64,000 nucleotides of DNA from Microbulbifer sp. YPW1 (GTDB lineage Bacteria > Pseudomonadota > Gammaproteobacteria > Pseudomonadales > Cellvibrionaceae): NCBI RefSeq assembly GCF_013367775.1, contig NZ_CP055157.1, positions 3,174,001-3,238,000 of the forward strand, given 5' to 3'. Shown one piece after another: positions 1-64,000 of the stretch; positions within the stretch are counted from its first letter, which is position 1; each line of letters starts with the position of its first letter. The notes beneath the pieces are model-generated. The model was not told the DNA's origin and made no database searches. It saw only the letters and a list, made by a program, of their open reading frames with translations. The position numbers were made by a program, and so were the translations under genes.

Positions 1-173
1 TTGATCACTTCTTCCAGGGACTTGTCCGCGTCCGGAGTGCCGTCCAGCAGGCCGTTCAGTTTGTCGACGTAGGTCTTGTGGTGTTTGCCGTAGTGGTATT
101 CCAGAGTCTCTTGAGAGATGTGCGGCTGCAGCGCATCCATAGCATAGGGGAGTTCGGGGAGAACATGTGCCAT
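1..173 (-). CDS. sodB: Iron superoxide dismutase, N-terminal part (cut by window edge)
   Basis: The first 57 codons are present and the rest lies beyond position 1. SodB converts superoxide to hydrogen peroxide and oxygen in the cytoplasm using an active-site Fe. The visible part has the family hallmark [14 protein letters not shown] followed by [19 protein letters not shown], which contains the first metal-ligand histidine (His in YHYGKHH). The start ATG (171-173, complement) is preceded by an AGGAAGGA-type ribosome site at about 180-189, so the start is secure. A Fur-box-like sequence lies about 165 bp upstream (339-357). FeSOD genes are commonly iron-responsive, but whether this site serves sodB or the divergent gene at 493 cannot be told from sequence. 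Confidence 0.96.
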
Positions 174-492
174 GTGATATTCCTTCCTTTGTCTGGGACC
201 TGTACCGACCCAAGTACAGTAGCAGGTCAGTTATTGGTGGCAGGCATTCTACACCCGCTTGATGTCATTATTAAGCCGTTGGAATGAGCGGGAACGCCCC
301 AATAGAGGCAAAACGTGCTGTCATTTGTAGTTAATTTCGAGAATGATTATCAATGACGGCACGGTCGGCCGTGTTTACTGTCCTATTCTGATAACTGGAC
401 CCGATTACTTTTTCGTCAGTTTTTGGTATAACTGCCGCTTATTTCTACCGTTTTCCGGCCCCTGAGGCCGCAAGCCAAAGCAGGACAACAGC
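174..492. other. Divergent intergenic region between sodB and the 493 gene
   Basis: This stretch separates sodB from the membrane coiled-coil gene. It holds a Fur-box-like site (339-357) and a possible promoter for the rightward gene (TTACTT at 405-410, TATAAC at 427-432, spacing 16). A 69-codon ORF running rightward from 78 overlaps sodB antisense and has no protein-like character. No other gene is seen. Confidence 0.6.
339..357. promoter_or_regulatory. Candidate Fur box
   Basis: The 19 bp starting GAGAATGATTATC match the consensus GATAATGATAATCATTATC at 14 of 19 positions, and the central TGATTATCA is strongly Fur-like. The site lies between sodB and the gene at 493, with fumarase further downstream, both of the named enzymes being iron-dependent. 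Iron control of one or both units, or of an unannotated small RNA, is inference. Confidence 0.45.
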
Positions 493-1251
493 ATGCAACG
501 TAGAGAGCCCACATTCGATGGCAGCAGCTCATCTTCTATGGACCCTCAGATCCCCAACGGCCCCGCTGGAGGTCGTCCTCGTCACGTAGCGCCTCAGCCC
601 TCTGTACCGGCTGCGGCCGAAGAGCGCGGTTCCGGCGGTGGCTCTTCTTTTCTGGCGATCGTGGCACTATTGCTGGCGATGGCTGGCCTGGGCGGTGCGG
701 GCTTCCTGTACACCCAGTGGCAGGATACCCGGGTACAGCTGGTGGACGCGGAAGCGCGTATCGTGCAGCTGGAGAAGCGATTTGAGATGTCTGGCGAAGA
801 GTCCGCGGCTTCCGTGGAAGTTCTGAACGCCAAGGTAAAAGAGAACGCCTCCGAGATCCGCAAGCTGTGGGGTGTTTCCTACGACACCAACCGCAAGGAC
901 ATCGCTGCCAACAAGGCTGCCGCGGCTTCTGCCAAGCAGCAAGTTGCCGCACTGTCCAAAAAGGTCAGTGGATTTGAGAGCAGCCTGAAGAAGGTGGCGG
1001 CGCTGGAGAGTGAGCTGGCCAAGCTGAAAGAGTCTACGGTCAGCGCTTCCCGCGACACCAAAGACAAAGTCACTAGCCTGGAACGCCAGCTGTCTTCCGT
1101 ACGCGCAGACCTGACCGCCCGTGTCGGTGCCAACGAAGAAGCTGTGCAGTCCATCGACAGCTACCGTCGCACCGTGAACAAGGACCTGGTGCAACTGCGC
1201 GATGCCATTCGCAGCCTGCAGTCCAGCTCCAGTACCGCCTCTGCGCCCTGA
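493..1251 (+). CDS. Membrane-anchored coiled-coil protein of unknown function
   Basis: I do not recognise a named family. The 252-residue protein has a disordered Ser/Pro/Gly-rich N-terminus (about 1-52), one transmembrane helix (about 53-73) and then a long Ala/Lys/Glu/Ser-rich segment (about 80-245) with heptad character, ending in a Ser/Ala tail. The arrangement predicts an inner-membrane protein with an N-in topology and a long periplasmic coiled coil, similar in layout to cell-envelope spacer proteins. It lies 185 bp upstream of fumarase on the same strand. The start ATG follows a weak AGGACAAC-type ribosome site. Large overlapping minus-strand ORFs here are GC-rich shadows. Confidence 0.8.
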   Translation: MQRREPTFDGSSSSSMDPQIPNGPAGGRPRHVAPQPSVPAAAEERGSGGGSSFLAIVALLLAMAGLGGAGFLYTQWQDTRVQLVDAEARIVQLEKRFEMSGEESAASVEVLNAKVKENASEIRKLWGVSYDTNRKDIAANKAAAASAKQQVAALSKKVSGFESSLKKVAALESELAKLKESTVSASRDTKDKVTSLERQLSSVRADLTARVGANEEAVQSIDSYRRTVNKDLVQLRDAIRSLQSSSSTASAP

Positions 1252-1436
1252 TCCGGGACTGAGCGCACCCTAAATAGTGGTTAGCGGCGATATCGCTCGT
1301 CGCTAACCATTCTCATTTTCATCTGCACTGTCTGTGCCGATTTTTTCTCCCTTTCCTTGCTTCGCCTAATCAAACACCCGCAGATAATTCGTGTAAAATC
1401 GCCGCCTTCGAGACGAGACGACAACCGGAGCCGGCA

Positions 1437-2945
1437 ATGACGATTATCCGCCAGGACGACCTGATCGACAGCGTGGCCGACGCGCTGCAGTTCATTTCTT
1501 ATTACCACCCGCAGGATTTTATCCAGGCCCTCAACCAGGCCTATGAGAAGGAAGCCAACCCGGCGGCGAAAGACGCCATGGCCCAGATCCTGATCAACTC
1601 CCGCATGTGTGCCCAGGGCCATCGCCCCATCTGTCAGGACACCGGTATTGTGACCGTGAAACTGAAAGTTGGCATGAATGTTCAGTGGGACGCGGAGATG
1701 AGCGTGACCGACATGGTCAACGAAGGCGTCCGCCGCGCTTACAACAATCCGGACAACGTCCTGCGAGCCTCCATCCTGGAAGATCCGGACGGTGCCCGCA
1801 AAAACACCGGCGACAACACCCCGGCGGTTATCCACTACGAAATCGTGCCCGGTGATACCGTGGATGTATACGTGGCGGCCAAAGGGGGCGGCAGCGAGGC
1901 CAAGAGCAAGTTTGCCATGCTGAACCCGTCCGACTCTGTCGTGGACTGGGTGCTGGATATGGTGCCGAAGATGGGCGCCGGCTGGTGTCCGCCCGGCATG
2001 CTGGGGATCGGTGTCGGCGGCACCGCCGAGAAGGCCATGTTGCTGGCGAAGGAATCTCTGCTGGACCCGATCGATATCCAGGATCTGCAGGAGCGCGGTG
2101 CATCCAACCGCGCCGAAGAGCTGCGCCTGGAACTGTTCGACAAAGTGAACAAGCTGGGCATCGGCGCCCAGGGGCTGGGCGGCCTCACTACCGTACTGGA
2201 CGTTAAGGTCAAAGACTTCCCGACCCACGCTGCCAACAAGGCCGTGGCCATCATCCCCAACTGTGCCGCTACCCGTCACACCCACTTCACCCTCGACGGT
2301 TCCGGCGCTGCGCGCCAGACCCCGCCGAAGCTGGAAGACTGGCCGGAAATCACCCGCGAAGCGGGCGGTAACACCCGTCGAGTAAACCTGGACGAAGTGA
2401 CCGCGGAAGACGTGCTGAGCTGGCAGCCGGGCGATACCCTGCTGTTGAACGGCAAAATGCTGACCGGTCGCGACGCCGCACACAAGAAGATGGTAGATAT
2501 CCTGGCCAAGGGCGAAAAACTGCCCGTGGACCTGACCGGCCGCTTTATCTACTACGTGGGCCCGGTGGATCCGGTACGCGAAGAAGTGGTTGGCCCTGCC
2601 GGCCCCACCACTGCTACTCGCATGGACAAGTTCACCCGCACCATGCTGGAAGAAACCGGCTTGCTGGGCATGATCGGTAAAGCCGAGCGCGGCCCGACCG
2701 CGATCGAAGCCATCCGCGATAACAAAGCGGTATACCTGATGGCCGTGGGCGGTGCAGCGTATCTTGTTGCACAGGCAATCAAAGATGCCAAAGTCATCGC
2801 CTTCCCGGAACTGGGTATGGAAGCCATCTACGAGTTCGAGGTGGAAGACATGCCGGTAACCGTTGCTGTGGACAGCAATGGTGAGTCGGTACACAACACC
2901 GGTCCGGTGATCTGGAAGCACAAGATTGAAGAGGGCGCGGTGTAA
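1437..2945 (+). CDS. fumA: Class I fumarate hydratase (iron-sulfur)
   Basis: Interconverts fumarate and L-malate in the TCA cycle using an oxygen-sensitive [4Fe-4S] cluster. The 502 residues contain the three expected cluster cysteines, Cys66 (RPICQDTG), Cys184 (GAGWCPPG) and Cys276 (IPNCAATRH). Their spacing of 118 and 92 residues matches that of characterised class I fumarases. The N-terminal catalytic half (about 10-290) is followed by the C-terminal half with GPAGPTTATRMD, the region that binds dicarboxylate. At 502 residues it is somewhat shorter than E. coli FumA but complete. A strong terminator follows immediately. A 546-codon antisense ORF over the same region is a shadow. Confidence 0.97.
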   Translation: MTIIRQDDLIDSVADALQFISYYHPQDFIQALNQAYEKEANPAAKDAMAQILINSRMCAQGHRPICQDTGIVTVKLKVGMNVQWDAEMSVTDMVNEGVRRAYNNPDNVLRASILEDPDGARKNTGDNTPAVIHYEIVPGDTVDVYVAAKGGGSEAKSKFAMLNPSDSVVDWVLDMVPKMGAGWCPPGMLGIGVGGTAEKAMLLAKESLLDPIDIQDLQERGASNRAEELRLELFDKVNKLGIGAQGLGGLTTVLDVKVKDFPTHAANKAVAIIPNCAATRHTHFTLDGSGAARQTPPKLEDWPEITREAGGNTRRVNLDEVTAEDVLSWQPGDTLLLNGKMLTGRDAAHKKMVDILAKGEKLPVDLTGRFIYYVGPVDPVREEVVGPAGPTTATRMDKFTRTMLEETGLLGMIGKAERGPTAIEAIRDNKAVYLMAVGGAAYLVAQAIKDAKVIAFPELGMEAIYEFEVEDMPVTVAVDSNGESVHNTGPVIWKHKIEEGAV

Positions 2946-2971
2946 GTCCGCTTCTTTTCAAAGACCTTAGA

Positions 2972-3006
2972 AAAGCCAGTCCCAGTTTTGGGGCTGGCTT
3001 TTTTTG
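2972..3006 (+). terminator. Rho-independent terminator of fumA
   Basis: AAAGCCAGTCCCAG, a TTTT loop, GGGGCTGGCTTT and a run of T form a stem of about 12 bp with one G-T wobble and a U tract, 26 bp after the fumarase stop. Confidence 0.9.
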
Positions 3007-3325
3007 TGTCTGGAGAGATGTTGGATGGTTGTCGCCGCCAATGTTTTGACTGCTTTTTGTGCAGTCAATGCCTTGATCAGAAGCCTACGGCTTGTGTGCA
3101 TCTAACCGGATACGCTAACTTACTGATTTCCAAAGGGTCAGAAAAAACAAACAAGCCAATCGAGAAATAAGAACAAAAGCCACAGGCTTCTTTTGTTTTG
3201 AGCGCAAAAAATATATACGCACTTAACTATCTGACTGATAAGCAAATTGTTTGTTTATGATGCTTTTGGCGCCAGTGCAAACAAGTCAGATGAACAAAAG
3301 CCTATGGCTTATGAATAAAACTGTT
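3007..3325. repeat. AT-rich intergenic DNA with three AAGCC-NNN-GGCTT palindromes
   Basis: No convincing gene. Three copies of the 13-bp palindrome AAGCC-N3-GGCTT occur at 3081-3093, 3177-3189 and 3298-3310. The second sits in a longer inverted repeat (ACAAAAGCC ... GGCTTCTTTTGT). The region is much more AT-rich than the flanking fumarase gene. It leads into GTTATGC at 3323-3329, which resembles an integron cassette boundary. A complete upstream attC is not recognisable. Confidence 0.5.
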
Positions 3326-3688
3326 ATGCAAAGGAATGCTGAGATAGTGAAAATTGAAGACATATGGAAATTGGTGTTGAGCTATCAAGCAGCAGTTTCA
3401 GCGGTTCATGAGATCTCTCGTAGTGATGGATACCCTATTTATCCGGAAGAAATTTCAAATTTCATGAAATTGTTGCAGTCTCCCCCTTGGGTTGCATATG
3501 AATATCAGCCAAAAGAGATTAGCGGGATTCTAGGGTCAATAGAAAACGCGACCACAGAAGAAATTAAGTGGGCCTTAACTGCCGCGGCCAGGTCTGAAAG
3601 ATTTTGTGATGGATCTTGGGAGCAAATTCTAAAAAATAGGAGGCTGGATCCGGTCTTTGAAAGGCTTCAGGAGCTGCATCATGCATAA
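3326..3688 (+). CDS. Cassette-borne hypothetical protein (120 aa)
   Basis: An AT-rich gene unlike its chromosomal neighbours in base use. The reading frame is open from 3251, but I start it at the ATG of the GTTATGC boundary (3326). ATG 3311 and GTG 3347 are alternatives and none has a strong ribosome site. The protein appears soluble and helical. Its C-terminal ERFCDGSWEQIL..RLDPVFERL resembles the tail of small proteins grouped as DUF6508, but that is a weak resemblance and the function is unknown. The stop codon lies inside GCATAAC (3683-3689), the left core of an attC site, as is usual for integron gene cassettes. Confidence 0.6.
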   Translation: MQRNAEIVKIEDIWKLVLSYQAAVSAVHEISRSDGYPIYPEEISNFMKLLQSPPWVAYEYQPKEISGILGSIENATTEEIKWALTAAARSERFCDGSWEQILKNRRLDPVFERLQELHHA

Positions 3689-3692
3689 CAAG
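3683..3692 (+). repeat. Left end (R'') of an attC site interrupted by the insertion sequence
   Basis: GCATAACAAG is the expected left core and first bases of an integron attC. It is exactly complementary over seven bases to the right core GTTATGC at 4980-4986. The rest of the same attC resumes at about 4872-4877, beyond the insertion sequence. Confidence 0.75.
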
Positions 3693-3716
3693 TGACTATG
3701 GCTCTGAGTCAACCGC

Positions 3717-4667
3717 TTAGGCCATGTTTCCCTCCCAGGCAGTACCATTTCGTACCATGCTGTTGAGGATAACAATCATCTTGCGCATGCATGCCACCAG
3801 AGCAACCTTCGGCCGTTTGCCGGCTGCTCTGAGCCGCTCATAGTGGTCTTTGAATTTCTTATTGCATTGGATGGTCGACATCATCGCCATGAACATAACT
3901 GTGCGTATTTGATGGCGTCCACCGCGTATTCGGCGAAGGCCCTGGTAGCGGCCGCTCTCTCGGTTGATCGGCGCCACCCCGACAAGTGCCGCGATCTCTT
4001 TGTTATTCAGGGTGCCGAGTTCTGGAAGGTCGCTAAGTAACGTGTAAGCCATGACTTTGCCCACTCCGGGCACACTTTGGAGAATTTCATTTTTCTCTTT
4101 CCAGTCATCAGCTTGGGCAATCATGCCATCAAGGGCAGCATCTATCTTATCGATCTGCGCTTTGATCGTTTTCAGCATGGTGTTAATGCTGGTGCGCAGC
4201 TCTTTGGGCATGATGGATAGACGGTTCTTTTCCATCGTCTGCATCTCCATCAACTGTCGCCGGCGAACGAGTAAGTCACTGATTTTTCTGTCATTTTCCG
4301 GCGCCACAGCTGTTTGAGTAGGCTTGATGCTCTCGCCAAAGTGGGCGATCAGCTGAGCATCGATCTTGTCTGTTTTCGCGAGCTGCCCAATGGCTCCAGC
4401 AAACCGCCGTACATGAAGAGGATTGGCGACAACTACAGGTAGATTATGTTTTGCAGCAGCGAACACGAAGGTATGCTCCAGGCGGCCAGTGGCTTCAATA
4501 ACGATGCGCGTTGGCTGATGTGCTTTGATGCGCTTAATAGCTTCGCGAACACCTTTCGCATCGTTGCTGACAGCAAAGTATTCGCCAAGAGGGCGTATAT
4601 AAATATCGAGCTGGGTCTTGCCGGTATCTATGCCGACATTGACTTCATTGTCTTGTGAGTGGTTCAT
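3717..4667 (-). CDS. IS110-family transposase (DEDD recombinase)
   Basis: Catalyses RNA-guided, site-specific movement of its element. The 316 residues begin MNHSQDNEVNVGIDTGKTQ. The N-terminal RuvC-like DEDD domain is visible, with Asp in VGIDTGK, Glu in VIEATGR and the paired aspartates of KTDKIDAQL. A coiled middle follows (about 140-200), then the C-terminal transposase_20 domain with LQSVPGVGKVMAYTLLSDLPEL, GVAPINRESG and the RGGRHQIR segment. The frame extends upstream to a TTG at 4691, but the ATG at 4667 fits family N-termini better. The gene is complete with no frameshift, so the element could be active. Confidence 0.95.
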   Translation of the reverse strand: MNHSQDNEVNVGIDTGKTQLDIYIRPLGEYFAVSNDAKGVREAIKRIKAHQPTRIVIEATGRLEHTFVFAAAKHNLPVVVANPLHVRRFAGAIGQLAKTDKIDAQLIAHFGESIKPTQTAVAPENDRKISDLLVRRRQLMEMQTMEKNRLSIMPKELRTSINTMLKTIKAQIDKIDAALDGMIAQADDWKEKNEILQSVPGVGKVMAYTLLSDLPELGTLNNKEIAALVGVAPINRESGRYQGLRRIRGGRHQIRTVMFMAMMSTIQCNKKFKDHYERLRAAGKRPKVALVACMRKMIVILNSMVRNGTAWEGNMA

Positions 4668-4872
4668 TGGTAAGTTAACTCTTGCTTGCAATACGAGCTC
4701 GAGGCCCTGATGACTATTCGAGTTGTTACTTTGAGTTTATGCGGCGTTCCCACTTGTTAACGGTCTCTCGACAGAGGAGCCAGACAGGCATCGAACTACC
4801 GCATAAAAGGCCTCTGGTTGCAGCCAGAGGTGGGCCTCAATTTTGCCCGTTTGAGAGAGCATGTACACCATA
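4668..4872 (-). ncRNA. Candidate bridge (seek) RNA region of the insertion sequence
   Basis: This is the non-coding stretch upstream of the transposase, where IS110-group elements encode the guide RNA. Several hairpins are possible, the clearest being CCTCTGG-TTGCAG-CCAGAGG at 4811-4830. Read on the minus strand, 4759-4751 is TAACAAGTG, identical to the attC/IS junction at 3686-3694. GCATAA (4742-4737) follows 8 bases later, so both parts of the target GCATAACAAG are present. The RNA ends are not determinable, and the long non-coding side being upstream is IS110-like rather than IS1111-like. Confidence 0.4.
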
Positions 4873-4986
4873 CAAGCAGAGGCAGAGCGACAGCCAACGC
4901 TACGCACCTTTTGTGTTACTCGCTGGCGCTCAAACATTAACACAAAATGCGCTCCGCGCTGGCTGCGCCTGCGCTGGGCGTTATGC
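4872..4986 (+). repeat. Main part of an integron attC recombination site
   Basis: A strong imperfect inverted repeat with attC architecture. The left arm runs about 4877-4922 (CAGAGGCAGAGCGACAGCC...) and the inner perfect pair is TTTTGTGTTA / TAACACAAAA. The loop is about 20 bases, and the right arm ends GCGCTGGGCGTTATGC. The right core GTTATGC (4980-4986) pairs with GCATAAC at 3683-3689 on the other side of the insertion sequence. The reassembled site is about 120 bp, a normal attC length. Confidence 0.8.
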
Positions 4987-4995
4987 ATCGGAGCT

Positions 4996-5460
4996 ATGAA
5001 TAAACTAGTTATTTTCATAATTTTTTCCGTACTTTCATTTTCGGTAGCATCATCTCCGAGTTTCGAGGCGCGGTATGAATTTGGCAGGGAGCTTGAATTA
5101 ACTATTTCTCCCTCTTTCGCCGATTCGGCGGTTTATACGTTGGTAACCTATGACGGCAAAAAAAATCTCGCTAAAAGGGTTTTTGAAGGCAGCTTCCAAA
5201 AATGGAGCAATGTGAAAAGTGAATCTCACATTGAGCTAACTGACGACACGTATAAAAAGCTACTTAAACTTTTAGATGATGCACTTACTTTTCGTATTAA
5301 AGATGATGTCCGAGTGGAAGACGGCATGACTTGGGAGTTGGAAACTTCGAGGTATCAATGGCTAAAAGTTCGAATAGGTACGCCAGAGTACGACACTGAA
5401 TCCAGGGGATACAGTGGGCTTCTAGAATTGGGGGCGTTCGTCCAGGCACAATTCCCGTAA
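4996..5460 (+). CDS. Cassette-borne secreted hypothetical protein (154 aa)
   Basis: No family recognised. The ATG at 4996 lies 9 bp after the attC core GTTATGC, which is the typical cassette arrangement, with GGAG just upstream. The upstream in-frame extension to 4861 runs through attC and is rejected. Residues 1-19 (MNKLVIFIIFSVLSFSVAS) form a signal peptide. The mature part is rich in charged and aromatic residues with predicted beta strands, and probably folds as a small periplasmic or exported domain. Base composition is distinctly AT-rich compared with the host genes, a sign of transfer. Confidence 0.75.
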   Translation: MNKLVIFIIFSVLSFSVASSPSFEARYEFGRELELTISPSFADSAVYTLVTYDGKKNLAKRVFEGSFQKWSNVKSESHIELTDDTYKKLLKLLDDALTFRIKDDVRVEDGMTWELETSRYQWLKVRIGTPEYDTESRGYSGLLELGAFVQAQFP

Positions 5461-5463
5461 AAT

Positions 5464-5483
5464 GCATAACAATGCAATGCGCC
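5464..5483 (+). repeat. Truncated second attC (left end only)
   Basis: GCATAACAATGCAATGCGCC begins 4 bp after the stop of the cassette gene and repeats the left core GCATAAC. No matching GTTATGC or right arm follows before the chromosomal lipoprotein gene ends at 5505, so the array appears cut here. Confidence 0.6.
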
Positions 5484-5504
5484 ACGGAAATTAAGTTAAG
5501 ATTT

Positions 5505-5900
5505 TTAGAGGTCAAAGCCTCCCAGATCCATGCCCATACCCATATCTCCACCGAGATCGGGCATTCCCATGTCGGGCGTGGAGGGTAGGGTTACGGCTTC
5601 CGGCATTCTTGGTGCTTCTACCCCCCAGTCCGGATCAACTTCGCGACCAATACCACCGCCGCCGCTGCCACCACCGGGTGGTACTACAATCACCGGGCGA
5701 CGAAAGCCGATCCACGGGCGCCATGCGTGGCCGTAGTAATGGCTCCTGTAGCCTGTTCCGCCACGCGCTGCTTGTGTGTTTCTTACATTAGTACTGCTGC
5801 TTTGATTGCCGCTGCTGCCGGCGCAGCCGCTGCTGAGTGCGAGCGGGGCGATGATGGCAGCAGTCGCAGCAAAGGCCAGTATTCTCTTGAATGCAATCAT
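5505..5900 (-). CDS. Small glycine/proline-rich lipoprotein or secreted protein
   Basis: Unknown function. The 131-residue protein starts MIAFKRILAF with an export signal ending LALSSGCAGSS, a loose lipobox with Cys as the likely lipidation site. The mature part is low-complexity: a Ser/Asn stretch, then HYYGHAWRPWIGFRRP, a Gly-rich run and a C-terminal repeat of acidic Met-Gly segments (MGMPDLGGDMGMGMDLGGFDL-like). The ribosome site GGAGGCG precedes the ATG. It begins 3 bp after the stop of the VOC gene and is probably co-transcribed with it. Confidence 0.75.
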   Translation of the reverse strand: MIAFKRILAFAATAAIIAPLALSSGCAGSSGNQSSSTNVRNTQAARGGTGYRSHYYGHAWRPWIGFRRPVIVVPPGGGSGGGGIGREVDPDWGVEAPRMPEAVTLPSTPDMGMPDLGGDMGMGMDLGGFDL

Positions 5901-5902
5901 GG

Positions 5903-6754
5903 TTACTCGCCTCCCGCTTGAATCGCAAATACGCCGCCTGTTGGGTCGGCCACGATGGCGATATCGGCATTTAAGTCCCCTTTCATCGGAGGAACGAGGA
6001 TTCTGCCGCCATTTTTCACCACGGCACGGGCTGTCGCGCGAACACTTTTGACTTTCATATACAGTAGCCAATTCGATTCGACGTCGGCGAGTGGCGTGCG
6101 CAGTATACTGGCCCGCGCAGTACCATCCCGGCCGAGGATTCTGTAATCCTGCCCCTGTTGTCCTTTACGAGAGACTGCGTTGTAACCGACCACTTTGTTG
6201 TAGAACTTTGCGGTACTATCGGGGCGCTCCGTCCACAATTCCGGCCACAGCCATTCGTTGTAGCGAGCACGGCTATCAGCAGGATCGCCGTTGTCATTGC
6301 GTAACAGCATCACCACGGCGCCGTTCGGGTCCTCGATCACTGCCGCACGTCCTATGCCAGGTAATCGCTGTGACGGCTCTACAACCTTGCCACCGTTGAG
6401 CTTTGCTGCTTTGACGGCGGCGTCGACATCGACGACGGAGATAGAGGGTAACCAAATTGAGCCATCCTGGGGCGCCCGCGCACCGGTGTATGTCGCTAGC
6501 GTTGCGACTGGCTCACCACGAATATAGGCATCGATATAACCCTCTGGATCGTTACGCCGGAGCTGCCACCCGAACACCGCGCTATAAAAATTGGCGGCAG
6601 TATTGAGATTGGTTGTTAAAAGGTCGGCGCGTACGACCTTTCCTGGCAAATAGTCTGCAGCTGCTAGATATGATGGCCGCACGATGACGAACAGCAGCGC
6701 TGCCAAAGTTAGCAGTCGTCTCAGGCATGATTGGCCCGGTGGGGTGGCGTACAT
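5903..6754 (-). CDS. Exported VOC-superfamily (glyoxalase/bleomycin-resistance fold) protein
   Basis: The 283 residues carry a signal peptide (about 1-33, ending PSYLAAA) followed by two vicinal-oxygen-chelate domains (about 40-155 and 160-283). Features typical of the fold are FYSAVFGWQL and AAVIEDPNGAVVMLL in domain 1, and AKFYNKVVGYN and AIVADPTGGVFAIQ in domain 2. Members bind metal or small ligands, but the reaction cannot be deduced here. Export of a VOC protein is less common than cytoplasmic location. The ATG at 6754 has AGGAGG at optimal spacing, so longer upstream starts are rejected. It is followed by the small lipoprotein gene. Confidence 0.88.
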   Translation of the reverse strand: MYATPPGQSCLRRLLTLAALLFVIVRPSYLAAADYLPGKVVRADLLTTNLNTAANFYSAVFGWQLRRNDPEGYIDAYIRGEPVATLATYTGARAPQDGSIWLPSISVVDVDAAVKAAKLNGGKVVEPSQRLPGIGRAAVIEDPNGAVVMLLRNDNGDPADSRARYNEWLWPELWTERPDSTAKFYNKVVGYNAVSRKGQQGQDYRILGRDGTARASILRTPLADVESNWLLYMKVKSVRATARAVVKNGGRILVPPMKGDLNADIAIVADPTGGVFAIQAGGE

Positions 6755-6988
6755 TTCTGCCTCCTGAGTTAAATTCCGCGCAGGTTTAGCATTAGGTATA
6801 GACGGTAGGGGGAGTGAACTCAATGAGTCGGCTGCGCTATCGGTTGATCGCGGCATCGAAAGAGGGCAGGCCGCGTTTGGGCATTGGCTTGTTTACTATG
6901 TTGTTGACTGCGCTCCCAACTCACCCAGCTTCAGGTGAAAATTTACGCTATCGATACGAAGATGTTTCGTGTCTATGTGTGTGCCTCG

Positions 6989-8857
6989 TCAATTTTTTTC
7001 TATCTCGGCCAGCATCAGCTCGCGAATTACCGGAACCGGGGCATTTCCATAACTCAGGAATTTTTCGTGAAACTGCTTGAGGTTAAACCGGTCGCCGAGC
7101 TTTTCTTTTATTTCGTCTCGCAGCGCCATGATGTCCATGTACCCGGCAAAGTAGCTGGTGAGCTGGACCTGGCTGAGGGTGGCGCGGCGCCATTTCCCCA
7201 TGGCTTCGGTTTTCTGCTGAAAGGCCTGCTTCATCATCAGATCCATCGCCTGCTGTTCGGTAATACCCTTAACCTGGATCGAATAGTCGAGAAGCGTGTT
7301 GACCACCGTCCGCAGGTTCCACTTGTAGTACATCATCCACAGTTCCGGTGAGAAATCGCCGTAACCTGCCTCCAGCATCATACGCTCGGTATACACTGCC
7401 CAGCCCTCGATCATCGCGCCATTGCCAAGAATATTCTTGATCAGGCTGGGAGATTGGTTGGCGTAAATCAGCTGGGTGTAGTGTCCCGGAATGGCCTCGT
7501 GGATATTCAGTATCTGCATCAGGTAGGTGTTGTACTCGCGCAGGAAGCTCTCTGCGCGGTCATCTGGGAGCTCTTCCACCGGCATCACGTTGTAGTAAGT
7601 ATTTGCGTCTTTGTCGTAAGGGCCCGGCGCATTGATCGAGGCCACAGCGAAACCGCGCATGTAGGGCGGGGTGGTGCGTACTACGAGGGGCTTGCTGGGG
7701 TCCAACGTCAGTAGATCTTTTTCATTTACAAAGGCTACAAGCTCGGGAATCTGTGCTTCCACCGCGGCTTTGAAATTCTCCTTGGTAGCGTGGTGTTGCG
7801 AGAGCTTTTCTAGTACCCGTGCGATTTTCTCGAGAATATCGTCTGGCCGCTTTTCACCGGTGAAATACTTTGGCCACAGTTTGTCGGCCAGATCGTCCAT
7901 CTTCAAATGCAGGCGGTCTTTTTCTCGCAGCGCCCGCTGGTATAGCTCTTTAGCGGTCATGCCTATCTGGATTTCGTAGCCGAATTTCTCTTCATACAGT
8001 TTTTCGCCGATTCGGAAATTGTGAAAGCTGTCCGCCTTCTCCATTGAGGCGTAGAGTGTCTGCAGCATGGTGACATATTCGGTAATTGCCTGGCGGGTAG
8101 CCTCGAGTCGGGTCAGGAACATCTCCTTTTCCTGTTTGGAAAGCCCGCTCTCTGCTACTTTTTTTTCAAGTTCTTCACCGAACACTGATCGAGCGCCCTC
8201 GTTTTGCTCTATGGCCAATATCAATTGCGGTGACGCAGGGTTCCGCAGCGATTTTTCGGCTGCGGCATAGTATGCCGGTACTAGTTGCATCCGATTGCTG
8301 AAGGCGCGCAGTCGCTTATCTAGAGGGGCGTAGTCGGTATTGAGTATCAGGGCGAAGCCATGAGAGACATTGTATTTGGCCGGATTCCATTCGTGAGACT
8401 TGAATACCGTCAGATCCCAGATTGTCTTGTCCAGGAAGTTATTGATCAGCGCCAGGTCGGTGCGGGCGTTTTCACTCAAGTCCTTGTTATTGAAGCGAGA
8501 GAACTGGTTACGGTAGTTGCGCGCGAAGCTGAGCACTTTCTGACGGTAGTTTTTGTCCGGAGCTTCCAGTCGCTCGGCTACCGCGTAGTAGCCGTTGTTG
8601 ATGGCCCAGGAGGGGAACAGGTGCCACATACGCTCGATCATCTGGTTGCTCAGATGCTGGAATTCGAGTTCGTCCGCGGAGAGCTTTCTTTCGTCCTTGT
8701 TCCGGGGCTTGCTTTGGACCTGGCTGCTGCTGTCGGTCACATCACTTGTGGGCGCGTTGGCATCGCGCTCTTCCGCGGGGGGCGCCGGCTGTGCGCTTTT
8801 GTCCCCACACCCGGCCAGGGCGGCGGTCACAAGTATGGCTGTCATCAGGCGTTTCAT
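6989..8857 (-). CDS. DUF885-family lipoprotein, putative metallopeptidase
   Basis: The 622-residue protein starts MKRLMTAILVTAALAGCGDK, a lipoprotein signal with lipobox LAGC and Cys17 as the lipidation site. A GTG at 8878 is the alternative start, 7 codons upstream. A disordered acidic linker (about 20-60) precedes the DUF885 domain. Near residues 453-459 is HEAIPGH, the conserved His-Glu...His zinc-type motif of the family, with the following conserved EGWAVYTE supplying a likely third ligand (about Glu484). The family is thought to be peptidase-like, though few members are characterised. Probably attached to the periplasmic face of a membrane. Monocistronic as far as visible. Confidence 0.9.
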   Translation of the reverse strand: MKRLMTAILVTAALAGCGDKSAQPAPPAEERDANAPTSDVTDSSSQVQSKPRNKDERKLSADELEFQHLSNQMIERMWHLFPSWAINNGYYAVAERLEAPDKNYRQKVLSFARNYRNQFSRFNNKDLSENARTDLALINNFLDKTIWDLTVFKSHEWNPAKYNVSHGFALILNTDYAPLDKRLRAFSNRMQLVPAYYAAAEKSLRNPASPQLILAIEQNEGARSVFGEELEKKVAESGLSKQEKEMFLTRLEATRQAITEYVTMLQTLYASMEKADSFHNFRIGEKLYEEKFGYEIQIGMTAKELYQRALREKDRLHLKMDDLADKLWPKYFTGEKRPDDILEKIARVLEKLSQHHATKENFKAAVEAQIPELVAFVNEKDLLTLDPSKPLVVRTTPPYMRGFAVASINAPGPYDKDANTYYNVMPVEELPDDRAESFLREYNTYLMQILNIHEAIPGHYTQLIYANQSPSLIKNILGNGAMIEGWAVYTERMMLEAGYGDFSPELWMMYYKWNLRTVVNTLLDYSIQVKGITEQQAMDLMMKQAFQQKTEAMGKWRRATLSQVQLTSYFAGYMDIMALRDEIKEKLGDRFNLKQFHEKFLSYGNAPVPVIRELMLAEIEKN

Positions 8858-9061
8858 AAGCGGTCTCGAATTTTTCACGGAATCTGCTCAAAAACTAGCA
8901 CAGTCAACTTATAGTTATCCGTTGATGCGACATTTATTTTGTGTGAACCAGGTCGCCTTGTCTCACATTGGGGCGGCGGCTAAAGTGGCAAAACAAGAAT
9001 TTGTGGCCGAGTGCCGCGAATCGATTCAAACAATTTTGTATTTTTGTCTTAGGAGTCTGGT

Positions 9062-9406
9062 ATGACAGAACTCGCAGCACAGGCATGTGAGGCCTGCAGA
9101 GCTGATGCGCCATTGGTGTCCGATGAGGAACTGGCCGAACTGATGCGGGAAATCCCCGATTGGACCCCGGTAGCCCGGGACGGTGTGATGCAACTTGAAC
9201 GTGTGTTCAAGTTCCGCAACTTCAAGCAGGCGCTAGCGTTCACTAACCGCGTCGGCGAAATTGCCGAAGAAGTGGGCCATCACCCCGCGCTGCTGACGGA
9301 GTGGGGTAAGGTAACCGTGACCTGGTGGAGCCATGAGGCCGGTGGCCTGCACAAGAATGATTTCATTATGGCTGCGCGTACTGACAAGCAACTCGACGCA
9401 GAATAA
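9062..9406 (+). CDS. phhB: Pterin-4a-carbinolamine dehydratase
   Basis: Dehydrates 4a-hydroxytetrahydrobiopterin during cofactor recycling for phenylalanine hydroxylase. The 114 residues include the catalytic signature [23 protein letters not shown], with the active-site histidine pair and tryptophan, and end with a Cys-free C-terminal helix (GGLHKNDF). AGGAG lies upstream of the ATG. No phenylalanine hydroxylase gene is in view, so its partner is elsewhere or its role is in general pterin metabolism. Confidence 0.95.
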
Positions 9407-9542
9407 GCGTCGCAGTAGTTAGGGCCCTTCTTCGCTCAACATTGCTTTGCAGCTTGTCTGGCCCCGGCGGCATTTGTCGCTGCGGGCCGAACGCGCCGCC
9501 AGATCCGCAAGATGTACAAAGAGTAAGTTAAGAAGGATCACA

Positions 9543-9773
9543 ATGCTGAAGATGAAAGCCACCTGCGAGCGGTGCAGTGCGAAGCTCGGCCTTTCTGCCC
9601 AGGCCTTTATCTGTTCCTATGAGTGCACTTTCTGTCCTGAGTGTACGGAAGAGTTAAAGCACGAGTGTCCCAATTGCCAGGGTAACCTGGTTCTCCGCCC
9701 GGCTCGTCGCACCTCTCCGACAGAGGTTGCCAAGTCCGGTTTCAAGGCGAAGCTGGAAACCATTCTTCCTTAG
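9543..9773 (+). CDS. DUF1272 zinc-ribbon-like small protein
   Basis: The 76 residues contain cysteine pairs CERC, CSYECTFCPEC and CPNC, typical of DUF1272, a predicted zinc-binding family of unknown function. AGGA precedes the ATG at 9543. The longer frame from 9447 has no ribosome site and an Arg-rich extension, so it is rejected. It follows phhB on the same strand by 136 bp. Confidence 0.9.
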   Translation: MLKMKATCERCSAKLGLSAQAFICSYECTFCPECTEELKHECPNCQGNLVLRPARRTSPTEVAKSGFKAKLETILP

Positions 9774-9828
9774 TCTCTTTCTTCCCCAGTCACCTCTCCG
9801 GGCGTGGCGTAATTGGTCCTTGCCGGCG

Positions 9829-10587
9829 TCAGGCGGCCTTTTGCGCCCACAGCAAAAATTCCCTGTTGCCGTCGCCGCCGGTGATTGGGCTTTCCATGTA
9901 GCTGCGCACCTGAAGATCCAGTTCCTCGCACAGCGCGTAAATTCTTTCCTGAACCCCCTGGTAAAGGGCTGGGTCACGTACCAGTCCGCCTTTACCGAGG
10001 CCCTCGGGGCCCACCTCAAACTGGGGTTTCACCAGGCTCAGCAAGTGACCGCCGGTCTTCATCAGTGGCGGCAACTGCGGCAGTATCAGGGTCTGGGAGA
10101 TAAAAGAAACATCCATTACCACGGCATCGAAGCCGTGATCTGCATAGGGTGCAATCTGCTCGGCGGTGATGTGGCGTGCGTTGAGGCCCTCGAACAAGTG
10201 CATGCGCGGGTTTTCACGCAGGGATTCCGCCAGCTGGTCGTGTCCGACATCCACGCCGACCACGAGTTCGGCGCCCCGTTGCAGCAGGCAGTCGCTGAAA
10301 CCACCGGTGGAACAGCCGACGTCCAGCGCGTGCCATCCGGCGGGGTTGAGCCCGGTGTGGTCGAGAATACCCGCCAGCTTGAGGCCGGCGCGGGATGCAT
10401 ACTGGTCCTCGGGCAGCGGTTCGACCTGGATCTGGGTTTCCTCGCTCACTGTTTGGCTGGCCTTGCTGGCCGGGCGCCAGCTGTGACCGTCTGACAGAGA
10501 GACCCGGCCGGCATCGATCAGTTTGCGGGCGTGGGTGCGCGAGCTGGCGAGCTGTTGCTGGACGAGGAGGAGGTCGAGACGGATCAT
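9829..10587 (-). CDS. tlyA: TlyA-family rRNA 2'-O-methyltransferase / hemolysin-like protein
   Basis: The 252 residues start with an S4 RNA-binding domain (about 1-65, RLDLLLVQQQLASSRTHARKLI) followed by an FtsJ-type methyltransferase (about 70-250). The SAM-binding LDVGCSTGGFSDCLL and the catalytic-region VMDVSFISQ and LVKPQFE are present. Mycobacterial TlyA methylates cytidine 2'-OH in 16S and 23S rRNA. The haemolysin name is historical. Converges with the DUF1272 gene and diverges from nhaA. Confidence 0.93.
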   Translation of the reverse strand: MIRLDLLLVQQQLASSRTHARKLIDAGRVSLSDGHSWRPASKASQTVSEETQIQVEPLPEDQYASRAGLKLAGILDHTGLNPAGWHALDVGCSTGGFSDCLLQRGAELVVGVDVGHDQLAESLRENPRMHLFEGLNARHITAEQIAPYADHGFDAVVMDVSFISQTLILPQLPPLMKTGGHLLSLVKPQFEVGPEGLGKGGLVRDPALYQGVQERIYALCEELDLQVRSYMESPITGGDGNREFLLWAQKAA

Positions 10588-10727
10588 GCGTTGTACTCAC
10601 TATATTATGGGGAGCACCGGGATTGGAGGAAGATTCGGCTGCCATGCTAACCTCTGCCCCTCAAACGGAAAAGTCTCAGTTAGAATCCCTATTCATTCCG
10701 GAACCGAATAACAGGAGTTGGCGTTAG

Positions 10728-12212
10728 ATGGCAAAAAATGTGCTGAGTAAATTCAGGGTGCGCAAGGGCAAGGTCTTTGAGGCCCCGTTGGAGAACGCAT
10801 TCGGCCGCCTCGTTACGCCATTCGAAGAGTTCATCCATCGCCAGAGCAGCAGTGGCCTCCTGCTGATGGCGTGTGCGGTGATCGCTCTGGTGATTGCGAA
10901 CTCTCCCTGGCAGGAATGGTACAAGCATATTCTTCACCTGCCGGTCAGCTACAACTTCGGTGAGTGGTCGCTTTCGATGAGCTTCCACCACTGGATCAAC
11001 GACGGCCTGATGGCCATCTTCTTTCTGCTGGTGGGGCTGGAACTGAAGCGGGAGTTCCTCGTTGGGGAGCTTTCGGAGCTGAAGCACGCGGTGCTGCCGG
11101 TTATGGCGGCTATCGGCGGTATGGTCGTGCCGGCGCTGATTTTTTACATGATGAACGGCGGCACGCCGTCAGAGCGTGGCTGGGGTATTCCGATGGCCAC
11201 GGACATTGCATTTGCGGTGGGCTGTATCGCTATCCTCGGCAATCGGGTACCGCGCGCTGTGGTGACCTTCCTGGTGGCCCTGGCCATTGTGGATGACCTG
11301 GGTGCGATTCTGGTGATTGCCATCTGGTATACCGAGAGCGTGAACACCAACGCACTGATGGCTGCCTGCGCGCTGGTTGCGGTGATGTGGCTGCTGAAGT
11401 TCGCCGGTGTGCGCCGCTCCGCGGGATACATCTTCGTGGGGATACTGCTGTGGTATGCGCTCTACGTAACGGGGGTACACGCGACCCTCGCCGGGGTGAT
11501 TACCGCCATGGCCATTCCCGCGCGCCCCAAGTATGACCCGGTGGCGTTCAGTACCTTTGTGAAAGACATCATTCGCAGCTTTGACCGCTGTTTCCGTCCC
11601 GGTGACAAGATCATTGCTAACGACGCCCTGCGCGCCCGGGTGACGGCACTCGACAATGGCATACACCTGGTGCAATCGCCGCTGCAGCGTATGGAGACCC
11701 GTCTGCATACGCCTGTGGCATTTATCGTGGTGCCCATTTTTGCCCTCGCCAATGCCGGGATTCCGATCGATAGCTTTACCAGTGCGTCTGCGGTGCTGAA
11801 CCCGCTTACGCTGGGGGTTATCTGCGGCCTGGTGTTCGGTAAGTTGATCGGGATTGCCGGTGCAACCTGGATCGGCTGGAAGCTGGGATTGGGCGAGCTG
11901 CCCAAATCGGCAACTTTCCATCACATCGTGGGTGTGGCGTTGCTGGGGGGGATCGGTTTCACCATGTCGATCTTTATTGCCGAGCTGGCATTTGCCGGGG
12001 AAAACGAGATGTTGATCCAGGCGAAGGCGGGCGTGCTGTTGGCCTCGGTGATTGCCGGGGTGGCTGGATTCCTGATTCTGCGGCGAGCGCCAATCGTGGA
12101 ATCGACCCAGAGCGATGAAGCCGGGCACCTGGATTCCCCCACAACGGATATCAAGCCCGGCGACAGCGAGGCAAAAGACCAGGATGAGGGGGAAGAGCGC
12201 AAGCTGCCCTGA
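10728..12212 (+). CDS. nhaA: Na+/H+ antiporter NhaA
   Basis: An inner-membrane electrogenic antiporter exporting Na+ for H+, important for salt and alkaline tolerance. The 494 residues have the NhaA fold with about 11-12 helices. Essential aspartates are in ATDIAFAVG (Asp159) and in the ALAIVDDLGAI helix (Asp189 and Asp190), which correspond to E. coli Asp133, Asp163 and Asp164. An N-terminal extension of about 25 residues and a hydrophilic acidic C-terminal tail (about 455-494) are longer than in E. coli. AGGAG lies upstream of the ATG. Confidence 0.96.
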   Translation: MAKNVLSKFRVRKGKVFEAPLENAFGRLVTPFEEFIHRQSSSGLLLMACAVIALVIANSPWQEWYKHILHLPVSYNFGEWSLSMSFHHWINDGLMAIFFLLVGLELKREFLVGELSELKHAVLPVMAAIGGMVVPALIFYMMNGGTPSERGWGIPMATDIAFAVGCIAILGNRVPRAVVTFLVALAIVDDLGAILVIAIWYTESVNTNALMAACALVAVMWLLKFAGVRRSAGYIFVGILLWYALYVTGVHATLAGVITAMAIPARPKYDPVAFSTFVKDIIRSFDRCFRPGDKIIANDALRARVTALDNGIHLVQSPLQRMETRLHTPVAFIVVPIFALANAGIPIDSFTSASAVLNPLTLGVICGLVFGKLIGIAGATWIGWKLGLGELPKSATFHHIVGVALLGGIGFTMSIFIAELAFAGENEMLIQAKAGVLLASVIAGVAGFLILRRAPIVESTQSDEAGHLDSPTTDIKPGDSEAKDQDEGEERKLP

Positions 12213-12245
12213 AGCCTGGCGAAACCGGCCTGGATACTGCGGTGA

Positions 12246-12503
12246 TTAGGCCGGTAGAGCGAGCCAGGCAATCGCCAGTAGTGATGCCCATGCAACCACC
12301 GCGCAGACCAGTTGCCAGCTGCGCGGTGTATTTTTCAATATTCCCGAGCCGTAAACCACGCCCACACACAACCCCACCAAAAGCAGGCTGGTTTGCTCGG
12401 TGCTTGGTGCCTGGCCATTTTTGTACAGCAGCACCGGCCAGAATGTGAGCAGCAGGCTGGTCAGCAGGGCGGCCACGAATGTGGTGATCCTGAGTGCTTT
12501 CAT
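12246..12503 (-). CDS. ybgE: YbgE-like small membrane protein of the cyd operon
   Basis: The 85 residues form three hydrophobic helices. LLLVGLCVGVVYGSGI resembles the conserved second helix of E. coli YbgE, and the length is close (97 residues there). Position is the main support: it is the last gene of a cydP-cydA-cydB-cydX series, as in E. coli. Function is unresolved, with a role in oxidase assembly or stability usually assumed. I start it at MKALRI (12503), since upstream extension lacks a ribosome site. It converges on nhaA with a 33-bp gap. Confidence 0.65.
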   Translation of the reverse strand: MKALRITTFVAALLTSLLLTFWPVLLYKNGQAPSTEQTSLLLVGLCVGVVYGSGILKNTPRSWQLVCAVVAWASLLAIAWLALPA

Positions 12504-12555
12504 CCAATTGACTTTAGCGCCTTCTCGTCGTAACGACCGAGGCTCCGGCGCGCAG

Positions 12556-12675
12556 TTACTCATCAAACTCGGTCTCGTTCCTGTCCATATTCTCGGTGAC
12601 TTCCAGCCATAGCGCGTTGACCACACCGAACAGACAGGCGAGTAGCACGCCGAGAATCCATGTGAAATACCACAT
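12556..12675 (-). CDS. cydX: Cytochrome bd oxidase small subunit CydX
   Basis: A 39-residue protein beginning MWYFTWILGVLLACLFGVVN and ending in an acidic tail (ENMDRNETEFDE). This is the standard CydX form: one transmembrane helix with a conserved Trp-rich N-terminus and a Glu needed near the haems. An AGGAG ribosome site precedes the ATG. It begins 17 bp after the cydB stop. CydX is required for stable, active CydAB in E. coli. Confidence 0.95.
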   Translation of the reverse strand: MWYFTWILGVLLACLFGVVNALWLEVTENMDRNETEFDE

Positions 12676-12692
12676 AACCCTATTCTCCTGAG

Positions 12693-13826
12693 TCAGTAGC
12701 TACTGTGGGAGTTGTCTTCGATATATTCCTTGGTCACTCGGCCGAACATTTTGCGATAGCACCACAGGGTGTACAGCAGAATGATCGGCACAAAAATGAC
12801 AGCGGCGGCAAACATCAGCCCGAGGGTCAGCTCGCTGGAAGTCGCGTCCCACAGTGTGAGGCTCATGTTGGGATCCCGGGATGAGGGCAACACGAATGGA
12901 AACAGGGCGATACCCGCGGTGAGAATCACGCTGGTCACTGCCAGGGAGCTCGACAGGAACACGAGCGCGCTTTCCGCGCGCGCGAACAGCCAGGTGGCTG
13001 CGGCCATCAATATACCCAGCAGCGGAATGGCCCACAGCAGCGGGTGTGCACTGTAATTCGCCTGCCAGCCATCATTGCCGTATGCGACGGTTTTCATCAG
13101 CGGATTGAGTTTATCGCCGAGGGGTTTGATGTCCACGATGTGCATGCCATCGATACCCACCAATAGCCAGATCCCCGCCAGCACAAACAATCCGATAACG
13201 GCGAGGGCGGAGAGCTGGGTGGCCTGCTGTGCGCGGAAATGCAACAGGCCGCGGGTTTTCAGTTGCAGCCAGGCTCCACCGTGCATGGCGAGCATGGCGA
13301 CCGACAGCAGCCCGCAGATCAGGGCAAAGGGATGGAGCAGCGTCCAGAACGAGCCGTGGTAGCTGGGGCGCAGCAGGTCGTCCAGCTCAAACGGCAGCCC
13401 GAGCATCAGGTTGCCGAACGCCACGCCGAAAATCAGTGGTGGCACTACGCCGCCGATGGTCAGTCCCCAGTCCCACAGGTTGCGCCAGCGCGGGTCGTCA
13501 ATTTTTGAGCGGTAGTCGAAGCCCACAGGCCTGAAGAACAGCGCGCACAGGGTGATCATCAGCGCAGCGTACAGTCCGGAAAAGGCGGCGGCATAGACCA
13601 TCGGCCAGGCGGCAAAGATGGCGCCGCCTGCGGTAACGAACCACACCTGGTTTCCCTCCCAGTGTGGGCCGACGGTATTGATCATGATGCGCCGGTCCAT
13701 GTCGGTTTTACCGATTACCCGGAGCAACATCCCCACGCCCATATCGAAGCCGTCTGTCAGCGCAAAGCCGATCAGTAGCACGCCGATCAGGGCCCACCAG
13801 ATCAGTTTCAGCGTTTCATAATCCAT
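12693..13826 (-). CDS. cydB: Cytochrome bd ubiquinol oxidase subunit II
   Basis: The 377 residues (E. coli 379) form about eight to nine helices, starting [32 protein letters not shown], with [17 protein letters not shown] and FRPVGFDYR conserved. CydB pairs with CydA in the high-affinity quinol oxidase of the inner membrane. AGAGGAG precedes the ATG at 13826. The frame runs 19 codons further upstream into the cydA stop region, which is rejected. It is separated from cydA by only 19 bp. Confidence 0.97.
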
Positions 13827-13845
13827 AGCGCGTCTCCTCTCTGGT

Positions 13846-15420
13846 TCAGGCCTGGGCCCCGGGTTTATTCGCCGACAGCTCAAAATGGTATTTGCCGGTC
13901 CCGAGGCTGGATGGCCCGAGTCGGGTGAAGCGCAGCATCAGGTATACCTCGGCCACGGCCAGCGCGGTATAGAAAGCGATAATGGCGGTCAGGCTGCCGA
14001 GCACCTCCCCGCGGGTAATGGAGGAGGCGGACATATAGGTGGGAAGCACTTCGGCGATGGACCAGGGCTGGCGACCGTACTCGGCCACAATCCAGCCGCA
14101 CTCCGCCGCGATCCACGGTAGCGGTAGGGACCATAGGCAGGCGTAAAGCACTGCGCGATTACCGGCGCTGCGGTGGCGCGCTGACTGGATGAAGGCGGCG
14201 GTAAACACGAACAGCATGATAAACCCGGCCCCGACCATAATCCGGAAGGTCCAGAACAGGGGGGCTACCCGGGGAATGGAGTGCTCCGCTGCCTGCTTGA
14301 TCTGTTCTTCGGTGGCGTCGGTGATGTTTTCTGTATAGCGTTTCAGCAACAGGCCGTACCCGAGGTCGTACTGCATGTCGGCAAAGGCGTTGCGGGTTTC
14401 CTGGCTGGTGTCCCCGGCGCGCAGTTTCTGTAGCAGGTCATAGGCCTGAATACCCCGGCGGATACGTTGTTCGTTTTCCGGAATGATGCGATCAAAACCC
14501 GTCACCTCCTCGTCGAGGGAGCGGGTGGCAATCAGTCCCAGTGCCCAGGGGATCTGGATCTGGAAGCTGTTTTTCTTTCCCTCCTGATTGGGGAAGGCAA
14601 TCAGGGTAAACGAGGCTGGGGGCTCCTGGGTTTCCCATTCGGCCTCGATGGCTGCCAACTTGACCTTCTGTATGTCGCCGACGGTGTAGCCGCTTTCATC
14701 CCCGAGCACGATCACAGAAAGAATCGACGCCAGGCCAAAACTGGAGGCGATCGCAAAGGAGCGCCGTGCGAAGGGAATATCCCTTTTCCTCAGCAAATAG
14801 TAGGAAGACACGCTGAGCACAAACATGGCGCCGGTCACGTAACCTGCGGCTACCGTATGTACAAACTTGACCTGCGCCACCGGATTGAACAGCACATCGC
14901 TGAAGCTGGACAGCTCCATACGCATGGTTTCGAAATTGAATTCCGCACCGATCGGATACTGCATCCAGCCATTGGCAATCAGAATCCACAATGCCGACAA
15001 GTTGGAGCCGATGGCCACCAACCAGGTGCAGGTCAGGTGCTGCACCTTGCTCAATCTGTCCCAACCGAAGAAGAAAAGGCCGATAAACGTCGACTCGAGG
15101 AAAAATGCCATCAAGCCCTCGATGGCCAGGGGCACACCAAAAATATCGCCGACATAGTGGGAGTAATAACTCCAGTTGGTGCCGAACTGGAATTCGAGTG
15201 TCAGGCCGGTGGTGACCCCCAGGGCGAAGTTGATCCCGAACAGCTTGCCCCAGAACTTGGTCATGTCCTTGTAGATGGCCTTGCCCGTCAGTACATAACA
15301 GGACTCCATGATCGCGAGAATAAACGACAGGCCAAGCGTCAGTGGTACAAACAGAAAGTGGTACAGGGCTGTCAGCGCGAACTGCAGGCGGGACAGATCC
15401 ACTACGGTTTCATCGATCAC
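13846..15420 (-). CDS. cydA: Cytochrome bd ubiquinol oxidase subunit I
   Basis: The haem-bearing subunit oxidising ubiquinol and reducing O2 to water. The 524 residues contain the haem ligands His21 (LYHFLFVP), His188 ([10 protein letters not shown]) and Met395 (FRIMVGAGF), equivalent to E. coli His19, His186 and Met393. The periplasmic Q-loop (about 245-330) is of the long type and contains the quinol-site segment GYTVGDIQK. The product acts with CydB, CydX and probably CydP, all encoded in the same operon. No clear Anr/Fnr or ArcA site was recognised upstream. Confidence 0.98.
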
Positions 15421-15651
15421 TTAACGCTCCTTGTCTTGGTGACCTGATTCGGCGGAGTGCGAAGCTGGCACGGGTGCATCTTCGTCGGGTTCAATGTCCG
15501 GCCGGATTTCAGGAAAAAAGCGAGCCGGGTCAGGCGCTGCACGCTCCGGGGGCGGAGAGAAGAAATAGATTTTGATCAGGGTGATCAGAATGAGCTTGAT
15601 GATCAGAACCGCGCCGAGTTCGATCAACAGGCGACGGTCGGAAAGCGTCAT
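15421..15651 (-). CDS. cydP: Putative cytochrome bd small subunit CydP
   Basis: The 76 residues comprise a short N-terminal basic segment, one transmembrane helix (about 9-31, LIELGAVLIIKLILITLIKIYFF) and a Pro/Glu/Asp-rich soluble tail. This agrees with the CydP family, which sits immediately upstream of cydA in many gammaproteobacteria. The stop directly abuts the cydA start, indicating translational coupling. It is the first gene of the operon. Confidence 0.8.
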   Translation of the reverse strand: MTLSDRRLLIELGAVLIIKLILITLIKIYFFSPPPERAAPDPARFFPEIRPDIEPDEDAPVPASHSAESGHQDKER

Positions 15652-16189
15652 GGTGTTCCCGTCTGGTTTTCCACAAAAAAGGCGCCGCGCGGCCCAATAT
15701 TAGCAGCGGTACCCGAGAGTGGCGGGTGACTGATGCCTTTTGGCGGGTAAAGCCGAAAACTGACGTAACTTGCTTTATATCGCTGTGTGAAGCGGGCCTT
15801 TAAGTAGCCGGGTGTCAGGCAAAGCGGTGGTCAACAAAGGGGGGGGCGGGCAACAGGCCGCATACCCGCAGTGCCAAACCAAGGTTGCTGAGCACGCTCT
15901 GCGCAAGATTCTGGGGGCGGTACGCCATGGGAGCCTCTTCATTTCTTGATTTTTATGGGTTACTGGTTGGTCGAAATAAAGCTCGTCCGGGCTCCGTGGT
16001 ATTACCAGTTTTCGTGTGTTAAAACCCGATATCTGTTGGTTTTCACTGTGTTAGTATCGGTTTCCATAAGAAGTGGTAAGTCCAAAATTGCGAGGCGGTC
16101 TGTTTACCTCCATGTTGGCAGGCCGGTTGCGCCAAATGTCCTGTTTAGCAACGAATACGAATAAAGAGAGAAGACACGTAGGAATACCT
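15652..16189. other. Divergent intergenic region upstream of the cyd operon
   Basis: No confident gene. A 37-codon minus-strand ORF (15928 to 15815) starts MAYRPQNLAQSVLSNLG after an AAGAGG-like ribosome site. It could be a leader peptide or chance. A G-rich run (15839-15850) lies inside it. Rightward ORFs at 15946 and 16073 have no protein-like sequence. The cyd promoter must lie here, but I could not fix a -10/-35 pair. Confidence 0.4.
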
Positions 16190-17230
16190 ATGTCGCACAA
16201 GATCTATCGTTATCACAACGGCAGCCAGCTGTGCTGGAAACAGGCACTGCGCTGGTTGGCACTGCCGGTAATCACCCTGGTCGGAATACTGCTATTGCTA
16301 CCATCCTCAGTGCAGTCCGCAGCCGGTTATCCGGTGGACGATTCATTCAATCTTCACGCCGCCTTTAACAAGGCCCGCAAGACCTATCCCCGGATCAGCA
16401 TTGCCAATGTGGTACCCGATCCATCTACCGTGGTGCAGAGGGGCGTGGTCTATCGCCAGCTGGGTGAGCGCACTCTGCATCTGGATATTTTCCGTCCCGA
16501 GTCTGCCGGGGCTGACGCGCGGCGCCCGGCCGTCTTGCTGGTGCACGGTGGCGGCTGGCGCTCGGGCAACCAGACACTGCAGGAGCCCATGGCGATTTAC
16601 CTCGCGAACCGCGGTTTCGTAACGGCCACGGTAGAGTACCGCCTGTCAGTGGAGGCCCGTTACCCGGCAGGGGTGCAGGATGTCAAAGCGGCCTTGGGAT
16701 GGCTGCGCAATCACGCGGACGAATACGGCATCGACCCGCAGCGCGTTGCGATTTTGGGCGCGTCTTCCGGTGCCCAGATGGCCACCCTGGTGGGGGTGGC
16801 CCCGGGAATGGAGGTATTTGAAACTGCCGAATCCAGCGGCCTGGACCGAATCCAGGCGATCGTAAACCTGGATGGCATCGTTAGCTTCACTACACCAATG
16901 GCACTGAAGTATGAAAATGCGCCACACAAGAACCCGTCAGCGGCGGGTGCCTGGTTTGGTGGACGCTATCAGGAGGTGCCGGAGCTTTGGAGACAGGCTT
17001 CACCGCTGGAATATGCCGGTGTGGGCTCGCCGCCCACGCTGTTTATCAACAGCAGTCTGCCGCGCTTTCACGCCGGGCGCGACGCCTATATTGAAAAGCT
17101 CGCGGCCGCCGATATCCCCACCGAGGTGATGACCCACGACGACTCTCCGCACCCTTACTGGCTGTTTGAGCCCTGGTTTACCCCTTCCGCTGAAAAGGTG
17201 GCGGAATTTCTGCAACGGACGTTGAAATAA
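16190..17230 (+). CDS. Exported alpha/beta-hydrolase, BD-FAE/acetylesterase type
   Basis: The 346 residues begin with a basic stretch and a hydrophobic signal (about 20-45, ending SSVQSAAG). The hydrolase domain (about 85-345) carries the oxyanion-hole motif HGGGWRSGN, the nucleophile elbow GASSGAQ (Ser), and a C-terminal His in DDSPHPYW. This pattern matches carbohydrate or feruloyl/acetyl esterases that de-esterify plant or algal polymers. Substrate is not determinable. The ATG at 16190 follows GTAGGAATACC; upstream in-frame starts would give an Arg-rich extension and are rejected. Confidence 0.88.
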   Translation: MSHKIYRYHNGSQLCWKQALRWLALPVITLVGILLLLPSSVQSAAGYPVDDSFNLHAAFNKARKTYPRISIANVVPDPSTVVQRGVVYRQLGERTLHLDIFRPESAGADARRPAVLLVHGGGWRSGNQTLQEPMAIYLANRGFVTATVEYRLSVEARYPAGVQDVKAALGWLRNHADEYGIDPQRVAILGASSGAQMATLVGVAPGMEVFETAESSGLDRIQAIVNLDGIVSFTTPMALKYENAPHKNPSAAGAWFGGRYQEVPELWRQASPLEYAGVGSPPTLFINSSLPRFHAGRDAYIEKLAAADIPTEVMTHDDSPHPYWLFEPWFTPSAEKVAEFLQRTLK

Positions 17231-17348
17231 CCGTAAATAACGGTCGCAACCGGCCGAATTTGCTGGATATACTCGCGCGAATTGCCCCTGGCTTCTTGGG
17301 GCCTGCGAGCAAATCTACCTTCTCCTGATCGCGTGGAGTCCGTGCCCA

Positions 17349-18404
17349 ATGCAACAGTCCGAACAGTTTATCGATCTCCTCAAACTACTGGTGCGCAGCC
17401 CCAGCGTCGTGGGAGCCGAACATTCCTTTTTCCGGGTATTGCAACGGGAACTGGAAGAGCGCGGCGCCCAGGTGACCTGGTACGAAGGGTTGCTGGTTGC
17501 TCAGGGGCGGCGCCCGCACAGTGCCAAATTTTCCGCACATATCGATCGTCACGGTCTGATCTGTACCGGTCCCAACGAGTTCCAGTACGCCGCGTTTGTT
17601 TCCGGTCGCCGTTCAGACCTGCTGGGTAACTCCGTATCGGAAAAGCTGATGACGAAAATTGTCGATCGGTTTCAGGGCGTTCCCGTAACCGCCTACGAGC
17701 CCTGGTCGGGTTCCTATTTTGGCTCCGGTGAAATCCGGCGGGCCTATGTGTGCAGTTACCGCAACAACCTGATTTTTGAAGTGGCCGGGTTGGAGCACGT
17801 CGTCGCCGGCACTCCGGTGGCGTTTACCGATCGCCTGAAAATCAGTGACGGCATTTTAAGTGCGCAACTGGATAACGTGCTCACCGCAGCACACCTGGTG
17901 CACCTGTACAGTCTCGGCTTCCAGGGCACCGCATTTTTTACCGCGCAGGAGGAGTCTGGCAGCAGCTGGCGCTATCTGCTGGAGTGGTTCCGTCGCTTCA
18001 ACGGCGGTACCGAGAAACTTATTGTGGTGGACACCAGTCCCTATCCCGATCGCACCAGCGCCGACGCCCAGCAGGTGGTGCTGCGGCGGCGGGACGCCAA
18101 TGCGGAGTTTCATCGGGTAACCACCGAGGGGCTGGCTGCCTTGTGCGAATCGAAGGGAATTTCGTACAGCTTCAAAGATACGTATATCGAGGCGCAGAAC
18201 CGGAAAGCGCTGGCAGAAGGTCTTGAGCCCCAGTCGCTGGGCAGTACCGAGTTGGGGCGAATTGCCGCGGCCTCATCTGGTTTTGTGCAGGGCACCACGT
18301 TGCAGATTCCCACCACTGGCTATCACACCATGGAGGAGTCTGCATCACTGGCCGCTAACAGCGCGTTCAGTGAACTGCTGTTTGCCCTGGCCAGTGAGAA
18401 CTAA
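17349..18404 (+). CDS. M42/M20-like zinc aminopeptidase family protein
   Basis: The 351 residues show the co-catalytic metal-site pattern of the M42 and M20 peptidases: AHIDRHG (first ligand pair), SAQLDN (bridging Asp), AQEESG (catalytic Glu and metal Glu), VVDTSP (Asp) and GYHTMEE (C-terminal His). There is no signal peptide, so it is probably cytoplasmic. It resembles peptidase-like proteins that sit in osmolyte-biosynthesis clusters, but none of those genes is near. It ends 8 bp before the convergent PepSY-like gene. Confidence 0.85.
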   Translation: MQQSEQFIDLLKLLVRSPSVVGAEHSFFRVLQRELEERGAQVTWYEGLLVAQGRRPHSAKFSAHIDRHGLICTGPNEFQYAAFVSGRRSDLLGNSVSEKLMTKIVDRFQGVPVTAYEPWSGSYFGSGEIRRAYVCSYRNNLIFEVAGLEHVVAGTPVAFTDRLKISDGILSAQLDNVLTAAHLVHLYSLGFQGTAFFTAQEESGSSWRYLLEWFRRFNGGTEKLIVVDTSPYPDRTSADAQQVVLRRRDANAEFHRVTTEGLAALCESKGISYSFKDTYIEAQNRKALAEGLEPQSLGSTELGRIAAASSGFVQGTTLQIPTTGYHTMEESASLAANSAFSELLFALASEN

Positions 18405-18412
18405 AAGGACGC

Positions 18413-18835
18413 TCAGAACTCGTCTGCGATCTGGTAGCGATTGCAGCGGTTGTTGCAGTAGGGACGGTCCGAGCGCAGTTTGCCGGATTCCGGGTGTACG
18501 GTGAGCTGGCGTTTTTTCTGCCCGTGGTATGCCACCACATTCCAGTAACCATTGCGGAAATACATATTCGAGAAGGAGTGGAAGCCGAGCCTCTGTAAAC
18601 GCAGTCGTACCGCGCCGGCGCTGAGGGCAATCTCCGACGGCGTGCCGCCATCCAGGTCAGGACCGTACAGATGGGGTGGTATCTGACCGGGCGATGGTCC
18701 AGAAAACTGGAAGTCATTGGCGCTGAACGGCCCCGGTTGCTGGGCGTAAGCGCCTGCGTTCAGCACCACCAAGAAGGTGAACGATAAGGTTTTCACGGTC
18801 AGGCTTGTGCGATGTCCGGACGTGGCAAACGGCAT
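18413..18835 (-). CDS. Exported PepSY-like small protein
   Basis: The 140 residues carry an N-terminal export signal (TLSFTFLVVLNAGAYAQ) and a C-terminal PepSY-like unit. In that unit AVRLRLQRLGFHSFSNMYFRNG..WNVVAYH is followed by LTVHPESGKL, with a terminal Cys pair (YCNNRC). PepSY domains are thought to modulate proteases or bind cofactors in the periplasm. I start at ATG 18835, preceded by GGGGAAAG. A GTG at 18796, which gives a shorter and cleaner signal peptide, is the alternative. Confidence 0.7.
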   Translation of the reverse strand: MPFATSGHRTSLTVKTLSFTFLVVLNAGAYAQQPGPFSANDFQFSGPSPGQIPPHLYGPDLDGGTPSEIALSAGAVRLRLQRLGFHSFSNMYFRNGYWNVVAYHGQKKRQLTVHPESGKLRSDRPYCNNRCNRYQIADEF

Positions 18836-19043
18836 GGCTTTCCCCAAATTGCCTTTATCAGAAGATTGATAGGGTGCGGGACGACCGGGTCCAAGGGGTT
18901 TTTGTGCTGCCGGCGGAGACGTTGAGAGCTGCGTTGGCAGATGCGGTGAATGGAGTCTTGGCTGCGGTGGCCCTGACGGCACGGAATCGCCGGTCACCGG
19001 GGAACTGCTAAAATGGCGCGCTATTTATCATTATAAGTGAGAA

Positions 19044-21419
19044 ATGGCGCCAATCATGACTCTGCATTCCCTTTTTCGTCGCTTCGGCGCGGTCCTGCTC
19101 GGCTTTGCTGGCAGCACCGGGGCCCTCGCCGCTGACCCGCTCAACGTTACCGGCGACAAGTTCCGCCAGCTGGAAGAGCTCCTGCCCACCCCGAATATCT
19201 ACCGTGCCGCCTCCGGTGCGCCGGGCCACGCCTACTGGCAGCAGCAGGCAGACTACGACATCAAGGTCTCCCTGGACGACGACAAGCAGCGTATCAGTGC
19301 GTCCGAAACCATCACCTACAAGAACAACTCCCCGGATACCCTGCGCTACCTGTGGCTGCAGCTGGACCAGAACCGCTTCAAGCCCAACTCTTCCGGCAAC
19401 CTGGCGGCGCCTGTAGACGTGCAGTCCATCGCCCCGGACACCATTCCGTTCGGCAGCTTCCGCCGCGAAGTGGTTTCTGCGGAGTTTGACGGTGGTTACC
19501 AGATTACCAAGGTGGCCGATGCCCGGGGCCGCGACCTGCGTCATACCATTGTTGATACCGGCATGCGCATCGACCTGCCGCAGCCGCTGAAGTCCGGGGA
19601 AAGCGTGAGCTTCCGCGTGGACTGGGAATACAACATCATCGAGCAGAAGGCGCTGGGTGGCCGTTCCGGCTACGAGTACTTCGAGCGCGACGGCAATTAC
19701 CTGTACGAGATCGCCCAGTGGTTCCCGCGCATGGCCGCCTACAACGATGTGAGCGGCTGGCAGAACAAGCAGTTTCTCGGCCGCGGTGAGTTTGCACTGG
19801 AATTTGGCGACTACCGGGTAGCCATCGAAGTGCCGGCGGACCATATCGTGGCGTCCACCGGTGTACTGCAGAACCCCGCCGACGTACTCACCCGCGAACA
19901 GCGCAAGCGCCTGGACAAAGCGCGCACCGCGAAAAAGCCGGTGATGATCGTGACCAAGGAAGAGGCACTGGAAAACGAGAAAGATCGTGCGAGCGGTCGC
20001 AAGACCTGGGTGTTCGAAGCGGAAAACGTGCGTGATTTCGCCTGGGCCTCCTCGCGCAAGTTCCTGTGGGATGCACAGGGCTACAAGAAAGGCGGCACCG
20101 ATACCATGGCCATGTCTTTCTACCCGGAAGAGGGCACTCCCTTGTGGGACAAGTACTCGACTGAAGCGATCATCCACACCATGGATGTCTACAACCGCTA
20201 CAGCTTCGATTACCCGTACCCCACCTCCATTTCCGTGAATGGACCGGTGGGCGGTATGGAATACCCGATGATCACCTTCAATGGTCCGCGTCCGGAAATC
20301 GATGAAGAGGACCGCAGCAAGCGCACCTATTCCCGTCGCACCAAGTACGGCCTCATCTCGGTGATCATTCACGAGGTCGGTCATAATTATTACCCGATGA
20401 TCATCAACTCCGATGAGCGTCAGTGGACCTGGATGGATGAAGGTCTGAACACTTACGTACAGTTCCTGGCCGAGCAGGAGTGGGAAGAAAAGTACCCGTC
20501 CCGTCGCGGCGATGCGCGCAAGATTGTCGAGTACATGAAGAGCGAGAACCAGGTTCCGATCATGACCAACTCGGAATCCATTCTGCAGTTCGGCAACAAC
20601 GCCTATGGCAAGCCGGCCACCGCGCTGAATATCCTGCGCGAATCCGTTATGGGCCGCGAGCTGTTTGACTTTGCGTTCCGCGAGTACGCCGAGCGCTGGA
20701 AGTTCAAGCGCCCGATGCCGGCGGACTTCTTCCGCACCATGGAAGATGCTTCCGGTATGGATTTGGACTGGTTCTGGCGCGGTTGGTTCTACACCACCGA
20801 CCACGTGGATATCAGCCTGGATGCGGTGAGGCACTACACGGTGGGCACCAAGAACCCGGATATCGAGGGGCCTTGGAAACGCAAGCAGTTTGAACAGGAG
20901 CCGGAGACGGTCACTGTGCAGAAAAACCGCGCTCAGCGCATGACCCGCATTGTGGATGGCAAGCCGGAGCTGTCTGACTTTTACAACGAGCACGATGAGT
21001 TCGATGTGTCCAATGCGGACCGCAACAGTTACCAGGGTATGCTGGATGGCCTGGAAGATTGGGAGAAGGATTTGCTGAAGGTGGAGAGCAATGTGTATGT
21101 GCTCGATTTCAGCAATATCGGTGGTCTGGTGATGCCGCTGTTCCTGCAGCTGGATTACGAGGATGGTTCCAGTGAAGAGCTGCGTATTCCGGCCGAGATC
21201 TGGACGCGCAATGCGCTGAAGACTTCGAAGATGCTGGTGCGCGGCAAAGACAAGGTCCTGAAGTCTGTGACCCTGGATCCGCACTGGGAAACGGCGGACA
21301 CCGATGTAGAAAACAATTACTACCCGCGTCGTATCATCAAATCGCGTCTGGAGCTGTTCAAGGACGAGAAGTCCCGCAACCTGATGAAGGACTGGGGCGA
21401 AAAACTCAAGGAAGATTGA
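19044..21419 (+). CDS. Exported M1-family (gluzincin) metallopeptidase
   Basis: The 791-residue zinc aminopeptidase-like protein carries a signal peptide (about 1-29, ending GALAAD). The catalytic region has GPVGGMEYP, the equivalent of the GAMEN exopeptidase motif, then HEVGH (His443, Glu444, His447) and the third ligand Glu466 in WMDEGLN, the HExxH-18-E spacing of the family. The last third (about 600-791) is beta-rich and of unknown role. Probably periplasmic. It is paired with a DUF6702 gene, a neighbourhood seen often for this subgroup. Confidence 0.95.
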   Translation: MAPIMTLHSLFRRFGAVLLGFAGSTGALAADPLNVTGDKFRQLEELLPTPNIYRAASGAPGHAYWQQQADYDIKVSLDDDKQRISASETITYKNNSPDTLRYLWLQLDQNRFKPNSSGNLAAPVDVQSIAPDTIPFGSFRREVVSAEFDGGYQITKVADARGRDLRHTIVDTGMRIDLPQPLKSGESVSFRVDWEYNIIEQKALGGRSGYEYFERDGNYLYEIAQWFPRMAAYNDVSGWQNKQFLGRGEFALEFGDYRVAIEVPADHIVASTGVLQNPADVLTREQRKRLDKARTAKKPVMIVTKEEALENEKDRASGRKTWVFEAENVRDFAWASSRKFLWDAQGYKKGGTDTMAMSFYPEEGTPLWDKYSTEAIIHTMDVYNRYSFDYPYPTSISVNGPVGGMEYPMITFNGPRPEIDEEDRSKRTYSRRTKYGLISVIIHEVGHNYYPMIINSDERQWTWMDEGLNTYVQFLAEQEWEEKYPSRRGDARKIVEYMKSENQVPIMTNSESILQFGNNAYGKPATALNILRESVMGRELFDFAFREYAERWKFKRPMPADFFRTMEDASGMDLDWFWRGWFYTTDHVDISLDAVRHYTVGTKNPDIEGPWKRKQFEQEPETVTVQKNRAQRMTRIVDGKPELSDFYNEHDEFDVSNADRNSYQGMLDGLEDWEKDLLKVESNVYVLDFSNIGGLVMPLFLQLDYEDGSSEELRIPAEIWTRNALKTSKMLVRGKDKVLKSVTLDPHWETADTDVENNYYPRRIIKSRLELFKDEKSRNLMKDWGEKLKED

Positions 21420-21450
21420 TCGCCCTGATACCGAAATAGTTTTCGTGCGA

Positions 21451-21480
21451 CCGCCACCCTTCGAGTTGCTTGGGTGGCGG
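21451..21480 (+). terminator. Strong hairpin after the M1 peptidase gene
   Basis: CCGCCACCC and GGGTGGCGG form a 9-bp GC stem with a 12-base loop. No U tract follows, so it may be a transcript-end stabiliser or a factor-dependent terminator. Confidence 0.45.
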
Positions 21481-21562
21481 GATCGCAACCTTTGCGCGTA
21501 CTTCTGTGGTTGCCTGCCGAGTTTTCTTACACTTCTCTCTTTATCTTCACACTGGAATCCCT

Positions 21563-22060
21563 ATGCGATTCAACAAGCCTAACTCTTTCGTATATTGTTT
21601 TATCGTTTTGCTCGTGACGTTGGCCTCTCAGGCTCACGCGCACCGCTACCATTTCGGTATCACCGAGCTTTCCGTAAACGAACGCACCCAGTCCCTGGAA
21701 ATTTCCCACCGCTTTTTTGTCGCGGATATGGAGCGTGCGCTGTCACTGAGTGCCGACAAGGAAATGAAGGATGCACAGAAGCAGATGGCGTCTTATGTGA
21801 ATCAGCATTTTCAGCTGAAGTCCGAGGCGGGGGTGCTGGTGAAGCCCACGTGGGTGGGGATGGAGGCCGACGTGCACGATGTCTGGGTTTACCAGGAGGT
21901 TCCGCTCAAAGAGGTGCAGGGCAAGTTGTTTGTGGTGCGCCAGTCCATGCTGATGGAGATTGAGGGCGATCAGGTAAATACCCTGAACCTTACCCGCGAT
22001 GGCAAGACCGAAAGTTTCACGCTGAAGCCGGGTGCCAGCGCGGTGGAGATCCGTCTTTAA
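21563..22060 (+). CDS. DUF6702-family exported protein
   Basis: The 165 residues begin with a signal peptide (MRFNKPNSFVYCFIVLLVTLASQAHA cleaved before HRYHFG). The mature part starts HRYHFGITELSVNERTQSLEISHRFF, characteristic of DUF6702, a beta-sandwich-like family of unknown function. It is encoded directly after an M1 peptidase, as in many bacteria, suggesting a functional pair. The ATG at 21563 gives a normal signal peptide; the frame is open from 21470 but that extension is not protein-like. Confidence 0.85.
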   Translation: MRFNKPNSFVYCFIVLLVTLASQAHAHRYHFGITELSVNERTQSLEISHRFFVADMERALSLSADKEMKDAQKQMASYVNQHFQLKSEAGVLVKPTWVGMEADVHDVWVYQEVPLKEVQGKLFVVRQSMLMEIEGDQVNTLNLTRDGKTESFTLKPGASAVEIRL

Positions 22061-22081
22061 CCGCCAAGGTGTCGCGGAAAC

Positions 22082-22130
22082 ACCACCGCAAGGGCTTGCC
22101 CCTTTTCGGAGAGGAAGCCTCTGCGGTGGT
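22082..22130. repeat. Large imperfect hairpin
   Basis: ACCACCGCA (22082-22090) pairs with TGCGGTGGT (22122-22130). A nested GGGCTT / AAGCCT pair lies inside, giving about 15 base pairs. It lies between the convergent DUF6702 and PepSY genes, with no U tract. Role unknown: possible bidirectional transcription stop. Confidence 0.5.
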
Positions 22131-22209
22131 ATTCACTGTGCTCCGGGACGCTGAGGACCGGGCCAGGGCCGAGCAGTTGCTACAGATCGTTCAGTAGCAG
22201 CCCGTGGGA

Positions 22210-22491
22210 TCAGCTCTCGTCCTGCTTTACTTCCAGGATCTCGCCGCTGTTGGGGTCTACTTCCAGATCCCATTTCTTGCCTTCTTTGTATGCCTCCACT
22301 TCCCAGCGCCCGTTCTCCAGGGAAACGTCCACCACCGGCACATAGCCCTGCTGCTCCAGCTTGGTGACGATGGCCGAGAGCGCCATGGCGCCCGGGGGTG
22401 GCATTTCATCGCTCTCACTAGCCTGGGCCGCGGCGACAGTGGCAATGCTGCCCAGGGTTACGGCAAGGAGCGAGTTCTTGATGTTCTTCAT
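22210..22491 (-). CDS. Exported PepSY-domain protein
   Basis: The 93 residues comprise a signal peptide (MKNIKNSLLAVTLGSIATVAAAQA) and one PepSY domain, with LSAIVTKLEQQGYVPVVDV, WEVEAYKEGKKWDLEVDPNSGEI and an acidic end. The WEVEAY...L.VDP.SGE pattern is the PepSY core. It lies 29 bp after the lipoprotein gene on the same strand, so the two are probably co-transcribed. Likely periplasmic; ligand unknown. Confidence 0.88.
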   Translation of the reverse strand: MKNIKNSLLAVTLGSIATVAAAQASESDEMPPPGAMALSAIVTKLEQQGYVPVVDVSLENGRWEVEAYKEGKKWDLEVDPNSGEILEVKQDES

Positions 22492-22520
22492 CCAGGGTTT
22501 ACTCCGTATTGCAAAGCCGG

Positions 22521-22955
22521 TCAGTCTCCGGTGCCGAGGCGCTGTTGCATCATGAAGCACCACTCGTCACTGCCGCCGTCGGGGCCATGGGCGCCGTCAC
22601 CACCGGTCAGCTTATCTGCGGCCATAAACCATTCCTGGCTGCCAACGGAAGGCATGCCGTCCGGATACTGCTCGGCGATGGCCTCGCCGTACTTTTCCAC
22701 CAGCTGCCCGTTGACCCATTCGAACCACTCGGCATTGCAGATCAGCTGGCCCTCACTATTGGGACTTTCTCCCGAGCTGCTGTCAGATTCGGGTGACGAA
22801 GCGCTGTCATCCGCTGGTTCATCCACAGTGATTTCTTCAATCACCTCGGTTTCTGTTTCCGGCGCCTTGTCCGGGTCATTGGTGTCGGACTGGCGGCTAC
22901 AGCCGGCGATGGTGAAAGACGTCAGTAGAGCTGCAATCAGTAAAGGGCGAAACAT
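22521..22955 (-). CDS. Acidic lipoprotein of unknown function
   Basis: The 144 residues begin with a lipoprotein signal with lipobox TIAGC (Cys19) and continue with a long Asp/Glu/Ser/Pro-rich disordered linker (about 20-70). A compact C-terminal region (about 72-144) contains two Cys (ICNAEW and EWCFMM) that could form a disulphide. No family recognised. It is upstream of, and probably co-transcribed with, the PepSY gene. Confidence 0.75.
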   Translation of the reverse strand: MFRPLLIAALLTSFTIAGCSRQSDTNDPDKAPETETEVIEEITVDEPADDSASSPESDSSSGESPNSEGQLICNAEWFEWVNGQLVEKYGEAIAEQYPDGMPSVGSQEWFMAADKLTGGDGAHGPDGGSDEWCFMMQQRLGTGD

Positions 22956-23094
22956 AAATGCTCCTCTTGAGGTACTTGTAATGGCGCGAAATTGATTGGG
23001 CCACTGGGATTAAGCATAGGGCGGATTTCGCGACTTGCACGGTGGGTGGAGGAGTTTAGGTGCGCTTCGCGCTTTGGGCGAGGTCAGATAAACG

Positions 23095-23122
23095 AAAACA
23101 GGCGGCCCAGGCCGCCTGTTTT
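23095..23122. terminator. Bidirectional terminator
   Basis: AAAACAGGCGGCC-CA-GGCCGCCTGTTTT is a perfect 13-bp stem with A and T tracts on either side, placed just after the stop of mltF (minus strand). Confidence 0.85.
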
Positions 23123-23142
23123 CTATGTGGGGGAGGGGAAAG

Positions 23143-24618
23143 TTACAGTGCCGGGACTGACCCTGTCTCGACAACCGGCGCGTCAGCCAGGGCTTCGCCG
23201 TCGTCGTTGGCCGCTGCTGCAGCCAGACGCTGCTCTTCGATTCTGCTGGTCCAGGTCAGCAGCGCCTGGTAGTGGCGAATGTTCTGTACGTAGGTGACCG
23301 GCTCCCAGCCTCGCGCATAACCGTGTTTCAGGTTCTTGTAGTACTGCCGCTTGGCCAGCAGTGGCAGGTGATCGCGCACGTCCTGCCAGCGGTCCGGGTT
23401 ACCGCCCAGTTGCTGGGTGAGAACGCGGGCGTCTTCCAGGTGGCCGTAGCCGATGTTGTAGGCTGCCAGGGCCATCCAGGTGCGGTCGGGTTCACGGATG
23501 CGCTCCGGAATCTTGTCTCGCACCTGCAGGAAGTAGCGGGTACCGCCATCGATACTTTCGATCGGATCGAGGCGGTTGACGCCCATTTCGCGGGCGGTAG
23601 CGCGGGTCAGCATCATCAGGCCGCGTACCCCGGTGGGGGACTTGGCGCGGGGATTCCAGTGGGATTCCTGATAGCTGAGCGCCGCCAGCAGCTCCCAGTT
23701 TACTTCGTATTTGTCTGCGGCTTTCTCAAGCTCGTCGCGCCACTTCGGCAGGCGATCCCGGGTGAGCTGGGCAAAGGTCTGGGCACCACCCACGTTCATT
23801 TTGCTCACGTGGCCGAAATAGAGTTCGCGCAGCTCCGCGACCATGCCGCTGGTGTTTGCGCGCAGCATGAAGTTCCGCGCGGCGCGGTACAGGGTGTCGT
23901 CGTCCCCCTTGGGGAAGGCCCAGGAAACCGGCTGGAACTGGGTCAGGTTGAACGCGATATGCGTATTCGGATACAGGCCGCGGTGTACCGCATAGGCGTT
24001 GGAATCGACAATGGCGTAGTGGTATTTGCCCTCGTTGACCATCTCCACCAGTTCCATGGCGTCGACATCGGAAATTTCTTCCCAGGAGATGTCTTCGTAG
24101 CGGCGTGAGAGCTTGCGCAGCTGTTCGGCGTGGGCACTGCCGGCGATCACTGCAATGTTTTTACCGGCCAGGTCGGCCACACTGCGGGGGCGCGATTCGC
24201 CAAGGCGGTAAATAACCTGCTGGCGAATTTCGAAATAGGAGGGGGCGAAACGCACCTGCTGGCGGCGTTCGGGGGTAACGGTAAGACCCGCTGCCGCCAG
24301 ATGGGCGCCGGATTCCGGGTTTTCCAGCTCGTTGAACAGGTGGCTCAGGTCGTGCACGTCGCGGATTTCGAGCTTCACCCCGAGTTCCCGGGCGAATGCC
24401 CGCAGCATGCCGTATTCGAATCCGGTGTAGTTACCGTTGGCGTCTTCGTAGTAGGTGGTGGGGCCGTTCTGAGACAGCACCACCAGTTTGCCGGAAGTCT
24501 TTACCTGTTCCAGCAGGCTAGGCGCCTTGCTGGCGACCAATAAAGAAGCACAACAGGCCAGTGCCGCCCCCTTGAGAAGGCGGCGGCTGTATCGCAACAG
24601 TCGGCTTTTCATGATCAT
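23143..24618 (-). CDS. mltF: Membrane-bound lytic murein transglycosylase F
   Basis: Cleaves peptidoglycan glycan strands at the outer-membrane inner face. The 491 residues have an N-terminal signal or anchor (about 10-35), a periplasmic solute-binding-like regulatory domain (about 40-265, VLSQNGPTTYYEDANG) and a C-terminal transglycosylase domain (about 285-450). The catalytic Glu is in ALSYQESHWNP, followed by SPTGVRGLMML and ALAAYNIGYGHL. I start at ATG 24618, preceded by GAGGGG; the open frame further upstream is rejected. Divergence from purL is a conserved gammaproteobacterial arrangement. Confidence 0.96.
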   Translation of the reverse strand: MIMKSRLLRYSRRLLKGAALACCASLLVASKAPSLLEQVKTSGKLVVLSQNGPTTYYEDANGNYTGFEYGMLRAFARELGVKLEIRDVHDLSHLFNELENPESGAHLAAAGLTVTPERRQQVRFAPSYFEIRQQVIYRLGESRPRSVADLAGKNIAVIAGSAHAEQLRKLSRRYEDISWEEISDVDAMELVEMVNEGKYHYAIVDSNAYAVHRGLYPNTHIAFNLTQFQPVSWAFPKGDDDTLYRAARNFMLRANTSGMVAELRELYFGHVSKMNVGGAQTFAQLTRDRLPKWRDELEKAADKYEVNWELLAALSYQESHWNPRAKSPTGVRGLMMLTRATAREMGVNRLDPIESIDGGTRYFLQVRDKIPERIREPDRTWMALAAYNIGYGHLEDARVLTQQLGGNPDRWQDVRDHLPLLAKRQYYKNLKHGYARGWEPVTYVQNIRHYQALLTWTSRIEEQRLAAAAANDDGEALADAPVVETGSVPAL

Positions 24619-25178
24619 AGGTTTTCCCCTCGAATCCTTTCTCTGCTTTATTTTGGGGTGCTCTGGGTTAAGTAAACCCGGGGCATCAAGCCCATCCAGA
24701 ACACGATTTCCTGCGAGCGGCGGCTCCGTTGCCACCCGCGTGTAAAGCCTGCTGTCTATTATTTGCGCAGGCTTGAGTCAAAAGCGCGGCAATTTTACCC
24801 CAAACCCCTGCGCGCTGACCAATCGTCTTTCAATGTCGTCTGAAACTTTGTGACCGATCGGCTTGCTCTGACCCGTTAAGTGTAGTAGATCGCGCCTGTT
24901 GCGGAGGCCTCTGCGCCAGCCCGAAACGCTGTTGGGGTTGAGTTCGGTGTCTAAAACGCCTTTTTCGCTTTCGGCCGTATATTTACCCCGGGAAGGTCGA
25001 CATTCCCGGCTAACGTCATCTTTACTGCACAAGTTAGTTTCCGGCAGTGTTGGAGCGGCGGAGCATCGGGTACAATGCGCGCGCTCCGATTCCCGGTGTA
25101 CCTGTGTGGCAGCGTCTTCGTAACCCTGATACTTCCGCCCGCAGGCGCTCAAATCCAGACAAGAGGCCAAATCCCGCG
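24619..25178. other. Divergent mltF-purL intergenic region
   Basis: A 560-bp stretch without a convincing gene. Several short open frames lack ribosome sites and protein-like sequence. No PurR-type operator (ACGCAAACGTTTNCGT) is recognisable. Promoters for both flanking genes must lie here. Confidence 0.5.
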
Positions 25179-28100
25179 ATGCTAGTTCTGCGTGGTGCTC
25201 CCGCACTGTCGAAATTTCGCCATCAAAAACTCCTTACCCAACTCCGCGCCCTGCAGCCCGCGATTGCAGACGTGTACGCCGAGTTTGTGCACTTTGCCGA
25301 CAGCGACAAGCTGGGCAAGAAGGACCAGGCGCTGCTGGAGCGTCTGCTGCAGTACGGCCCCACCGAGGAGAAGCACCAGCCGGAAGGCGAGCTGATCCTC
25401 GTGGTTCCGCGCCCTGGCACTATCTCTCCCTGGTCGTCCAAGGCAACCGACATTGCGCACAATGCGGGCCTGACCCAGGTGCACCGCCTTGAGCGGGGTG
25501 TTGCCTACTACCTTACCGGGGTCAAATTAACCGAGGCTGAACGGAGCGATCTGGTTGCTCTGCTGCACGACCGCATGGTTGAGAGCGTCTACTTCCAGAT
25601 GGAGCAGGCCGAACAACTGTTCGTGGTGGAAGAAGCCCGTCAGATGGGCCGTGTGGACGTGCTCGACGGTGGCCGCGGGGCGCTGGAAGCTGCCAACGTG
25701 AGCCTGGGCCTGGCGCTGGCGGATGACGAAATCGATTACCTGCTCACCAGCTTCGAAGAGCTGGAGCGCAATCCCACAGATGTTGAGCTGATGATGTTCG
25801 CCCAGGCGAACTCCGAGCACTGCCGCCACAAGATCTTCAACGCCAGCTGGACCATCGATGGCGAAGAGATGCCGCACTCCCTGTTCGGCATGATCAAGAA
25901 CACCTACCAGAAGGGCGGCGAAGACGTCCTGTCTGCCTACGCGGACAACGCCGCGGTAGTGGTCGGCCACGAAGCGGGTCGCTTCTACCCGGATCCGGTC
26001 ACCAAGGAATACGGCTTCAGCCAGGAAGCCATCCATCTATTAATGAAGGTGGAAACCCACAACCACCCGACGGCCATTGCACCCTTCTCCGGTGCGGGTA
26101 CCGGCGCTGGCGGCGAGATCCGCGACGAGGGTGCCGTGGGCCGTGGTTCCAAGCCCAAGGTGGGCCTGACCGGCTTTACAGTGTCCAACCTGCAGATCCC
26201 CGGCGCCCTGCAGCCGTGGGAAGTGAATTACGGCAAGCCTGAGCGCATCGTCACCGCGCTGGACATCATGATCGAAGGCCCTATCGGCGGTGCCGCGTTC
26301 AATAACGAATTCGGTCGTCCGAACATCTGCGGTTACTTCCGTACCTTCGAAGAAGATTTCGACGGCGAGCGCCGCGGCTACCACAAGCCGATCATGCTGG
26401 CGGGCGGCTACGGCAATATCCGCGAAGAGCATGTGGACAAGCCCGAATTCAAAGCCGGCGCCAAGCTGATCGTGCTGGGTGGCCCGGCGATGCTGATCGG
26501 CCTGGGTGGCGGTGCCGCTTCCAGTATGGCCAGTGGCTCCAGCTCCGAAGACCTGGACTTCGCTTCCGTACAGCGCCAGAACCCGGAAATCGAGCGCCGC
26601 TGCCAGGAGGTCATTGACCAGTGCTGGCAGCAGGGCGACAAGAACCCGATTGCGTTTATCCACGACGTGGGTGCCGGCGGCCTGTCCAACGCCTTCCCGG
26701 AGCTGGTCAAGGACGGCGGCACCGGCGGCAAGTTCGAGCTGCGCAATGTGCCTTCCGATGAGCCGGGCATGAGCCCCCTGGAAATCTGGTGTAACGAATC
26801 CCAGGAACGCTATGTTCTGGCGGTGATGCCGGAGGATCTGGATCGCTTCGAGAAGATCTGCGAGCGCGAGCGCGCGCCGTTTGCGGTGGTGGGTGAAGCC
26901 ACCAATGAAAAACACCTGACCCTGAACGACAAGCAGTTCGACGCCAAGCCGGTGGACCTGCCCATGTCCGTGCTGTTCGGCAAGCCGCCGAAGATGCACC
27001 GAGTGGCGGAAAAGGTGGAAGCGAAGACCACCGCCTTCGACACCAGCAAGATCGATCTCGCCGAGGCGGCAGAGCGCGTACTGCGCCTGCCCACCGTGGC
27101 CAGCAAGAGCTTCCTGATCACCATCGGCGACCGCACCGTAACCGGCCAGGTTTCCCGCGATCAGATGGTCGGCCCCTGGCAGGTACCGGTAGCAGACTGC
27201 GCCGTAACCACCGTGGCCTACGACAGCACCGCCGGTGAAGCCATGTCCATGGGCGAGCGCACCCCGGTGGCACTACTGGATGCCCCGGCTTCCGGCCGCC
27301 TGGCGGTGGGTGAGGCGATTACCAACATCGCCTCGGCACCGATCAAGAAGCTGTCCGATATCAAGCTTTCCGCCAACTGGATGTGTGCCGCCGGCCACCC
27401 GGGCGAGGAGGAAAAGCTCTACCGCACTGTGGAAGCAGTGGGTATGGAGCTGTGCCCGGACCTGGGTATCACCATCCCGGTAGGCAAGGACTCCATGTCC
27501 ATGCGCACCGCCTGGAACGATGGCGGTGTCGACAAGGCGGTTACCGCACCGCTGTCCCTGGTGATTTCCGCGTTCAGCCCGGTCACCGATGTGCGCAAAG
27601 TGGTTACCCCACAGCTGCGCAAGATGAAGAAGGGCGAGAGCGAGCTGCTGCTGGTAGACCTGGGTGCGGGTAAAAACCGCATGGGTGGTTCCTGTCTGGC
27701 ACAGGTTTACAGCCAGCTTGGCGATACCCCGGCGGACCTGGATGACGCCAAGCGCCTGAAAGGCTTCTTCGAAGTCATGCAGGAGCTGCTGGAAGAAGAA
27801 AAAGTCATCGCCTACCACGACCGCGCCGACGGCGGCCTCTTCGCCACTCTGGCGGAAATGAGCTTCGCTGGCCGCGTGGGTGTCGATGTAGAGATCTACG
27901 ACCTCGGCGATGACCCGATTGCCGCGCTGTTCAACGAAGAGCTGGGTGCGGTGCTGCAGGTACCGGCTGCCGATGCGGACATGCTGGCAATGCGCTTTGC
28001 CTCCGTGGGCGTGCCGGCCCACCGTATTGGTGAACTGAACGACAACGAGCACTTGCGCATTACACGCGAAGATAAAGAAATCTTCAGCCGCAGCCGCGCG

Positions 28101-29057
28101 GAACTACAGCAGATCTGGTCCGAGACCAGCTACCGTATCCAGTCCCTGCGCGACAACGCCGATTGCGCCAAGCAGGAATTCGATGCGATCGCCAAGAGCG
28201 CCAAGGAAGATCCGGGCTTGTCGGTGAAACTGTCTTACGACATCAACGAAGACATCGCCGCGCCCTACATCAAAAAAGGTGTACGTCCGAAGGTTGCCAT
28301 CCTGCGCGAGCAGGGCGTCAACAGCCAGGTTGAGATGGCGCATTCCTTCCACCGCGCCGGTTTCAATGCGGTTGATGTGCACATGAGTGACATCCTGTCC
28401 GGTCGTGTTGAGCTGGATCAGTTCAAGGGGCTGGTTGGCTGTGGTGGTTTCTCCTACGGTGACGTGCTCGGCGCCGGTGAAGGTTGGGCCAAGACCATTC
28501 TGTTCAACGATCGCGCCCGCGACCAGTTCGAAGGCTTCTTCAACCGCAAGGACACCTTCGGCCTCGGCGTGTGTAACGGCTGTCAGATGTTCTCCGTAAT
28601 TAAGGAGCTGATCCCCGGTGCGGATCACTGGCCGCGCTTCGTGCGCAACCTGTCCGAACAGTACGAAGCGCGCTTCGCGCTGGTGGGCGTGGAAGATTCC
28701 CCGTCCGTGCTGTTCAAGGGCATGGCCGGTTCCTACATGCCGGTAGCCGTTGCCCACGGTGAAGGTCGTGTGGAGTTTGCCAGCCAGCAGCAGCTGGAAG
28801 ACTGCGAGCAGTCCGGCACCATCGCCATGCGCTACCTGAACAACAAGCAGCAGATTACCGAGACTTACCCGGCCAACCCCAACGGCTCGGTGAACGGTAT
28901 TACCTCGCTGTGTTCCGAAGACGGTCGCGTGACTATCATGATGCCGCACCCGGAGCGAGTTGCCCGCGCGGTCAGCAACAGCTGGCACCCGGATGACTGG
29001 GAAGAGGACTCCGGCTGGATGCGCCTGTTCCGCAATGCGCGGGTGTTTGTCGATTGA
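25179..29057 (+). CDS. purL: Phosphoribosylformylglycinamidine synthase
   Basis: Converts FGAR, glutamine and ATP to FGAM in de novo purine synthesis. The 1292 residues (E. coli 1295) carry the full large-type architecture: an N-terminal PurS-like domain (about 1-140), a linker, and two AIRS-type halves with the ATP site. Signatures include [32 protein letters not shown] and [15 protein letters not shown]. The C-terminal glutaminase domain (about 1030-1292) has the nucleophile Cys1132 in LGVCNGCQ and the His/Glu pair in MPHPERV. The ATG at 25179 begins [11 protein letters not shown], matching family N-termini; the longer frame is rejected. Confidence 0.98.
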
Positions 29058-29080
29058 TAGACAGGCTCTGAGCACGTGAT

Positions 29081-29111
29081 AAAAAGCCCCGGTTTACCGG
29101 GGCTTTTTTTT
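29081..29111 (+). terminator. Terminator of purL
   Basis: AAAAAGCCCCGG-TTTA-CCGGGGCTTTTTTTT gives a 12-bp stem and U tract. Nearly identical to the terminator at 31319-31349. Confidence 0.93.
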
Positions 29112-29235
29112 AGGGCGCGATACCGACGCTGTTGTGTGTTCATTCGCGCGTGCGCCCGCTATGCGACATCGACCAATGGCGCATGTTAGGGTAATACTTC
29201 AGATGTGATCGCAACCACATTGTGGGGGAGCAGCG

Positions 29236-30222
29236 ATGAATACAGAGGAGCCCGCATTTAAAATGCCTCCGGTACGGGAAACCGCTTCCGGGAACCCGCG
29301 GCGAGTAGGGTTTGAGTTGGAGTTTTCCGGCCTTACCCTGAAAACCGCCGCCAACGCGGTAGCGGCCGCCCTGGGTGGCGAGTTGCAACAAGATTCGGCG
29401 GCAGAAATGTCTCTACATCACGATCTGGGTTGCTTCAACATCGAAATCGATTGGGACTTTCTGAAACGCTACGCCTCTGAGAGCGGCGCCAAAGAGGGGG
29501 GTGATGGCTGGCTCGACCTGTTGAGCCAGGTGGCCGCGCTGGTGGTTCCTATCGAAGTAGTCTGTCCGCCCCTGCCACTCGATCGGCTGCCCATGTTACA
29601 GGCACTGGTGCCCGCATTGCGTGACGCCGGTGCCCGCGGCACCGAGGAATCATTGATCGCCGCTTACGGTGTGCACATCAATGCGGAGATTCCGCGGCTT
29701 GAAGCGGAAACAGTATTTGCCTACCTGCGCGCTTTTGCGTTGCTGCAATGGTGGCTGGTAGACACGCACGAAGTCGATATTGCCCGGCGGGCAAGCCCCT
29801 ACATCGACCTGTATCCGGAAGCCTACGTGCGTCTGCTGTGTGAGCAGAGGCAGCCGTCGATGGACGATATTTTCTCCGATTACCTGCAGCACAATGCCAC
29901 GCGCAATCGTGCTCTTGATCTGCTGCCGTTGTTGGCGGAAATCGACGAGGCGCGGGTGCGTCGTGCGGTCGATGATCCGCGTATCAAGCCGCGTCCGGCG
30001 TTTCACTACCGCCTCCCCAACTGCCAGATAGAAAAACCCGATTGGTCGCTGGCGATTAGCTGGAATACCTGGTGTGCCGTAGAAGCGTTGGCGGCACAGC
30101 CAGAGCTACAGGCACAGCTGAGCGAGGAATTCCTATCGCGTAGCCAGCCAATACTGGGTGTCAATCGCAACAAATGGACTGACTTTGTCGAGCAATGGCT
30201 GAACGACCACGCATTGGTGTAA
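29236..30222 (+). CDS. Amidoligase-family enzyme (glutamine-synthetase-like fold)
   Basis: A predicted ATP-dependent carboxylate-amine ligase. The 328 residues start with a disordered segment, then show RRVGFELEFSGL, the GxExE nucleotide/metal motif (Glu27, Glu29). Also present are HHDLGCFNIEID, the EVVCPPLPLDRLP segment and YGVHINAEIP, all placed as in the amidoligase family. Comparative genomics has linked this family to peptide and cell-surface amide modifications, but its substrate is unknown. GGGGAG precedes the ATG. It is first of three overlapping genes with a GATase-I enzyme and a YqaA membrane protein, a combination that predicts a dedicated amide-bond-making and -breaking module at the envelope. 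Confidence 0.85.
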   Translation: MNTEEPAFKMPPVRETASGNPRRVGFELEFSGLTLKTAANAVAAALGGELQQDSAAEMSLHHDLGCFNIEIDWDFLKRYASESGAKEGGDGWLDLLSQVAALVVPIEVVCPPLPLDRLPMLQALVPALRDAGARGTEESLIAAYGVHINAEIPRLEAETVFAYLRAFALLQWWLVDTHEVDIARRASPYIDLYPEAYVRLLCEQRQPSMDDIFSDYLQHNATRNRALDLLPLLAEIDEARVRRAVDDPRIKPRPAFHYRLPNCQIEKPDWSLAISWNTWCAVEALAAQPELQAQLSEEFLSRSQPILGVNRNKWTDFVEQWLNDHALV

Positions 30223-30860
30223 CGGGAACCGCGCGGCGCTGGTCGCCGGGTTGGTGGTGTACTGCCGCAGCGCTGTGGCTGGCCGGCGCTGCGCCGGAGC
30301 GGATCAGTGTGCGACACAAGCCTTCGGGCAACCCCCTGCACGGACTGGTGATCGGTGGCGGCGACGATATCAGTCCCGAGCACTATCACGGTGATCTGCG
30401 GGAAAAAGTGAAATCCGATCCCGAGCGGGACCAGTTGGAAATTCATTGGATCAATTATGCCCTGGAGCAGCGACTGCCACTGCTGGGTATCTGCCGCGGT
30501 GCACAGCTGATCAATGTCGTACTTGGGGGCAATCTACACAGCGATATCCGCAACCTGCGTCGCCGTACTTACAATCGCCCCGGCCTGTTGCCTACCAAGC
30601 AGGTATTCGTGCAGCCGGAGTCAACCCTAGCGCAGCTCACAAGGCGTAAACTACGGGTTAACAGTCTTCACCACCAGGCGATAAAGCGCCTGGGCAAAGG
30701 CCTGCGGGTCGTGGGACGCGACCTTGATGACTTCACCCAGGCCGTGGAAAGCGATAGCGGGCGCCCAATTATCGGCGTGCAATGGCATCCCGAATATCTT
30801 TTCTATTTGCCAGCACAATTTGCCCTGTTTCGCTGGCTGAGAAACCAGGGGGCGAAGTGA
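30195..30860 (+). CDS. Class I glutamine amidotransferase-like gamma-glutamyl hydrolase (peptidase C26)
   Basis: The 221 residues have the GATase-I / PuuD-like triad: nucleophile Cys100 in LLGICRGAQLIN, and His198 with Glu200 in GVQWHPEY. LVIGGGDDISPEHY is the usual oxyanion-side motif. Such enzymes hydrolyse gamma-glutamyl bonds or supply ammonia to a partner synthetase. The gene overlaps the amidoligase stop by 28 bp, indicating tight coupling. The N-terminal segment is short of the usual first beta strands, which may reflect a compact variant. The stop overlaps the start of the next gene. Confidence 0.88.
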   Translation: MAERPRIGVTGTARRWSPGWWCTAAALWLAGAAPERISVRHKPSGNPLHGLVIGGGDDISPEHYHGDLREKVKSDPERDQLEIHWINYALEQRLPLLGICRGAQLINVVLGGNLHSDIRNLRRRTYNRPGLLPTKQVFVQPESTLAQLTRRKLRVNSLHHQAIKRLGKGLRVVGRDLDDFTQAVESDSGRPIIGVQWHPEYLFYLPAQFALFRWLRNQGAK

Positions 30861-31288
30861 TCAGCTACCTGGTGCTGTTCGCATCCGCCTTTCTCGCTGC
30901 AACCATTCTGCCCTTTTATTCGGAGGTGGTGCTGTTTGCGCTGCTGCGCGATGGCGGTGATCCGCTGCTGCTGGTTGCCGTTGCCACGCTGGGCAATACC
31001 CTCGGTGCCGTGGTGAACTGGGTCTTGGGCCGCTACCTGCTGCACTTTCAGGATCGACGCTGGTTTTACTTCTCCCATAAGCAGATTGCCAGGGCGCAGG
31101 CGTGGTTCCAGCGCTATGGCTTCTGGAGCCTGTTGCTCGCGTGGATGCCGGTAGGTGGCGATGCGTTGACTTTGATCGCCGGTATCATGCGGGTACGCCT
31201 GTGGCTGTTTATTTTATTGGTGGGGGTTGGCAAGGGCCTGCGCTATGTCTCTGTGGTTTACCTGCAGCAGTCCGCAGTGTTCGGCTAG
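30857..31288 (+). CDS. YqaA/DedA-like (SNARE-associated) membrane protein
   Basis: The 143 residues form about four hydrophobic segments: ISYLVLFASAFLAATILPFYSEVVLFALL, then LLLVAVATLGNTLGAVVNWVLGRYL with the conserved Gly-Asn and Gly-Arg, and WSLLLAWMPVGGDALTLIAGIMR. This pattern matches YqaA-type members of the DedA superfamily, thought to move lipids or small amphiphiles across the inner membrane. The GTG start (30857) overlaps the preceding TGA by three bases. Function in this operon is inference: export or flipping of the amidated product. Confidence 0.85.
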   Translation: MISYLVLFASAFLAATILPFYSEVVLFALLRDGGDPLLLVAVATLGNTLGAVVNWVLGRYLLHFQDRRWFYFSHKQIARAQAWFQRYGFWSLLLAWMPVGGDALTLIAGIMRVRLWLFILLVGVGKGLRYVSVVYLQQSAVFG

Positions 31289-31318
31289 TCGTCCGTGCGA
31301 ATCCGCCCCCGCCTCCCC

Positions 31319-31349
31319 AAAAAAAGCCCCGGTTTACCCGGGGCTTTTT
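31319..31349 (+). terminator. Terminator of the amidoligase operon
   Basis: AAAAAAAGCCCCGG-TTTAC-CCGGGGCTTTTT: a 12-bp stem with A and T tracts. Differs from the purL terminator by one inserted base in the loop/stem edge. Confidence 0.92.
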
Positions 31350-31470
31350 CGTTCCTGCGTATCACCAGGTTTGTCTAGACTGAGTTACAGGTACGATGCG
31401 GTGGCGCGAAAGCCATCCATCTGTTTTCGGAGTTCCATAAACCCTTAACCTGGATCAGGTAGATAATCCC

Positions 31471-32211
31471 ATGAGTAATAAACTCGATTCCTGCATCAGC
31501 CGCCGTCACGCCATCAAAACCGCGTTGGCAGGGGGTGCAGCCAGTTTGGTGGCGGGTACTGGCCTGATGAGTTTTTCCGGCGTGAGCTTCGCGGCAGCGC
31601 TCACCAAGGAAGAGCGCGATGCCATGAGCCCGGACGATGTCATTGCGATGATGCAAGAGGGGAACGAGCGCTTTCGCAGCGGCAAAATGCAGCAGCACGA
31701 CTATCTCGCGCAAAAGCGCGCCAGCGCCAAGGGGCAGTTCCCGGCGGCGGCAATCCTCAGCTGTATCGATTCGCGCACGCCTGCGGAGATTTTGCTGGAT
31801 ATGGGGCTGGGCGAATCCTTCAATGCCCGGGTGGCCGGCAATATATGCAACGACGATATTGTTGGCAGTCTGGAGTTTGCCTGTGCTGCAGCAGGCGCCA
31901 AAGTGATCCTGGTGATGGGGCACACCGCCTGTGGCGCTGTTAAGGGCGCCATCGACAAGGTGAAGTTGGGTAAGCTCACGGGACTGCTGGATGAGATCCA
32001 GCCGGCGGTGCAAACGACCAAGTACGACGGCGATCGCACCAGCAAGAACGCGGAGTTCGTGGATCAGGTTGCCGCGAACAACGTGCGCCATTCCATCAAA
32101 GAGATTCGCGAAGAGAGCGAGGTGCTGGCGAAGATGGAAAAAGAAGGCAAGATCAAGATCGTCGGCGCCATGTATCACTTGAATGATGGTCGCCTGGAGC
32201 TACTGAGCTGA
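31471..32211 (+). CDS. Tat-exported beta-class carbonic anhydrase
   Basis: Interconverts CO2 and bicarbonate. The 246 residues start with a twin-arginine signal (SRRHAIKTALAGG, about 10-43), implying export of the folded zinc protein to the periplasm. The mature domain contains the zinc ligands Cys98, His151 and Cys154 (SCIDSRTP and GHTACGAVKGA) and the Asp100-Arg102 dyad. An exported beta-CA is consistent with bicarbonate supply or pH control in a marine bacterium. A terminator for the preceding operon separates it. The ribosome site is weak. Confidence 0.94.
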   Translation: MSNKLDSCISRRHAIKTALAGGAASLVAGTGLMSFSGVSFAAALTKEERDAMSPDDVIAMMQEGNERFRSGKMQQHDYLAQKRASAKGQFPAAAILSCIDSRTPAEILLDMGLGESFNARVAGNICNDDIVGSLEFACAAAGAKVILVMGHTACGAVKGAIDKVKLGKLTGLLDEIQPAVQTTKYDGDRTSKNAEFVDQVAANNVRHSIKEIREESEVLAKMEKEGKIKIVGAMYHLNDGRLELLS

Positions 32212-32609
32212 CGCTTGCCGTCTGTGGCTGATCCTTCTGGGGGGCAGCCGCGAAAGCCACTTCTATTCAGGAACCATGCCCTAGGGACGGAAGCGCAGCG
32301 CACCCGGGCGTTTTTTTATTTCTTTGCTACACTTTAAATAATAACCGCAATAACGTTTCACGTATGGCAGCCATACTGCAAATCCTGGCTGAGTACATCA
32401 GCCCGCCTCCTGCCCGCCCAGTGATTGAGAGCGATCACTCAGCCGTTTCATTATCGGGAATTTTATACCAGCACCCCGACGTGGAAATCAACACAATGTA
32501 TCTAGTGGCTACCAGAGCGTAGAGGGGTGGCTGGCACCTGCCTATGGGCGGCAAGGTGGCAGGAACTGAATTGCAGCGAGTTCAGCGAATCTCAGAGAAG
32601 GAGTACATC
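32212..32609. other. Intergenic region before the TfoX-like gene
   Basis: Contains a 52-codon rightward ORF (32364-32522, MAAILQILAEYISPPP...) with no strong ribosome site, of uncertain status. It also holds the inverted repeat AGTGAT-N8-ATCACT at 32420-32439. The spacing does not fit a CRP site. Otherwise nothing recognised. Confidence 0.4.
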
Positions 32610-32933
32610 ATGGCGTATAACGAAGAACTGGTGGAAAAAGTCCGCGATCTACTTCCCAAGGAAGATGGCCTCAGCGAGAAACAGATGTTTGGCGGTCTCG
32701 CATTCATGCTCAACGGGAATATGGCCTGCGGGGTGGTGGGCGAAGAACTGATGGTGCGGGTGGGCCCGGATAATTATCAGGCGGCCCTGGGAGAACGCTA
32801 CACACGGCCGATGGACTACACCGGCCGGCCGTTGAAGGGCATGGTGTATGTCGAAGAGGATGCCATCGCCGAAGACCTCGATGGCTGGGTAACCCGCGGC
32901 GTGGAGTTCGCCGGTAGCCTGCCTCCGAAGTAA
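32610..32933 (+). CDS. TfoX/Sxy N-terminal-domain protein
   Basis: The 107 residues contain a single TfoX N-terminal domain: KQMFGGLAFMLNGNMACGVVGEELMVRVG, then RPMDYTGRPLKGMVYV. Full-length TfoX/Sxy regulators of competence have an additional C-terminal domain that is absent here, so this short form may bind DNA or RNA polymerase differently, and its role is unknown. AGAAGGAG precedes the ATG at 32610. Confidence 0.9.
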   Translation: MAYNEELVEKVRDLLPKEDGLSEKQMFGGLAFMLNGNMACGVVGEELMVRVGPDNYQAALGERYTRPMDYTGRPLKGMVYVEEDAIAEDLDGWVTRGVEFAGSLPPK

Positions 32934-32991
32934 GCCCAGTATAGAGGGCAGGGGGAGGCCGGGAGGTCGCAAGGGTCTCCCGGCCGCTTGC

Positions 32992-34104
32992 TCAGTGATC
33001 CAGTTGTTCCGGATTATCCAGTTTCGACGGTGCTGCAATGCCGTCGATTTCAATAGTAAGGTGGAAAACTTGGGCGCACCGCCGTTTCAGCTCTGCCTCC
33101 AGCTGATCGATCAGCTCTTCCGTGGCCTCCAGAGTGGCCTGGATTGTCGCCCGGGTTTCCGCATATTCCAGTACCGCTTCCGTACGCCGGTGTTCCGGCA
33201 CCCGATCCAGTAACTTGCGCTCGTGCTCGGCAATACGTTCGGGCATAGCGCGCATCAGTACTTCTTCCCTCACTTCGACCTCTGCCACCACCACTGTGTG
33301 GGTGTCATCCACGATCACCGAGCGCAGGTCGTGATAGCGCTCGATTGCCCGGTGTCCTTTTACAATTTCGTCAAAGGCGCGTTCGGCTTCCAGGTCCCGG
33401 ATGTTGGTCAGATAGCGCATGTTGATCATGCCCAGAAACACCGCGGTAAAGCCCAGCATGACGGCAATCACTACAGAGAACCCGATATCCCACATGGGAT
33501 TGCCGGTGCTCTGGGTCATGCCGATACCAGTGGCGGCGAGGATCACGCCGGTAACCGCGATGGAGTCCTCCAGCAGTACTGCAATCAGCGTGGGATCATC
33601 CGCAGCCGCCAGGTAGCGGAAGGGGTTGCGCCGACCGTCGGCCCGCATACGGGATAAGAACTCTTTACCCGCCACCAGCAGTACATAGCCTTCCAGTACA
33701 AAAGCGATGGTCAGCACCGCGCCAGAAATCCAGATGGGCGCAATTTCAAAGCCGAGAAACGCGATCGACTCGGGGCGCTCGATATGCCCGAGGTTTTTCC
33801 ACGCATGCCATGCGTGGGCCAGGCCGAGGCCGCAACCGATGGAAAACAGGCCGATGGCACTCCACAGATTCCACAGATATTTTTTCTGTCCGTGGCCAAA
33901 GGCGTACTGATTGTCTGCGGGCCGCCCACCGCGCTTTAGTCCGATCAGCAGGAACACCTGATTCAACGTATCCATCAGGCTGTGCACCGCCTCGTTCATC
34001 ATCGCGGCCGAGTGGGTGACCAGTGCGGCGACGCCTTTTAGTACGGTAATAATGGCGTTCACACAAATGGCATAGAGAACGGCTTTCTTGGAGCCCTGAG
34101 CCAT
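32992..34104 (-). CDS. Cation diffusion facilitator (CDF) metal transporter
   Basis: A proton-coupled exporter of Zn2+ or related divalent cations in the inner membrane. The 370 residues have six predicted helices. The helix II motif MNEAVHSLMDTLNQ and the helix V motif LLEDSIAVTG carry the metal-site His/Asp, followed by a C-terminal cytoplasmic regulatory domain (about 235-370, longer than average and rich in Glu/Arg). The HGQKKYLWN segment is the usual cytoplasmic loop. AAGGGGAAAGC precedes the ATG. It faces the TfoX gene and diverges from the first sulfatase gene. Confidence 0.92.
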   Translation of the reverse strand: MAQGSKKAVLYAICVNAIITVLKGVAALVTHSAAMMNEAVHSLMDTLNQVFLLIGLKRGGRPADNQYAFGHGQKKYLWNLWSAIGLFSIGCGLGLAHAWHAWKNLGHIERPESIAFLGFEIAPIWISGAVLTIAFVLEGYVLLVAGKEFLSRMRADGRRNPFRYLAAADDPTLIAVLLEDSIAVTGVILAATGIGMTQSTGNPMWDIGFSVVIAVMLGFTAVFLGMINMRYLTNIRDLEAERAFDEIVKGHRAIERYHDLRSVIVDDTHTVVVAEVEVREEVLMRAMPERIAEHERKLLDRVPEHRRTEAVLEYAETRATIQATLEATEELIDQLEAELKRRCAQVFHLTIEIDGIAAPSKLDNPEQLDH

Positions 34105-34339
34105 GCTTTCCCCTTAAAGCTTTTGCTTGTTTTCCATGAATTAATAAATTTCCCCAAGATACTGTATCTACAGGGTTCCTGGCGACAGCTGATTATAGAA
34201 CCGTTGAAACTTTCTCCTATTGACAGAGAGGAGGTCTCACCTGCCATTTACCCGGTACAGAAATATGCGGTGCCTATACTTGCCAAAGCCCGATTCCTGT
34301 CATTCCAAGCAAGCATTTCAGATTTTGTCAGAGGTATCC

Positions 34340-35872
34340 GTGAAAAAACTGTCGCACTTCGCTAGCGCTCTCTATCTATGCCTCGTTGCCGTCACTTCTT
34401 TTGCTGCAGAAAAGCCCAATATTCTTGTCATCTGGGGCGATGATGTCGGCATGTGGAATATCAGTGCTTACCACCGCGGAATGATGGGTGGTTCGACGCC
34501 CAACATCGACCGTATTGCCGACGAGGGCATGATCTTTATGGATCACTATGCCCAGGCATCCTGTACCGCTGGCCGTGCGGCCTTCATTACCGGGCAGTAC
34601 CCGATGCGTACCGGCTTGAGTACAGTGGGCCTGCCGGGTGCTAAACAGGGTTTGCAGAAAGACACGCCGACGCTGGCTGAAATGCTGAAGCCTCTGGGAT
34701 ATGCCACCGGCCAGTTCGGTAAAAACCACCTGGGAGACCGCGACGAACACTTGCCGACGGCCCATGGTTTCGATGAGTTCTACGGCATCGTTTACCACCT
34801 GAATGCGGGCGAATATGCGGAACAGTACGATTACCCCAAGGATGAAGCGGTGCAGGAAAGGCTCGGCCTGAAGCTGCGCGGTATTGTGCACTCCAAGGCG
34901 CTTCCCGGTGGCAAGCAGGATATTCAGGATCTGGGGCCATTTGGTACAGAGGTACAGCGGACCCTGGATGAAAAAGTCCTGCAGGAGTCCATGCGATTCA
35001 TCAGGGATGCGGTAAAAGCCGACAAGCCGTTTTTTGTCTGGCACAACACCACTCGCATGCACTACCGCACCAACCTGTCCAAGGAGTATCAGGGCAAAAG
35101 CGGCTATGGCATATATGCCGACGGCATGATGGAGCTGGATGACGATGTCGGCGAGCTACTTGATCTGATTGAAGAGCTCGGCGTGGCGGATAATACGCTG
35201 GTGATGTTCTCCACCGATAATGGTGCTGCGTCCAATTCCTGGCCGGATGGTGGCAATCAGCCTTTCCACGGTGAAAAAGGCGTAGGTGGTTGGGAAGGCG
35301 GCTTCCGGGTTCCGATGCTGGTCAAATGGAAGGGCCATATTCCCGCGGGTGTTTCAACCGGTGAATTTATGACAATGGAGGATTGGCTGCCGACCATTAT
35401 GTCCTTTGTCGGTCAGAAAGATTTGAAAGAGGATCTTTTGAGCGGCGCCAAGATAGGCGGAACCCGCTATAAGGTGCATCTGGATGGCTACGACCAGACC
35501 GACCTTTTACTGAACCAGGGTAAGACCAAGCGCAAAGAGTTTTACTACTTTACCGAGACGACCTTCCACGGCATGCGCTACGGTGACTGGAAGCTGCTAT
35601 TTATTGACCAGGAAGAGTGGTTCCGCGCGACTCAACTTCCCATGACATCCCCCTACATCATCAATCTGAAGCTGGACCCGTTTGAACGTTTTATTGACGC
35701 GCGCGGCTATGATGAATGGGCCGAGAACCGCAGCTGGATCCTGGGACCAGCGGGCAACCAGATCGCTGAATTTGTTAAATCTTTCGAAGAGTTCCCGCCG
35801 AACCAGGAAAGTATGTCATTGAGCGTCGAGCAGGTGAGTAAATTCATCAACTCCCAGGCAGTGAGCAGGTAG
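34340..35872 (+). CDS. Secreted sulfatase (CTAGR active site), copy 1
   Basis: Hydrolyses sulfate esters outside the cytoplasm. The 510 residues have a signal peptide (about 1-23, TSFAAEKP junction) and the S1 sulfatase core. Asp34-Asp35 (IWGDDVG) are metal ligands, and Cys75 in SCTAGRAAF is the residue converted to formylglycine. TGQFGKNHLGD, FSTDNGA and the Lys/His pair further on complete the active site. The usual CxPxR has Ala instead of Pro, a variant known from a Clostridium perfringens sulfatase. I start at GTG 34340 with AGAGG upstream. No sulfatase-maturing enzyme is in the window. Substrate unknown. Confidence 0.93.
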   Translation: MKKLSHFASALYLCLVAVTSFAAEKPNILVIWGDDVGMWNISAYHRGMMGGSTPNIDRIADEGMIFMDHYAQASCTAGRAAFITGQYPMRTGLSTVGLPGAKQGLQKDTPTLAEMLKPLGYATGQFGKNHLGDRDEHLPTAHGFDEFYGIVYHLNAGEYAEQYDYPKDEAVQERLGLKLRGIVHSKALPGGKQDIQDLGPFGTEVQRTLDEKVLQESMRFIRDAVKADKPFFVWHNTTRMHYRTNLSKEYQGKSGYGIYADGMMELDDDVGELLDLIEELGVADNTLVMFSTDNGAASNSWPDGGNQPFHGEKGVGGWEGGFRVPMLVKWKGHIPAGVSTGEFMTMEDWLPTIMSFVGQKDLKEDLLSGAKIGGTRYKVHLDGYDQTDLLLNQGKTKRKEFYYFTETTFHGMRYGDWKLLFIDQEEWFRATQLPMTSPYIINLKLDPFERFIDARGYDEWAENRSWILGPAGNQIAEFVKSFEEFPPNQESMSLSVEQVSKFINSQAVSR

Positions 35873-35931
35873 TCCAGTTTTAAGGGCACCTTTGGGATGT
35901 CGGCATCGCGTAAAATTTCAAGGAATGAATT

Positions 35932-37917
35932 ATGAATAATCATGGGTTGCTACTTTCTGTGCTCGCTGCGGCCATTGCTTTATCCGCCTGTAGTGGCGAA
36001 AAAGAAGCGCAGAATGATGCCGGAACGGTTGGTACGGCTAGTGAGCAGTCGACCACCTCGCAAGGCGGTGGAGAATCTGGATCGGAGGGAGAGGTCATTA
36101 TCGGTGAGGAGCTGGGGTCGGATACCTCTTCAGATATGACTTCTACGACCTCGAGTGGCGGAACCACCCAGGCGTACTTCGGCGACACCCATGTACATAC
36201 CGGCTGGTCGGCGGATGCGGGGATGGATGGCGCAATCCTCTCCCCGGAGGACGCCTACCGCTTTGCCACCGGCGAGCAAGTGAAGTCAAACACCGGGCTC
36301 AAGGCAAAGCTTTCACGGCCTTATGACTGGTTTATGATCACGGACCACTCCGATGGTATGGGGGTCATCAATGAGCTAGTTGCCGGCAATCCCGAAATGA
36401 TGGCGGACCCGACGCTGAAACGCTGGAATGAAGCACTCAATTCCGGTGACGAGAAAAAAGCCGCCGACGCCAAGAGCGAACTGATCGTTCTGCAATCGGA
36501 AGGGAAACTGCCGAAGGCTGTTATGGATCCCAAGTGGATGAAGTCTGCCTGGGAAAAAACCGTCGATGCGGCGGAAAAATTTTACAAGCCGGGCGAGTTC
36601 ACCACGTTTATTGCCTATGAGTGGACTGTCAACGCGGATGGTGGCGACAACCTGCACCGCAATGTGATTTTCCGCGACGACGCCAGTAAGACTCGCAGTT
36701 TATTACCGCTGACGACCTTTGAAACCCAGGACCCGGAAAAACTCTGGGCCTGGATGAAGGCCTATGAAGATAAAACTGGCGGCCGCGTATTGGCCATTCC
36801 CCACAACGGCAATATGTCCAACGGCCGCATGTTCGAGGAGAAGCGCTTTGATGGTTCGCCGATGACCAAAGAGTGGGCGGAAATGCGTGCCCGTTACGAA
36901 CCGCTTTATGAAGTCACGCAGATCAAAGGGCAGAGTGAATCCCATCCTAGCCTTTCGCCCGAGGACGAATTTGCCGATTGGGACCTGTGGGATCGCGGCA
37001 ACCTGATTCTCAAACCCAAGCCCCCGGGCTCGTTCAAATATGAATACTGGCGCCCGGCGCTCAAGGCAGGTATGCGTCTTGAAGATGAGCTTGGTACCAA
37101 CCCCTTCCAGTACGGAGCCAATGCCGGTACGGATACCCACACCGGGCTTTCCACCGCGGACGACGATAACTTCTTTGGCAAGTTCAAAACCCTCGAACCG
37201 AGTAACAAGACACGCTGGGATTTTCCGCTGCTGAGCGGCCCCACCGATACCTACATGGGCTGGGAAATGGCCGCTTCGGGTATTACCGGTGTCTGGGCAA
37301 CGGAAAATACCCGCGAGGCCATCTGGGATGCCATGATGCGCAAGGAAACGTTTGCCACCACCGGGCCCCGTATGACAGTGCGTTTTTTTGGCGGGTTTGA
37401 TTTTTCCAAGGGTGACGCGGAAGGTGATATCGCCGCAGCGGGCTATGAAAAAGGCGTTCCCATGGGCGGAAAGCTCAAGGGTGACAAGGGCGGCAAGCGG
37501 ATCAAATTCCTGGTTGCGGCAATGAAAGACCCGGAGGGCGCCAATCTGGATCGTATCCAGATTGTTAAAGGCTGGGTCGATGGCAACGGCGATACCCACG
37601 AGAAGGTCTACAACGTCAAGTGGTCCGGTAATCGAAAAATGGATGGTCAGGGCCATATCCAACATGTGGGAAATACTGTTGACCTTGAAACCGCAGAGTA
37701 CACGAACGATATCGGTGACGCGCAACTGGTGGCCTATTTCGAGGACAAGGAATTCAATCCATCACACAAGGCAGTGTATTACGTACGGGTTCTGCAGATC
37801 CCCACACCGCGCTGGACCCTGTACGATAAAGTCAGAAACAAGATAGAAATGGATAAAAAGGTACCGACGGTACAGCAGGAGCGCGCTTTCTCCAGCCCGA
37901 TTTGGTATACGCCGTAA
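35932..37917 (+). CDS. DUF3604 lipoprotein
   Basis: The 661 residues begin with a lipoprotein signal, lipobox LSAC (Cys20), and an acidic Ser/Thr/Gly-rich linker (about 21-80). The DUF3604 domain has PHP-like metal motifs, GDTHVHTGWSADA, ITDHSDGMG and AGTDTHTGL, predicting a metal-dependent hydrolase fold. It ends VYYVRVLQIPTPRWTLYD..., the family C-terminus. DUF3604 genes often accompany sulfatases, and here it follows sulfatase 1 by 59 bp on the same strand. Its substrate is unknown; phosphoester or similar cleavage is an inference from the PHP resemblance. Confidence 0.9.
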   Translation: MNNHGLLLSVLAAAIALSACSGEKEAQNDAGTVGTASEQSTTSQGGGESGSEGEVIIGEELGSDTSSDMTSTTSSGGTTQAYFGDTHVHTGWSADAGMDGAILSPEDAYRFATGEQVKSNTGLKAKLSRPYDWFMITDHSDGMGVINELVAGNPEMMADPTLKRWNEALNSGDEKKAADAKSELIVLQSEGKLPKAVMDPKWMKSAWEKTVDAAEKFYKPGEFTTFIAYEWTVNADGGDNLHRNVIFRDDASKTRSLLPLTTFETQDPEKLWAWMKAYEDKTGGRVLAIPHNGNMSNGRMFEEKRFDGSPMTKEWAEMRARYEPLYEVTQIKGQSESHPSLSPEDEFADWDLWDRGNLILKPKPPGSFKYEYWRPALKAGMRLEDELGTNPFQYGANAGTDTHTGLSTADDDNFFGKFKTLEPSNKTRWDFPLLSGPTDTYMGWEMAASGITGVWATENTREAIWDAMMRKETFATTGPRMTVRFFGGFDFSKGDAEGDIAAAGYEKGVPMGGKLKGDKGGKRIKFLVAAMKDPEGANLDRIQIVKGWVDGNGDTHEKVYNVKWSGNRKMDGQGHIQHVGNTVDLETAEYTNDIGDAQLVAYFEDKEFNPSHKAVYYVRVLQIPTPRWTLYDKVRNKIEMDKKVPTVQQERAFSSPIWYTP

Positions 37918-37962
37918 ATACTCGATCAGCGGTCGAGCTGTCAGTGAAAGCGAAGATTTTTG

Positions 37963-38308
37963 ATGAAATTTCTAGCCCTGATAGGTTCTGTAGCAGTACT
38001 GATAGCTTGTTCGGAGAATCGGGTTCAGAGCAACTGACAGCGACCTGAACTGATCCGGATTTCGACCCGGCCGAACACGCATTTTACTATGCACGCTTAC
38101 TGGAGAATCCAGTGTGCCGCTGGAGTTTGTATGACGCGAAGAAAGCAGGCGTGGAACATTCCAAAGACGTGCCGAAAGCAATGCCGGCCGCTTCGGCATT
38201 GATACCTTTGGTATTGGCGAAGACACCGGACAGCCTGTTACTCATGAATACAAACCGCCGAACAAGTTTACCGGCGGGATTCAAAAGGTCGTGGTTGAGA
38301 TGAAGTAG
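37963..38308 (+). pseudogene. Decayed DUF3604 and arylsulfatase gene fragments
   Basis: Three rightward fragments. First, 37963-38037 encodes a lipoprotein signal (MKFLALIGSVAVLIACSENR) that stops after 24 residues. Second, from about 38052, the frame reads [20 protein letters not shown] and then RWSLYDA, the C-terminal signature of DUF3604 proteins (compare VYYVRVLQIPTPRWTLYD in the intact gene). Third, after a frame change near 38190, it reads [33 protein letters not shown] and stops at 38306-38308, the typical C-terminus of arylsulfatases. The intervening bodies are missing, so this is a scar of deletion between two ancestral genes. It converges with the acyl-CoA carboxylase gene. Confidence 0.75.
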
Positions 38309-38436
38309 CAAAAGGGTTTCGGCGCTAAACCCGCTGGGATTCGCCGCCAGTGATGCCATCCGTGGCATCGGAGATTGCAACTTCCGCCGCCGCTCGGGCA
38401 GCAGAAGTCGCGCCTGGATCCCGGTAAGGTTCCGGC

Positions 38437-41400
38437 TTACCAGGTATCGATACAGGGGCGCTTCTTGCCGTCCCGGCGGTTCGGCGTGGGCGTGCAGGCG
38501 CGGCCGCGCGCGATCCAGTCGCGGGTCTCCAGCGGATCGATCACGGCGTCGATCTCCAGGTAGCTGGCTGCGTTCATCGCGTTGCCGTCCTGGTACATCT
38601 TGTCCACCATCGTGCGGAAGGTGGCTTCGCGCTCTTCCGGATCCTCGATAGCATCCAGCATCTTCCTGGCGCTGATGCGCACCGCACCCTCGATACCCAT
38701 GGCACCGTACTCGCCGTTTGGCCAGGAGGCGGAGAATACTGGTGCGGAATAACCGCCACCGGCCATTGCCTGGGCACCGAGGCCGTAACACTTGCGCAGT
38801 ACCACGGTAAACAGCGGCACGGTCATGTTGGCTGCGTTGACGAAGATCCGCGAAATATGGCGCACGGTGGCGTTTTTCTCCGACTCCGGCCCGACCATGA
38901 ATCCGGGCGTGTCCACCAGGGAAATCATCGGGATATCGTGGGCGTCGCACAGCTGAATAAAGCGCGCCAGCTTGTCGCCGGCCGGCGCATCGATGGCGCC
39001 GCCGATAATACGCGAGTCGTTGCAGAACAGACCGTAGGGCTTGCCTTCGATGCGCACCAGGGCGGTGATCATGTTCCTGGCGAAATCCTTGCGCAATTCC
39101 AGCACTGAGTCCATGTCACACAGGGTTTCGATTACCTCGCGGATGTCGTAGACCGCCATGCGGTTTTCCGGGACCAGGTGACGCAGCTTGCGCTGGTCGT
39201 GGCTTTCCCACCTGTCCAGATCCCCCTGGAAGTAGGACAGGTACTGCTTGGCCACCGCCACGGCTTCGGCTTCGTCTTCCACCAGCACGTCGATCACGCC
39301 GTTGGGGCTCTGCACAGATACCGGGCCTACTTCTTCCGGGGTGCATTTGCCCAGGCCACCGCCTTCGATCATGGCCGGGCCGGCCATTCCGATGCTGGCT
39401 TGTTTGGTGGCGATGGTCAGGTCGCAGACACCGAACAGCGCGGCATTTCCGGCGAAGCAGTTGCCGGCCACGATGCTGATCGTCGGCACCAGGCCGCTGA
39501 GTTCCCCCAGGGCGGTAAATGTGTGGATGTTCAGGTAGCCAACACCGGGGTAGTCGGTATCGGACGGACGGCCACCGGCACCTTCGGCGAACAATACCAG
39601 CGGCAAACGCCACTTCTTTGCTACTTCCAGCAGGCGGTCGGTTTTCTTGTGGTTGACGAAGCCCTGCGAGCCGGCCATCACGGAGTAGTCGTAGGCCATC
39701 ACCGCACAGCGGGCGGCCTCGCTGCCGAACTGTTCGGCATTGACGGTGCCGATGCCGGTGATCTTGCCATCGGCGGGACTGAGTTCGGTCAACTTGTCGA
39801 GGTCGTCGCCGTGCTTTTTCCGCTGCGCCGCCACGGCCAGTTGGCCGTATTCATTGAAGCTGCCCTCATCGATCAGATCGTTGACGTTCTCGCGCGCGGT
39901 GCGCTTGCCGACGTCGTGGCGCTTGGCCACCGCATCCGGGCGGCTGGCATCGAGGGTCTTGTCGCGGCGTTTGAAGAACGCGGCCAGATCGTCGCGGATA
40001 TGATCAAGGTCGATCTCCATCTCGGACTGGACGCGCTCGAGGGACACATCGCCCGGCTGGATGATCGCCAGCAGCTGGTGTTCGTCAATGATATCGCCGG
40101 CTTCGTGCACCAGCACTTCGGTGATGACACCGTCGTGCCCGGACTTGACCGGAATCTCCATTTTCATCGCCTCGATGACGGCGATTTCCTGGCCCGCCAG
40201 CACCTCGTCGCCGGCACTGACGTTGACGCACACCAGGGTACCGGCCATCGGCGACTTGAGCGCCTCACAGCCGGCAGGAATCGATACGGTCTGTACTTCT
40301 TCGTCGGCGCCGCCGGCGGCTTCGAAGAAATGCTCGTCGTGGGCACCCTCGTTCAGCAGCTCGGCGATATGCCCCTCGACGAATTTGGTGTTGACCCGGT
40401 TGCCCTGCACTTCGTCGCGCAGCAGCAGGTTCATCAGCAGCGTCTTGTTGCTGCTGACACCGTCAATATTGAGCGCCTGCAGGCTGCGATAGACCTTGTT
40501 CAGCGCCGCGCCGTAATCCTCGCCCTTGGCAATTATCTTGGCGCCGAGCGAGTCGTAGCTTGGGCTGACCTTGTAGCCGGCGTAGAGGTAGTCGTCGACG
40601 CGGATATTGTGGCCGTTGGGTACCTGATAGGACCGGATCACGCCGGAAGCGGGCTTGGCGCTGCCGTCGGGCAGCATCTGTTCCAGGTTGATACGCGCCT
40701 GGATGGCACAGCCGAGCTTCGGCGGCGCCTGGGTAAGTCCCAGTTCTGACAGGGTCCGGCCGGCGGCCAGCAGTATCTGGTACTTGACCAGGTTGAGCCC
40801 GGTGATCTCCTCGGTGATGGTGTGCTCCACCTGAATCCGCGGATTGACCTCCATGAAATAAAACTTGCTGTGGTCGCCGGCATCGAGCAGGAACTCGAAG
40901 GTTCCCAGCCCCTGGTACTTCACGTCGCTGGCCAGGCGCAGCGCCGCCTCGATGATCGGCATGCGTGTGTCGTCACCAAGGCTGGGACTGGGGGCGATTT
41001 CCAGCAGTTTCTGGTTGCGTCGCTGCAGGGTGCATTCGCGCTCCCAGGCGTGGATCACCTCGCCGGTGCCGTCGCCGAGAATCTGCACCTCGATATGGCG
41101 TGCGTGCTGCACCAGTTGTTCGACGTACAACTCGCCGCTGCCAAACGCGATGGTCGCTTCATCGCGGCACTGGTTGTAGGCGCTTTCCAGTTGCTGGTAG
41201 TCGGTGACCGGGCGCATGCCGCGACCGCCGCCACCGGCGAGCGCCTTGATCATTACCGCTGCGCCATCGCCGAGCGATTTAAAGAATGCCTGTACCTCTG
41301 CGAGGGTACAGCTCTTGTTGATGCCACTGGTCAGTGGGGTGTCGGAGCGAATCGCCATTTCGCGCGCAATTGCCTTGTTGCCGAGCTGGTCCAGCAACTC

Positions 41401-41727
41401 GGCGGAGGCGCCGATGAAGGTGATACCCTCATCGGCGCAGCGGCGCGAAAATGCGCTGTTTTCGGACAGGAACCCGTAACCGGGATGAACCGCATCACAG
41501 CCGTGCTGTTTGGCGACGGCAATCAGTTGCTCGATATCCAGATAGGCCTTGACGCCACGACCGCTCAGCTGCACCGCCTGATCGGTCTTCTTGGTGTGCA
41601 GCGACTGACTGTCGTCTTCGGCGAAGACCGCCAGGCTGGCGATCCCCATATCGGCACAGGTCTGAGCGATGCGGATCGCGATTTCGCCGCGATTGGCGAT
41701 CAGGATCCTTTCGAAAACTTTGCTCAT
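38437..41727 (-). CDS. Single-chain biotin-dependent acyl-CoA carboxylase
   Basis: Carboxylates an acyl-CoA using ATP, bicarbonate and biotin. All three activities are fused in 1096 residues: biotin carboxylase (about 1-450; ALAGGGGRGM ATP-grasp loop, MEVNPRIQVEH), the biotinyl domain (about 480-560; Lys522 in EAMKM) and the carboxyltransferase halves (about 600-1090; GGRPSDTD, GGGYSAP...). This arrangement resembles long single-chain acyl-CoA carboxylases rather than the usual two-subunit type. Substrate chain length cannot be read from sequence. Its ATG overlaps the acyl-CoA synthetase stop by ATGA, so the pair is coupled and the synthetase product is the likely substrate. Confidence 0.93.
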   Translation of the reverse strand: MSKVFERILIANRGEIAIRIAQTCADMGIASLAVFAEDDSQSLHTKKTDQAVQLSGRGVKAYLDIEQLIAVAKQHGCDAVHPGYGFLSENSAFSRRCADEGITFIGASAELLDQLGNKAIAREMAIRSDTPLTSGINKSCTLAEVQAFFKSLGDGAAVMIKALAGGGGRGMRPVTDYQQLESAYNQCRDEATIAFGSGELYVEQLVQHARHIEVQILGDGTGEVIHAWERECTLQRRNQKLLEIAPSPSLGDDTRMPIIEAALRLASDVKYQGLGTFEFLLDAGDHSKFYFMEVNPRIQVEHTITEEITGLNLVKYQILLAAGRTLSELGLTQAPPKLGCAIQARINLEQMLPDGSAKPASGVIRSYQVPNGHNIRVDDYLYAGYKVSPSYDSLGAKIIAKGEDYGAALNKVYRSLQALNIDGVSSNKTLLMNLLLRDEVQGNRVNTKFVEGHIAELLNEGAHDEHFFEAAGGADEEVQTVSIPAGCEALKSPMAGTLVCVNVSAGDEVLAGQEIAVIEAMKMEIPVKSGHDGVITEVLVHEAGDIIDEHQLLAIIQPGDVSLERVQSEMEIDLDHIRDDLAAFFKRRDKTLDASRPDAVAKRHDVGKRTARENVNDLIDEGSFNEYGQLAVAAQRKKHGDDLDKLTELSPADGKITGIGTVNAEQFGSEAARCAVMAYDYSVMAGSQGFVNHKKTDRLLEVAKKWRLPLVLFAEGAGGRPSDTDYPGVGYLNIHTFTALGELSGLVPTISIVAGNCFAGNAALFGVCDLTIATKQASIGMAGPAMIEGGGLGKCTPEEVGPVSVQSPNGVIDVLVEDEAEAVAVAKQYLSYFQGDLDRWESHDQRKLRHLVPENRMAVYDIREVIETLCDMDSVLELRKDFARNMITALVRIEGKPYGLFCNDSRIIGGAIDAPAGDKLARFIQLCDAHDIPMISLVDTPGFMVGPESEKNATVRHISRIFVNAANMTVPLFTVVLRKCYGLGAQAMAGGGYSAPVFSASWPNGEYGAMGIEGAVRISARKMLDAIEDPEEREATFRTMVDKMYQDGNAMNAASYLEIDAVIDPLETRDWIARGRACTPTPNRRDGKKRPCIDTW

Positions 41728-43436
41728 AGTTCTTGCTCTAACTCCACCTTGCGGATTTTGCCGGTCGGGGTCATCGGCAGTTGGTCCTTGATGCGGATTT
41801 CCGGCACCTTGAACACCGCCATGGCACCCTTGCACCAGTCGTACAGTGACTCTTCGGTTTCCTCGAAGCCGTGTTTGAGGGTGAGGAAGGCAACCGGCAC
41901 CTGGCCCTTTTTCTCGTCTGGGCGGCCGACGACGCCGCAGGCGCCCACCGCCGGGTGTTGCCCCAGCATAGCCTCGACCTCGGTTGGAAACACGCTCATA
42001 CCATTCACCTTGAGCATCTCCTTGCGGCGGCCCAGGTAGCGGAAATAGCCCTGCTCGGTGAGCATGCCGAGGTCGCCGGTGCGGTACCAGCCGCCGTCGA
42101 GGAACAGGGTTTCATTGACGTCGGGCTTGTTCCAGTAACCCTTCATCATCGTCGGCGTGCGCACCAGAACCTCACCCTCGCTACCCAGCGGCAGTAGCTC
42201 GCCGGTGTCGAAATCGCAGATCTTGATTTCGTTGCCCGGGACCGGCAGGCCGAGGAACGCGGGCTCGATCGACAGATCGAAGTCGTCGTCCTGGAAGCCG
42301 GCGGTGAATGTGTCGCAGGTATGAGTTTCGGTCATGCCATACGCGACCTCGAACAGGGTGGTACCGGTCACTGCGCGCCAGCGCTGCCGATAGTTGTGAT
42401 TCAGCTTTTTGATGAACGAGATACAAGGTGTGGTGTTCAGTGAGCTGAGGTCGTACTTGCCGTGATCCGGGTGGTTCAGGATCTCGTCGACACTGTCGAC
42501 CAGCACGATGGAGAGGTTGACCTTGTAGTGCTGTACCAGCTCCATAAATGCCACTGCATCCCAGCGGGCCATCAGTACCAGAGTGGCGCCACTGTAGATT
42601 GGCATCAGCAGCCCGGTATTCTCGCCGGCAATCCAGAACTCCGGCAGGAAATTGAGCATTACCTGATCGGTACCCTCGGGGCCGACCTCGCCGAATACTA
42701 CCGGGTAGTAGGCGGCCATGGAGCCAAGCATGTTGCGCTGGGTGTGCATGACGCCTTTCGGCAGGCCGGTGGTGCCGCTGGTGTAGTTCAGCGCGGCCAG
42801 GTCATCCAGATCCGGGGTGTAATCGAGCGGTTCGGCCGGAGCGGCGTTTACGGCCGGCAGGAAATCCACGATCGGGCTCTCGAGCTGCACTTTCGGGGCC
42901 AGGAACAGGTCGGGCAGGGTGGCGGTCGGGTTTTCCGGGGTCAACTCGGCGTAACTGGTGGCGAGCAGATGTTCGATACTCAGCTTTTCGCACACTGGTT
43001 GCATGATCGGCAGCAGCGCATCGAGACACAGCGCGACTTTTGGCTGGCTGTCGCCCAGTTGGTGCAGCAGCTCCATTTCCTTCGACAGCGGGCTGACCGG
43101 GATATGCACGGCGCCGCATTTGAGGATGCCAAAGAAGGCGATATGGTATTGCGGGCAATTGGGCATGAATACGGTCACGCCGTCGCCGGGCTGAATGCCG
43201 TAGCTGCGCAGCAGGTTGGCGAAGCGGGTGCTGAGCTCATCCAGTTCGGCGTAGCTGAGATCGTAGCCGTAGAAATGGATGGCGGGCTTGTTCGGGTTGA
43301 TTCTCGCCCATTGTGCCAGGTATTCGGTAACCGGCTTTTCGCCGTGCGGATACAGCGGAGTCTGGGGGGCGCCCTGCGGCCAGTTGGCCTGGTGCAGTTC
43401 GCGGACCTGTTTCAGGTAGGCTTGTTCACTCATCAT
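41724..43436 (-). CDS. AMP-forming acyl-CoA synthetase
   Basis: Activates a carboxylic acid to its CoA thioester through an acyl-adenylate. The 570 residues carry the ANL-superfamily motifs: LNYTSGTTGLPKG (P-loop, about 230), EVAYGMTETHT (A5), GGWYRTGDLG (A7) and KVNGMSVFPTEVE, with a C-terminal TPTGKIRK catalytic lysine. The domain order is N-large and C-small, as usual. Substrate specificity is undetermined. I start at ATG 43436, with AAGAGG upstream; a second ATG follows immediately. First gene of the operon with the carboxylase, divergent from a TetR regulator. Confidence 0.93.
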   Translation of the reverse strand: MMSEQAYLKQVRELHQANWPQGAPQTPLYPHGEKPVTEYLAQWARINPNKPAIHFYGYDLSYAELDELSTRFANLLRSYGIQPGDGVTVFMPNCPQYHIAFFGILKCGAVHIPVSPLSKEMELLHQLGDSQPKVALCLDALLPIMQPVCEKLSIEHLLATSYAELTPENPTATLPDLFLAPKVQLESPIVDFLPAVNAAPAEPLDYTPDLDDLAALNYTSGTTGLPKGVMHTQRNMLGSMAAYYPVVFGEVGPEGTDQVMLNFLPEFWIAGENTGLLMPIYSGATLVLMARWDAVAFMELVQHYKVNLSIVLVDSVDEILNHPDHGKYDLSSLNTTPCISFIKKLNHNYRQRWRAVTGTTLFEVAYGMTETHTCDTFTAGFQDDDFDLSIEPAFLGLPVPGNEIKICDFDTGELLPLGSEGEVLVRTPTMMKGYWNKPDVNETLFLDGGWYRTGDLGMLTEQGYFRYLGRRKEMLKVNGMSVFPTEVEAMLGQHPAVGACGVVGRPDEKKGQVPVAFLTLKHGFEETEESLYDWCKGAMAVFKVPEIRIKDQLPMTPTGKIRKVELEQEL

Positions 43437-43963
43437 CGGCCTCTTCTTATCGTATTTATACACGCTGAAGTTGAATCTTCATTGCGGTTAACCTCACTTC
43501 ACAGACTGTCAGCCCTCCATTGCTATCTAGCCATCTCGCAGCACTGCCCAGGCAATGGGTTAAGTGCATGGTTTCGGACGGACGTTATCGGTCCGTCATT
43601 TCGTCGTTAAAAAGCGTTGCGTCCCAGGGGGCGATACTCCGCCCGAAGGGGAAGCCAGAGGCAAAATCCCGCACTGGCTCAGTTGCGCATGGCTATTTCA
43701 CAACCAAAAATTACAGCTACTGTAAAAATGTGTCAACAAGAATTCTGCTTTTGGTGTGTGTGGCGCGTGACTGGTTTAAGCTAAAAATTGCTGACACGTC
43801 TTTTAACCCTTGTACGCGGCGCCTTATTATTGATTCTTGGCTAAGGCGCTCGCGCATTGTGCTCGGTTCCACCAATAATGGTGACTGTGGGCGCAATCGC
43901 GGTCATAAATGTAATAAGAGTGAATCCGCTCAGGCTTCAGGTCATTTATTTTTTAGTGGGACA
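43437..43963. promoter_or_regulatory. Divergent regulatory region of the tetR and acyl-CoA operons
   Basis: A 527-bp stretch without a gene (the rightward frame upstream of 43964 is not protein-like). It contains two candidate operators: TTACAG-CTA-CTGTAA at 43711-43725, a perfect 6-3-6 palindrome of TetR-site type, and GACGGAC-N7-GTCCGTC at 43577-43597. Autoregulation and control of the synthetase-carboxylase operon by the adjacent TetR protein are inferred from position. Confidence 0.45.
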
Positions 43964-44614
43964 ATGAATCTACGCGAACGCAAGAAACAGCAGACCCGGA
44001 TGCGATTGCTGGAGATAGCCGAACAGCTGTTTTCAGATCTGCCGTATGAAGAGGTGATGATTGACGAGATCGTTGCCAGGGCCGATATCAGCCAGAAAAC
44101 CTTTTTCAATTACTTTCCGAGCAAGGCCTACCTGCTCGAAGAGCTGCTGTTGAACTGGTTGCGGGAAGTCAACGTCTGGAGCCACGAAAGCGAACTGGAA
44201 CTCAACCTGAAATCGGCCATAGTTCCGCCGAACATTGATGAAATTCAGGACTGGATCGTCAGGCACCGTCGTTTACTGCAGATGATCATGTATCACACGG
44301 ACCTGTTCTCTTCGGTCTATTTTTCCGGATCCGCCCCGGCGGGCAAGAACGTGTTATTCCCACCGTCCTACCGCAAACCGAGGATGGAGCGGGTGCAGAA
44401 AGCGCAATCTATGGGAATAATCCGATCCGATATTGCCGCCGAGCTGGTGTGTGATATGTACGATTGGCTGCGTGTCGATGTCGTACAACGGTGGCTGGCG
44501 CTGCCGGACGAGCAGGCCACGGCGGAGGGATACAAAAAAAGTTACGATCAGGTAGTCGAGGTACTGTGCAGGGGCTTCGAACCCCAGCCGGTTACCGTTG
44601 CTGTCGATGCTTGA
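43964..44614 (+). CDS. TetR/AcrR-family regulator
   Basis: The 216 residues have an N-terminal helix-turn-helix (about 10-55, RMRLLEIAEQLFSDLPYEEVMIDEIVARADISQKTFFNYFPSK) and a C-terminal all-helical ligand/dimer domain. The HTH matches TetR signature residues (Gly replaced by Asp in the turn, then FFNYF). The likely ligand is an acyl-CoA or carboxylic acid, given its divergent acyl-CoA synthetase/carboxylase operon, but this is inference. The start is placed at ATG 43964 where similarity begins. Confidence 0.9.
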   Translation: MNLRERKKQQTRMRLLEIAEQLFSDLPYEEVMIDEIVARADISQKTFFNYFPSKAYLLEELLLNWLREVNVWSHESELELNLKSAIVPPNIDEIQDWIVRHRRLLQMIMYHTDLFSSVYFSGSAPAGKNVLFPPSYRKPRMERVQKAQSMGIIRSDIAAELVCDMYDWLRVDVVQRWLALPDEQATAEGYKKSYDQVVEVLCRGFEPQPVTVAVDA

Positions 44615-44628
44615 TGCGACCTAATGAT

Positions 44629-44660
44629 AAAAAAGCCCACACAAATGTGTGGGCTTTTCT
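44629..44660. terminator. Bidirectional terminator between tetR and sulfatase 2
   Basis: AAAAGCCCACAC-AAAT-GTGTGGGCTTTT is a perfect 12-bp stem flanked by A and T runs, between convergent genes. Confidence 0.93.
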
Positions 44661-44674
44661 TTGGTTTGAAAAAA

Positions 44675-46243
44675 TTAGTTGCTATGTCCAGCACCTGAGC
44701 GTAATTGCTCTTCAATCTTCTTCAGGTTGAAGGATGCTGGCGTTTGGCTGGGTGGGTATTCCTCCATGGTTTTCAGGAACTTCGCAGCGAGTTGTTGCAT
44801 TGGAACGAGTACAAAGAGGCGATCAATATACCAATCCCAGTAGGTGTTGGAGTTGTGCTGGGCACGCTCCAGTGGATCGCGCCGCAAGTTGAACAGTAGC
44901 GGTATACGAAGCTCAATAAACGGCTCCTGCCAAACCCCAAGACGTTTACCCCGGTTCTCCAGGAACACCGCCTTCCAGGCGTCGTAACGTATCGCCACAA
45001 TCTGGCCATCGTCATTCAGGTAGAAAAACTCGCGGCGCGGCGATGCTTCGGATTTTCCGGATAGGTAGTCCAGCAGGTTGTAGCCGTCGAGATGAGACTT
45101 ATAGTTGCGCCCAATCAACTTGGTGCCTTTGAGAAGTTTCTGCTTGATATCTGGTTCTCCCGCTGCGGCGGCAAACGTCGGCAGCCAGTCTTCGTGTGCT
45201 GTTATCCCGTTCAGGGATTTGTTCGCTGGGAACTTTCCGGGCCAGCGCACGAAGGCGGGAACGCGGTAGGCACCTTCCCAGTTCGAATTCTTCTCACCGC
45301 GGAAAATGGTTGTTGCTGCATCGGGCCAGGTGTTGAAATGCGGACCATTGTCGGTGGAGTAGAAAACAATGGTGTTGTCCGCGATTTTCAAATCATCGAG
45401 TAAGTCCAGCAGCTTGCCGACATGCATGTCATGCTCGACCATACCATCGTGGTACTCATTGCTGTTGGGCCCAGCCAGATTCTTATGCTCTTCCTTCACA
45501 TGGGTGCGGAAATGCATACGGGTTGCATTCCACCAGACAAAGAAGGGTTTGCCGGCATCCACCTGTTTTTTAATGAAGTCCATTGCAGCGGCAAGAGTTT
45601 CCTCATCCACCGTTTCCATCCGCTTCTTGGTCAGGGGGCCGGTGTCTTCAATTTTGCCATCGGCAGTGGCCTTGATGACACCGCGGGGGCCGAACTTCTT
45701 GCGGAATTCGGGATCTTTCGGATAGTCGCGATTCTCCGGTTCCTCCTCCGCATTCAGGTGGTAGAGGTTGCCGAAGAATACGTCAAAGCCATGGTTGGTG
45801 GGGAGGTGTTCGTCACGGTCACCGAAGTGGTTTTTACCGAACTGACCGGTCGCGTAACCGAGGCTTTTCATTACCGCGGCAATGGTGACGTCACTTTCCT
45901 GCCAGCCTTCGGCAGCGCCAGGTAAGCCGACTTTTGTCATGCCTGTGCGAATGGGTACTGTGCCTCCCATAAAGGCCGCACGCCCGGCGGTGCAGGACTG
46001 TTGTCCGTAGTAATCGGTGAAAGAAACACCTTCTTTGGCGATACGATCTATATTGGGTGTCTGGTAGCCCATCATGCCACGATTGTTGTGACTTATGTTC
46101 CACATGCCTATATCGTCGCCCCAGATCACGAGGATATTTGGTTTATCCTGGGCTTGTGCGGCGCTATTGCCGAGACAAATTAGTGCTACGGAGGTGACCG
46201 CTATCGGCACTCGTAACATTCGTTTAAGGTAAGAGCGAACCAT
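44675..46243 (-). CDS. Secreted sulfatase (CTAGR active site), copy 2
   Basis: The 522 residues have a signal peptide (about 1-32, ending AAQAQDKP) and the S1 sulfatase core. Metal ligands are Asp43-Asp44 (IWGDDIG), Cys84 is in SCTAGRAAF, and TGQFGKNHFGD, YSTDNGP and FRGEKNSNWEGAYRVP complete it. It is closely related to copy 1 in overall layout (YHLNAEEEPENRDYPKD-type insert near 170) and to copy 3. GGAGG precedes the ATG at 46243; the longer frame is rejected. It lies 61 bp downstream of the HAD phosphatase on the same strand, so the two are probably one transcript. Confidence 0.93.
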   Translation of the reverse strand: MVRSYLKRMLRVPIAVTSVALICLGNSAAQAQDKPNILVIWGDDIGMWNISHNNRGMMGYQTPNIDRIAKEGVSFTDYYGQQSCTAGRAAFMGGTVPIRTGMTKVGLPGAAEGWQESDVTIAAVMKSLGYATGQFGKNHFGDRDEHLPTNHGFDVFFGNLYHLNAEEEPENRDYPKDPEFRKKFGPRGVIKATADGKIEDTGPLTKKRMETVDEETLAAAMDFIKKQVDAGKPFFVWWNATRMHFRTHVKEEHKNLAGPNSNEYHDGMVEHDMHVGKLLDLLDDLKIADNTIVFYSTDNGPHFNTWPDAATTIFRGEKNSNWEGAYRVPAFVRWPGKFPANKSLNGITAHEDWLPTFAAAAGEPDIKQKLLKGTKLIGRNYKSHLDGYNLLDYLSGKSEASPRREFFYLNDDGQIVAIRYDAWKAVFLENRGKRLGVWQEPFIELRIPLLFNLRRDPLERAQHNSNTYWDWYIDRLFVLVPMQQLAAKFLKTMEEYPPSQTPASFNLKKIEEQLRSGAGHSN

Positions 46244-46304
46244 TTCTATCCTCCAGTGGGAATACAACAATGGATTTTTGGCTAGCAGTTTGATTGGCAA
46301 GACG

Positions 46305-47327
46305 TTACTGCTTGATGGTTGGGAACACAGTTTTCCAGTCGTTCTTCATGTCGATGACAACCCAGCCTTTCTTGCTGGCGTCGTCCAGTCCTTTATTAAG
46401 CTGGCCAACGTGCGAGTCGCGGTCGTATGCCCACTCGCGTTTGGCATCGGTGTGGTGAAGCAGCAGACCGAATCGCGGTCCGTCGCCTGCGGTGGTCCAT
46501 TCCAGCATCTGGTAATCGCCATCCGAGTTGCCCGAGGCAAAAATAGGACGCTGACCGATGTACTGATGAATGCCTACCGGTTTACCTTCCTTGTCATCGA
46601 CAAGATTGATCTCCGGCAATTTGATGATCACGGGTTTGCCGTCACGGGATTCGTACTTGGCCTTGAGGCTGGAGCCCACTACCTGATCCGGGGGAATCCC
46701 GTAGGTTTGCTCGGCAAAAACCCGCATGAAGTCCACACCGCCGCCGGAGACGATAAACGTCTTGAACCCGTTAGCACGCAGGTAGCCCAGCAATTCCAGC
46801 ATCGGCTGATAGATCATTTCATTGTAGGGACGGTTGGTTTTCGGGTGGCGGGCGGTTTTCAGCCAGTCTGCCACATTGGCTTGGAATTCTTCCGCGGTCA
46901 TATTGGCATGGGTTGCGGCGAGAATTTTCATCAGGCCCTCTTTGCCACTTGCCATGACCTGTTTTGTATCACCCTTCAGTATTGAGGCGAAGGGTTCCTG
47001 GGTTTTCCACTCGGGGTGCTCTGGAGCCATCTTCTTCACTTGATCCAGCGCATAGATCAATTGGAAGTAGACGGGCTGCTCCGACCACAAGTTGCCGTCG
47101 TTGTCGAAGGTGGCTATGCGTTGATTCTGCGGTACAAAGTCCGGCGAACCCTCGCGAGTCACTTTTTCCACGAAGTCGATGATAGTGGTTTTGGTTTTTC
47201 CTTCGTTCCACGATGGCAGCGGGTCGGCAGCGGCGGCGAGCATACAAAAAAGACTGAGTGCAATACCCAGCGTGATCTGAAGCTGGTAATGGTATTTTCG
47301 GGCTCGGACCTGTTGCGTCAACTGCAT
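46305..47327 (-). CDS. Exported HAD-family phosphatase-like protein
   Basis: The 340 residues have a signal sequence (about 15-34, SLFCMLAAAADP) and HAD-superfamily motifs. Motif I is TFDNDGN (Asp75 nucleophile, Asp77 acid/base), motif II is FIVSGGG, and the motif III/IV region is SGNSDGDYQM. The fold predicts a metal-dependent phosphatase or related hydrolase in the periplasm. Such proteins are found beside sulfatase genes in marine bacteria, and this one precedes sulfatase 2. The substrate is unknown. Confidence 0.88.
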   Translation of the reverse strand: MQLTQQVRARKYHYQLQITLGIALSLFCMLAAAADPLPSWNEGKTKTTIIDFVEKVTREGSPDFVPQNQRIATFDNDGNLWSEQPVYFQLIYALDQVKKMAPEHPEWKTQEPFASILKGDTKQVMASGKEGLMKILAATHANMTAEEFQANVADWLKTARHPKTNRPYNEMIYQPMLELLGYLRANGFKTFIVSGGGVDFMRVFAEQTYGIPPDQVVGSSLKAKYESRDGKPVIIKLPEINLVDDKEGKPVGIHQYIGQRPIFASGNSDGDYQMLEWTTAGDGPRFGLLLHHTDAKREWAYDRDSHVGQLNKGLDDASKKGWVVIDMKNDWKTVFPTIKQ

Positions 47328-47470
47328 GGATACATCTCGCAGTGGTGTGTTCTGCCGGATCAGGCAGTTAAATCTACGTCTCTATACACTCTAGACGGCG
47401 TTTTTATGATTTGCCGCGCGCGCCGATAAATTTGTGATGGGTGTTATGTTGCTGTGCGGCGAATGGAAAG

Positions 47471-48709
47471 TCAGGGGTTCAATGGTGGCAGTGGCGTTTG
47501 CCGTAATCGGTGGGCCTCGGGTCTCAATGCCTCGACGGCTTGTATCAGTTGCTGCCAGGCGGCAGCCGCCGAGGCGTGAGCAGGGGTGTCGCCATATTGA
47601 ACGGCGCCGAGGGCCAGCAGTGCCGGTTGCAGTGACTGTGCTGCCACCGGCGCGTGTTGACGGTACTTTCGCGCGGCCTGCAATGCAGCGGCGTAGTCCC
47701 GGGTGTTGCAGGCGGTATGCAGTCTTTGCCAGGCGGCGAGCCCGCTGGCCTCGGCCCGCCGGGCGCGCTCGCTCTGAAAGTGATGCACTCTTGGCACGCC
47801 CCAGCGCCAGAGTAACCAGAGCAAAAGCCCCGCGGCGGCGAACAGCAGCAGTTTTTGCCACAGGCTGGTCCCCGAGAGTGCGCCGGGGCCGCGGGCGTGT
47901 ACCTTGATCGCCTCCACGGTGCTGGTTTTGATCTCGTCATCGTCCAGGTCGTACCAGCGCAGGGTTACCGCGGGCAGGGTACCGCGTACGCTGCCTTCGG
48001 CCACGTAGGTAATACGTTCGCTGCGGGTGCCGGTGATTTCATCGGTGCGGGCGTCGCTGGTGTCCGCGGCTTTGTGGGCGTCCGAGTAGGCCGCCAGTCC
48101 CTGCGGGGCGCGACTGTTCAGTAGTGGAGGAATCAACATCACCGTCGATCCCTCGATGGTGGCGGTCACACTGCGGGAAAAGGCATCGCCGGCGCGCAGG
48201 TTCTCCGGTTCCCCCTCGATGTTCTGCTGAAGCGTCAGATCGCGCGCGGCGATAAACGGTTTCAAATTCTCGGCGCCTTTCGGTGTCGCCACAGCGATGG
48301 GTAGCGGGGCAATGTCGAGCGTTGTCTGCAGGTCTTCAGCACCGTCGGGGTTTTTGTAAGTCACTTTGATTTTGCTCGCGGGCAGCTGGTAGTTGCCAGG
48401 TGCTAGCGGAACGATCTGGTACTCGCGGGTAACACCGGACCAGGTGTCGCCATCGATCACCTGGCTCACAGAAACCGTGGAGCGGCCGGGGAGTGATACG
48501 GAGAGGTTGGGTTGATCGAACTCGGGAAATAGCGGCGGTTGCGTCATCCACGTGGGCACCAGGATGGTGACCCTGAGGGCAATGGTCTCGCCGGGTACGC
48601 CCTGCGCGGTGGAGAGTTTGGTTTCGATTCTCGGCTGTGTATCCGTTTGTGCCGGCACCGTAGAGGCGGCAAACAGCAGTAGCAGTACGGTGAGGGCAAA
48701 CGGTTTCAT
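47471..48709 (-). CDS. BatD-type periplasmic/membrane protein
   Basis: The 412 residues have a signal peptide (MKPFALTVLLLLFAASTVPAQ), Ig-like beta-rich BatD domains (about 25-275, IETKLSTAQGVPGETIALRV...) and a C-terminal transmembrane helix (about 288-303). A short cytoplasmic tail of Ala/Gln-rich helices follows. BatD proteins pair with BatA and BatB von Willebrand factors in MoxR operons and have been linked to stress tolerance, though their function is unproven. Its ATG overlaps the preceding vWA/TPR stop. It is the last gene of the six-gene operon. Confidence 0.88.
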   Translation of the reverse strand: MKPFALTVLLLLFAASTVPAQTDTQPRIETKLSTAQGVPGETIALRVTILVPTWMTQPPLFPEFDQPNLSVSLPGRSTVSVSQVIDGDTWSGVTREYQIVPLAPGNYQLPASKIKVTYKNPDGAEDLQTTLDIAPLPIAVATPKGAENLKPFIAARDLTLQQNIEGEPENLRAGDAFSRSVTATIEGSTVMLIPPLLNSRAPQGLAAYSDAHKAADTSDARTDEITGTRSERITYVAEGSVRGTLPAVTLRWYDLDDDEIKTSTVEAIKVHARGPGALSGTSLWQKLLLFAAAGLLLWLLWRWGVPRVHHFQSERARRAEASGLAAWQRLHTACNTRDYAAALQAARKYRQHAPVAAQSLQPALLALGAVQYGDTPAHASAAAAWQQLIQAVEALRPEAHRLRQTPLPPLNP

Positions 48710-50292
48710 GGGTTTTGCTCACTGCCGGCGGCAGCCTCTGCCGCAAAGCGCTGCTTGAGGTATTCGCTGGTGCCGGTATCCAGAGTGGACATCCACTGGT
48801 CAGCGCTGACCGCTTCCTGTTTCTCCGGCGTTTGCTGTTGCTGGGACTCTTCTGGTGGTGCCTCTTCTGTCTCAAGGTCATCTTCGCTGTTGGCGGGCTG
48901 CAACTCCTCTTCTTCCTCGCCGCGGGATTCCTCCATGTAGGCGAGGATTTTTTTCGTTAATGCCAGGTTTTTTTCTGCCCCGGGAAATTCCGGATCCACT
49001 TGCAATACCTGCTGGAAGCCGGCGATGGCTCCTTCGTATTGCCCGGTTTTTGCCATGGCCATGGCGCGGGTGAACATGGCTTCCGGGGTGTCCAGTGGGG
49101 CGAGTACATTGGCGGCGTCTTCGAACTGCCCTGCCTGATACAGGGCGTAGCCCTCGTGGTAGGGATCTTCAAAGGCCATTGCGGCTCGCCGGTAATCCCT
49201 GTGCAGGCTGAACCACTGCCCCTGCTGATCCGGCGTGAGTAGCAGGCTCAAAAGGCCGGAGTGCTTGGTCTCAGGCGAGTTCGCTGACGTGTTCTGGGCG
49301 AGCGGCTTTTCGCTAAGCAAGGGAGTCAATAAACAGATGAGCGCGACGGCGCCGAGATGTGTGCTGCTGGGCTGGGGCAAATTGCAGCCGCGCCGAAACC
49401 ACAGCAGGGCCAGCAGCGCCGCAGGCCACGCCAGCCACCAGCCGCGGTCTTCCCACTGCAGGTTCTCGTCTTGCGCCAGCGCCTGGCGGAAGGCACTGTC
49501 GAAATAGCGGTTGAGTGCCGTGATATCGCGTTTGTCCGCTGATACCCGTTCCACTTTTGCACCGCGCACCCGGGACAGGGCGCCGCCGGCGAGATTGCCC
49601 GGTGCCACCAGTAGAAAGCCCAATCCATTGTGGCTGTCCCGCTCATTCATTGCGGCGACGTCGCTCTCGGCGAGGCTGTCCAGCAAGAACAGAATGCTGC
49701 CGGGGGTTTGCTCCCGTTGCAGAATCTGCTCCGCCAGCTTGAGCGCGACAACCGGTGCATCGCCCGGTACCGGCATCACATCTGGAACCAGCCCTTCGAG
49801 ATAGGGTTTCAGTAACGCCTGATCGTCCGTCAAGGGCACCACGCGGTGGGCGCTGCCGGCGTAGGCCACGAGCGCCGTAGGGGCGCCGTCGCGTGTGGCG
49901 AGCAGGTCGAGTACTTTCTGTTTGGCGCGCTCGAGCCGGGTCGGGGGTACATCCTTTTTCTGCATGGTGTCACTGACTTTCAGTACCACCACCAGTGGTG
50001 CGGTTTTTGTCATCAGTGGATTGGGTTGGCGCGTCCAGCTGGGGCCCGCGGTGCCGATGGCGAGCAGTACCAGCAGCAATCCGGTCACGTCGATGGGACG
50101 CAGCCGGCGCCGGTGCTGCTCGCCCACAGTGAGTGCGCGAGCCAGGTGTGGGGCTATGCCAGCTTCTCTGTCCTTATCCCTGTGTAGGTCACTGCGCAGC
50201 CACCACCAGAGGCACAGGATCAGCGGCAGTAACAGCAGCCACAGGGGGCGCAGAAAGTGCAATTGGGAAATGTCGGCCAGCAGCGCGTTCAT
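48706..50292 (-). CDS. Membrane vWA-TPR protein (BatB/BatC-like) with degenerate MIDAS
   Basis: The 528 residues have two N-terminal helices (about 14-32, 66-83), a vWA domain (about 98-280) and two further helices (about 285-335). TPR units (about 350-430, YHEGYALYQAGQFEDAANVL and AMAMAKTGQYEGAIAGFQQVLQVDPEF) and an acidic Gln/Glu-rich tail follow. The MIDAS motif expected as DxSxS reads Lys105-Val-Ser107-Asp-Thr109, so the first Asp is missing and metal binding is probably lost. Canonical partner BatA keeps its MIDAS. The fusion of vWA and TPR combines BatB and BatC. It overlaps BatA by 4 bp. Confidence 0.9.
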   Translation of the reverse strand: MNALLADISQLHFLRPLWLLLLPLILCLWWWLRSDLHRDKDREAGIAPHLARALTVGEQHRRRLRPIDVTGLLLVLLAIGTAGPSWTRQPNPLMTKTAPLVVVLKVSDTMQKKDVPPTRLERAKQKVLDLLATRDGAPTALVAYAGSAHRVVPLTDDQALLKPYLEGLVPDVMPVPGDAPVVALKLAEQILQREQTPGSILFLLDSLAESDVAAMNERDSHNGLGFLLVAPGNLAGGALSRVRGAKVERVSADKRDITALNRYFDSAFRQALAQDENLQWEDRGWWLAWPAALLALLWFRRGCNLPQPSSTHLGAVALICLLTPLLSEKPLAQNTSANSPETKHSGLLSLLLTPDQQGQWFSLHRDYRRAAMAFEDPYHEGYALYQAGQFEDAANVLAPLDTPEAMFTRAMAMAKTGQYEGAIAGFQQVLQVDPEFPGAEKNLALTKKILAYMEESRGEEEEELQPANSEDDLETEEAPPEESQQQQTPEKQEAVSADQWMSTLDTGTSEYLKQRFAAEAAAGSEQNP

Positions 50293-51296
50293 GTGGTGGG
50301 CCTACGCAGGGTGGCTGCGCGCCAACCCTTATCGGGCAGCAGGCGCGCGGCGAGAGAAAACAGTCCCAGCAGCAGTGCCAGCCCCAGTGGCCAGTGGGCC
50401 AGGGAATGGCGCGGGCGATAGGTTTCGCTGTCTACCATTTTCGGTGCCAGGGCATCGATCTGCTTGTAGACCGCGGCCAGGGCGTTTTCATCGTTGGCGA
50501 AAAAGAACTGGCCGCCGGTGCGCCGGGCGATGGCTTGCAGCGTTTCCACGTCCACGCGGTTTTCTTTGTCCTCGCTTTGCGGGTCACCCACGCCGATGGT
50601 GAGGATTTTTACCTGGCGCTGGGCGGCAATGGCGGCGGCGTTGACCGGGCTCATGCTGCTGGCGGTATCACTGCCATCGCTCAGCAGGATCAGCAGGCGC
50701 TGTTCCACTTCACTGGTTTCAAACTGGCGGATGGCGAGGCCGATGGCGTCGCCGAGGGCAGTGTGGGGGCCGGCCATGCCCACGTCGGTTTGCTGCATCA
50801 GTTCCAGCACCGTATCGAGGTCGGTGGTGAGCGGTGCCTGCACAAAGGCTTTGGAGCCAAACACAATCAGCGCCACCCGCTCGCCCTCGCGCCCCTCGAG
50901 AAACGGTTCCAGTACGGATTTCACCCCAGCCAGTCGCTCAATCTTGTCGCCGTTGCCGGTGGCGAAATCTGCCTGCTCCATGGAACCGGAAATATCCACC
51001 GCCAGAATCAGGTCCCGTGCCGGCTTCTGCAGAGTGACCGCATCCCCCTGGTATTCCGGTCGCGCCAGTGCGGTGACGATGAGGCTCCACACCAGTGCGC
51101 CGAGCAACCACTGCCACCAGTGCCGTGCAAGTACCACGGCGCCGGCGCCCGGGGTAACGCCCATGGCCTCTACCAGACGCTGGAAAAAGGGTACCCGAAC
51201 TGCGCGCACCCGTTCCCGGTGCGCCGGAGCCAGCCACCAAACCAGTAGCGGAAGCGGCAATAGAAGGAAGGCGAGAGGGGCGGCGAAGTCGATCAT
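50289..51296 (-). CDS. BatA-like membrane vWA protein
   Basis: The 335 residues have two N-terminal helices (about 5-23, 59-77), a vWA domain (about 92-285) and a C-terminal helix. The MIDAS is intact: DISGS (Asp101, Ser103, Ser105), then ALGDA Thr/Asp positions and LSDGSD. The domain is predicted to sit in the periplasm and bind a partner through the metal. It belongs to the MoxR operon, overlapping neighbours on both sides by 4 bp. Confidence 0.92.
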   Translation of the reverse strand: MIDFAAPLAFLLLPLPLLVWWLAPAHRERVRAVRVPFFQRLVEAMGVTPGAGAVVLARHWWQWLLGALVWSLIVTALARPEYQGDAVTLQKPARDLILAVDISGSMEQADFATGNGDKIERLAGVKSVLEPFLEGREGERVALIVFGSKAFVQAPLTTDLDTVLELMQQTDVGMAGPHTALGDAIGLAIRQFETSEVEQRLLILLSDGSDTASSMSPVNAAAIAAQRQVKILTIGVGDPQSEDKENRVDVETLQAIARRTGGQFFFANDENALAAVYKQIDALAPKMVDSETYRPRHSLAHWPLGLALLLGLFSLAARLLPDKGWRAATLRRPTT

Positions 51297-51895
51297 GCAC
51301 TGGCTCCGTGCGAATGATCGCCCGTGGTCATTTGCCCACGGAAATGTTTTTGTGGGTGCGGCTCGCTTTTATGTTGGCGAATCCACACCTTTGCCTCGTC
51401 TGCCAATTCGGCGACGGTGGTTGATGCGATTTTCTGGTAGGGCGCCAGCAACAGTAATTGCCCCGCCTCACCCTGGAAACCATTCCCCGGATAATGCCGG
51501 TTAAGAAATTCGAGCCAGCGTGCGCCGGTAAGCCCGGCAACCTGTTGGCGTGGATATGCAGCGAGGGCGGTGCGGCGCAGTATTTCGGCAATCTGTGCGG
51601 GGTCATCTGCAATCCGGCCGAGTTCTGCCTCGGCGGCGCGACGGTAGGCGTTGGCGCGGTAACGCCTGAGCCAACGCCATGCCAGATAGAGCAGACCGGC
51701 CAGCAGTAAAAATGCCAGGCCCTGCGCCAGCGGTGTTGCCGGCCACAGGGAGATAGCGGCGGGTTCTGGCGGCGGTACCAGCTGGGCGAGCATATCCGGC
51801 AGGGTTTCCTCGCTGGCAGCGGGGTTGGTGTTGGCTGCCGGCGGCTGCGCGGTATTCTCGTTTGGGGGCGGTGTATGTTGCTGCATACCGGTCAT
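51293..51895 (-). CDS. DUF4381 membrane protein
   Basis: The 200 residues start with a Pro/Ala/Asn-rich segment (about 1-45). One transmembrane helix follows (about 57-73, LAQGLAFLLLAGLLYLAW), then a helical soluble part with AALAAYPRQQVAGLTGARWLEFL, the DUF4381 signature. Proteins of this family occur between DUF58 and vWA genes in MoxR operons and presumably help assemble the complex. Both ends overlap the adjoining genes by 4 bp. Confidence 0.88.
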   Translation of the reverse strand: MTGMQQHTPPPNENTAQPPAANTNPAASEETLPDMLAQLVPPPEPAAISLWPATPLAQGLAFLLLAGLLYLAWRWLRRYRANAYRRAAEAELGRIADDPAQIAEILRRTALAAYPRQQVAGLTGARWLEFLNRHYPGNGFQGEAGQLLLLAPYQKIASTTVAELADEAKVWIRQHKSEPHPQKHFRGQMTTGDHSHGASA

Positions 51896-52902
51896 CGCTC
51901 CCGGCTGTTTGCTGGCGGTGCAATACCTAACAAGCGCTGCATTTGCGGCAGGGTATCTTCGGCGGTGCTGAGCTGCGCCACCGGCAGGCCGTAACGTTTG
52001 TGCCAGCGGTCGATGATCGCCCGGCGTTTCCGGTTGAATTGCCCCAGCGCATTGGCGGTATCGCTGCTGCGGGTATCGAGAGTGGCCTGCCGATCGCCGT
52101 CGGAAATGGCGCTTACCAGATCCGGAGGTACCGTCTCGCCGGAGGGGTCGACCACCGGCACCAGAATTACATCGTTGTGCCGCGCGATACCGCTTAACAG
52201 GCGCTCGCTGGCGGGGCCCACCACATCGAAGTCGCTGATCAACAGTACCAGGTGATCGCGGCGCGCAATATTCGCAACGGCCTGCAGTACCTTGTCTAGA
52301 GAGGTTGGCTCCGCCACCGGTGCGTCGGCGTGGAGTGTCTGATTGGCATCGGCGATTTCCGCAAGAAACCGGGTCAGGGCGCGGCGGTTGCGCTTGGGGC
52401 GCTGGCTGATGACCGCCGTGTCGGTGACGACGATGCCGCCCACGCGATCGTCCTGGTCGAGAATGGCGAATGCTGCCAGCGTGGCGGCCTCGGCGGCGGT
52501 GACCGATTTCATTGCGTGCCGGGTGCCGAAGAACATGGACATACGCTGGTCCACCACGATCAGCGCCGGGCGATCGCGTTCCTCGGTGTAAACACGTACA
52601 TGGGGTTCGCCGGTGCGTGCCGTCACCTTCCAGTCGATTGCGCGCACGTCGTCCGAGGGCCAGTACTCGCGCAACTCCTCAAAATTAAGCCCGCGTCCGC
52701 GCAGGTGGGAGCTGTGGCGCCCGGCAAGCACGCTGCGGGCGGGTTGGCGCGGCAGCAGGTTCAGGGTCTGTGCGGGACCCTCTAAAGACTGCAGGTGCGC
52801 CAGGTCCACGTGAATACGCGGGTCCTTGGCCGTCTCCGGCGCGGCAACGGTGGCGACACCGGCGCGGCTGCGATTGCGGTTGCGAATCTGGAAGTGGAAC
52901 AT
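51892..52902 (-). CDS. DUF58 protein
   Basis: The 336 residues have the DUF58 core, a vWA-like fold: GRGLNFEELREYWPSDDVRAIDWKVTART near residues 70-97 and LIVVDQRMSMFFGT in place of a MIDAS. This member lacks N-terminal transmembrane helices, so it is probably cytosolic or peripheral. It begins 20 bp after moxR and overlaps the DUF4381 gene. DUF58 proteins are regular partners of MoxR ATPases, presumably linking the AAA+ ring to the membrane vWA subunits. Confidence 0.92.
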   Translation of the reverse strand: MFHFQIRNRNRSRAGVATVAAPETAKDPRIHVDLAHLQSLEGPAQTLNLLPRQPARSVLAGRHSSHLRGRGLNFEELREYWPSDDVRAIDWKVTARTGEPHVRVYTEERDRPALIVVDQRMSMFFGTRHAMKSVTAAEAATLAAFAILDQDDRVGGIVVTDTAVISQRPKRNRRALTRFLAEIADANQTLHADAPVAEPTSLDKVLQAVANIARRDHLVLLISDFDVVGPASERLLSGIARHNDVILVPVVDPSGETVPPDLVSAISDGDRQATLDTRSSDTANALGQFNRKRRAIIDRWHKRYGLPVAQLSTAEDTLPQMQRLLGIAPPANSRER

Positions 52903-52923
52903 GGGCGGCCGCCTCGTGCGGGG

Positions 52924-53934
52924 CTAGGGCAGGGCGACGACGTTCAGCAGCGTGTCGATCACCCGATCGGCACTGATGCCTTCCCCCTGGGCTTCAAAAC
53001 TGAGCCCCAGGCGGTGGCGCAGGCAGTCGTGAATCACGGCATGAATATCCTGCGGGTCCACGTAATCGCGGCCCTCGAGCCAGGCGTTGGTACGCCCGGC
53101 CTTGTCCAGTGCGATGGAGCCCCGCGGGCTGGCACCGATTTCGATCCAGCGCGCCAGTTCTTCCGACAGCTTGGCCGGATGGCGGCTGGCTTCAACCAGA
53201 TCTGCCATATAGCGCGCCATGGCATCCGACACATGAATGGCGGCGATTTCCCGGCGTGCATCGAACACCGCCTGTTGCGGAATAACGTCAGCCGGCTGCC
53301 GGGGTTCTGCCGCATTGCCCTCTGCGCTGGCTTCCGATTCACGTTTGGCTGCGGCAATTTCCTCGCTGCGCACCAGTTCGATTACCTGCACTTCATCTTC
53401 TACCGGCGGGTAGGTGATCAGCACGTGCATCAGAAACCGGTCCATCTGTGCTTCCGGCAGCGGATAGGTGCCTTCCTGCTCAATGGGATTCTGGGTGGCC
53501 ATCACCATAAACAGGGGTGGCATCTTGTGGGTTTTGCCGGCTACGGTGACCTGGCGCTCCTCCATGGCTTCGAGTAACGCGGACTGCACCTTGGCGGGTG
53601 CGCGGTTGATTTCGTCGGCGAGCACGATATTGGCGAAGATTGGACCGGGGTGAAAACGAAACTCAGACTTCTGTTCATCGCGGTAGAGCATATCGGTGCC
53701 GGTGACATCCGCCGGCAGCAGGTCGGGTGTGAACTGGATGCGGCTGAAATCCGCCTCCAGGTTTTTCGCCAGTGCCTTGATGGCTCGTGTTTTGGCGAGC
53801 CCGGGCAGCCCTTCCACCAGCAGGTTGCCGTTGGCCAACAGGCCGATAATCAGGCGCCGGATCACATCCCGCTGGCCCACAATGGCGCGGCCCATGCCTT
53901 CTTCCAGCGTTGCAATCTGTTCCCTTGCTGACAT
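52924..53934 (-). CDS. MoxR-family AAA+ ATPase
   Basis: The 336 residues contain Walker A GLPGLAKT (42-49), Walker B VLADEINRAP, the sensor region MATQNPIEQEGTYPLPEAQMDRF and a C-terminal lid. MoxR proteins are chaperone-like ATPases that, with vWA proteins, help mature or activate enzyme complexes (methanol dehydrogenase is the named example). An insertion of about 20 Ala/Glu/Pro-rich residues near 215 is unusual. AAGGAT precedes the ATG at 53934. It is first gene of the operon, divergent from the octaheme cytochrome and flanked by sulfatase genes. Confidence 0.95.
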   Translation of the reverse strand: MSAREQIATLEEGMGRAIVGQRDVIRRLIIGLLANGNLLVEGLPGLAKTRAIKALAKNLEADFSRIQFTPDLLPADVTGTDMLYRDEQKSEFRFHPGPIFANIVLADEINRAPAKVQSALLEAMEERQVTVAGKTHKMPPLFMVMATQNPIEQEGTYPLPEAQMDRFLMHVLITYPPVEDEVQVIELVRSEEIAAAKRESEASAEGNAAEPRQPADVIPQQAVFDARREIAAIHVSDAMARYMADLVEASRHPAKLSEELARWIEIGASPRGSIALDKAGRTNAWLEGRDYVDPQDIHAVIHDCLRHRLGLSFEAQGEGISADRVIDTLLNVVALP

Positions 53935-54056
53935 GGCGCATCCTTCTTCAGCCACTGATACTGCGTCCCTCATTAACGCTAGCAGATCGCAGGCGGAGGA
54001 AGTGGACGCAAGAAGCTATACTGGGTGCCAATTAAAAGTATAAAACCGGAGGCAAG

Positions 54057-56387
54057 ATGCGCACGCCGATCATCCTTTTGCTCGCTGCCCTGCTGGTTGG
54101 CGGGTGCAGTGAAACCGTGGACGAGAAGGGCGCAGAAACTACAAAAAGTTCAAGCCCGCCGCTGCGTGCGCAAGCGGATCGCGCATCAGCGATGGACGCG
54201 GTGGTTGCAGTAAAAGGGCATTCCGGCAAGGCGCCTGGCGCGGATGGCAACACCGACTATGTAGGGGCGGAAGCCTGCGCCGGCTGCCACCAGCAGGCGT
54301 TCGCCGACTGGCAAAAATCCCACCACGATCTGGCAATGAAAGCGCCAACGGCGGAAACCGTGGTGGGCAATTTCGATAACGCGAAATTCGACTATTTCGG
54401 CACCGAGTCCACCTTCTATCAGCGGGACGGCCAGTATTTTGTGCAAACGGACAATGCGGAAGGCGAGCTGCAGGAATTTCCTGTCGCCTACACCTTTGGT
54501 ATTTACCCGCTGCAGCAGTACCTGATTGAATTGCCCGGCGGCCGTCTGCAGGCCCTGAGTGTTTCCTGGGATTCCCGCTCCAAAGAAGAGGGCGGGCAGC
54601 GCTGGTTCCACCTGTACCCGGACGAGGAAATCAAACCTGGTGATCCCCTGCACTGGACCGGAATCAATCAGAACTGGAACTTCCAGTGTGCGGATTGTCA
54701 TTCCACCAACCTGCACAAGAATTACGACCCGGCATCGCAAACCTTTTCTACCGAGTGGTCCGAGATCAATGTTGGCTGTGAGTCTTGCCACGGGCCAGGG
54801 CAGAAGCATCTGGACTGGGCGGCTCAACCGGAAGATCAACGGGCAGCCGATGCCAACCAGGGCTTTGCGATCCGTTTTGATGGCCGCCGTCAGGCGCGCT
54901 GGGCTATGGATGGCAAGACGGGAATAGCGCACATCCAGAACGAGGTGCAGACCCAGCAGGAAATCCCGGTGTGTGCCCAGTGTCATTCCCGTCGCGGCAC
55001 CCAGCATCCCGGTGTCAGGCCCGATGATGATTATCTGGATTTCTTCCATCCCGCTCTACTGAGCGACGGCCTGTATCATGCTGATGGTCAGATCAACGAT
55101 GAAGTCTATGTGTGGGGCTCATTCCTGCAGAGCAAGATGCACACCGCAGGCGTTACCTGCAGCAATTGTCACAACCCACACAGCCTGGAATTGCGCGCGC
55201 AGGGTAACGATGTATGTGCCCAGTGCCATCTTCCGACAAAGTTCGATACGGCAGAGCATCACTTCCACCCGGCGGACAGCGAAGGCGCCCAGTGTGTGAG
55301 CTGCCATATGCCAGACAAGGTGTACATGCAGGTGGATGCGCGCCGCGATCACAGCTTCCGCGTGCCGCGCCCGGACCTGAGCGACACTATCGGCTCCCCC
55401 AATGCGTGCATCGGGTGTCACACGGACCAGTCCAATGCCTGGGCGGCGGCGATTCTTGAGAAAAAGTTCGGCGAACCTGATCCCCATTACGGGGAGGCGC
55501 TTTATGCCGGGCGCATGGGCGCGGCGGATGCGGAGAGCCAGTTACTGAAGCTGGTGATGGACGACAAGCAGCCGGAAATTGTGCGCGCCACCGCGGTATC
55601 CATGTTGCCGCGCTATCTGTCTCAGACCAGTGCGCAGGTTCTGCAGGTCATTGCCCAGGGTGACGACGCGCTCCAGCACCTCGGCCTGGCGCAGTCCCTT
55701 GATCAGGTGCCGCAGCAGGTACGCCCGGCGCTGGCGATCCCGTTGTTATATGAAGATGAGCGGGTAACCGCATCCCTTGCGGCCAGTGCCATGGCGGGGG
55801 CGCCGCTCAGCCAGTACCCGGAAGAAGTGCGCAAGCGTTATGCAAAGGCGCTGTCAGACTATGTGACTACTGCGGAATTCAACAGTGATCGTCCGGAAAG
55901 TCTTGTCAATCTGGCGTCTTTGCGAGGCCGTGAGGGAAATCTTCCTGAGGCTGAGCGGTTGCTGAAGCAGGCGGTGGAACGTGCTCCGTATTTCACCCCC
56001 GGCGTGATTAACCTGGCGGACCTGTATCGGGCAAGCGCTCGTGAGGCGGATAGCGAGGCATTGCTGCGCGACGCCTTGAGCAATACCTTCGACAAGGCAC
56101 CGATCCAGCATACGTTGGGCCTGGGCCTGGTCCGACAGAAGAGAATGACGGAGGCGCTTGAAATGTTGCGGGCCTCTGCGCACAGTAATTCTGCGACACC
56201 ACGCTACATCTATGTGTATGCAATTGCGCTCAATTCACAGGGCAAGCCTGATCAGGCGATCGATGAACTGGAGCGAGGGTTGACACAATTTCCCGGTGAT
56301 CGCCAGATTCTTTCAGCCCTGGTATCGATTCACCGTGAGCAGGGGAATGCGGCACTGGCGCAAAAATATCAGCAGCAACTGCAATAG
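54057..56387 (+). CDS. Octaheme TPR cytochrome c lipoprotein
   Basis: The 776 residues have a lipoprotein signal with lipobox VGGC (Cys17), then a cytochrome c554-type domain (about 60-480) with eight CxxCH haem-binding motifs: CAGCH, CADCH, CESCH, CAQCH, CSNCH, CAQCH, CVSCH and CIGCH. The C-terminal part (about 490-776) consists of HEAT/TPR-like repeats (PESLVNLASLRGREGNLPEAERLL, RQKRMTEALEML, PDQAIDELERGL). It is periplasmic and membrane-anchored. Such multihaem cytochromes transfer electrons or reduce nitrogen/sulfur compounds, but the partner is not visible. Divergent from moxR and followed by a sulfatase in convergent orientation. Confidence 0.9.
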   Translation: MRTPIILLLAALLVGGCSETVDEKGAETTKSSSPPLRAQADRASAMDAVVAVKGHSGKAPGADGNTDYVGAEACAGCHQQAFADWQKSHHDLAMKAPTAETVVGNFDNAKFDYFGTESTFYQRDGQYFVQTDNAEGELQEFPVAYTFGIYPLQQYLIELPGGRLQALSVSWDSRSKEEGGQRWFHLYPDEEIKPGDPLHWTGINQNWNFQCADCHSTNLHKNYDPASQTFSTEWSEINVGCESCHGPGQKHLDWAAQPEDQRAADANQGFAIRFDGRRQARWAMDGKTGIAHIQNEVQTQQEIPVCAQCHSRRGTQHPGVRPDDDYLDFFHPALLSDGLYHADGQINDEVYVWGSFLQSKMHTAGVTCSNCHNPHSLELRAQGNDVCAQCHLPTKFDTAEHHFHPADSEGAQCVSCHMPDKVYMQVDARRDHSFRVPRPDLSDTIGSPNACIGCHTDQSNAWAAAILEKKFGEPDPHYGEALYAGRMGAADAESQLLKLVMDDKQPEIVRATAVSMLPRYLSQTSAQVLQVIAQGDDALQHLGLAQSLDQVPQQVRPALAIPLLYEDERVTASLAASAMAGAPLSQYPEEVRKRYAKALSDYVTTAEFNSDRPESLVNLASLRGREGNLPEAERLLKQAVERAPYFTPGVINLADLYRASAREADSEALLRDALSNTFDKAPIQHTLGLGLVRQKRMTEALEMLRASAHSNSATPRYIYVYAIALNSQGKPDQAIDELERGLTQFPGDRQILSALVSIHREQGNAALAQKYQQQLQ

Positions 56388-56402
56388 TTTCCAGGGTGGA
56401 AA

Positions 56403-56436
56403 TAAAAGAGCGCGGTAGTTGCCGCGCTCTTTTTTG
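56403..56436. terminator. Terminator between cytochrome and sulfatase 3
   Basis: AAAGAGCGCGG-TAGTTG-CCGCGCTCTTT followed by T's: an 11-bp stem serving both convergent genes. Confidence 0.92.
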
Positions 56437-56463
56437 TCTGGAAAAGCTGGATAGGAGGGAGTT

Positions 56464-57978
56464 CTACCGGCTTTCGTTTACCTGCATGGCCGCTTCAATG
56501 GCCTTGTTGATATTCAGCGAGGCGGACTTCTGGCGCGGTGGGAATTCCTTGAAGGTTTCCAGGTGCTCGTTCAGGATCTGGATCGCCGGTTGGAACACCC
56601 AGCTCTTGCGCATGATCTGGTGGAATCCGGTAACGCCATCGTAGTGTTCCAGCGGGTCCTTGCGCAGGTTGAACAGCTTGGGCATGGTGTGGGTGACCAT
56701 ATCCTCGTAGTAGCGTCCGCCCGGTTTGGTGGCGAAGTGCATTTTCCAGGGGCCTACCCGCAGCGCGGTTAACTGGGATTCGTAGTAGTAAAAAATTTTG
56801 TTGCGTGCAGACTCCTCACTTTTACCCATCCAGTAATCGAGATTGTTTTCCCCGTCGATATACACCTTGTCTGACTTCTTGAGTTTTTCCCGCAGGTTTG
56901 GCTCGCCCAGTGCTGCAGCAATGGTTGGGAACACGTCTTCGTGAGAGGAGATCCCGTTGCGCTTCAGGCCGGCGGGGATCTTGCCGGGCCAGCGCACCAG
57001 GAATGGCACGCGTACGCCACCCTCCCAGGTTGTCATTTTTTCACCGCGGAACTTCGTGGTGCCCGCATCCGGCCAGCTGCTTTGCTCGGGACCGTTATCG
57101 GTGGTGTAGATGACAATGGTGTTGTCGGCAACACCCAGCTCATCCAGCTTGTCCAGCAGCTTGCCCACATGGCCGTCGTGTTCAATCAGGCCACTGCCAA
57201 ACAGATCATCCTCTGAGCTAAGCTGGGTAGCCAGGTTACGGCTCTCGTCTTTCAAATGAATGTACACATGCATACGGCTGGTAGCGTGCCAGATAAAGAA
57301 CGGCTTGCCCGCTTTTTTTGCGCGCTCCATAAAGTTCAGGCTGCGCTCCAGGATTTCCTCGTCAAAGGTTTCCATACGCTCGCGGGTAAGCGGACCGGTG
57401 TCGGTGATCTTGCCATCCGCGTAAGACTCGATGACGCCGCGGGGGCCAAAGTTTTTCTTGAACTCCGGATCCTTCGGGTAGTCCTCCTGCTCCGGTTCCT
57501 CCGATACGTTCAGGTGGTAGAGGTTGCCGTAGAACTCGTCGAACCCGTGTTTGGTCGGCAGGTGTTCGTCCAGGTCACCCAGATGGTTTTTGCCGTATTG
57601 CGCGGTCATGTAGCCCTGGTCTTTGAGAAACTCTGCCAGGGTAGGGTCGGCTTCCTTGATCCCCAGCGGGTTGCCCGGCTGGCCAACCGTGGTCAGGCCC
57701 GTGCGCACCGGAAGCTGGCCCATCAGGAAGGCCGCGCGACCGGCGGTACAGCTGGGTTGTGCGTAGTGGTCGGTGAACAGTACGCCCTCGTTGGCGATCC
57801 GATCAATGTTGGGCGTCGGGTAGGTCATGCCGTGGGAATAGGCGCTCAATGAGATCTGTGCCACGTCATCCACCATGATGGCGAGGATATTTGGTTTTTC
57901 GGCGGCTTGTGAACTGATCGACGCGGTGAGCCCGACCAGCAAGGCTGCGGTAGTGGCAAATAACGGTAAAGCTTTCAC
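56464..57978 (-). CDS. Secreted sulfatase (CTAGR active site), copy 3
   Basis: The 504 residues have a signal peptide (about 1-26, ISSQAAEKP junction). Asp37-Asp38 sit in AIMVDDVA and Cys77 in PSCTAGRAAF. TAQYGKNHLGD, YTTDNGPE and FRGEKMTTWEGGVRVP follow. It is related to copies 1 and 2, with the same YHLN insert, but has AIMVDDV instead of VIWGDDVG at the metal site and lacks the GMWN that follows. I start at GTG 57978, preceded by AGGAG; the longer frame is rejected. It is downstream of the AraC gene on the same strand. Confidence 0.93.
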   Translation of the reverse strand: MKALPLFATTAALLVGLTASISSQAAEKPNILAIMVDDVAQISLSAYSHGMTYPTPNIDRIANEGVLFTDHYAQPSCTAGRAAFLMGQLPVRTGLTTVGQPGNPLGIKEADPTLAEFLKDQGYMTAQYGKNHLGDLDEHLPTKHGFDEFYGNLYHLNVSEEPEQEDYPKDPEFKKNFGPRGVIESYADGKITDTGPLTRERMETFDEEILERSLNFMERAKKAGKPFFIWHATSRMHVYIHLKDESRNLATQLSSEDDLFGSGLIEHDGHVGKLLDKLDELGVADNTIVIYTTDNGPEQSSWPDAGTTKFRGEKMTTWEGGVRVPFLVRWPGKIPAGLKRNGISSHEDVFPTIAAALGEPNLREKLKKSDKVYIDGENNLDYWMGKSEESARNKIFYYYESQLTALRVGPWKMHFATKPGGRYYEDMVTHTMPKLFNLRKDPLEHYDGVTGFHQIMRKSWVFQPAIQILNEHLETFKEFPPRQKSASLNINKAIEAAMQVNESR

Positions 57979-58091
57979 GAGAACTCCTGATACCACAATA
58001 AAGTGTCCCAGCAAGCATAGTTGAGCGTTTGTGGCGTTACGGCTAATCCCGTGCCAACGCAAGGCGACTTATCGATTGTGTGGTTGTACGC

Positions 58092-59105
58092 CTACTTGTT
58101 TGGTGGCACGTACTGATACCGTGCCTTCCAGTCGCGGGGAGATTGTCCGGTCCAGCTTTTGAAATTGCGGCTGAAAATTGCCACGTCGGCATACCCCAGA
58201 TTGAGTGCCAGGTCGGTGATGCTGAGCTGCCCGTGCTGCAGGTTGCGCTGGGCCACTTCCAGTCGGGTTTTCTGTAACAGTTCGCGAAAGGTCGTTTTTT
58301 CTGCCTGCAATTTCTTTTGTAGCACCCGGGGATGGAGGTTGAGGGCAGCGGCGACGCGCTCGATATTGCACTCGCCACTGGGAAGCAGGTTGCCGATGAT
58401 GTGGCAGACCTGGGCCTGCAGGTTACCTGGATAGATGGTTTCCAGTAGCTGGATCCGTTGTTGAAAGTGCTCCCTTAACAGCTCCTCATCCAATTGCGGC
58501 TTTCGTGAGAGCCAGATGAGGGGGAAGCTAATACCGCCGAATTCGCTCTGGTACAGGATATGTCCCTCGTACCTTGCGGGCATCTTCAGAGCTTGGGCGG
58601 GGGCTGCCTGTGGCAAGTGCAGCTTCAGGCTGCTCGCGGCGCTGCCGACCATTTGTGAAAGCAGGTTGAAAGCCTGCCCGGCACTCAGCTGCATTAACTG
58701 GACGAGCCCTGAGGCGTTGGAAAAATCGAAGCTCAGCTGTAGTTCCAGTGTGTCTCCACGGGTGGCCTGCTGTACGTGAACGCCGTAGGCATGCAGGCTG
58801 ATGTGCTGCCTGGAATAGACCAGCGCGTCAGCCAATGTGGGCTGCTGGCGGATGGATAACCCGATTTCTCCCAGTGCCAGAGGACCCTGGTGCGCACACA
58901 GGCTAAGGCAGAACACCGGATCGCCGCAGGCGAGGGCGGTCGCGTCCAGCAGGTCGGCGAGACGGGTGTACGAGACATAGGTATTCGGGTCGCGCAGCTG
59001 GGCACTGCTGAAGCCGAATTGCTGCAGCAGGGTGGTCGGGTTCTGCCCGTACTGGCTCACCAGCTGTTCGTAGCCTTCGATGGCACCGCTGCGGATTAGG
59101 AACAT
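58092..59105 (-). CDS. AraC-family regulator (OruR/arabinose-binding-like N-domain)
   Basis: The 337 residues have an N-terminal domain (about 10-205, GYEQLVSQYGQNPTTLLQQFG, VSYTRLADLLDATA) of the OruR/AraC type. The C-terminal AraC DNA-binding domain has two helix-turn-helix units (about 240-330; NIERVAAALNLHPRVLQKKL and SITDLALNLGYADVAIFSRNFKSWTGQSPRDW). It lies divergent from the cupin operon and next to sulfatase 3. Two direct repeats in the intergenic region (59150-59189) are the probable binding sites. The inducer is unknown. Confidence 0.94.
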   Translation of the reverse strand: MFLIRSGAIEGYEQLVSQYGQNPTTLLQQFGFSSAQLRDPNTYVSYTRLADLLDATALACGDPVFCLSLCAHQGPLALGEIGLSIRQQPTLADALVYSRQHISLHAYGVHVQQATRGDTLELQLSFDFSNASGLVQLMQLSAGQAFNLLSQMVGSAASSLKLHLPQAAPAQALKMPARYEGHILYQSEFGGISFPLIWLSRKPQLDEELLREHFQQRIQLLETIYPGNLQAQVCHIIGNLLPSGECNIERVAAALNLHPRVLQKKLQAEKTTFRELLQKTRLEVAQRNLQHGQLSITDLALNLGYADVAIFSRNFKSWTGQSPRDWKARYQYVPPNK

Positions 59106-59149
59106 GTTGGGCTCCTCTTCGGCTCGTCGTTCTCTACGGGCTCAATATA

Positions 59150-59189
59150 GTTCGCAAATAGTCAAGTTGTGTTCGCAAAAAGTCAAGTT
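59150..59189. promoter_or_regulatory. Two 19-bp direct repeats, candidate AraC-type operator
   Basis: GTTCGCAAATAGTCAAGTT (59150-59168) and GTTCGCAAAAAGTCAAGTT (59171-59189) differ at one base and begin 21 bp apart, two helical turns. Tandem direct repeats with this spacing are the normal binding arrangement of AraC-family activators. They lie between the regulator gene and the divergent cupin gene. Confidence 0.65.
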
Positions 59190-59301
59190 AGTGCTTGCTC
59201 TCCTTCCTAGACTGGCGCTGTTCCCTCACTCCTGTGAATTGGTCGCTGAGGGCAGGGGGAAACACAATAAAAACTATTGACTCAACTACTGGAGAACGGC
59301 G

Positions 59302-59835
59302 ATGAGTGAAGCAAAAACCCCGGTTATGGACCTGTTGGCCGCAATGCAAAGCGGCGGCGTGGTATCCCGCGATGACGCCAAAGAGGCGATCCTGATTCAA
59401 GAAAATGACCTGCCCTGGGTCAGCCTGCCCGACGGCTCACTGCTGCAGGTTCTGCATGTAGACCTCAACCAGAACCTCTGGATTATCCGCAACAAGTTCA
59501 AACCCGGTTTCGGTGTTGAAACCCACTATCACACCGGTCCTGTGTTTGCGGTGACCACTGCGGGTGAATGGTTCTACAAAGAATACCCCGAGAAGATCAA
59601 CAAGGCTGGCTCCTACCTGTTCGAGCCTGCGCACTCCGTACATACCCTGACCGTTGCAGACGATGCCACGGAAGACGCGGAAGTCTGGTTCGCGATCTTT
59701 GGCAGCAACGTCAATATCGACGACGACGGCAACGTGACCAGCGTGCTGGACGCCAAAACCGTGATGACTATTTACCGCGCGCTGTGTGAAGCCGAAGGTA
59801 AAACCTGCGAGAACATGATCGTCGTTGGCGAATAA
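59302..59835 (+). CDS. Cupin-fold enzyme, 2,4'-dihydroxyacetophenone-dioxygenase-like
   Basis: The 177 residues form a single cupin with VETHYHTGPVFAVTTAGEWFY and GSYLFEPAHSVHTL, giving the His-X-His...Glu...His metal pattern of Fe cupins. The family is annotated after 2,4'-dihydroxyacetophenone dioxygenase, which cleaves a C-C bond next to a ketone. Whether that reaction is done here is not established. First gene of the operon with an epimerase, an SDR and an acyl-CoA ligase, so it probably helps degrade or remodel an aromatic or terpenoid-like ketone. It starts 113 bp after the direct repeats. Confidence 0.85.
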   Translation: MSEAKTPVMDLLAAMQSGGVVSRDDAKEAILIQENDLPWVSLPDGSLLQVLHVDLNQNLWIIRNKFKPGFGVETHYHTGPVFAVTTAGEWFYKEYPEKINKAGSYLFEPAHSVHTLTVADDATEDAEVWFAIFGSNVNIDDDGNVTSVLDAKTVMTIYRALCEAEGKTCENMIVVGE

Positions 59836-59860
59836 CCGGTTGGCAGAGCGCGAGGTAACT

Positions 59861-60868
59861 ATGAGTCAGTTGAACTCGGCTTTCGTGACCGGGGCTGGCG
59901 GTTTTATCGGCCGCCACCTGGTGCGCCAGCTACTCACTGAAAAAGTGAATGTTGTGGCGCTGATGATGCCCGGAGAGCGCGTACCCGAAGAGTGGGCGCT
60001 TTGGGGCGATCAGCTGCGTACGGTCATTGGCGATGTGCGAACGCTGACCAGCCTCGCGGATGAAATCGGGCCTGTGGATGCGATTTTCCATCTGGCCGCG
60101 GTGGTCGGTGACTGGGGTGCACTCCAGTCCCATGTGGATATCACCGTACATGGCACCGAGCAGGCCATTGACCTCGCCTTGCGCTGGGGATCCCACTTTG
60201 TGGTCACCACCAGTGTCTGCGCCTACGCCAGTGCACTTGCCAAGGGCAAGCTGGATGAGCAGACGCCTCTGGGCAAGCCCTGTTCCCCCTACGAATTCTG
60301 TAAGCAGGAACAGGAGAGGGTGACCCTGGAGGCTGTGAAGCATGGTGGGCTGAAAGCCACCATCGTGCGTCCGGGCAATGTCTTCGGCGTTGGCAGCGGA
60401 CCCTGGGTCAATACGATGCTCGAGTTGTTGCGCGCTGGGCAGCCCTGCCTGCTGGGTCGTGGCGACTGGGATGCGGGCCTGGTGCACGTGGAAAACCTGG
60501 TGGCGATGCTGATTACTGCAGCGCGCTCAGAATGTCACAACGGTGATATTTTTATCGCAGCAGATGGTTATGGCGTTACCTGGCAGCAGTATTTACGTCG
60601 CCTTGCCGCAATTGCTGGTGCACCGGATCCCAAGTCTGTCCCCAATAGTCTGGCCCGCACTCTGGCCCCGGTGCTTGAGTTCTTTGGCCACCTGTTCAGG
60701 CAGAAACAGCGCCCCATGATTACCCGGCAGTCATACCGACTGATGGGCGGCCCTAACGAATTCTCCAATGAAAAAGCGCGTCGCGAGCTGGACTTCCGCC
60801 CCCTGGTCACGTTTGATCAGGCCATGGGCGAGCTGGAGAACCATTTCAAATCCGCGGCGAAAGTCTGA
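59861..60868 (+). CDS. NAD-dependent epimerase/dehydratase (extended SDR)
   Basis: The 335 residues have a Rossmann fold with FVTGAGGFIGRHLV (about 8-21, GxxGxxG) and the HLAAVVG segment, then TSVCAYAS as the Ser-containing strand. YEFCKQEQE gives the YxxxK catalytic pair, and RPGNVFGVGSGPW is the substrate loop. Similarity is closest to 3-beta-hydroxysteroid dehydrogenase/UDP-sugar-type enzymes; the substrate is unknown. GAGG precedes the ATG at 59861. It starts 25 bp after the cupin stop. Confidence 0.93.
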   Translation: MSQLNSAFVTGAGGFIGRHLVRQLLTEKVNVVALMMPGERVPEEWALWGDQLRTVIGDVRTLTSLADEIGPVDAIFHLAAVVGDWGALQSHVDITVHGTEQAIDLALRWGSHFVVTTSVCAYASALAKGKLDEQTPLGKPCSPYEFCKQEQERVTLEAVKHGGLKATIVRPGNVFGVGSGPWVNTMLELLRAGQPCLLGRGDWDAGLVHVENLVAMLITAARSECHNGDIFIAADGYGVTWQQYLRRLAAIAGAPDPKSVPNSLARTLAPVLEFFGHLFRQKQRPMITRQSYRLMGGPNEFSNEKARRELDFRPLVTFDQAMGELENHFKSAAKV

Positions 60869-60879
60869 GGGTGAACAAT

Positions 60880-61719
60880 ATGAGTAGCTGGAAATATGGT
60901 GCGCCCAGAGTGGCGTTTGTATCCGGTGGTGGCAGTGGTATTGGCCTGAACCTGACCCGGGCACTGCTGGCCGACGGCGCTTCTGTGGCAATTTTTGACC
61001 TGAAGGTAGAAGACGCTCTACTGGAAGAGTTGCGCGGGCTTTGTAAAGCGAACAGCGCCAATGTCGAACGTTTTGTGGTGGATATTACCGATCCCGTAGC
61101 GGTTGAACGCGCGATGGATGAAGCCGCTGCAACGCTTGGGCATCCGGACTTTGCCATCAACTGTGCCGGTATTCTGCGCACTGCGGTATTTACCGAGATG
61201 TCGTATGAAATGTTCGACCAGAGTATCCGCGTCAACCTGTACGGCAGCCGAAACTTCGCTGCCGGTGCGCTGAAACATATGCGTACCGGCGGTCACATAG
61301 CATTGATTGCATCGCTGGCGGGCATGTGCGGCAGCTATACCCACGGTGCCTACGCAACCTCGAAATTTGGTGTTGTTGGTCTGGCCGAAGTACTGCGCAC
61401 CGAGCTGAAACCCGAAGGCATCGACGTATCCGTAGTATGCCCGGGCGAAATCTCTACCCCGATGCTCGAGGAAGAGCGCCGGGTGGGCAGTCCGGTGACC
61501 GAAGCATTGAATGAGTTCGCTGGCGTCCTGCCGGTTGAGGTTGCGGTAGACGGCATTCTCGACGGATTGCGCCAGCGCGAATTCATGATTACCCCGGGGT
61601 TCCGGGCGAAGCTCACCCGTTACCTGGCCCGCAGCCATACCGGGCTGTTCCGCTGGATTGTGGACAGCAAGGTGGCGAAAGCGCTGGTGCGGTTTGGCGA
61701 CAAGGCTACGGCGAAATAA
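60880..61719 (+). CDS. Short-chain dehydrogenase/reductase
   Basis: The 279 residues carry classical SDR motifs: GGGSGIG (about 16-22), NCAGI for the NAG motif, IASLAGMCGSYTHGAYATSKFG for the Ser-Tyr-Lys triad (YATSK), and CPGEISTPML. NAD(P)-dependent oxidoreductase of unknown substrate. The frame also contains a GTG at 60871; I use the ATG at 60880, with GAGGGTG at workable spacing. It lies 11 bp after the epimerase stop, so both belong to the same transcript. Confidence 0.92.
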   Translation: MSSWKYGAPRVAFVSGGGSGIGLNLTRALLADGASVAIFDLKVEDALLEELRGLCKANSANVERFVVDITDPVAVERAMDEAAATLGHPDFAINCAGILRTAVFTEMSYEMFDQSIRVNLYGSRNFAAGALKHMRTGGHIALIASLAGMCGSYTHGAYATSKFGVVGLAEVLRTELKPEGIDVSVVCPGEISTPMLEEERRVGSPVTEALNEFAGVLPVEVAVDGILDGLRQREFMITPGFRAKLTRYLARSHTGLFRWIVDSKVAKALVRFGDKATAK

Positions 61720-61781
61720 TTGGATACTTGCTGGCCAGATTGTCATTTAAATTACAAACTGCCACCGGGATATGATGATTT

Positions 61782-61816
61782 ACTGCGGCACTAAAACCGG
61801 TTTTTAGTGTCGCAGT
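61782..61816. repeat. Long inverted repeat upstream of the acyl-CoA ligase
   Basis: ACTGCGGCACTAAAA and TTTTAGTGTCGCAGT pair at 14 of 15 positions around a CCGGT centre. It is not followed by a U tract, so it is less likely a terminator than an operator or mRNA structure. It separates the SDR gene from the acyl-CoA ligase gene. Confidence 0.5.
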
Positions 61817-61856
61817 TGCTTGACCGGAAACCAAAACAATAAATGTCGGAGCGATT

Positions 61857-63446
61857 ATGGGAGATCAAAACATGCAAGTACGGGAAATGAGCCGGGATGC
61901 AGCCAACCTGGCGGAGTTTATTGGCCAGTGCCTGGAAAAATTCCACGATAAACCCGCTTACCACTGCCTCGGGCAGACGCTGACCTTCGCCGAGATTGAC
62001 CAACAGTCCCGGCATCTCGCCCAGTGGTTACAGCACGAATGCGGCCTCGAAGCCGGCGACCGTATTGCCATCCAGCTGCCAAATATCACCCAGTACCCCA
62101 TCGCCGCTTATGCCGCACTGCGTGCCGGGCTGGTGGTAGTGAATACCAACCCGCTGTACACGCCGCGGGAAATGCAGCACCAGTTTTCCGATTCCGGTGC
62201 CAAGGCACTGGTGATTCTTGCTGACTTTATCGACAAGTTCGATGAGATCAAATCAGCCACCCAGATCGAGCACGTTGTGGTAACCGGACCGGCAGACCTG
62301 CTGGGCAAGGCCGTTAGCGCGCCAGACGGGTACCATGGTTTTGTCGATGCGGTGACCCTTGGCGCTGATTGTGCCGAGCTGGTGGAGAGCACCGCGACCC
62401 GCGAGGATATCGCGGTACTGCAATATACCGGTGGCACCACCGGTGTAGCCAAGGGCGCGAGCCTGACGCACGCCAATCTGCTGGCCAATACCGACCAGAT
62501 GCTCCAGCGCATTATGCAGCGCGGAAACGAAGGCGAGGAGATCTTCGTCTGTCCGCTGCCGCTGTACCATATCTACGCGTTTACCGTGAATATGCTGACC
62601 TTCTTCGGTATGGGCAGCATGAATGTATTGATTCCCAACCCGCGGGACATCGACGGTTTCGTGAAAATGATTGCGCCGTTCCGCTTTACCGGTATTGCCG
62701 GCCTTAACACGCTGTTTGTGGGGCTTTGCCGTCACCCGGAATTCAAGCAGCTGGATTTCAGCAGCCTGAAAATGACCTTCTCCGGAGGTACCGCCCTGAC
62801 CAGCAGCGCGGCCGAGCTCTGGCACCAGGTGACTGGCTGCCCGGTAACCGAGGGCTGGGGCCTGTCCGAGACCTCACCGGTTATCTGCCTGAATGAATTC
62901 GGCCGCGAAGAAATCGGTACCGTGGGCCCGGTACTCGAGAACACCGAAGTACAGGTGTGGGACGAGCAGGGCAATGCGCTGACCCAGGGCGAGAGCGGTG
63001 AACTGGTGGTACGTGGCCCGCAGGTGATGCGGGGCTACTGGAACCGGCCGGAAGAAACCGCCAAGGTCATGCACAATGGCTTCTTCCGCACCGGCGACGT
63101 GGGCATGATCCAGGACAACGGCAATATCCGCATTGTCGATCGTCTCAAGGATATGATCATCGTATCCGGTTTCAACGTGTACCCGAATGAGGTGGAGGAT
63201 GTACTCTGCCGTCACCCGCAGGTCATCGAGGCCGCAGTGATCGGTGTACCCAGTGAGCAGACCGGCGAAGCCGTATGTGCCCATCTGGTGGTGGACGGAG
63301 AGATCGACCAGCAAGCACTGATCGAATTCTGCCGCACACAGCTGACCGCCTACAAGGTGCCCAAGCAGATCGTCATTCAAAGTGAGTTGCCGAAGTCTAC
63401 GGTGGGCAAGATTCTGCGCCGGGAGCTCCGTACCGAGCCGGCTTGA
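61857..63446 (+). CDS. Long-chain-fatty-acid-type CoA ligase
   Basis: A FadD-like AMP-forming acyl-CoA ligase, 529 residues. Motifs are LQYTGGTTGVAKG (about 185), GWGLSETSP, GFFRTGDVGM and MIIVSGFNVYPNEVED, with the catalytic Lys in STVGKILRR. The N-terminal segment is that of class FadD proteins. It could activate the acid product of the upstream enzymes. The hairpin at 61782 may make its expression independent of the cupin operon. A second in-frame ATG at 61872 with GGGAG upstream is a possible start. Confidence 0.94.
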   Translation: MGDQNMQVREMSRDAANLAEFIGQCLEKFHDKPAYHCLGQTLTFAEIDQQSRHLAQWLQHECGLEAGDRIAIQLPNITQYPIAAYAALRAGLVVVNTNPLYTPREMQHQFSDSGAKALVILADFIDKFDEIKSATQIEHVVVTGPADLLGKAVSAPDGYHGFVDAVTLGADCAELVESTATREDIAVLQYTGGTTGVAKGASLTHANLLANTDQMLQRIMQRGNEGEEIFVCPLPLYHIYAFTVNMLTFFGMGSMNVLIPNPRDIDGFVKMIAPFRFTGIAGLNTLFVGLCRHPEFKQLDFSSLKMTFSGGTALTSSAAELWHQVTGCPVTEGWGLSETSPVICLNEFGREEIGTVGPVLENTEVQVWDEQGNALTQGESGELVVRGPQVMRGYWNRPEETAKVMHNGFFRTGDVGMIQDNGNIRIVDRLKDMIIVSGFNVYPNEVEDVLCRHPQVIEAAVIGVPSEQTGEAVCAHLVVDGEIDQQALIEFCRTQLTAYKVPKQIVIQSELPKSTVGKILRRELRTEPA

Positions 63447-63463
63447 AGCCAGACCGACCTACG

Positions 63464-63492
63464 AAAACGCAGCCTGTGGCTGCGTTTTTTTT
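63464..63492 (+). terminator. Terminator of the acyl-CoA ligase gene
   Basis: AAAACGCAGCC-TG-GGCTGCGTTTTTTTT type hairpin: stem of about 10-11 bp with a U tract, 18 bp after the stop. Confidence 0.92.
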
Positions 63493-63649
63493 GCCCGTTG
63501 CTTTTCCGCACTTTCGATTCCCCCCTGTCTACCGTCGTACTAAACCAGCGAGCGGCTAGACTGTAGGCAGTAGACCGACTTGCGTATTCCCGGATCAGTG
63601 AGATTGAGGAATTCAGCGTCGGGTCGCCATCAGCAACTGTTTGTAAATC

Positions 63650-64000
63650 ATGACTCCAGCACCCATCCGCCTTTTGCTAAGCCTGCTTTCGTTATTGGCA
63701 CTGCTATCCGGGTGTGGGGACTCCAGCGACATCGGAATGGCCGCACAAACTCGACCCGTGACAACCAGCCTGAAACCCGCCACCGATTCGCGACTTGCGG
63801 AAGGGATTCGCGATGCCGCGACGGGCAAGTCCGATAAGCTGTCGGGCTTTTACCTGCTGGATGATGGTTTGTCCGCTTTTGTTGCCCGGGCAGTGTTGAT
63901 CGAAGAGGCGACAGTCTCGCTTGACCTCAAATACTACATTTACGAAGACGATAGTGTGGGCCGCCTGCTGACCAGCCTGTTGCTGAAAGCCGCAGACCGG
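63650..64000 (+). CDS. Phospholipase-D-like lipoprotein (cardiolipin-synthase type), partial
   Basis: The first 117 residues are visible. They begin MTPAPIRLLLSLLSLLALLSGCGDSS, a lipoprotein signal with Cys23 (lipobox LSGC). The start of a PLD domain follows: SGFYLLDDGLSAFVARAVLIEEATVSLDLKYYIYEDD and GRLLTSLLLKAADR. This N-terminal pattern is typical of ClsC/YmdC-type and related PLD lipoproteins, in which the HxKx4D motifs come later, beyond the window. An in-frame stop three bases before the ATG excludes a longer start. Confidence 0.9.
   Translation, partial: MTPAPIRLLLSLLSLLALLSGCGDSSDIGMAAQTRPVTTSLKPATDSRLAEGIRDAATGKSDKLSGFYLLDDGLSAFVARAVLIEEATVSLDLKYYIYEDDSVGRLLTSLLLKAADR

Follow-up and report, generated by a model that had tools for sequence, protein, structure and literature searches.

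The 64-kb window of Microbulbifer sp. YPW1 DNA analysed here contains three successively overlapping + strand genes that span 29236-31288 by ORF calls, with a terminator-like hairpin on either side. The features are as follows:

29080-29113, + strand (the pattern matches both strands): terminator-like hairpin 5' of the operon, after a purL-like ORF, supported by fold energy
29236-30222, + strand: AMD, a PF12224 amidoligase of 328 aa (PF12224 E 1.8e-66)
30195-30860, + strand: GAT, a C26/class-I GATase-like protein of 221 aa and candidate gamma-glutamyl hydrolase (PF07722 E 1.3e-44, PF00117 E 2.1e-14)
30857-31288, + strand: YqaA-type (COG1238) VTT/DedA-superfamily membrane protein of 143 aa with a GTG start (PF09335 E 5.4e-15)
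31320-31350, + strand: terminator-like hairpin 3' of the operon, supported by fold energy

AMD and GAT overlap by 28 bp, as the first-pass annotation had it, and GAT and YqaA overlap by 4 bp (30857-30860) rather than the 3 bp given there. ORFs were taken as the longest reading frame with M put in as first letter, so that some starts are too early. The window is part of one 4.58-Mb contig, on which PF12224, YqaA and GAT (at E 1e-10) each match once. By identity, the closest named AMDs come from Microbulbifer sp. Q7 (93%) and M. salipaludis (92%); that of M. elongatus (90%) is the closest among the fetched named loci.

The hairpins fold at -23.7 kcal/mol (29075-29115) and -22.2 kcal/mol (31310-31360), and for each, 0 of 200 shuffles folded as well. 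The twin hairpins around the operon are thereby confirmed. The first hairpin is directly 3' of the ORF at 25047-29057, which we take to be purL. Since it follows that ORF closely and the pattern can be matched on either strand, it may serve the purL-like gene and not the operon. The genome has three exact occurrences of the hairpin pattern, two of which are these. A terminator scan of the window listed neither, probably because the T-run pairs with an A-run. Rfam gave no match at gathering score in the window. A structured RNA within 29000-31600 was considered and rejected: the 15 weak matches there are all below the family score, and most of them coincide with the two hairpins and resemble generic terminators.

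AMD matches PF12224 at 225 bits against a cut-off of 22, covering positions 2-244 of 245, and its predicted model has a glutamine-synthetase-type fold. Ten acidic, Arg, Asn or His positions are invariant in 73/73 AMD sequences, while H147 is Q in 17/73. The first-pass annotation had named the lack of an ATP/metal site on modelling as a ground for refutation. The ten invariant residues sit on a glutamine-synthetase-like predicted model, on which an ATP/metal site is putative. AMD is probably an ATP-dependent amide ligase. A different architecture is seen in a 1054-aa protein (L128:3778-6942, G342) with SAP, ResIII/DEAD and Helicase_C domains and a C-terminal Amidoligase_2 domain (E 5.4e-11); the gene next to it has a weak match to a retroviral-type aspartyl protease.

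The surroundings of AMD were compared over 76 loci, comprising 15 from named genomes, 60 stretches from searches of family, class and phylum genomes, and the window. Profiles built from these loci found AMD in 73 of the 76; L110, L128 and L145 fall outside the profile and were excluded. L003 is the same record as L108 and was left out of the trees and of the AMD-GAT correlation. PF12224 is present in 30 of 144 family genomes; in the class-level and phylum-level samples, which overlap, it is present in 20 of 369 and 24 of 398 genomes, respectively. G721, with four fragment matches, was left out of the loci, and long-flank stretches were taken for 20 of the 30 PF12224-bearing family genomes.

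GAT is on the same strand and downstream of AMD in 69 of the 73 loci (68 of 72 without the duplicate L003). With the shared orientation and the overlaps, this upholds the view that the genes form one unit. GAT is missing from the AMD loci L101, L124, L143 and L144; the last three make up one clade of the AMD tree (100/99), while L101 groups with rows that have both genes, suggesting that it lost GAT. The short loci of all 30 PF12224 family genomes include GAT in 29, the one without it being L040, from the genome of L101. At the level of whole genomes, a GAT match above 100 bits, a line chosen after the scores were seen, is present in 29/30 AMD-positive family genomes versus 0/114 AMD-negative ones. 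The exception is G127, with a best GAT match of 62.6 bits, and the best match among the 114 is 90.8 bits (G113). Fisher tests on presence/absence counts are descriptive only, as they ignore shared ancestry. The first-pass annotation had taken rare co-occurrence of the three genes in other genomes as evidence against a system. By these counts the AMD-GAT pair is near-obligate, but YqaA is downstream of AMD in only 28/73 loci (27/72 without the duplicate).

Other neighbours are varied. The commonest other cluster is found in only 7/73 loci, and the close same-strand neighbours, 40 of 56 of which were scanned with Pfam, include two VTT proteins and one GGACT protein. A second GATase-like gene, different from the first GAT and beyond it, is found 1.06-1.33 kb past the AMD stop in L122, L146 and L147.

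Both the Cys-His-Glu triad and the C26/class-I GATase fold are present in GAT, by sequence and model. The triad had been placed correctly at C100/H198/E200, and it is invariant in 68/68 aligned GATs. The nearest relatives by model and sequence are Lin1909 (3fij), PuuD and SpuA (7d4r, 7d50, 7d53), Lin1909 and SpuA being, with PuuD, the closest solved ones. Against the PuuD equivalog NF008471, GAT scores 74.2 bits, below the cut-off of 266. These relationships bear on the possibility of a two-part amidotransferase, with GAT as its glutaminase subunit drawing ammonia from glutamine and AMD using it to amidate a carboxylate. The near-obligate pairing, the overlapping genes and the correlation between AMD and GAT distances (r 0.86) would all suit a stable complex, and GAT is matched by PF00117 too, the class-I GATase profile (E 2.1e-14). 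Nevertheless, we consider this unlikely, because in sequence and model GAT is closer to the free-standing Lin1909, PuuD and SpuA than to the GATase subunits of synthases, and because the AIG2-like partners of other amidoligases are not ammonia sources.

Such partners are found near some PF12224 relatives. In L110, which lies outside the AMD-GAT clade and which we take from its neighbours to be a prophage, PF12224, DUF5049 and GGACT genes are consecutive; among seven GAT-less PF12224 loci it is the only one with a GGACT gene among its scanned neighbours. In AMD-GAT loci, GGACT is beside AMD in 2/73, on the same strand in L102 and on the opposite strand in L099. The GGACT gene of L102 (L102:6891-7352, G054) overlaps the AMD start by 4 bp by ORF calls, giving the order GGACT-AMD-GAT, and from its sequence the protein likely has an N-terminal membrane helix. 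Published passages on phages and Tn6164 describe similar sets (PMC3890496, PMC3485107, PMC5513430). ORFs 23-29 of phage UFV-P2 include PF12224, a class-II GATase, an ATP-grasp enzyme and AIG2; in Tn6164 an amidoligase is followed by AIG2/GGCT; and in Arthrobacter cluster AL phages AIG2 is gene 97 and the amidoligase gene 98. The two genes are adjacent in Tn6164 and cluster AL and six ORFs apart in UFV-P2, for which alone these passages state PF12224. The account of Phage-ZRK32 has both amidoligase and AIG2-like kinds, plus a glutathione synthase and a glutamine amidotransferase. The phage and Tn6164 sets differ from the Microbulbifer operon in having another cleaving enzyme and a mobile-element setting, and YqaA is unmentioned in the passages. 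It is mainly because GGACT/AIG2-like genes partner PF12224 relatives that we favour a gamma-glutamyl amide as the product.

The reading we prefer, which in our judgement stands about evenly between right and wrong, is that the operon encodes a gamma-glutamyl-amide cycle in which AMD makes the amide, GAT cuts it and YqaA is an optional partner. AMD would use ATP to activate a carboxylate, for which the gamma-carboxylate of glutamate is the simplest candidate, and probably joins it to an amine. GAT, being of the PuuD/SpuA type of C26 cysteine hydrolases, probably breaks this same bond via a glutamyl-thioester at C100. The pair would thereby set the level of the capped amine, and YqaA, in the inner membrane, may move an amine-bearing compound or lipid. 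We infer the gamma-glutamyl chemistry, the direction of both enzymes and the role of YqaA from different sources: the AMD step from fold, residues and the exchange of GAT for GGACT/AIG2-like partners, the GAT step from its relatives, and the YqaA step solely from linkage. The main weakness of the cycle is a missing intermediate step.

The same logic operates in E. coli PuuA/PuuD, where putrescine is gamma-glutamylated. PuuA is a glutamine-synthetase-fold ligase, and the likeness lies in combining such a ligase with a C26 gamma-glutamyl hydrolase. However, AMD is distant from PuuA, with no phmmer match at 1e-8, just as GAT is under the PuuD equivalog cut-off. The operon could belong to ordinary amine catabolism or detoxification of the PuuA/PuuD kind: a nutrient or toxic amine would receive its cap from AMD, be altered by other enzymes and then lose the cap through GAT. 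Rhodobacteraceae bacterium SC52 does have aldehyde dehydrogenase and amino-acid-ABC substrate-binding genes upstream of the pair. The fetched flanks show no conserved oxidase, dehydrogenase or transaminase of the Puu type, though; PuuC-like genes are beside AMD-GAT in 4/73 loci, PuuE-like genes in 1/73, and PuuB-like and PuuA-like genes in none. Since there is also no second GAT-like match at E 1e-10 in the window's genome, the other genes of such a pathway would have to lie elsewhere, and we think it improbable. If the pair handles just an ordinary amine, the gain in annotation is modest.

The YqaA of the window is 47% identical to E. coli YqaA over 133 columns, and its homologs are named YqaA family in the source annotations. 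It is an optional third member, and the three-gene set is not obligatory. In two of the 28 loci (L113 and L148) YqaA is ~3 kb on, after two opposite-strand genes, and in G099 just a 20-residue stretch resembling the start of YqaA is left after GAT. On the AMD tree its presence changes 12 times, at least 7 of these being forced by starred branches. This turnover, and the absence of YqaA from 45/73 AMD loci, would fit a passenger, that is, a housekeeping gene caught in the operon without a link to the enzymes. YqaA is also common without AMD. At E 1e-10 it is found in 21/30 AMD-positive versus 39/114 AMD-negative family genomes, and none of the strongest 40 class-level YqaA loci has AMD within its flanks, in a survey that left out the window and G168 (an AMD-linked YqaA) and in which some loci are ended by contig ends. 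Judged apart from the chemistry, the passenger explanation is tenable, but we lean against it. In a YqaA tree of 27 linked and 41 unlinked rows, all 27 linked YqaAs fall in one 30-row set (support 99/89). Of its three unlinked members, G215 and G289 are from genomes with AMD elsewhere, and G297 is from one with no AMD match in the class-level search. The close YqaAs of AMD-negative family genomes are not in this tree, so the 30-row set is AMD-enriched and not AMD-exclusive. A YqaA of at least 80% identity is found in 12 family genomes, all AMD-positive (12/12); at 58% or more there are 24, 5 of them AMD-negative. Furthermore, a VTT protein unrelated to YqaA replaces it in two loci, where by ORF calls it overlaps the AMD-GAT pair: on the downstream side in L138 (272 aa) and on the upstream side in L126 (233 aa). 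These two are 30% identical to each other, and that of L138 has no real similarity to the window YqaA. Taken with the 28 YqaA loci, they make a DedA-superfamily membrane protein a repeated, optional partner of the pair.

Recurrent attachment of a VTT protein would also suit a writer/eraser pair, in which AMD would couple a residue by an amide bond to a protein, glycan or lipid head group and GAT would take it off. RimK/RimB is described as a ligase/hydrolase pair of this kind in a passage of PMC12239564. We find this quite improbable here, as no target gene recurs, even the commonest other cluster being confined to the 7 loci noted above, and there is no sequence sign of a macromolecular substrate. 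Within the gamma-glutamyl cycle, the DedA protein, ligase and hydrolase might serve one pathway, in which an amine-bearing lipid or metabolite would be glutamate-capped reversibly inside the cytoplasm, with YqaA carrying it across the inner membrane. We regard this extension as a long shot; if true, it would give the COG1238 DedA subfamily a place in a biochemical pathway.

The relevant passages of Todor et al. 2023 (PMC10127716) consider an undecaprenyl-phosphate flippase role unlikely for COG1238, allow uncharged or positively charged lipids, and report a COG1238 DedA as essential in several Pseudomonas. Undecaprenyl-phosphate transport by the window YqaA was rejected on that argument and because the protein scores below the UptA equivalog cut-offs (35.8 versus 300 and 25.9 versus 250 bits). 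The likeness to the E. coli YqaA/COG1238 protein of that source consists of the 47% identity and the same short VTT protein. Unlike the Microbulbifer gene, E. coli yqaA sits by gshA and not with an amidoligase: it follows yqaB and is 72 bp upstream of gshA. Linkage of yqaA to gshA was rejected as a general rule, a gshA-like gene being present in 1/40 other YqaA loci. L201 (G171) repeats the E. coli arrangement, with yqaA-like and gshA-like genes abutting. On an Azospirillum argentinense plasmid (L228), genes for undecaprenyl-diphosphate phosphatase and a DedA family protein lie ~2-3 kb downstream of an amidoligase gene that has no adjoining GATase.

The first-pass annotation ranked this as an under-described system. 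The Pfam text for PF12224 names GATase and AIG2 neighbours of amidoligases, and the amidoligase/GATase pairing is reportedly named by Iyer et al. 2009 as well, so that the same ligase family and the same kind of neighbour are already on record. The YqaA/VTT third member is not known to be part of that picture. Among the papers searched, none mentions both an amidoligase and YqaA; as far as our searches show, the YqaA/VTT linkage is the new part, and the ranking as under-described is right only in part. Passages of PMC12096838, PMC3597751, PMC12239564, PMC6376114 and PMC8976061 concern other amidoligases or merely cite Iyer et al. 2009. The COG1238 subfamily is little understood, and a YqaA tied to a ligase/hydrolase pair gives a small, testable handle on it; the same lineages are also a handle on chromosomal PF12224 ligases.

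A role in anti-phage defence was rejected, as the three proteins gave 0 PADLOC matches at E 0.1. No AMD relative was found in 50,697 phage records (tblastn, 1e-3). Eleven plasmid records match AMD, all at less than 60% identity. Seven of these were inspected: three have a GATase-like gene adjoining AMD, among them Dinoroseobacter shibae with the pair DSHI_RS19780/DSHI_RS19775, and four list none, their gene table being incomplete. Three Desulfotignum MAGs (L006, L007 and L008), from another phylum, have the complete AMD-GAT-YqaA set. Their YqaAs are sister to those of Microbulbifer plus one family genome (98/95 in the YqaA tree), and their AMDs are within the same 19-row group (99/93 in the AMD tree). 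Either the set was transferred as a whole or the MAGs are misbinned. The operon is present in 12 genomes of its own or the same genus and absent from others of the genus. Its position in Microbulbifer also varies: some genomes have it behind the purL-like gene, whereas in others its neighbours differ, which suggests movement within the genus.
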